Origin: Gemmatimonadota bacterium
GTDB taxonomy: Bacteria; 4572-55; J002
Assembly (NCBI GenBank): GCA_003697105.1
Contig: RFFQ01000068.1
Coordinates: forward strand, 1-24,572
Length of the DNA stretch: 24,572 nucleotides
Reading direction: 5' to 3'
Shown here: one piece after another, positions 1 to 24,572 of the stretch
Layout: each line of letters opens with the position of its first letter
Position numbering within the stretch: the first letter of the stretch is position 1
Position numbers and translations under genes: made by a program
The notes under the pieces: generated by a model
Databases searched by the model: none
The model's input: the letters and a program-made list of their open reading frames with translations, nothing else
What the model was told of the DNA's origin: nothing

Positions 1-63
1 ATTCTCCTCTTATAGCAATGAATGAAAATAGAAAGTCAATCATGCTATAATGTAAAGAGAATA

Positions 64-276
64 TCAGGTCACCTCAAATTTTGGCGAAGGTATTGTTATA
101 TCAGATAAAATTAAATCCGGTAGGGGTCTGTGTTGGCGTAAAATCTCAACAGCCTGAAGCCCATTCTCGGCGGAAATAATGTCATAGCCTTGGGTTTCCA
201 GAATCATGGAAATTCCGGTACGAATTGACGATTCATCTTCCACCACTAAAATGAGTCCGGTATAGTTATCATCCAT
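64..276 (-). CDS. Truncated response-regulator receiver domain (about 70 aa)
   Basis: The protein reads like the first half of a CheY-type receiver: LILVVEDESSIR (beta-1 with the acidic pair), then GYDIISAENGLQAVEIL, then PDLILSDITIP carrying the phospho-acceptor Asp. It stops a few residues later. A complete receiver is about 120 aa, so alpha-3 to alpha-5, the conserved Thr/Ser and the Lys are missing. The start chosen is ATG at 276 because TAAGGAG lies about 12 nt upstream; an in-frame ATG at 303 is possible but has no clear ribosome site. The other two minus-strand frames soon hit stops after the truncation, so a single-base frameshift does not restore the domain. It is probably a decayed remnant or a very short stand-alone protein. 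The receiver family is sure; that it is functional is doubtful. Confidence 0.55.
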   Translation of the reverse strand: MDDNYTGLILVVEDESSIRTGISMILETQGYDIISAENGLQAVEILRQHRPLPDLILSDITIPSPKFEVT

Positions 277-405
277 AAACGGTGCGTACTCCTTACGGTT
301 CATCGGATTTGAAGAATCACGGCGGGCTAGAAGGGTTCGGTCGCCAAATAGGAAAAATACATGCCAACAGGATTAGACGTACAGGCGGTATTCATGAAAA
401 ACCGC

Positions 406-435
406 TTGACAGAACATGACTCAGGATAGTATCAT
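406..435 (+). promoter_or_regulatory. Sigma70-type promoter for the lipoprotein gene
   Basis: TTGACA at 406-411 is followed after 18 nt by TATCAT at 430-435 (five of six consensus positions). It lies about 65 nt before the lipoprotein start at 501 and probably drives that gene and the receiver-PATAN gene behind it. The call is by motif only. Confidence 0.65.
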
Positions 436-500
436 TTTTTCCATCAAGTTAGGAGAACACGGTCAATTGCTATTACTGCCCATGAGGAGGTTATCGACGA

Positions 501-1268
501 ATGAAACACTTACTGTACTATGGACTAATCGGCATTGTGATGTTGAGCAGCAGTTCTTTTTGGGGTTGCACGAAACGTCCAGTTTATCGTACCAACCCCA
601 CCCCATTTCCAGACCGGCAGGAAGTACCTGCCCCGCCCCCACAGGTTGAAGAAACCCCCCCACCTGTGGTACTACCCGAACCGGAACCACCGGTACGCCC
701 CACAGTGGAAGAACCACCCGTTCTTACCGAAACCCCTCCGCCACCACCGCCGCAACCGGAACCACCAAGCGCCAATATTTTGGAAGACTTTGAAAACATG
801 GCAGAATGGAGCTTTAGACGCTACCCCGATCCGGTTTCAGGAAGTGTTGAATCCTACACGTTGGAAGTACACGACGGCATGGCTTCCGGCCGGTTAAACT
901 ATAATTTTACCAACTTGCCTTACGGGGAAATCGGCGCGGCGTACATGGCAGCTAATAAAATCATTCCTTTGGATGCTGAGGAACTGAGTCTATGGGTGTA
1001 TGGGAATGGAAGCAACCATTGGTTACGTATCCGCTTTATCGACGCTAAAGGCATCAAATATGTCGCGGATTTTGCCCGGCGGGTCGATTGGCTGAATCAG
1101 TGGAAAAAATGCACCATTTCTATCAATGAAATTACCAGTTTTGATGACAGCCAGAAAAATTTGCGCCCCCAATTACCCCTAACGACCGAATTTATCTATC
1201 TGGTCTGCGAAAAAGAAGGAAAACGGGATCAGGGTTATCTATTGTTCGACAATTTTATGACGCGCTAA
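501..1268 (+). CDS. Proline-rich lipoprotein with C-terminal beta-sandwich-like domain
   Basis: A hydrophobic leader of about 20 residues ends in FWGC, so Cys23 could be the lipidated residue. The residues before it (F and W) are unusual for a lipobox, so a plain signal peptide cannot be excluded. Residues about 33-88 are a Pro/Glu-rich linker (repeated PPP, PEPEPP), typical of proteins that cross the cell wall or periplasm. The remainder begins ILEDFENMAEW and has alternating strands with Trp and aromatic residues (LSLWVYGNGSNHW, LLFDNF). This resembles the galactose-binding or CBM-like jelly rolls that open with an 'EDFE' strand. No catalytic motif is seen. The start has GAGGAGG 10 nt upstream. 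The gene is 19 nt ahead of the receiver-PATAN gene and probably shares its transcript. A role in envelope or carbohydrate binding is inference. Confidence 0.75.
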   Translation: MKHLLYYGLIGIVMLSSSSFWGCTKRPVYRTNPTPFPDRQEVPAPPPQVEETPPPVVLPEPEPPVRPTVEEPPVLTETPPPPPPQPEPPSANILEDFENMAEWSFRRYPDPVSGSVESYTLEVHDGMASGRLNYNFTNLPYGEIGAAYMAANKIIPLDAEELSLWVYGNGSNHWLRIRFIDAKGIKYVADFARRVDWLNQWKKCTISINEITSFDDSQKNLRPQLPLTTEFIYLVCEKEGKRDQGYLLFDNFMTR

Positions 1269-1287
1269 ACGTGAAGGTGTTCCCCCC

Positions 1288-2025
1288 ATGGCAAAACATT
1301 ACACAATTTTGGTGGTCAATAAAGATGAAAATGCCTCCCGGATTATGCGCACCCGCCTACAAAAGTTCGGTTATGATGTGATCATTGCCCACTCGGAACA
1401 GCAAGCGTTTGATTACATGACCTTTCAACACCCGGATTTGATTATTTCGGGCGTTCTTTTTCCGGAGGGTCCCACCGGTTACGAGTTTTGCCGTAAAATC
1501 CGGACGGACACGCGCACACAGGATATCCCTTTTATTTTCCTGACATCAAAAAGTAAGATCGATGACCGAATTGAGGGCTTAAAAGCAGGGGCTGATGATT
1601 ACATCATTAAACCGTTTGATATGGACGAACTTCACGCCCGCATCCAGATGATATTTAAACGTCTGGAACGCGCCCAGCGGTTAGCGGCGACTAGCCGGAC
1701 CACCACCAAAGGGTCACTGGCACAGATGAGCTTGGTCGATATCATCGGTATTTTTGAGATGACCAAAAAAACCGGAGTACTTGCCCTGACCTTTGACCAA
1801 CACAAGTTTGGGAGCGTTTACCTGAAAGATGGCAACGTGGTTCATGCGGCTCTTCAAGATTTAGTGGGGGAAGAAGCGTTTTATCATTTACTAAAATGGA
1901 AAGACAGCGGTAATTTCGAGTTTACACCCGGGGTCACCAGCCCCGAACACACCATTCAGATGCGGGGTAGTGAATTGATAATGGAGGGTCTGCGCCGGTT
2001 GGATGAGTCCACCCGCGATAGTTAA
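1288..2025 (+). CDS. Response regulator, degenerate receiver plus PATAN/DUF4388 domain
   Basis: Residues 1-125 form a receiver fold: ILVVNKDENASRI, PDLIISGVLFPEG, FIFLTSKS (Thr86) and YIIKPFDMDEL (Lys108). The position that should be the phospho-acceptor Asp is Gly55 (IISG instead of IISD). The acidic pair is also changed to Asn11-Lys12. Phosphotransfer in the usual way therefore looks impossible, while Thr and Lys are kept. Residues about 142-240 match the PATAN (DUF4388) domain: GSLAQMSLVDIIGIFEMTKKTG, FGSVYLKDGNVVHA and the GEEAFYHLL segment. This domain is common in regulators of gliding, pili and polarity. There is no DNA-binding domain. The start has GAAGGTG about 8 nt upstream. It is probably a protein-interaction adaptor working without phosphorylation. 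Its end is only 13 bp from the end of the opposing phosphatase gene. Confidence 0.85.
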   Translation: MAKHYTILVVNKDENASRIMRTRLQKFGYDVIIAHSEQQAFDYMTFQHPDLIISGVLFPEGPTGYEFCRKIRTDTRTQDIPFIFLTSKSKIDDRIEGLKAGADDYIIKPFDMDELHARIQMIFKRLERAQRLAATSRTTTKGSLAQMSLVDIIGIFEMTKKTGVLALTFDQHKFGSVYLKDGNVVHAALQDLVGEEAFYHLLKWKDSGNFEFTPGVTSPEHTIQMRGSELIMEGLRRLDESTRDS

Positions 2026-2038
2026 AACCAGTTAAAAC

Positions 2039-3229
2039 TTAGAGTACTTTGACCACAACCAGCGTCAAGTCATCGTGGGGCTCCGCCTCCCCCACAAAAG
2101 CATTCACATCCATAAGAATATGTTCGCGAATCTCCCGGGCGGATGCCCGCGGCGGTATTTCAGCTAAGGTTTTTAGTAAGCGATCCGTACCATACATCTG
2201 CCCTTTTGTATTTGTCGCCTCATCAATTCCATCCGTAGTGAAAATAATCACATCATCCGGTTGCAATTGGAGACGTTTCTCATCATAGTTCAAATGGGGA
2301 AATTGACCTAACGGGAGCCGTTCTTCGCAATAGGCTAACTCGCACCATTGCTGGTTGCGTAGCAAAATGGGTGAGGGTAATCCCGCCATGGCATAGGTCA
2401 TGGTCAAAGTTTGTAGATCAAATTCGGCGTAACAGAGCGCTACGAACAACTTTTTATGAATGTGGCGGCATAATAATCGATTCACCCGCCGTAGAATATC
2501 TGCCGGGCAGGAATGGCTCTCCACTGCCATTTCGACCATTCCTTGTGAAATTGCCATCAACATCGCGGCGGGAACCGATTTTCCAGAAACATCACCAATC
2601 ACAACGCCTAAATTACCCTGATGATCTAAGATGTTGTAGAGGTCACCCCCGACTTTAGCAGCAGGTTTGGAATACCCATCAATTTCAAAATAGACAAATG
2701 CTGGAACCTGATGCGGCATCATATCTTGCTGGATTTGGGTAGCAATCTCCAACTCTCGTTTGAGTTCAGATTCTTCTCGAATCCATGTTTCCATTAAGCC
2801 GCTCGCCTCTTCAATCCGTTTAACCAAAACCGGCATAATTTTGATCGCAATTTCCGGGTAGAGCATCATTAAGCGCACAAAGTCATCACGACGGATCGTA
2901 AGCAATTCCGTATGACCCGCCGAGATCAAGGTTGCCGGATGGTATGTGATCCGAAACAAAGCGAGATCATTGATGACCTGCCCCCGATACAATGTCGCCA
3001 ACGGTTTTGTATTCCCGTTTTTGTACACATGCACTTCACCTTCTACAATAATGTGGAGTGCCGAGGCTTCTTCACCCTGCCGCGTAATAACCTCCTGTTG
3101 CGGAACGGTTTGTTCGGCGGCAATTTTCGCAATTTCGGTCAACAACTTTTTATCAACACTCTGCCGATAGTCAAAGTTTCGGAGTACCGGAATTTGCAGG
3201 AGTAACCCCATTTTCTGGTACATTTTCAT
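2039..3229 (-). CDS. Cyclic-nucleotide-binding-fold/SpoIIE-type PP2C phosphatase
   Basis: Residues about 20-140 are a cNMP-binding (Crp-like) beta roll: ITRQGEEASALHIIVEGEVHVYK, then the phosphate-cassette region INDLALFRITYHPATL. The cassette normally has FGE-aL...PR-AT; here the E and R are not kept, so cAMP binding is doubtful and another ligand, or none, is likely. A helix of about 30 residues leads to the SpoIIE/RsbU-type PP2C domain (about 170-396). Its metal-site motifs are all present: KVGGDLYNI, VVIGDVSGKSVPAAMLMA, DDVIIFTTDGIDEATN and EPHDDLTLVVV. The enzyme should dephosphorylate a Ser on an anti-sigma-factor antagonist (STAS) protein, but no STAS or RsbW kinase gene is nearby. GAGGTGA precedes the ATG by 5 nt. 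A good promoter lies 46-74 nt upstream. Confidence 0.9.
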   Translation of the reverse strand: MKMYQKMGLLLQIPVLRNFDYRQSVDKKLLTEIAKIAAEQTVPQQEVITRQGEEASALHIIVEGEVHVYKNGNTKPLATLYRGQVINDLALFRITYHPATLISAGHTELLTIRRDDFVRLMMLYPEIAIKIMPVLVKRIEEASGLMETWIREESELKRELEIATQIQQDMMPHQVPAFVYFEIDGYSKPAAKVGGDLYNILDHQGNLGVVIGDVSGKSVPAAMLMAISQGMVEMAVESHSCPADILRRVNRLLCRHIHKKLFVALCYAEFDLQTLTMTYAMAGLPSPILLRNQQWCELAYCEERLPLGQFPHLNYDEKRLQLQPDDVIIFTTDGIDEATNTKGQMYGTDRLLKTLAEIPPRASAREIREHILMDVNAFVGEAEPHDDLTLVVVKVL

Positions 3230-3274
3230 AACATCACCTCAACGTTATCATCAAACCAAAACAGATGTCGTGCC

Positions 3275-3303
3275 ATTATAGAAGAAACAAAGTCAAAATT
3301 CAA
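3275..3303 (-). promoter_or_regulatory. Sigma70-type promoter for the PP2C phosphatase gene
   Basis: On the minus strand TTGAAT (3303-3298) is separated by 17 nt from a perfect TATAAT (3280-3275), with the start codon at 3229. The expected transcript has a leader of about 40 nt containing GAGGTGA. A motif-based call with near-consensus elements. Confidence 0.75.
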
Positions 3304-3434
3304 CCGGAAAAACAAAACGGAACTAATCCATTGATATTCTTTATGTTATTGTGATGGTTGTGTGACATCTAAACGGTTAGTAAAAAGTACCTTTGGTAAA
3401 ATTAACCTTTTATTTTAGGAAAGGAAGGACAACT

Positions 3435-4154
3435 ATGCAACGCTCATCAAGCTTCATCATTCAATTCATTTTAGTATTTCTAATGGGTTGGTCTATTTTT
3501 GGATATGCGGAAGAGATCGATCCTGAGGAAGGTGATGAATTAGTCGTATCCTATTGCCGGGAGTGCCATTCATTAGCTCGTGTTTACCAAACACCCTATA
3601 CCAAGGCACAATGGGAAGAAGCAATTGACCGTATGATCAAGGAAGGATTGGAGATTAATAGTGCAGATCGGGGCAATATTACCACCTATCTAGCCAGTCT
3701 TCACAAACCGGACTCTATCCTCAAATTAATTGGAAACTTCCATTTCATTTTGGTTCATTTCCCAATTGCCTTGATTCTGATTATCGGCTTGTTTGAATTA
3801 ATTGCGATCCTTACGGGGGAGCTACCTCAAATCAATCTGTTACATTGGCTCTGGCGTCTTGCACTTCTCTCAATTCTCCCCGTGATAATGCTGGGATTTT
3901 TTCTGGTACTTGGAAATGAGCATCTTTCCGCCACACTAATGTGGCACCGGAATTTAGCATTGTTGACGGCGCTTCTCACCCTAGTGGGATTGATTTTACG
4001 AGAGATTGCGGTCAAAAACCCGCAAAAATCGATGATTTGGGGGTACCGGTTGGTGTTATTACTGATGATGGGCGCTGTGGGCTTAACCGGACACTTAGGC
4101 GGAATCAGCGTTCATGGTGATTTTGTAACCTCATTGATGGAATCTTTTTTCTAA
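3435..4154 (+). CDS. Mono-haem cytochrome c fused to DUF2231-like membrane domain
   Basis: The protein has 239 aa. Residues 1-24 are a signal peptide or membrane anchor ending near GYA-EE. A small class-I cytochrome c domain follows: YCRECH gives the haem attachment site (Cys41, Cys44, His45), and a helix ending in TTYLASLH closes the domain, as in many soluble cytochromes. From about residue 95 come four membrane helices. The first holds FILVHFPIALILIIG, the HFPIAL signature of DUF2231-type membrane proteins. A haem domain outside the inner membrane joined to a quinone- or haem-like membrane domain suggests electron transfer, but the partner is unknown. The ATG at 3435 is chosen because GGAAAGGAAGG ends about 6 nt before it and the leader starts there; an in-frame start at 3393 has no ribosome site. 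Confidence 0.85.
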   Translation: MQRSSSFIIQFILVFLMGWSIFGYAEEIDPEEGDELVVSYCRECHSLARVYQTPYTKAQWEEAIDRMIKEGLEINSADRGNITTYLASLHKPDSILKLIGNFHFILVHFPIALILIIGLFELIAILTGELPQINLLHWLWRLALLSILPVIMLGFFLVLGNEHLSATLMWHRNLALLTALLTLVGLILREIAVKNPQKSMIWGYRLVLLLMMGAVGLTGHLGGISVHGDFVTSLMESFF

Positions 4155-4184
4155 CAGTCCGTTCCCCTGTTCTAACAGAAAAAA

Positions 4185-4221
4185 CCCGAATCGATCTAAC
4201 TCGGATCGATTCGGGTTTTTT
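4185..4221. terminator. Strong bidirectional intrinsic terminator
   Basis: A perfect 12-bp stem (CCCGAATCGATC at 4185-4196, GATCGATTCGGG at 4204-4215) has a 7-nt loop. It is flanked by an A run before and TTTTTT after, so it can stop transcripts from both sides. It separates the cytochrome gene (+) from the five-gene minus-strand operon. Confidence 0.92.
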
Positions 4222-4254
4222 ATTTTCATCAAAAGCGGGTCACGTAACGGCGGG

Positions 4255-4992
4255 TCACATACCTATCAAGTTGATATGCATTGTACCGAGCCAATCCCCT
4301 AACAAGAACTGCATTCGTCCAATCAGCAATGAGATACGCGCCATCACGGTAAAACCGAAGGATGCCCCAAAGGAAATCATTAAAAACCAGATACCGGCAC
4401 GGGCGGTCACACCCATTGCACCTTCATGCTTAATCGAAAAGAAGAAGTACGCCAAGCACGCTACCAAGCCAAAAACGATAATGGCATTGTTAATCACGCC
4501 ACCGGAGCTACCAAACACCATCCACGCATCTGGACTGGTCGCAATTCCTGCCCACCCTTGCTTAACCAGTTCGCCGGTAGCGGGCACAAATACCTCGGTT
4601 CCCGGGTTTAAGGAGAGCATAGAGCCATGTAGCTGTTTGATGATATTCGATTGCATTTCCGCCGTCAGGGCAATTCCCGCACCGAAACCGACACTCAGGG
4701 CAATGGGCCAGCGGCTCATCCAAGCAATATTCGGGAAAAAGCGTGTCAGGTACATCAGCCCAAACACCAATCCGAAAACCAGCATAAAGCCTTCAAACCC
4801 GCTGGGTCCGGCTTGGAAGGGTTCAATCAAGTTTGGTTTTAGAATTTGCCACCAGGCAATCGGCACCATATACCCCGCCGAAACTCCCACGAACAAGTGT
4901 TCTGCCAGTTTGTATACCGGATTATCATTGTACAAAAAGCTGTATAGTGCTAATGTGAGCAACGCCGCTACCCAAATTCCAAAAACATCCAT
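4255..4992 (-). CDS. Polytopic membrane protein, last gene of the DUF6754 operon
   Basis: A 245-aa protein of unknown function with about six membrane helices. The N terminus (MDVFGIWVAALLTLALYSFL) goes straight into the membrane and is followed by YNDNPVYKLAEHLFVGVSAGYM. Further helices are around FMLVFGLVFGLMYL, ALSVGFGAGIAL, AIIVFGLVACLAYFFF and WFLMISFGASFGFTV. Between helices 4 and 5 there is a 45-residue extramembrane loop with GTEVFVPATGEL. No enzyme motif, cofactor-binding Cys/His cluster or transporter signature is visible. AGGAGTAGGAGA lies just before the ATG. The gene starts 16 nt after the stop of the preceding gene, so it is surely in the same operon. It is probably a membrane subunit of a complex with the neighbouring products. 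Confidence 0.8.
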   Translation of the reverse strand: MDVFGIWVAALLTLALYSFLYNDNPVYKLAEHLFVGVSAGYMVPIAWWQILKPNLIEPFQAGPSGFEGFMLVFGLVFGLMYLTRFFPNIAWMSRWPIALSVGFGAGIALTAEMQSNIIKQLHGSMLSLNPGTEVFVPATGELVKQGWAGIATSPDAWMVFGSSGGVINNAIIVFGLVACLAYFFFSIKHEGAMGVTARAGIWFLMISFGASFGFTVMARISLLIGRMQFLLGDWLGTMHINLIGM

Positions 4993-5008
4993 GGTTATCT
5001 CCTACTCC

Positions 5009-5872
5009 TTATGGGTTTGATTGGTTGCGAGTCATAAAAAACGCCACATTTCCAATTATGATAAAAATCACAATCACAATGTGTGCAATTGACTGTGATG
5101 CCATCCCAGCGGAAGCCGAACCGAGTTCAAATTTGGGATACTTTTGAGCTAACAGGTTTTCATATTCCGCCGCACCTTTCAATCCCGCCATTAATCCGGT
5201 CAATTGTCCGGTATCCAAAAATGGATACAGTTCAGGAGCACTCACGGCGGTACACCCGCCGGCAAGCGGGAAATTATACCGCGTTTGCCCCACCGGCACC
5301 CACGAATCTGCCATACCCGGCGAGCCTGCCGCTAATGAGACCACGAGGTCTACATCCTTTAAGTTCGTGATTCCTTTCATCAACGGAAAGTCTTTAATGG
5401 GTTTGGCTTCACGGGTATCCAGCGGATAGGCTGTGGCAATATCATTCCCTAACTGGTCGATCACAACCGGACCACCTACCTTATATCCCAAGAATATAAA
5501 ATCCTCTCCATAGGTTTTTTCCACACCGTATGCCGCTTTTAAGTCCTCCGCCGCCTCAAATATGGCTTGTTCTGAGAGGGGTGCGCCCGGCGCCCATAAA
5601 TTCATGGTGATAATCTTCAAATCTTTCTTTAAGAGATGGCGGACTATCGCCAAATTCATGGGATACAACTCCGGCATAGAACCGGGGTCGTAATCTCCCG
5701 AAACAACCACAACACTACCCGGTTCCAGGTTTTCCACAAATTCAAAGATATTCCGAACTGCCGGGGTATAGCTCATGGGCAATTTCGGTTTGAAGATCAA
5801 GGGAAGCGCCACGGCAAAAGCGATAAACAAAAAGATGATTCGACGATCCAGATTAGAAATTTTCTCGAGCAT
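5009..5872 (-). CDS. Extracytoplasmic protein anchored at both ends, DUF6754 operon
   Basis: The protein has 287 aa. Residues about 11-30 (IIFLFIAFAVALPLIF) are an N-terminal membrane anchor and residues about 262-282 (IAHIVIVIFIIIGNVAFF) a C-terminal one. The globular part between them looks alpha/beta, with strand-like segments SVVVVSGDYDPG, LKIITMNLW, DFIFLGYKVGGPVVIDQLG and DLVVSLAAGSPGMADSWV. GDYDPGS and AAGSPG resemble ligand loops of Rossmann-like folds, but no family is recognised. With one helix at each end the globular part must face the same side as both tails allow, most likely outside the cytoplasm. GAGGAGG precedes the ATG. The gene is 15 nt after the stop of the previous gene and 16 nt before the next. 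Confidence 0.8.
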   Translation of the reverse strand: MLEKISNLDRRIIFLFIAFAVALPLIFKPKLPMSYTPAVRNIFEFVENLEPGSVVVVSGDYDPGSMPELYPMNLAIVRHLLKKDLKIITMNLWAPGAPLSEQAIFEAAEDLKAAYGVEKTYGEDFIFLGYKVGGPVVIDQLGNDIATAYPLDTREAKPIKDFPLMKGITNLKDVDLVVSLAAGSPGMADSWVPVGQTRYNFPLAGGCTAVSAPELYPFLDTGQLTGLMAGLKGAAEYENLLAQKYPKFELGSASAGMASQSIAHIVIVIFIIIGNVAFFMTRNQSNP

Positions 5873-5887
5873 TTGATCCTCCTCTTC

Positions 5888-6532
5888 TTACTCATTGCCC
5901 AGATATGATCGATCAATACCGACTAAAATACGCAACGCTTGCGCAATCCCACCAAAAGCGGCACCGATCAAAATTGCGCGTTTCGCTGCCACATTCGGTT
6001 TGTTCATAATCCAGTCCGTAATTTGAGGATCAAAGATTTTCAAAAACATGGTGTCGGAGAGCCACTTTCCAATGGGTACTTGACCCAACATTACGATGGT
6101 TGCCGAAACCAGCAAGAGTCCCGCTTCTAAATTGCGCATGCGGAACGCCCGGAATGCCGCCGAAGCAATGAAGAATGCCAACATCGAAAACATGGTGGCT
6201 TGCATGGGCACATACATGTAATTAAACATCCAGCCAAACAGGTTGGTCGTTACATTATAATCTCGCCAAATAAACCCGGCGAGTGCCATCACGACCAGAC
6301 CCACCAACAACACAACCCGATAACCTGAATCTTCACTCTTCATAGAAATACGACGAACATTGACCTGAACCAAGTTCCCTATCCCCAGCACAACCGCAAA
6401 TGCGCTCGCAATAATCACCGCATTACGAAACGAGTTATTCAACGTTTGAAATGTCTCATGGGGAATGAAGAAACTGAAGATCATAATCAATCCGGAGATA
6501 AAGGCAATTGCTAACGGTACTTCTCGACGCAC
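5888..6532 (-). CDS. Polytopic membrane protein, third gene of the DUF6754 operon
   Basis: The GTG at 6532 is taken as start: AAAGGAG lies 7 nt before it, the product begins MRREVPLAIAFISG, and it leaves an 17-nt gap to the preceding stop. An upstream ATG at 6580 would overlap the previous gene by about 30 nt and add an arginine-rich tail with no ribosome site. The 214-aa product has about six membrane helices (IAFISGLIMIFSFFI, VIIASAFAVVLGIGNLV, VVLLVGLVVMALAGFIW, MFSMLAFFIASAAFRAF, GLLLVSATIVMLGQV, ILIGAAFGGIAQALRI). The short segment MRREVP at the start would be cytoplasmic. No family or catalytic motif is recognised. It is the second of the two polytopic subunits in this operon. Confidence 0.78.
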   Translation of the reverse strand: MRREVPLAIAFISGLIMIFSFFIPHETFQTLNNSFRNAVIIASAFAVVLGIGNLVQVNVRRISMKSEDSGYRVVLLVGLVVMALAGFIWRDYNVTTNLFGWMFNYMYVPMQATMFSMLAFFIASAAFRAFRMRNLEAGLLLVSATIVMLGQVPIGKWLSDTMFLKIFDPQITDWIMNKPNVAAKRAILIGAAFGGIAQALRILVGIDRSYLGNE

Positions 6533-6549
6533 AGTTCTACTCCTTTCCC

Positions 6550-7809
6550 TTAATTGACCGCAAATAAGGCGCGATACCATTCGACATTCATGGTGCTCAT
6601 CAGCACCCCGAGTAGCATCAAGACGACAAAAATTGCCTTACCGATATCGGAGCTTTTTAAACTCGCAATCAACCGGGGGTCGCGGGAGAGATACGCACTC
6701 GCCGCGAACAATTCTTCCCCAATCAACGTGTAGTCACAAGCCGCAATAAAAAATGGAATTTGTGCGACCATAGCGGTGCCAGCCACTTGAATTGCTCCCG
6801 CCGAAAACCCGGTTTCCGCCAAGATGAGAGATTCGGCATAGAATTCACCTAAATACAGGTTCGCAGCCGGATGTTCGCGAAGCATGATCCCGTTCACCCC
6901 GGCCACATAGGCAAATTGCTCCTCAGTTAGGAAGCGAACATTCTCCGGCGAATAGGCATCTAACCGTCCGGCATCCAAATAGCCTTCCCGAACCGTTTCA
7001 TCCGCCGCCGTCATAACGATGGGGTCGCGGCAAGGTACAATGAGTTTGGTGTCATATTCAGCGGTAATCTTAGCCACCTCACCCATAATCGCTAAACTCG
7101 CCAGGGTCTGGATGTTGGAGATCACCCCAATTCCCGGCACATACAACACCGGACGCCCCATTTCCGTGGCACGCCCAATCGCTTCTCCCACCGCGGAAAG
7201 CCCCGGAATACGCCGCACAAATAATTCACGCCGTTGCGCCTGAGCGGTGTACCAAAGCACCAAGCCCGAAAAAATAATAACCCCCAGCAAGATGTTTAAC
7301 AGCAAGGAGTTAAACCACTGGGGCTTTGCCATCCCTTCAACGGGAGTCGCCAATCGAGAGCGAATCTCATCGGTAGCGCCGACAGCCTGCACTTTATAAA
7401 AATAGGACTTTTGGTTCTCTACATTGTGATCGGTGTATTCCGTCGTTCCGGCACTGACCTCACCGATTTCCTCATAGGAACCACTCGCACTCGTCGAACG
7501 AAGAATAATATATTTGTGGACTAAGTTTCGGCCCTCACCATCATCTTGTGATTTTTCCCACGTAAGTTGAATAGCGCCACCACCATCATTTGGAACATCT
7601 TTCGCCTTTAATTGGCGGGGCGGCTCCGGAATGGGTGCCGGTAATGCGGGTACAATATCACTCAGATTTAAGGAATCAACGGAAACCGAATCCACTTCCG
7701 TAACTGGTACATCCGGATTGGATTCCTGAGCAGAAGCAGAATCCCCTGCCCAGCTAATCATCAGGAGAAAAGCACATAATCCTAAAAAAACGAAGGTCTG
7801 TTTGTGCAT
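6550..7809 (-). CDS. Fibronectin type III / DUF6754 membrane protein
   Basis: The protein has 419 aa. A signal peptide (about 1-28, cleavage near ASA-QE) is followed by an acidic linker. An Fn3 domain spans about 62-160 (IQLTWEKSQDDGEG, YIILRSTSASGSYEEIGEV, YFYKVQAVGA). A membrane helix lies at about 168-190 (LLLNILLGVIIFSGLVLWY). The region 195-385 matches what is described as DUF6754: RPVLYVPGIGVISNIQTLAS, IVPCRDPIVMTAADETVREGY, VRFLTEEQFAYVAGVNG and AGTAMVAQIPFFIAACDY. A last helix ends near residue 410. The Fn3 domain should be periplasmic, and the DUF6754 part should then lie on the cytoplasmic side. Function is unknown. GGAAAGGAG sits just before the ATG. It is the second gene of the operon, after an intervening hairpin. 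The DUF assignment is from memory of the family. Confidence 0.8.
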   Translation of the reverse strand: MHKQTFVFLGLCAFLLMISWAGDSASAQESNPDVPVTEVDSVSVDSLNLSDIVPALPAPIPEPPRQLKAKDVPNDGGGAIQLTWEKSQDDGEGRNLVHKYIILRSTSASGSYEEIGEVSAGTTEYTDHNVENQKSYFYKVQAVGATDEIRSRLATPVEGMAKPQWFNSLLLNILLGVIIFSGLVLWYTAQAQRRELFVRRIPGLSAVGEAIGRATEMGRPVLYVPGIGVISNIQTLASLAIMGEVAKITAEYDTKLIVPCRDPIVMTAADETVREGYLDAGRLDAYSPENVRFLTEEQFAYVAGVNGIMLREHPAANLYLGEFYAESLILAETGFSAGAIQVAGTAMVAQIPFFIAACDYTLIGEELFAASAYLSRDPRLIASLKSSDIGKAIFVVLMLLGVLMSTMNVEWYRALFAVN

Positions 7810-7826
7810 AACTACTCCTTTCCTTT

Positions 7827-7867
7827 AACAAAAACAAAAAAGGAGACCGTCATGGCTGACGCTCTCC
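7827..7867 (-). terminator. Intra-operon intrinsic terminator or attenuator
   Basis: On the minus strand GGAGAGCGTCA (7867-7857), a 4-nt loop GCCA and TGACGGTCTCC (7852-7842) form an 11-bp stem with one mismatch. TTTTTTGTTTTTG follows. It lies just after the stop of the barrel-sandwich gene and before the ribosome site of the Fn3-DUF6754 gene, so it would make the first gene more abundant than the other four unless readthrough is regulated. Confidence 0.75.
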
Positions 7868-7878
7868 AGATAAAGGTA

Positions 7879-9024
7879 TTATTCTTCAATCATTTCCACA
7901 TTCGCCCGAGGTAGGGTAACTTCTTGCTCAACACCTTCCAATTTTGCCTGTAAGACCCGCACTTTTGCTTCGGTTTCCAAGGCAGTTAATTCCGGTGGTA
8001 AAGCCGTCACCGTACCCAGTATACCAAAATAGGGATTCCGAATGACGCGGATGGGAGTCCCAATATCCATTCCTTTTAGTTCTCGTTCCACATCTTCAGA
8101 GCCGGTGAGATTTTGCATCTCCTCACTTATCGGGATAATAATTTCTGGACGAATCACACCTGCCCGAATTTGAGTTGCGCCGTTGATAGAGGCGTGCCGT
8201 CCAGCAGACTTTTGAAGCAGATGGAACGTTTTCCGCGCCATCGTAATTTGCCCAAACCCTTCCGTGATGACCAAACTGATCCCTAAATCTTCCGAACCGG
8301 TAATCGCCACACCTAAATCGTATCCCAGAAATTCGCGCAAATCACTATCATTAAGACCGCCCACAACGATCCCGCGCACACCGGTATCGATTGCCTTCTG
8401 AATAGCCGCCGCGGTAACCAGAGAACCGCCGCCAATAATCTTATCTTTGCAATCAGGTGTAACAAACGATTCATCCAAAATTTGTGCAGGAGATTCCGTC
8501 ACCACTTTCAGTTCACCGTGGGTCTCTCCACCGACACCAAAAATTCCTTGAATGAACGTACCTACGGTCTCCACGGCAATGCCTTCATTTTCAAAAACGT
8601 CAACCACGACGCCATCTACGTAGGCATTAATCTCAATCGGAATGGGGGGTTCCCGTAAAATCGCTTTACCGGTCACATTGGAAACACTTTCAAAAAAACC
8701 ATCGATGGGGGATTTTACCGTCGATTGAAAAAAACCAAAAAAACCACCACCTTTGGCAATCGGTTCGCCTTTCGTTACGGGGTCACCTTCTTTTTTCAAC
8801 ATGGCTTCCGGCACATCCGATGGATTGATCGTCAATGCACTTGCCACATTCACCGTTTGAATATTTCCGGGTAAATCTGTTCGGGCAACAACCGTATCCG
8901 CTTTAACCCGATCCCCTTTTTTGACGACAATTTGACCCGGCAATGGCAACCGGCGGTCTTTAATCAAAACAGTCTTTTCGGTAACCCGTAACCCAGGTGT
9001 GTATGCGTGTGCCAAAGCTGTCAC
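7879..9024 (-). CDS. Barrel-sandwich-hybrid (RnfC/NqrA-like) and KOW-like protein, head of the DUF6754 operon
   Basis: The protein has 381 aa, no signal peptide and no membrane helix. Residues about 15-50 (LIKDRRLPLPGQIVVKKGDRV, ADTVVARTDLPG) and 75-125 (LKKEGDPVTKGEPIA, STVKSPIDGFFESVSNVTG) are two halves of a barrel-sandwich hybrid, as in the N-terminal part of RnfC/NqrA. No CxxCxxC iron-sulphur motif is present. A middle alpha/beta part (GVRGIVVGGLNDSDLREFLG, SLVITEGFGQI) is not recognised. The last 60 residues (GTPIRVIRNPYFGILGTVTAL) fit a KOW motif. The start is uncertain: GTG at 9024 has GGGAGG only one base before it, while TTG at 9015 is better spaced (10 nt). A peripheral subunit docking on the membrane proteins of the same operon is inferred. 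Confidence 0.78.
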   Translation of the reverse strand: MTALAHAYTPGLRVTEKTVLIKDRRLPLPGQIVVKKGDRVKADTVVARTDLPGNIQTVNVASALTINPSDVPEAMLKKEGDPVTKGEPIAKGGGFFGFFQSTVKSPIDGFFESVSNVTGKAILREPPIPIEINAYVDGVVVDVFENEGIAVETVGTFIQGIFGVGGETHGELKVVTESPAQILDESFVTPDCKDKIIGGGSLVTAAAIQKAIDTGVRGIVVGGLNDSDLREFLGYDLGVAITGSEDLGISLVITEGFGQITMARKTFHLLQKSAGRHASINGATQIRAGVIRPEIIIPISEEMQNLTGSEDVERELKGMDIGTPIRVIRNPYFGILGTVTALPPELTALETEAKVRVLQAKLEGVEQEVTLPRANVEMIEE

Positions 9025-9087
9025 GCCTCCCTTCTAAACGTCTGAATTAAAAAGCAGATAAGACCTTAGTTCAATTTTGTAAGCGCT

Positions 9088-9117
9088 AGATTACCACACT
9101 TGTCCAGTACTTGTCAA
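9088..9117 (-). promoter_or_regulatory. Candidate promoter of the DUF6754 operon
   Basis: Reading leftward, a perfect TTGACA (9117-9112) is followed after 18 nt by TAATCT (9093-9088), a weak -10. The leader to the barrel-sandwich gene would be roughly 55-60 nt. The ACTTGTC direct repeat overlaps the -35 and spacer and could be an operator. The -35 is convincing, the -10 less so. Confidence 0.5.
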
Positions 9118-9257
9118 GTGCTTTTTCAAGAATGGACTCAAAAAGCCATTCGCCGGGACATTCTCGAATATCGAAGGGTCTGAAACGAGACTGCAAGTCC
9201 AACTGTATATATTTACATGTAACTTTCCGAAAGTACGTGATAACAAGGCGTTTTCCG

Positions 9258-9286
9258 TTGACATTAATTTCTCTTTTTGTTACTTT
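9258..9286 (+). promoter_or_regulatory. Candidate promoter of the dnaJ operon
   Basis: TTGACA at 9258-9263 and TACTTT at 9281-9286 are 17 nt apart. The same -10 hexamer and the same spacer length occur in front of tRNA-Gln in this window, which supports the call. It lies about 75 nt before the dnaJ start. Confidence 0.55.
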
Positions 9287-9359
9287 AATTTTCGCATTTT
9301 AATGTTACAAAGAGTTTTACATCATTTGAAGAACATAACCGACTTGCAGATGAGGTGCT

Positions 9360-10508
9360 ATGTCTAAACGAGATTATTACGAGGTTCTAGGGGTGGATCG
9401 ATCCGCCTCAGCGGAGGAAATCAAAAAAGCGTACCGAAAACTTGCCATGAAATATCATCCGGATCGAAATCCAGATGATAAAAATGCCGAAGAAAAATTT
9501 AAGGAAGCCTCCGAAGCGTATGAAATCCTTAGTGATCGAGAAAAGCGTGCATTATACGACCGGCATGGACATGCCGGCGTGGATCCCATGTTTGGTCAAG
9601 GGGGATTCTCGTGGTCCGATTTTACCCACGCCTCCGAATTTGAAGACATTTTGGGCGATCTATTTGGCAGTTTTTTTGGCGGACGGAGTCGTAGTAGTAG
9701 AAGCCGGCGCGGCTCAGCCCGGCGAGGAAAAGACGTTACCATCCCCCTTCACCTCTCTCTGGAAGAAATTGCGACCGGTGTTGAAAAGAAAATCCGCTAC
9801 AAACGTTACGAAAAGTGTGAAAAATGCGACGGAACCGGTGCCAAAAATAGAAATGCGGTTCAAACCTGCCCCGATTGTGGGGGTGCCGGCGAAGTACGCC
9901 GCGTTCAACGCTCCTTTTTAGGATCGTTCACAACCGTCACCGGTTGCCCTCGCTGCCAAGGGGAAGGTCAGATTATTACCGAACGGTGTCATGCTTGCCG
10001 GGGCGAAGGGCTTGTTCATGGAGAACAAACGGTTTCAGTGCGTGTGCCCGCTGGGGTTAGTTCTGGAAATTACATTCCAATCCGAGGGCAAGGCAGTGCC
10101 GGACCCCGCGGCGGGCCAAATGGGGACTTGATCGTCCATATCGAAGAAAAAGAACATGAATTTTTCGAGCGCGTCGGCGATAATATCATTTACACCTTAC
10201 CCATCAGTTTCCCGCAAGCGGCGTTAGGTGCAGAAATTGAAATTCCGACCCTCACGGATACGATCAAGTTAAAAATTCCGGAAGGAACTCAATCGGGTAA
10301 AGTGTTTCGGGTGCGAGACCGGGGGATACCTCACCTGAACGGGCGCGGTAGAGGTGACCAGTTAGTTCGGGTGATTGTCTGGGTACCGGAAAAACTGAGC
10401 AAAGACGATAAAAAATGGATCGAAAAGCTGGCAAAAAGTGAGAATCTGATGCCCCCCCAACCCGGCAAAGGCTTTCTCTCTAAAGTAAAAGAATTTTTGG
10501 GCTTGTAA
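9360..10508 (+). CDS. dnaJ: Chaperone DnaJ (Hsp40, type I)
   Basis: This 382-aa protein is a full-length type I J-protein that stimulates the DnaK ATPase and delivers unfolded clients in the cytoplasm. The J domain covers residues 5-70 with HPD at 33-35. The linker at 101-124 ([20 protein letters not shown]) is rich in Arg and Ser rather than the usual long Gly/Phe stretch. Four zinc-finger CxxCxGxG repeats follow (Cys153/156, 170/173, 196/199, 210/213), giving two zinc sites. After them come the substrate-binding beta domains ([40 protein letters not shown]) and the C-terminal dimerisation part. GAGGTG precedes the ATG. rsmE begins directly after its stop codon. Neither grpE nor dnaK is next to it. 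Confidence 0.97.
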
Positions 10509-11247
10509 ATGTACGCCTTCTATGCCCCAGTGTCCGCATTTCAGGGGGAACACGTTCTAATTACGGGCGATGAAGCCCATCATTTAAACCATGTCCTGCG
10601 CGGTCAAGTCGGTGACACGGTTGAAATTCGGGATGGGGAGGGTCACGCCTATCAGGCTCAAATCGAATCCATCCAAAAAAAAAGACGTAACCTGCCGGAT
10701 TCTCACCCGGTGCACCCGCGATACCGAAGCCTCTATCCACATTGGGTTGGCACAAGCCCTACCAAAAGGCAAAAAATTTGAAGAAATTATTCGGAAAAAC
10801 ACCGAGATCGGCGTCCAAGAATTTCTGCCCCTCATAACCGAACGGACAGAAATACGCTACCCCAGCCATAAATGGAGGGGTGTTCACGAGCGGTGGAAAC
10901 GAGTCGCCATCAGTGCCATGAAACAATCCGGCAGAACCATTTTACCGGATATCCACCCACCTCAACCGGTGAGCGACATCCTGACCAGTACGCAGAACTA
11001 CGAATTAAAACTAATTGCATCTGCCTTTGAACATGATGTTACCATTCGGGATGTGTTGCACGCCTATCCCGATTTGACATCGGTACTCATCTGTATTGGA
11101 CCGGAAGGAGGGTTCACCGAGGCAGAAGTCACTCAAGCAAAAAGCCATGATTTTCGGGCGATAACTCTGGGTAAGCGTCGATTACGCACGGAAACGGCCG
11201 GTGCGGTCGCCGCGGGTATTTTTGCGGGGTATTATGACAATCCATGA
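10509..11247 (+). pseudogene. rsmE: 16S rRNA m3U1498 methyltransferase RsmE, frame broken at an A9 run
   Basis: The N-terminal PUA-like part (MYAFYAPVSAF, LITGDEAHHLNHVLRGQVGD, VEIRDGEGHAYQAQIESI) is in one frame from 10509. The SPOUT methyltransferase part is in another: LAQALPKGKKFEEIIRKNTE, EFLPLITERTE, AISAMKQSGR, ICIGPEGGFTEAEV and LGKRRLRTETAGAVAAG. The switch falls at nine A (10675-10683). Removing one A joins them into a normal 245-aa RsmE, reading I-Q-K-K-D-V-T-C-R. All family motifs are intact on both sides, so decay, if real, is recent. Sequencing error or transcriptional slippage are the alternatives. The enzyme methylates U1498 N3 in 16S rRNA. Its ATG follows the dnaJ stop without a gap and has no clear ribosome site, so it is probably translationally coupled. 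Confidence 0.9.
10675..10683 (+). repeat. A9 homopolymer at the rsmE frame switch
   Basis: A run of nine A sits exactly where the rsmE frame changes. Runs of this length are known sites of RNA polymerase slippage, as in the A9 of Thermus dnaX, and also of sequencing indels and mutation. Confidence 0.9.
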
Positions 11248-11283
11248 CCTTCATTCATTTCATTTCAACAAGGAGTTTGATTC

Positions 11284-12336
11284 ATGAGCATAGCAGTGGA
11301 TCGCCACAAAATTGAGATGGTCAACCAAACCATGAGCCAAATTGAAAAGCAATTTGGCAAAGGAGCGATCATGTGGCTGGGGAGCGATGAAGCAAAAGTC
11401 AAAGCCCCGGTAATCCCGACAGGAGCCATCAGTCTGGATGCGGCATTGGGTGTCGGCGGAGTACCCCGCGGTCGCGTTGTCGAAATTTATGGTCCCGAAG
11501 CCTCCGGTAAAACGACGATCGTCCTCCACATCATTGCCGAAGCACAGAAACGAGGCGGGTTAGCGGCATTTATTGATGCCGAACACGCCCTGGACCCCGT
11601 TTATGCCAAAAATCTGGGGGTAGATATCGAACGGCTGGTGATTTCACAGCCGGATACCGGCGAACAAGCCCTAGAAATCGCCGAAATGCTCGTTCGGAGT
11701 GGTGCAATGGATGTGATCGCCATTGACTCGGTTGCCGCCCTTGTCCCCCGTGCCGAAATCGAAGGCGAAATGGGAGACTCTCACATGGGTCTTCACGCCC
11801 GCTTGATGTCACAAGCGCTCCGGAAATTAACCGGTGTCATCAACAAATCAAAAACATGCGTGATTTTTACAAACCAAATCCGGTTGAAGATCGGCGTCAT
11901 GTTTGGGAATCCCGAAACCACCACCGGCGGACAGGCGTTGAAGTTTTATGCTTCGGTACGGATGGAAATCCGGCGCTTAGCCGCAATCAAAAAGGGGGAT
12001 TCGGTTGAAGGAAACCGGACACGTGTCAGAGTGGTCAAAAACAAATTAGCCCCGCCATTCCGCGAAACCGAATTCGATATTTTATATGGCCAAGGGATTT
12101 CCAAACATGGTGACTTGATCGATCTCGGCGTGGATATGGACATCATCACCAAACGGGGAACGTGGTATAGTTACGGTGAGGAACGCATCGGGCAAGGACG
12201 CAGCAACGCGATTCAATTTCTGCAAGAAAATCCTGAAATAGCCAACCAAATTGAAGCCCTAATACGGGAGAAACTGGGTTTACCCGGTGACCCCGATAGT
12301 AACGATGCCGAAAAGAGTGAAAACACGGCGGGATAA
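11284..12336 (+). CDS. recA: Recombinase RecA
   Basis: This 350-aa protein has the normal length for the family. It forms filaments on single-stranded DNA, catalyses homologous strand exchange and triggers LexA cleavage. The N-terminal helix ([11 protein letters not shown]) is followed by Walker [10 protein letters not shown] (70-78). Then come the catalytic Glu region ([13 protein letters not shown]), Walker B ([10 protein letters not shown]), loop 1 ([13 protein letters not shown]), the [11 protein letters not shown] helix, loop 2 ([23 protein letters not shown]), and a C-terminal domain with [13 protein letters not shown]. The tail is acidic. AAGGAG lies 8 nt before the ATG. It follows rsmE by 36 nt and overlaps recX. 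No SOS box was recognised just upstream. Confidence 0.98.
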
Positions 12337-12838
12337 TCTACCGCCTCATGAGTTCAAAATCCGCTGTAAAGAATATCTGTTGTATCTACTGAGCCGCCGG
12401 GCATACAGCCGGAAAGAGCTCCACCAACGGGCAATCCGTAAAGGATATCCGGCGGAGATCATCCACGAAATCCTTGATGATCTAGAACGGGTAAATTTGG
12501 TAAATGACACTCAATTTGCGGAGCAATGGGTCGCCTCGCGGTTGCGATCCAAACCCCGGGGCGCTAAATTGCTCCGCTTGGAACTCAAACAGAAAGGAAT
12601 TGCACCCGACATTATCGATACGGTTTTAGCGGATCAATTCAATGATGAAAATCCAGAGAAAATATTTGCGCAACGTGTCACCCAGAACTATCTCAAAAAA
12701 GTGAAACATCTTGATCCACATATCCAAAAGCGCCGGATATATCAGTTTTTATCCCGGCGCGGATTTTCATACGATGCTATTTCTAGCGTCCTGGATGATC
12801 TCTCAATACATAATCCTCTGACGCCAGACAATCCTTAG
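12305..12838 (+). CDS. recX: Regulatory protein RecX
   Basis: The product has 177 aa from the ATG at 12305 ([11 protein letters not shown]). A GTG at 12287 would add six residues; neither start has a ribosome site, as is usual for a gene coupled to the one it overlaps. The family pattern is present: three-helix repeats with [60 protein letters not shown] and a final [24 protein letters not shown]. RecX binds in the RecA filament groove and limits filament growth and co-protease activity. The overlap of 32 nt with the end of recA points to translational coupling of the two, the most common arrangement in bacteria. Confidence 0.93.
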
Positions 12839-12868
12839 TTGTACGATTATTCACCATCATGGCGCATC

Positions 12869-12880
12869 TTAACCGGTTAA
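12869..12880. promoter_or_regulatory. 12-bp perfect palindrome before the citrate synthase gene
   Basis: TTAACCGGTTAA is a perfect palindrome 42 nt before the citrate synthase start. It could be an operator for a dimeric regulator. It is not a Fur, Crp or FNR consensus. No sigma70 promoter could be assigned with confidence around it. Confidence 0.35.
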
Positions 12881-12921
12881 TTCATCATATTTTTACAACA
12901 TAACCCATAAGGAGTACTACC

Positions 12922-14205
12922 ATGGCTAATTTGAAAGAAACACTCCAACAAAAGATTCCCGTTTGGCGGGACGAAATTCGCAGCATTGTCAAAGAACACG
13001 GCTCAACCGTGATTTCGGAAGTCACCATTCAACAGGCATACGGGGGAATGCGCGGAGTCAAAGGGCTTGTGTGCGATACGTCGCTGGTCAAGCCGGATGC
13101 AGGCTTAATCATCCGTGGAATCCCTGTACTGGAATTGACGGAGCGCCTGCCGGAAGAGATTTTTTTCTTGTTATGCACTGGTGAGCTACCGGATGAGGCG
13201 GCGCTAAAAGACCTGCAAACCGAACTGAAACGCCGCGCCGAAGTCCCCCAATATGTGTGGGATATGCTGGAAACGCTTCCGGCGGATTCACACCCCATGA
13301 TGATGTTTAATATGGCGGTTTTGTCATTGGAAAAGCAGTCGGTATTTCGTCAAAAATATGATGAAGGTATGTCCAAAACAGATTACTGGGAACCCACGTT
13401 GGAAGATGCTTTGAACCTATTAGCAAAAATTCCAGCACTTGTCACCGGCATTTACCGGTTGCGATTCAATAAAGGAGACCGCATTGCGCCCAATCCCGAT
13501 TTGGATTGGGCAGGCAACATGGCGCACATGTTTGGTATTGATGACCCCGAAGGGCACTTCGCGGACTTGATGCGACTTTATATGGTGCTTCACACCGACC
13601 ATGAAGGCGGGAATGTAAGCGCCTTCTCTTGCCATGTAATCGGCTCAGCACTTTCGGATGCCTATTACGCCGTTTCCGGTGGTTTGAACGGGCTTGCCGG
13701 GCCATTACATGGGCTGGCAAATCAGGAAGTGTTACGTTGGATCATCAACCTACGGAAACAATACAACGGTGTCCCGACCGCCGAAGAAATCGTCAAGTTT
13801 GCATGGGATACCCTCAACAGCGGCAAAGTGATTCCGGGGTACGGTCACGCCGTCTTGCGAGTGACGGATCCCCGTTACACCGCCTTCCATAACTTTGGTA
13901 AAAAGGTCTGCCCGGAAGCGGAAATGTTCCAAATTGTAGATGTGATCTTCCAAAACATCCCCAAGGTACTGCAAGAACATGGTAAGGCTAAAAACCCTTG
14001 GCCCAACGTGGATGCCATTTCCGGTTCGTTACTCTATCACTTCGGCTTGACCGAAATGATCTTCTACACCGTGCTATTCAGTGCCTCGCGCGCAATGGGT
14101 ATGCTTTCCCAGTTGTTAATGAGCCGGGCAATGGGCGAACCCATCACGCGACCCAAGTCAGTCGGTACCCAATGGATCAAAGACTTCTTAGCGGGACAGA
14201 GCTAA
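12922..14205 (+). CDS. gltA: Citrate synthase, mitochondrial-type
   Basis: The 427-aa enzyme condenses acetyl-CoA and oxaloacetate to citrate, the first TCA step. The catalytic triad seen in the animal enzyme is present: His263 in GPLHGLANQ, His309 in IPGYGHAVLR and Asp364 in WPNVDAISG. TDHEGGNVSAF (226-236) is the conserved oxaloacetate-side segment. These motifs match the eukaryotic (mitochondrial) branch rather than the hexameric E. coli GltA, which carries a different N-terminal domain. The arginine region ITRPKSVGTQW is near the end. GGAGTACTACC lies before the ATG. The gene stands alone in its transcript if the hairpin behind it terminates; the next TCA enzyme gene has its own promoter. 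Aconitase is not in the window. Confidence 0.96.
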   Translation: MANLKETLQQKIPVWRDEIRSIVKEHGSTVISEVTIQQAYGGMRGVKGLVCDTSLVKPDAGLIIRGIPVLELTERLPEEIFFLLCTGELPDEAALKDLQTELKRRAEVPQYVWDMLETLPADSHPMMMFNMAVLSLEKQSVFRQKYDEGMSKTDYWEPTLEDALNLLAKIPALVTGIYRLRFNKGDRIAPNPDLDWAGNMAHMFGIDDPEGHFADLMRLYMVLHTDHEGGNVSAFSCHVIGSALSDAYYAVSGGLNGLAGPLHGLANQEVLRWIINLRKQYNGVPTAEEIVKFAWDTLNSGKVIPGYGHAVLRVTDPRYTAFHNFGKKVCPEAEMFQIVDVIFQNIPKVLQEHGKAKNPWPNVDAISGSLLYHFGLTEMIFYTVLFSASRAMGMLSQLLMSRAMGEPITRPKSVGTQWIKDFLAGQS

Positions 14206-14233
14206 ATAAAGCCGCATCGATACCATATACTGA

Positions 14234-14268
14234 AAACGCCGTCAATGGAGATTTCATTGGCGGCGTTT
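14234..14268 (+). terminator. Hairpin after citrate synthase, possible terminator
   Basis: AAACGCCGTCAATG (14234-14247) pairs with CATTGGCGGCGTTT (14255-14268) over 14 bp with one G-U pair and a 7-nt loop. Only TTTCGCATT follows, so the U tract is poor. It may terminate weakly or protect the 3' end. Confidence 0.6.
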
Positions 14269-14287
14269 CGCATTCCGTAAAAAGCCC

Positions 14288-14316
14288 TTGACCCTCCTTG
14301 TAAAAAGCCACATAAT
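14288..14316 (+). promoter_or_regulatory. icd: Promoter of the isocitrate dehydrogenase gene
   Basis: TTGACC at 14288-14293 and CATAAT at 14311-14316 are 17 nt apart, each five of six to consensus. It starts 20 nt after the citrate synthase hairpin and about 60 nt before the next start codon. Confidence 0.65.
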
Positions 14317-14376
14317 AGACCCATTAAAATCCCCTTAACATCTATCCCTTTTAATTCGAGAAAGGATCATTACGAT

Positions 14377-15822
14377 ATGTCACAAAAGCGAGCGATTACT
14401 GTCGCTTATGGCGATGGTATTGGACCCGAAATTATGGATGCCACCTTACACATTCTTCAAGAAGCGGGCGCCCAACTGGAGATTGAGACCATTGACGTCG
14501 GCGAAAGTGTTTATAAAAGTGGCTACACCTCCGGCATTGAACCCAGTGCATGGGATTCCTTGCGCCGGACGAAAGTCTTTCTTAAAGCACCGATCACCAC
14601 ACCCCAAGGCGGGGGCTACAAAAGCTTAAATGTAACCATCCGCAAAACGCTGGGCTTGTACGCCAATATTCGCCCCAGTGTTTCCTACCACCCTTTTATT
14701 GATACAAAACATCCCAACATGGACTTGGTGATTATCCGGGAAAATGAAGAAGATGTGTATGGCGGTATCGAACACCAACAAACGGATGAAGTAACCCAGT
14801 GCCTCAAATTGATCAGCCGTCCCGGCACGGAGCGGGTCATCCGCTACGCCTTTGAATATGCCCTGCGCAACGAGCGAAAACTGGTAAGCTGTTTTACCAA
14901 AGATAATATTATGAAAATCACCGATGGTATGTTCCATAAAATTTTTGATGAAATTGCCGCCGATTACCCCGAACTGAAATCCGAACATTGGATTATTGAC
15001 ATTGGTACGGCAAAACTTGCCAGTCGCCCAGAATTGTTTGACGTCGTCGTCGTGCCCAATCTCTACGGTGATATAATCTCTGACATCGCGGCGGAATTGG
15101 TGGGTTCGGTGGGTCTGGCCGGATCCGCAAATATCGGGGATCAGGTGGCAATGTTTGAAGCTGTACACGGGTCTGCCCCGGATATTGCCGGTAAAGGAAT
15201 CGCTAACCCGTCAGGATTGCTGATGGGCGCAATCAAAATGCTCGTCCACATCGGACAAGCCGATGTGGCGGAACGGATTCATAATGCGTGGCTCAAAACC
15301 ATTGAAGATGGCATCCACACCCCCGATATTTACTCTCGGGATGCCCGTCAGGAGAAAGTCGGTACCAAAGAATTCACCACCGCCATCGTGGAACGGCTCG
15401 GTACCCAACCGGAACGACTTCGCGCGGTGCACTATCATGTGGGTCATGATGCGCCCCACCATCCACCGAAACCACCCGCCAAAAAAGAACTGGTCGGCGT
15501 TGATGTCTTCCTACATTGGAAGGACGGCTCCCCGAATGATCTGGGTAAAAAATTGGAAGAACTCAGCGGTGATGACCTCAAAATATTGATGATCACCAAC
15601 CGCGGAACAAAAGTGTGGCCCCACGGACTGCCGGAAACCTTTTGTACCGATCACTGGCGGTGCCGCTTTGTCTCCCCACAGGGGGAAGGCACTCCGGTGA
15701 CCCACTACCAGATTATCGACCTGCTGAAGCGGGTCGCCGATGCCGGTCTGGATTTTATCAAAACCGAACATCTTTGCCATTTTGATGGTAAACCGGCTTA
15801 TTCCTTAGGTCAGGGTCAATGA
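14377..15822 (+). CDS. icd: Isocitrate dehydrogenase, Thermus-type with C-terminal extension (NAD predicted)
   Basis: The 481-aa enzyme decarboxylates isocitrate to 2-oxoglutarate. The core (1-335) has the beta-decarboxylating dehydrogenase pattern: YGDGIGPEI, the substrate loop SLNVTIRKTLGLYANIRP (Ser83, Asn85, Arg89, Arg99), Arg121 in IIRENEEDVYGG, FTKDNIMK, and the metal-site segment VPNLYGDIISD. The cofactor loop HGSAPDIAGKGIANP has Asp269-Ile270 where NADP enzymes have Lys-Tyr. This Asp-Ile pair is the NAD signature known from isopropylmalate dehydrogenase. Residues about 350-481, after a His/Pro-rich linker, form the extra C-terminal domain found in the Thermus and Rickettsia type (ELVGVDVFLHWKDGSPNDLG). 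AAAGGAT precedes the ATG. The next gene starts 14 nt after the stop. Confidence 0.93.
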   Translation: MSQKRAITVAYGDGIGPEIMDATLHILQEAGAQLEIETIDVGESVYKSGYTSGIEPSAWDSLRRTKVFLKAPITTPQGGGYKSLNVTIRKTLGLYANIRPSVSYHPFIDTKHPNMDLVIIRENEEDVYGGIEHQQTDEVTQCLKLISRPGTERVIRYAFEYALRNERKLVSCFTKDNIMKITDGMFHKIFDEIAADYPELKSEHWIIDIGTAKLASRPELFDVVVVPNLYGDIISDIAAELVGSVGLAGSANIGDQVAMFEAVHGSAPDIAGKGIANPSGLLMGAIKMLVHIGQADVAERIHNAWLKTIEDGIHTPDIYSRDARQEKVGTKEFTTAIVERLGTQPERLRAVHYHVGHDAPHHPPKPPAKKELVGVDVFLHWKDGSPNDLGKKLEELSGDDLKILMITNRGTKVWPHGLPETFCTDHWRCRFVSPQGEGTPVTHYQIIDLLKRVADAGLDFIKTEHLCHFDGKPAYSLGQGQ

Positions 15823-15836
15823 AAGGAGGAGATTAT

Positions 15837-16622
15837 ATGCCACATTACCATACATTAGAACTGACTATTGACCAGCACGTCGCATATCTCACCCTGAACC
15901 GCCCGGATAAGCACAACTCATTTAATGATACCCTCATCGCGGAGATGACCCGTTGCTTCAAAACCTTAGCAAATGAACCCGACGTGCGGATGATCGTGTT
16001 GACCGGAAACGGCAAATCATTTTGTGCCGGTGCGGATTTGAATTGGATGAAATCAACCATCCACTACACCGAAGAACAGAACCGGGAGGATGCCCGTAAA
16101 CTTTCCGAAATGTTCCACACGATCAACTTCTGCCCGATTCCGGTGATTGGCAAAATCAATGGGGCGGCAATTGGCGGTGGGGCTGGATTAGTCTCCGTTT
16201 GCGATATTGTGATCGCCAGCGAACGAGCCATGTTTGGTCTGGCAGAAGTAAAATTGGGGATCATTCCGGCAGTCATCTCCCCTTATATGATCGCTAAAAT
16301 CGGGGAAAGCCATGCGCGGTCACTCTTTTTCACGGGGGAACGCATCAACGCACAACGAGCACATCAGATCGGGTTGGTACATCAGGTAGTTTCACCGGCG
16401 CTCTTGGATGCTGCCGTGCAAGAGAAAATCGATCTGATCAAAACCAGCGGACCTCAGGCAATCCGCGCCGGAAAAAAGCTTGTCCACATGGTGATGACAC
16501 TTGATGAAGCGGGGATCCGGGAATATAATATTAACGAAATCGCCCGCATCCGCGTTACGGAGGAGGCACAAGAAGGATTTGCCGCCTTTCTGGAAAAGCG
16601 AAAACCAGCGTGGAGTTTGTAA
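15837..16622 (+). CDS. Enoyl-CoA hydratase/isomerase family, methylglutaconyl-CoA hydratase-like
   Basis: The 261-aa crotonase-fold protein begins MPHYHTLELT. AAAGGAGGA lies 6 nt before this ATG; an in-frame ATG at 15819 would place that site inside the gene and is rejected. The oxyanion-hole segments are SFCAGADLNWM (about 61-71) and INGAAIGGGAGL (about 107-118). The stretch GLAEVKLGIIPAVISPYM and the C-terminal FLEKRKPAWSL resemble the 3-methylglutaconyl-CoA hydratase (LiuC/AUH) branch more than classical FadB-type hydratases. The reaction would be hydration of methylglutaconyl-CoA to HMG-CoA in leucine breakdown. A biotin carrier gene 138 nt downstream agrees with that, since methylcrotonyl-CoA carboxylase acts just before it. 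The family is sure; the substrate is inferred. Confidence 0.9.
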   Translation: MPHYHTLELTIDQHVAYLTLNRPDKHNSFNDTLIAEMTRCFKTLANEPDVRMIVLTGNGKSFCAGADLNWMKSTIHYTEEQNREDARKLSEMFHTINFCPIPVIGKINGAAIGGGAGLVSVCDIVIASERAMFGLAEVKLGIIPAVISPYMIAKIGESHARSLFFTGERINAQRAHQIGLVHQVVSPALLDAAVQEKIDLIKTSGPQAIRAGKKLVHMVMTLDEAGIREYNINEIARIRVTEEAQEGFAAFLEKRKPAWSL

Positions 16623-16704
16623 AACCGGTTGGCAAAATGAAAATGAGGGTTGGCACTCCGACCAATCCCATATTGAACCACTAAAGCTACCTAAAAAAGC
16701 CTTA

Positions 16705-16737
16705 GTTCAAACCTTTTGGTTTCGTAACCAAATGAAC
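16705..16737 (+). other. Hairpin in the leader of the biotin carrier gene
   Basis: TTTGGTT (16715-16721), loop TCGT and AACCAAA (16726-16732) form a perfect 7-bp stem. It is extended by GTTCA (16705-16709) against TGAAC (16733-16737) across a 5-nt bulge. No U run follows, so it is not an intrinsic terminator. It ends 23 nt before the next start codon, which has no clear Shine-Dalgarno, so it could affect initiation or mark a processing site. Confidence 0.5.
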
Positions 16738-16760
16738 CATATTATTATTGGAAAAAACGC

Positions 16761-17285
16761 ATGAAACTCATCTACCAATATTACGATGATGAAATCACAA
16801 TTAATGCGGAAAAACAACAGGATAAGCTGATACTCCACATCGGTGAGCGCACCTACTGTGTGAAAGTGGATGCCGTGCGCGATACCACTATCCAATTTAG
16901 AATTGGCGATAGCAACTGCGACGCAGAAAAAGCCCACTACGCCCATTTTGCCGTCGTTGATCCGGAAAAACGTGTGGTCGCCTTTAAAGGCAAAACTTAC
17001 CCGTTGGAAAAAAAGGACTTACGCAAACCCACTCGCCACGTGAGTGACCACCACCCTCAGGACATTAAAGCTCCCATGCCCGGTCAGATTATTGAGGTGA
17101 AGGTCGCGGTCGGAGATAGGGTCGAAGCACAGCAACCCTTAATTGTGATGGAAGCCATGAAAATGGAATATACCTTACGCGCACCCCAAGCAGGCATCGT
17201 TACTGCCATCCATTTTACAAAAGGAGATCAGGTCGAATTGGGTGCGGTCTTAGTCGATGTAGAACCGGAGGAACATGATGATTGA
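16761..17285 (+). CDS. Free-standing biotin carboxyl carrier protein
   Basis: The protein has 174 aa. The N-terminal 90 residues form a beta-rich domain (LILHIGERTYCVKVD, VVAFKGKTYPLEKKDL), as in carrier subunits of acyl-CoA carboxylases. Residues 100-168 are a biotinyl domain: IKAPMPGQIIEVKVAVGDRV, then the biotinylation site VMEAMKMEY with Lys134, then AGIVTAIHFTKGDQV. It carries the activated carboxyl group between a biotin carboxylase and a carboxyltransferase. Neither is encoded in the window, so they must lie elsewhere. Its place after a methylglutaconyl-CoA-hydratase-like gene hints at methylcrotonyl- or propionyl-CoA carboxylase. It overlaps the following small membrane protein gene by a few bases. 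It could instead serve acetyl-CoA carboxylase or a sodium-pumping decarboxylase. Confidence 0.9.
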   Translation: MKLIYQYYDDEITINAEKQQDKLILHIGERTYCVKVDAVRDTTIQFRIGDSNCDAEKAHYAHFAVVDPEKRVVAFKGKTYPLEKKDLRKPTRHVSDHHPQDIKAPMPGQIIEVKVAVGDRVEAQQPLIVMEAMKMEYTLRAPQAGIVTAIHFTKGDQVELGAVLVDVEPEEHDD

Positions 17286-17475
17286 AACCAGTAATATTCT
17301 GTTGATAGTGGTGATTGCCGTAGCGGTACTGATCGCGTATGTTATCGGTAAAATGGTCTCTAAACTGTTGGCAGTGGTCATCCGTATCGCTTTGGGAATT
17401 GCCGTGATCGGACTGATTTTAGTCGCCTTCGATGTCGTGAGCATCGCGGAGACTCGGGCTTATTTCAACTTTTGA
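17278..17475 (+). CDS. Small membrane protein (65 aa)
   Basis: The two ATG codons at 17275 and 17278 follow GGAGG closely; the second has the better spacing (6 nt). The product has two hydrophobic segments, NILLIVVIAVAVLIAYVI and VIRIALGIAVIGLILVAF, separated by the basic GKMVSKLLA, and ends AETRAYFNF. It does not look like OadG or another known carboxylase membrane subunit. It overlaps the biotin carrier gene at its 5' end, so it is translated with it. Its last 57 nt overlap the 3' end of the convergent glycosyltransferase gene. Function is unknown; that it is a real gene rests on the ribosome site, overlap and transmembrane pattern. Confidence 0.65.
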   Translation: MIETSNILLIVVIAVAVLIAYVIGKMVSKLLAVVIRIALGIAVIGLILVAFDVVSIAETRAYFNF

Positions 17476-18366
17476 GTCCCTAATACCGGCAAGTAATTGA
17501 TCCCGCCATAATTGATAGCGTTCGAGATCAACATCCGGCAGAAAGGTTGCTTGGTGCAACTGTCGATAAAGGTCTGCCAATGGATTTCCCCGCTTAATGG
17601 CTCCTTTTTCCAAAATACGAGCTTTTCGCCGGATTTCTAGCCGGACTAAATCAATTTGAGAGGGCTGTAACGCCTGTTCCACGAGTAAATTAAGCAATGC
17701 GAAGAGTCGAAACCGGTCCATAGCCGGCAACGAGCGCGATAGCTGATCCGCATGACCACCGTACTTCACGATCAAAGATTCCGCCACCAAACCGACCTCA
17801 TAAGATGCCGTCAGGCGCAACCATAGTTCATAGTCCTCACATACGGGCAAACGTTCATCAAAACCGCCACATTCATCCCACACGACGCGATCCACCAGCA
17901 CTGAAGAAGGGCTAACACTACACCGTGCCACGGACTGGCGAAAGCTATCTGCCCCAGAGGCGAGCACATGATATTTTTTGGGATTCACCCGTCTGCCTCG
18001 CCGGATCCAAATTTCCCCAGTTTGACAAATCCGAAAATGAGGATGATCCGCTAAAAATGCCATTTGGCGGGCTAATTTTTCCGGTAACCACCGGTCGTCG
18101 GAATCTAAAAACGCCATCCACGCCCCCCGGGCATGTGCCACCCCGACATTGCGTGCCGCTGAAACACCCCGATTTTGATCCAGCCGGATATATTGATGTC
18201 CCTGCCGGTTCAAATCCGCTTGAATGGAATTCAAGTCAACCGTTGACCCATCATCCACAACGATCAGTTCAAAATCACGGTAGGTCTGGGCAAGCACCGA
18301 GTCCACCGCCTGCCGCAGAAAATCCACCCGATTATATACCGGAATAATCACCGAAATGTGAGGCAT
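17419..18366 (-). CDS. Family 2 glycosyltransferase
   Basis: The 315-aa protein has a GT-A fold: HISVIIPVYNRVDFLRQAVDS, then ELIVVDDGST, then NRGVSAARNVGVAHARG, and the metal-binding DxD as FLDSDDRW. Acceptor-side motifs include GGFDERLPVCEDYELWLRL, where EDYELWLR carries the usual catalytic-base segment (ED). No membrane helix is present, so it is a cytosolic or peripheral enzyme using a nucleotide sugar, probably for surface polysaccharide or glycolipid. The sugar and acceptor cannot be told from the sequence. The ATG at 18366 fits the family N terminus but has no good ribosome site. Transcription diverges from the tRNA promoter. The 3' end overlaps the small membrane protein gene in antisense. 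Confidence 0.92.
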   Translation of the reverse strand: MPHISVIIPVYNRVDFLRQAVDSVLAQTYRDFELIVVDDGSTVDLNSIQADLNRQGHQYIRLDQNRGVSAARNVGVAHARGAWMAFLDSDDRWLPEKLARQMAFLADHPHFRICQTGEIWIRRGRRVNPKKYHVLASGADSFRQSVARCSVSPSSVLVDRVVWDECGGFDERLPVCEDYELWLRLTASYEVGLVAESLIVKYGGHADQLSRSLPAMDRFRLFALLNLLVEQALQPSQIDLVRLEIRRKARILEKGAIKRGNPLADLYRQLHQATFLPDVDLERYQLWRDQLLAGIRDSKVEISPSLRDAHDIEGD

Positions 18367-18381
18367 GATGACGCTTTTGTC

Positions 18382-18410
18382 TTGACTTTGAATGAAATTT
18401 TTACTACTTT
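18382..18410 (+). promoter_or_regulatory. Promoter of tRNA-Gln
   Basis: TTGACT at 18382-18387 and TACTTT at 18405-18410 are 17 nt apart. The tRNA begins 15 nt after the -10 element. The -10 hexamer is the same as in the candidate dnaJ promoter. Confidence 0.65.
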
Positions 18411-18425
18411 GCGGGTCTTACAGAT

Positions 18426-18499
18426 TGGGGTGTCGTCTAATGGTAGGACAGCGGACTCTGGATCCGTCAGTCGGGGTTCGAATCCCTGCACCCCAGCCA
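18426..18499 (+). tRNA. tRNA-Gln (anticodon CTG)
   Basis: A full 74-nt cloverleaf can be drawn by hand. The acceptor TGGGGTG (18426-18432) pairs with CACCCCA (18489-18495); the D arm is GTC-TAATGGTAG-GAC; the anticodon stem GCGGA/TCCGT holds loop CTCTGGA with anticodon CTG; the T arm is CGGGG-TTCGAAT-CCCTG. The discriminator is G and CCA is encoded. The first base U paired with A in the acceptor is typical of tRNA-Gln. It decodes CAG. Confidence 0.95.
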
Positions 18500-18517
18500 A
18501 AACACACACGGTAAAAG

Positions 18518-18552
18518 GAACTCGCGCCACTCCGGCACGAGTTCTTTTTTAT
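18518..18552 (+). terminator. Intrinsic terminator between tRNA-Gln and ftsE
   Basis: GAACTCGCGCC (18518-18528), loop ACTCC and GGCACGAGTTC (18534-18544) make an 11-bp stem with one C-A mismatch, followed by TTTTTT. It ends only about a dozen bases before the ftsE start codon, so it can also act as an attenuator for ftsE. Confidence 0.88.
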
Positions 18553-18563
18553 TCGGTCGCCCC

Positions 18564-19235
18564 ATGATCCAATTATACCACGTGGACAAAATCTATAAGC
18601 AAGATTGGTACGCCCTGCGTGATGTCAATCTGAGCATTGGCAAAGGTGAATTTGTCTTCCTGACCGGAGCCAGCGGCGCCGGCAAGACGACGTTGCTGGA
18701 ATTGCTTTACATGCAGGAATTCCCCACCAATGGGCAAGTGATTGTGGGAGACTATTCCTCCACAACCATCAAACGGCGCGATATTCCCTACCTGCGACGC
18801 CAATTGGGCATCATTTTTCAGGATTTTCAATTGATGACCGACCGCACGGTATATGAAAACCTTGCATTTGCCTTGGAAGTGGTCAATACGCCGCGTCCCC
18901 AGATCAAACCGCGAGTTCTCAAATTGCTCTCCTTTGTGGGGCTAAGCCACAAGCTCTCCGCCTTGCCCTATGAACTATCCGGTGGAGAGCAACAACGGGT
19001 GACCATTGCCCGGGCGCTGATTAATGATCCGGTACTCGTTCTGGCAGATGAACCCACCGGCAACCTTGACCCCCAAAGCTCCGATCAAGTCATGCAACTT
19101 TTGCGCGACATCAATCTACAGGGAGCAACCGTCTTGATGGCGACACACAACACTGAAATTCTGCGACATTACAATTACCGCACCATCCGGTTGGATCAAG
19201 GGCGAGTAGTTGAGGATCGCTCACCCCTATTCTGA
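18564..19235 (+). CDS. ftsE: Cell-division ABC ATPase FtsE
   Basis: The 223-aa protein has all ABC motifs: Walker [10 protein letters not shown] (about 36-44), Q-loop region IIFQDFQLM, signature LSGGEQQR, Walker [14 protein letters not shown] and switch His in [16 protein letters not shown] at the start, [15 protein letters not shown] and [12 protein letters not shown] are typical of FtsE rather than LolD or MacB ATPases. With the membrane partner FtsX it activates peptidoglycan hydrolases at the septum. FtsX would normally be the next gene but is absent here: the next gene is on the other strand and overlaps the stop by 9 nt. The ATG has no Shine-Dalgarno and comes right after a terminator, so its promoter and leader are unclear. 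Confidence 0.92.
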
Positions 19236-21755
19236 TCCCAACTTTTCTCTCACCAGTTGCAAGTTCTGTTGGGCCGCCACATTGTCCGGGTCTTCTTCCA
19301 AAATCCGCTCATACTCGGCTTTTGCCTGCAAGTAATTTCCCAATTTTTCATAAACAATCCCCAAATTATTACGCACCGCATGTGCCCGGGGATTGATGTT
19401 TAGTGCCTCCTTAAAAACCGCAATTGCCTGTTCATTTTTGCCCATGTGGCTATATGCCACCCCCAAATTCCCCCATAGTTCCATGTTCGTTTGTTGGTCG
19501 AGGAGTGCCATTTCATAATGCTGGATAGCCGCCGGATAATCACCGGCTAAATCTGCCAGATAGGCTAACCCTTGATGTGCCTGCGACTGTAAAGAATCCT
19601 GTGCCAACACTGCTTGAAATGCCTGTGCGGCAGTTGCCCGGTCTCCCGCTTGTAGTGCCGCAAATCCGGTAGAGAGAAGACGATCCATCTCATTTTGGGG
19701 CGAGGATAACGTTTGCAATTTCTTCTGAAGAGCCTCACGTTGGGGGGTGTATGGATCGATTTGCAACGCCTGCCGGTAGTAATCCGCCGCGTGATCGAGC
19801 TGCCCTTGTTGTTCATAGCATTGTGCCAAATTGATGTAGCCGGTTGCCGCCGTCGGGAGCAGTTGTATTACGGTTTCATATTCTCGAATCGCCAAATCAT
19901 AGCGTTGTTGGTAAAAATAGACGTTGCCCAAGTTATTCCGAAACTGGGCTTCCGTAGGATGTAACTTAACGGCGCGGCGCAAATAGAGTTCAGCTAAAGG
20001 GTAAATCCGGTCTTGCAGATAAGCACTGCCTAAATGATACAAATTATAAGGGTCACCCGGATCGAGCTTGACTGCCGCTCTTAATGTCTTGATACCCACT
20101 TCCATGTGGTGATGTTCAACCAACACATTCCCAACGACGCTCAGAATATCCTTGCTATCATAGGCTAATTCTGCCGCTTGCTGATAATACTTCTGGGCTG
20201 TAGCCGGCTGGTCACTCCAGAGCGGTTGCCCTGCCATCAACAGATACCGTGCCAGTAGGTTGCGGTCTCCCTGCGAGAGCCGGTGCGCTTCCACGATCGT
20301 CTCAATATCCCATGAATCCGGTGCGCCCCACGGGCGAATGACCTGTGGGAAAGGCATCGTGTTTGGAACGTCCAGATAAACCACACCCACCGGATATGCC
20401 CGCATTTGCAATGTCCGTTGCAAAATAAAATCATTGATTGCCGCTAAAGGACGACCCGACACAGGCAACTGCGCATACAACGCCTCGGGTTCCGGTTCGT
20501 AATTAAAGATGATCCCATCCCGTATTGTCACATCGGGACGGCGTTGCTCAACCCACTGCACATAAGCGGCGGTAAAAACCGGCTCCGCTTCATGAGCCAC
20601 CAGCACCGCATCGGGAGGCAAACTACGAAACACATTTTGAGTGTAATCATAAGCAATAAAATTTTGCCGCTGCGGCTTTGAAGGATAATTAATTCCCACC
20701 GTGCTGAGCAACACGGTCACACCCAATACCTGCGCCACAAATTTCAACTGGGATAACCAAAGGAGTTGCAACAGATATCCAGCCAGCACCACACCCACCA
20801 AAATCACCGGCAGATAGTAGGGCTGAATATCGGGGATGTTGTAATTGAGGGCAAAAATTAATGAAATCAAGCCAAAGATAACCAGCGCAAAAACATCCCA
20901 TGCCTGTTTTTTCACCGCTACCACAATCCCGATCGTGCTAAAAATCAACAGGAAAAAGGGCAGTTGGGCAGAGAGTGTCCAGAAGGCATCTTGATACCGG
21001 TGCAGAAATTGAGCAAAGGTTTGGTTAAACAGAAACCCCCCGAACTTCAAGCCAAGAATATGGGCCAATAAATTTGCCGGTTGGGATAAATCCCCCCAAA
21101 ATTGATCCGGACGGAAAGCGGAGCGGAGCGGAAGATAGAGAAAGATGGTCAAAAAGAGTCCCGAAATACCCATCAAGGTCAGTCCGGTGAGCACTGGGGG
21201 GAAACGGTCTTTTTGCCAGCCGCGCCAGACCATGTAGATCAGGGTCGGGGTCAAAAAAATCAGGGTTAAATGATGTGTAATCGCTAAACTATGAAAGATG
21301 GCAATCGCATAAAGCCACTGGCGATTGCCCGTCTGTTGGTAGGTAAGTGCGACGTAAAGAATCAGTACAATAAAAAGCATACTGAGCGAGTACACTTCCG
21401 TACTGATTGCGTGAAGCCACATCAATTGTGAAAAGGCGAAGATTAAACTGGTGTACGCGGCGATTTCTTTTGAGGCAAACCACCGAACCAGCAGTTCAAA
21501 AAGAAGAGCAATACATATTGCCCCCATTACAGCACTGAGCAAGTTCACCCGGAAAGCAACCGTACCCAGTGGCAACCATGTGAAGATATGGGCAATCAAC
21601 GTATAGAGTGGGTAACCCGGCGGATGAACGGTTTCCAAGAGAAACGCTCCGGTAACCAGTTCCCCCGAATCACCGACCGTAATGGTAGGAGCTAACGTCT
21701 GTAAATAGAGCAAAAACGCGGCAACGCCAATAACATAAGCGGGTCGAAAGTTCAT
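19227..21755 (-). CDS. DUF2723 (GT117-type) membrane glycosyltransferase with TPR tail
   Basis: The product has 842 aa from the ATG at 21755 (MNFRPAYVIGVAAFLLYLQT), with AAGG 8 nt upstream. Starts further upstream (21809, 21863) lie in or before a hairpin, lack a ribosome site and add residues not typical of the family. Residues 1-380 contain about ten membrane helices with the family signature TVGDSGELVTGAF (Asp29-Glu32) and HPPGYPLYTLIAH. DUF2723 proteins are GT-C-type enzymes thought to use lipid-linked sugars for extracytoplasmic glycosylation. An extracytoplasmic domain follows (AEPVFTAAYVQWVEQRRPDV). From about residue 500 to the end come roughly eight TPR units (NNLGNVYFYQQRYDLAIREY, NLGVAYSHMGKNEQAIAVF). 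The gene follows the M1 aminopeptidase on the same strand and overlaps the ftsE end tail to tail. Confidence 0.88.
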   Translation of the reverse strand: MNFRPAYVIGVAAFLLYLQTLAPTITVGDSGELVTGAFLLETVHPPGYPLYTLIAHIFTWLPLGTVAFRVNLLSAVMGAICIALLFELLVRWFASKEIAAYTSLIFAFSQLMWLHAISTEVYSLSMLFIVLILYVALTYQQTGNRQWLYAIAIFHSLAITHHLTLIFLTPTLIYMVWRGWQKDRFPPVLTGLTLMGISGLFLTIFLYLPLRSAFRPDQFWGDLSQPANLLAHILGLKFGGFLFNQTFAQFLHRYQDAFWTLSAQLPFFLLIFSTIGIVVAVKKQAWDVFALVIFGLISLIFALNYNIPDIQPYYLPVILVGVVLAGYLLQLLWLSQLKFVAQVLGVTVLLSTVGINYPSKPQRQNFIAYDYTQNVFRSLPPDAVLVAHEAEPVFTAAYVQWVEQRRPDVTIRDGIIFNYEPEPEALYAQLPVSGRPLAAINDFILQRTLQMRAYPVGVVYLDVPNTMPFPQVIRPWGAPDSWDIETIVEAHRLSQGDRNLLARYLLMAGQPLWSDQPATAQKYYQQAAELAYDSKDILSVVGNVLVEHHHMEVGIKTLRAAVKLDPGDPYNLYHLGSAYLQDRIYPLAELYLRRAVKLHPTEAQFRNNLGNVYFYQQRYDLAIREYETVIQLLPTAATGYINLAQCYEQQGQLDHAADYYRQALQIDPYTPQREALQKKLQTLSSPQNEMDRLLSTGFAALQAGDRATAAQAFQAVLAQDSLQSQAHQGLAYLADLAGDYPAAIQHYEMALLDQQTNMELWGNLGVAYSHMGKNEQAIAVFKEALNINPRAHAVRNNLGIVYEKLGNYLQAKAEYERILEEDPDNVAAQQNLQLVREKLGSE

Positions 21756-21783
21756 TGCCAAAACCTTACCAAAATCGTGAAAT

Positions 21784-21818
21784 GAAGCCGCGACGAGTTT
21801 TCCCTCCATCGCGGCTTC
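21784..21818 (-). other. Intercistronic inverted repeat between the M1 peptidase and DUF2723 genes
   Basis: GAAGCCGCGA (21784-21793) and TCGCGGCTTC (21809-21818) are perfect 10-bp arms around a 15-nt loop in which GAG and CTC can also pair. On the minus strand only ATTTC follows, so it is a weak terminator at best. It may stabilise the upstream mRNA or reduce expression of the downstream gene. Confidence 0.6.
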
Positions 21819-21849
21819 TGAAAAAGAGATACAGTAAAAGCCGTAGCCC

Positions 21850-24420
21850 TTATTTTTTACCATCCGCCATGGCTTTGACCTGTTCTTCCAGTTTGGCGAG
21901 GCGTTCTTTCAGGGTTTTGTTTTCATCATGCAGGGAACCGAGTTCAGTCTCAAAATCCGCTTTTAAATGTTTCCGTCCGGCTTTTTGGCGAATTTCACGC
22001 ACACTGTTGCGGATTGCCCGCCGGATAAAGTCCGCCGGGTCGCTGGTGGCTAATTTTTCCAGATGGCGCAACGCGTTGGGGTCACCCAATGCCGCCAATG
22101 CCGAGATGGTCATCCGCCGGACAAACATGTAGTTATCATCCAACAGCGGAATGAGAAACTCGCGAACATCCGTTTTGGTTTCATCATCCAATTTATCCGC
22201 CAGCCGTCCCAGTGCCATGATCGCCGCCAATCGTGCCCACACGGGCTTGCCATACGCCGCCCATTCCTTCAACACAGGAATACCGGCTTTCTCACGCAGT
22301 TCGACAATTCCGTTCAGCACTGCGGTGCGGATCACATCCCGGTGGGAATCACGCTCCAAGCCTTTTAGGATGGTTTTGTACGCCCCTTCAACATCAATTT
22401 TGGCGATTGACTGAATCGCCGCGGCAACCGCAAAATAGCTCCCATCTTTTTTGATGACCTTTTTCAGTTTCTTAAATACGCTGTCATCATGTTTAAATTC
22501 ACCCAGCGCCGCAATTGCCGCCCGCCGGACCCACGAATGGTCATGATCCAGTGCCGCAAACAGTGCGTCGCGTGCCGCTTCGCTGCGCAAATTGCCCAAG
22601 GCTTTTGCCGCCGCCATACTGACGTAGAAGAAACTATCCGTAAGCATCGCCATTTTTAACGCTTCGACAACTTCCATATCACCATTGATTTTCCCCAGTT
22701 CTTGGCAGGCATGGCGACGACCAGCAACGGTTGTCGCATGTTTTAATTGGTACAACGCTTCTTTTTTGGATTTTTTGAACTCCAGCGTTTTGGTCAACCA
22801 TGAATTCGGGTCAAAAACGATCATATCCGGTTTTTTGGAGGCAGGGAAATAGAAGGTTTGCTCCCGTTTTTCCAAATCTACGCGATACATTTGGGTGCGT
22901 TCACCGGTGGTCACAGCAATTTCTAAAGGCGTACGGTAGATTTTCTCTTCGTCTTGTTCGTTTTCTGCTTGTTTTTGGGTGATCGAAACCACCGCCATCT
23001 TCAGCTCTTTTTTCCATTCCCACTTGACCTCAAATTCGGGGTGTCCGGCACGGTAAACCCACTGGCGAAAAAACCAATCCAGACTTTTACCGGTGGCTTC
23101 TTCAAAAGCAATTCGTAAATCGGTGGTTTCAGCAATCTTACCGGCAAATTTGCGGGTGTAATATTGAATCCCTTTCCACCACAGTTCATCTCCCAGATAA
23201 AACCGGAGCATATGCAACACACACGCTCCCTTGTTGTAGGAGTGGGTATCGTACATATCCACATGATGGTGATATTTGTTGGTCACAATCGGGCGAAAGT
23301 ACGGCGACGCGAGATACTCATCCTGCTCCTCAATCATGCGCCAATCGAACATATCTTTACCGTAGTAATCCTCAAACCAAAGCGGATCAAAATACGACGC
23401 AAACCCCTCCTTAACCCACAGATGCTCAAAATTTTTGATGGTAATATGATCCCCATACCACTGGTGCGCCAATTCATGCGCGACCAACCCCTCACTGCGA
23501 TGCCACACATCGGGGTGCGCGGCTTTATCGTGCAGAATCGTTTCGATCATGACCGTCAGAGAGGTATCCTCCATACCTCCAAAAGTGAAATCCCGTACCA
23601 CAACCTGACCATATTTGGCGTGAGGGTAACGTACTCCGGTACATTTGGAGAAAAATTCGACCATGTGCGGCGTTTTACCGAAACAATCCTCAATCTGGTC
23701 CGCAAGTCCCTTTGGGACCCAATAGGGAAGGGGAATATCTTCAAAATAGTCTGTTTTCTCATCAAATTCACCGGCAATGACCACGATCAAATAGGTCGGA
23801 TGGGGCACATCTTGTTTCCAATGAAAGGTACGTGTGCCATCTTCATTTTCAACCGTTTCAACCAATCCACCATTCGATAACGCCGTGTAGGGTTTCGCAA
23901 TCGTTAATTTAGCCTCGGTGGTGCATTTGTCGTTGGGGAAATCAAAAATAGGTAGCCAATGACGATTATCAACCGATTCACCTTGCGTCCAGATCATCTT
24001 TTCTTTATCGGGGTATCCCTCGTCCGGGTGGACAAAAAACATGCCGTAGCGGGGATGGGCATCGTATTCAATGGTAACGGCAATCTGCTGGCGCTGGCGG
24101 TACGCCCGCCCTAAATCGATATGTAATTTATCGTCAGAAGTCGAAAAATCGAGGAGATTACCTTTGTGATCGGTGATCTGGTGAATATTGAGTTGAATAG
24201 CATCCAGTTCAAACTCCCGAAAGCCATGATTGACCGGTCGAATATGGTGTGTTACCGTACCTTTCACCTGCTTACCATCTATATCTAAATATAAATCCAT
24301 TGCAATATGATCGGTCGTGAACGTTCGATCCGGGTTCCAATGCCGTTTGGCGGTGTGGTCGGCAAACCCATCAATGCTATCATTGCGCCAAAACAGCCGT
24401 TCAGTTTTGAGAGTAGACAT
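21850..24420 (-). CDS. M1-family zinc aminopeptidase with HEAT repeats and coiled-coil tail
   Basis: The protein has 856 aa and no signal peptide. Residues about 30-220 are the N-terminal beta saddle of M1 enzymes. The substrate-binding motif is GGMED (281-285) in place of GAMEN. The zinc site is complete: HELAH (His315, Glu316, His319) with Glu338 exactly 18 residues on (VKEGFA). Tyr395 in SYNKGACVLHML fits the catalytic Tyr. Instead of the usual ERAP-type C-terminal domain, residues about 560-810 are HEAT/PBS-like repeats (AAAKALGNLRSEAARDALFA, DHSWVRRAAIAALGEF, FVRRMTISALAALGD). The end (about 815-856) is a charged coiled coil (LHDENKTLKERLAKLEEQVKA). It should remove N-terminal residues from peptides in the cytoplasm. 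AAAGGA lies before the ATG. Confidence 0.92.
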   Translation of the reverse strand: MSTLKTERLFWRNDSIDGFADHTAKRHWNPDRTFTTDHIAMDLYLDIDGKQVKGTVTHHIRPVNHGFREFELDAIQLNIHQITDHKGNLLDFSTSDDKLHIDLGRAYRQRQQIAVTIEYDAHPRYGMFFVHPDEGYPDKEKMIWTQGESVDNRHWLPIFDFPNDKCTTEAKLTIAKPYTALSNGGLVETVENEDGTRTFHWKQDVPHPTYLIVVIAGEFDEKTDYFEDIPLPYWVPKGLADQIEDCFGKTPHMVEFFSKCTGVRYPHAKYGQVVVRDFTFGGMEDTSLTVMIETILHDKAAHPDVWHRSEGLVAHELAHQWYGDHITIKNFEHLWVKEGFASYFDPLWFEDYYGKDMFDWRMIEEQDEYLASPYFRPIVTNKYHHHVDMYDTHSYNKGACVLHMLRFYLGDELWWKGIQYYTRKFAGKIAETTDLRIAFEEATGKSLDWFFRQWVYRAGHPEFEVKWEWKKELKMAVVSITQKQAENEQDEEKIYRTPLEIAVTTGERTQMYRVDLEKREQTFYFPASKKPDMIVFDPNSWLTKTLEFKKSKKEALYQLKHATTVAGRRHACQELGKINGDMEVVEALKMAMLTDSFFYVSMAAAKALGNLRSEAARDALFAALDHDHSWVRRAAIAALGEFKHDDSVFKKLKKVIKKDGSYFAVAAAIQSIAKIDVEGAYKTILKGLERDSHRDVIRTAVLNGIVELREKAGIPVLKEWAAYGKPVWARLAAIMALGRLADKLDDETKTDVREFLIPLLDDNYMFVRRMTISALAALGDPNALRHLEKLATSDPADFIRRAIRNSVREIRQKAGRKHLKADFETELGSLHDENKTLKERLAKLEEQVKAMADGKK

Positions 24421-24547
24421 CGTCGTCCTTTCGTATAAAAGAATAGTGGGTAATTGAAAATCTGACTTTCCGCACCCCTGTTTTTAGAAATTGTATTTTT
24501 CGGAATGTGAGTTATCTTATCATTTCACCGTTTTGGAGGGAAATGAA

Positions 24548-24572
24548 ATGGATACCCATTACACCAGTAAGG
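24548..24572 (+). CDS. Possible start of a gene running off the right edge
   Basis: GGAGGG (24535-24540) lies 7 nt before an ATG at 24548 that opens MDTHYTSK and continues to the window end; an ATG at 24543 in another frame is too close to the ribosome site. A weak promoter, TTGTAT (24491-24496) with TATCTT (24513-24518), stands upstream. It would be divergent from the M1 peptidase gene. Too little sequence is left to say more. Confidence 0.35.

Follow-up and report, generated by a model that had tools for sequence, protein, structure and literature searches.

The window, meaning the whole stretch of 24,572 nucleotides that was analysed, carries five closely spaced genes on the minus strand, here named A to E. 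These five open reading frames were confirmed where the original prediction had placed them, with gaps of 69, 17, 15 and 16 nt. The features of the locus are as follows, with domain locations and membrane orientations as predicted.

7879..9015, minus strand: gene A, soluble adaptor (putative), 378 aa, start TTG 9015
7836..7867, minus strand: terminator-like hairpin (10-bp stem) and U-tract in the gap between A and B
6550..7809, minus strand: gene B, 419 aa, signal-like helix, Fn3 ectodomain, transmembrane helix (TM), cytoplasmic DUF6754 Rossmann-like domain, TM
7315..7638, minus strand: Fn3 domain of B, residues 58-165, extracytoplasmic
6565..7326, minus strand: DUF6754 domain (PF20539) of B, Pfam match
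5888..6532, minus strand: gene C, polytopic, about six TMs, N-in, 214 aa
5009..5872, minus strand: gene D, TM, extracytoplasmic Rossmann-like domain, TM, 287 aa
4255..4992, minus strand: gene E, polytopic, N-out, 245 aa
4179..4221, no strand: strong bidirectional terminator-like hairpin of 19 pairs, 3' of E, closing the BCDE unit

For gene A, the start codon originally proposed (GTG 9024) was replaced by TTG 9015. The latter is the likelier start because the N terminus reads MAHAYTPGL or nearly so in 19 aligned relatives, the profile match to A begins at 9015, and the spacing from GGAGG is better. Gene C starts at GTG 6532, and its family consensus opens with MRR..PL. The five genes had been described as one operon, with which the conserved gene order agrees. 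However, the terminator-like hairpin and U-tract between A and B (7842-7867; MFE, -20.6 kcal/mol; z, -2.77) leave it uncertain whether all five are transcribed together. Elsewhere in the window, positions 3393-4154 encode a 253-aa DUF2231 protein, convergent with E and with a weak cytochrome-c-like match below the cut-off, and positions 2039-3229 encode a SpoIIE-type phosphatase domain fused to a cyclic-nucleotide-binding domain.

Conservation, copy number and partner genes

DUF6754 was present in 77 of 290 sampled genomes (71 genera). A search of genome contigs with a single protein query gave no match; with an alignment as the query, at least 574 relatives were found. The record titles of the best 80 of these at least 574 matches named Zixibacteria, Coatesbacteria, Latescibacterota, Stahlbacteria/WOR-3, Cloacimonadota, Fermentibacteria, Riflebacteria, Poribacteria, Edwardsbacteria, Eisenbacteria, and unnamed lineages. 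The 122 loci in which gene order was examined were fetched via B, include a few duplicates of one another, and are uninformative on C, D, and E occurring alone. C directly followed B in 149 of 151 cases, D followed C in 146 of 149, and E followed D in 137 of 138. A stood before B in 46 loci, and tandem arrays such as A-BCDE-BCDE-BCDE were frequent. The conservation of order in these loci indicates that the gene set is not a product of chance. As predicted originally, the five genes belong together, by order as well as by co-occurrence across the 290 genomes, and across phyla the order B-C-D-E is fixed. The five genes probably encode the greater part of a so far undescribed membrane machine, with their order unchanged in at least 10 mostly uncultured (candidate) bacterial phyla. 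Since the order is kept in this many phyla and the set occurs in more than a quarter of the genomes sampled, it must do something important.

The linked set also extends beyond the window. A gene for a MutL/GlmL-type ASKHA ATPase (PF13941) adjoins A or the BCDE module in 38 loci (median distance, 48 bp; mostly on the same strand), and MutL is often preceded by S133, which is small, together with a third gene named n7. The gene orders seen included S133-MutL-A-BCDE, BCDE-S133-MutL-A, and BCDE-MutL-A. In the window's genome (G000), n7, S133 and MutL lie together on another contig (C6, locus L165). There, n7 (L165:6260-6700) encodes a small membrane protein with a conserved LSPF..PSRLD.FRG and no Pfam match. 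Thus, the five genes of the original prediction are linked, but the unit also includes MutL and S133 on the other contig. Likewise, the earlier statement that no ATP motif is present is true of the five proteins but not of the system, as MutL is an ATPase. The system's MutL matched PF13941 with 432.6 bits, which places it in the GlmL domain family, and its phosphate and adenosine (ASKHA) motifs were intact in 32 to 33 of 33 full-length module-linked members. A single-sequence search of the PDB with MutL gave no significant relative.

In the co-occurrence sample of 290 genomes (MutL threshold, E < 1e-30), MutL, A and S133 were each present in 72 of the 77 genomes with DUF6754; among the 213 others, MutL was present in 9 (P = 2e-51), A in none (P = 1e-62) and S133 in 3 (P = 6e-58), these Fisher P values being inflated by shared ancestry. 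A was never found without DUF6754. Five genomes with DUF6754 lacked MutL, including G008 (100% complete) and G059 (a single contig), both of which keep S133. In genome G061, B-C is located close to the end of one contig and D-E-MutL at a different contig end (L192 and L041), which suggests that the assembly broke up a single operon of B-C-D-E-MutL. Single-chain fusions of MutL and A, of about 945 to 1034 aa, were found at eight loci (L181-L188) in six genomes. Because these fusions stand apart from BCDE and are without the KOW-like tail of A, MutL-A may serve another job too, and the fusions possibly belong to a second, separate system.

The number of DUF6754 copies ranged from one to seven per genome, with more than one copy in 36 of 77, and full-length A was single copy in 72 of 72 genomes. 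As a rule, a genome carried a single module-linked MutL, a single A and a single S133. On another contig of the window's genome (L003:4753-8006), a second set of BCDE genes occurs without A, so A, although linked to the set as predicted, is not fixed to every module. The B protein of this second set is short (284 aa), with no room for an Fn3 ectodomain. Terminator-like hairpins were found in 8 of 22 gaps of at least 35 nt between A and B and in 3 of 16 between E and the next B, compared to 0 of 48 inside BCDE (11 of 38 at module boundaries versus 0 of 48; P = 5e-5). The copy numbers and the restriction of hairpins to module boundaries fit a shared energiser (MutL, A, and S133) with separately controlled membrane modules.

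Other genes were seen beside the system in some lineages. Glycine cleavage genes lie upstream of the MutL-A-BCDE operon at L069, L082, L086, L092, L097, L099, L103, L105, L106, L119-L121 and L130, and in some of the loci with this linkage the lipoate ligase gene lplA lies close downstream of the operon. In WOR-3/Stahlbacteria and Fermentibacteria, ExbB-like genes, often with ExbD- and TonB-like genes, are located 3' of BCDE (L084, L092, L093, L096, L101, L103, L106, L119 and L120).

Predicted folds and membrane topology

A consists of two barrel-sandwich-like regions, a highly conserved middle domain (TEGFG..MA, GATQIRAGVIRPE), and a C-terminal KOW-like tail. Its match to Biotin_lipoyl was weak, at 22.2 bits only marginally over the cut-off of 22.1. 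Lipoylation of A, considered because of this match and the nearby lplA, was dropped, as the alignment has no conserved modifiable lysine motif.

B matched DUF6754 with 372.5 bits (cut-off, 27) over profile positions 2-256 of 257 and is thus a member of this family. The domains assigned to B earlier all hold, namely, a signal-like N-terminal helix, Fn3, a TM, DUF6754 and a C-terminal TM helix. The Fn3 domain (model residues 58-162) aligned with 4bqb by VIA (Z, 14.2; rmsd, 1.8 Å; 98 aligned residues), and when the whole of B was used with Foldseek, this domain filled the match list. Among relatives, the ectodomain of B varies in length and make-up; it may be just a short Fn3 domain or extend over several hundred residues. 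The element order of the DUF6754 domain in the model of B is TM-H-(beta-alpha)6-TM, and the charge pattern (1.8/4.6/1.8/0.7; n = 69) places the domain inside.

The AlphaFold (AF2) model of D (mean pLDDT, 96.4) has an alpha/beta Rossmann-like domain flanked by two TM helices. Its best PDB match by VIA was 1kjn_A (Z, 9.9; rmsd, 3.4; 140 aligned), followed by many Rossmann folds with Z values of 7 to 9; by Foldseek, TM scores were below 0.45. The matches from both searches were generic. Mean K+R counts of 3.3 before and 1.3 after TM1 and of 1.1 before and 4.0 after TM2 (n = 62) place the domain of D outside. Its conserved residues D60, P63, E68 and P71 lie in the beta1-alpha loop. C and E are polytopic, with charges alternating as N-in for C and N-out for E. 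Most of the five proteins are membrane proteins, in agreement with the original prediction. A Rossmann-like domain is predicted on each membrane face (B inside, D outside), together with two oppositely oriented polytopic subunits, a topology that is based on single-chain models and charge patterns.

B and D share the element order TM-H-(beta-alpha)6-TM. Inspection and the order of secondary structure had raised the suspicion that B and D, and likewise C and E, are paralogues, but this was rejected, as profile-profile scores were insignificant with or without secondary structure. Since no sequence homology was found, the pseudo-symmetry within each of these two pairs is one of secondary-structure order and charge alone. 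No Pfam or NCBIfam family was above the cut-off for C, D or E, and the models of B and D revealed no known transporter fold. Profile searches of the PDB with A, B, C, D and E gave no significant relatives; no solved structure matches the five proteins by sequence. The claim that it has no described function also stands, as the open-licence papers searched contained no mention of DUF6754.

Possible function and comparison with known systems

In our preferred reading (probability, about 0.42), the system is a membrane machine energised by ATP that most likely works as a transporter or extractor, a MutL-A energiser being shared by one to seven BCDE modules. What is directly shown are the gene order, co-occurrence, fusion and copy-number rule, the intactness of the ATPase motifs and, as predictions, the folds and the topology. 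We infer from the same gene set the same complex, and from this transport; the binding of the proteins to one another, ATP hydrolysis by MutL, the contact of A with B and transport as the work done are putative in the same way. MutL, an actin-fold ASKHA ATPase, and A would form the soluble energiser. A may dock this energiser onto the cytoplasmic DUF6754 domain of B at the inner membrane face, and ATP binding and hydrolysis would then drive a conformational change in the four membrane subunits, B to E. Outside, the ectodomain of B (Fn3 or longer) and that of D, which is Rossmann-like, would handle the substrate. A single energiser (MutL, A, and S133) could serve one to seven BCDE modules, according to a logic like that of ECF transporters. 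Whether the system is also an undescribed class, a membrane machine with an actin-fold (ASKHA) ATPase motor rather than an ABC, P-type or rotary one, having a shared MutL-A energiser, exchangeable BCDE modules and Rossmann-like domains on both faces in at least 10 mostly uncultured phyla, is a more tentative proposal, possible but doubtful.

The main rivals to transport or extraction are a scaffold or assembly role and sensing. As a scaffold, MutL would act like the actin-like proteins PilM and FtsA and, with A, organise BCDE for surface assembly, secretion or cell shape, with ATP binding being what matters rather than hydrolysis-driven transport. In favour of this, MutL belongs to the ASKHA proteins and has an MreB-like match, although a weak one (PF21522; E = 8e-4, under the cut-off), the B ectodomains vary in size, which is frequent among surface organisers, and one MutL-A is common to several BCDE modules. 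However, pilus, secretion or division genes are not recurrent beside the module, and D60, P63, E68 and P71 of D resemble a ligand site rather than a strut, so that we regard this role as credible but rather unlikely. Envelope sensing or signalling, in which the ectodomains of B and D would bind a ligand, the signal would cross C and E, and MutL-A would be the cytoplasmic readout, is less likely again. The variable ectodomains of B, the Rossmann-like ectodomain of D, and the occurrence of several modules per genome with one common cytoplasmic readout are consistent with it, but no kinase, cyclase, receiver or DNA-binding domain was found in any component, and two polytopic subunits exceed the needs of a sensor.

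An outer-membrane or lipid-trafficking complex confined to diderm bacteria is quite improbable. Omp85 is encoded in 75 of 77 DUF6754 genomes, and in some lineages a TonB-dependent receptor and ExbB/ExbD/TonB-like genes come after the module. However, there is little enrichment, since Omp85 is found in 272 of the 290 sampled genomes, and G061 and G202 (99 to 100% complete) have the system with no Omp85 match. An outer-membrane-only role is thus unsupported. We give still less weight to the reading towards which the original prediction leaned, an energy complex of Rnf/Nqr type coupled to redox or ions. A matched RnfC_N with 22.0 bits, under the cut-off of 25.6, although a MutL-A fusion reached 29.6 bits, above the cut-off. 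A has 1 cysteine in 378 residues and no iron-sulphur cysteine motif was found in it; Fe-S, flavin and haem motifs are absent, there was no Pfam or NCBIfam match to Rnf/Nqr membrane subunits among B, C, D and E or the five as a whole, and A is tied to an ATPase instead. Neither kinship with RnfC/NqrA nor redox energy coupling was upheld. Equally improbable is that MutL-A and BCDE repair a B12 or radical cofactor enzyme at the membrane, extending the role of MutL/GlmL (PF13941) as the chaperone that reactivates glutamate mutase (PMC4682846), with the glycine cleavage and lplA genes nearby in some lineages in its favour, as glutamate mutase is missing from 71 of 72 genomes with DUF6754 and MutL and the genes next to the module include no other recognisable B12 enzyme.

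In Pfam, DUF6754 is a domain of unknown function, whereas here it is predicted to be Rossmann-like and cytoplasmic and forms part of a fixed system of several genes. Compared to RnfC/NqrA, the likeness is the barrel-sandwich similarity of A and of the MutL-A fusions; the system differs in having no iron-sulphur, flavin or other Rnf/Nqr subunits and in the fusion of A to an ATPase. PilM and FtsA are actin-fold proteins at the membrane and, like MutL, are ASKHA proteins tied to membrane partners, but MutL is of a different ASKHA family and has no pilus or division partners here. In ECF transporters, one energiser is common to several substrate subunits. The resemblance is one of working principle only, in that the copy-number logic is that of one ATP-driven energiser for several membrane modules, whereas the sequences are unrelated and A to E, MutL, S133 and n7 gave no match to an ABC ATPase, ECF-T or S component.

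By family, the ATPase of the system belongs with MutL/GlmL (PF13941), and its ASKHA motifs are intact. GlmE (PF06368, E < 1e-50) was found in 5 of 290 genomes and is absent from the window's genome; the single genome with DUF6754 and MutL that has it, G119, carries a separate MutL adjoining GlmE. The open-licence papers searched held nothing useful tying MutL/GlmL to a membrane complex. The MutL of the system is about 600 aa long with a C-terminal extension, compared to about 460 aa for the glutamate mutase accessory MutL/GlmL, and unlike the latter it is linked to A, S133 and BCDE. The PF13941 proteins of about 600 aa thereby gain a different, testable context beyond the accessory role for glutamate mutase, the only one known for the family, and if MutL drives BCDE, an actin-fold ATPase would be added to the known ways of powering membrane work.
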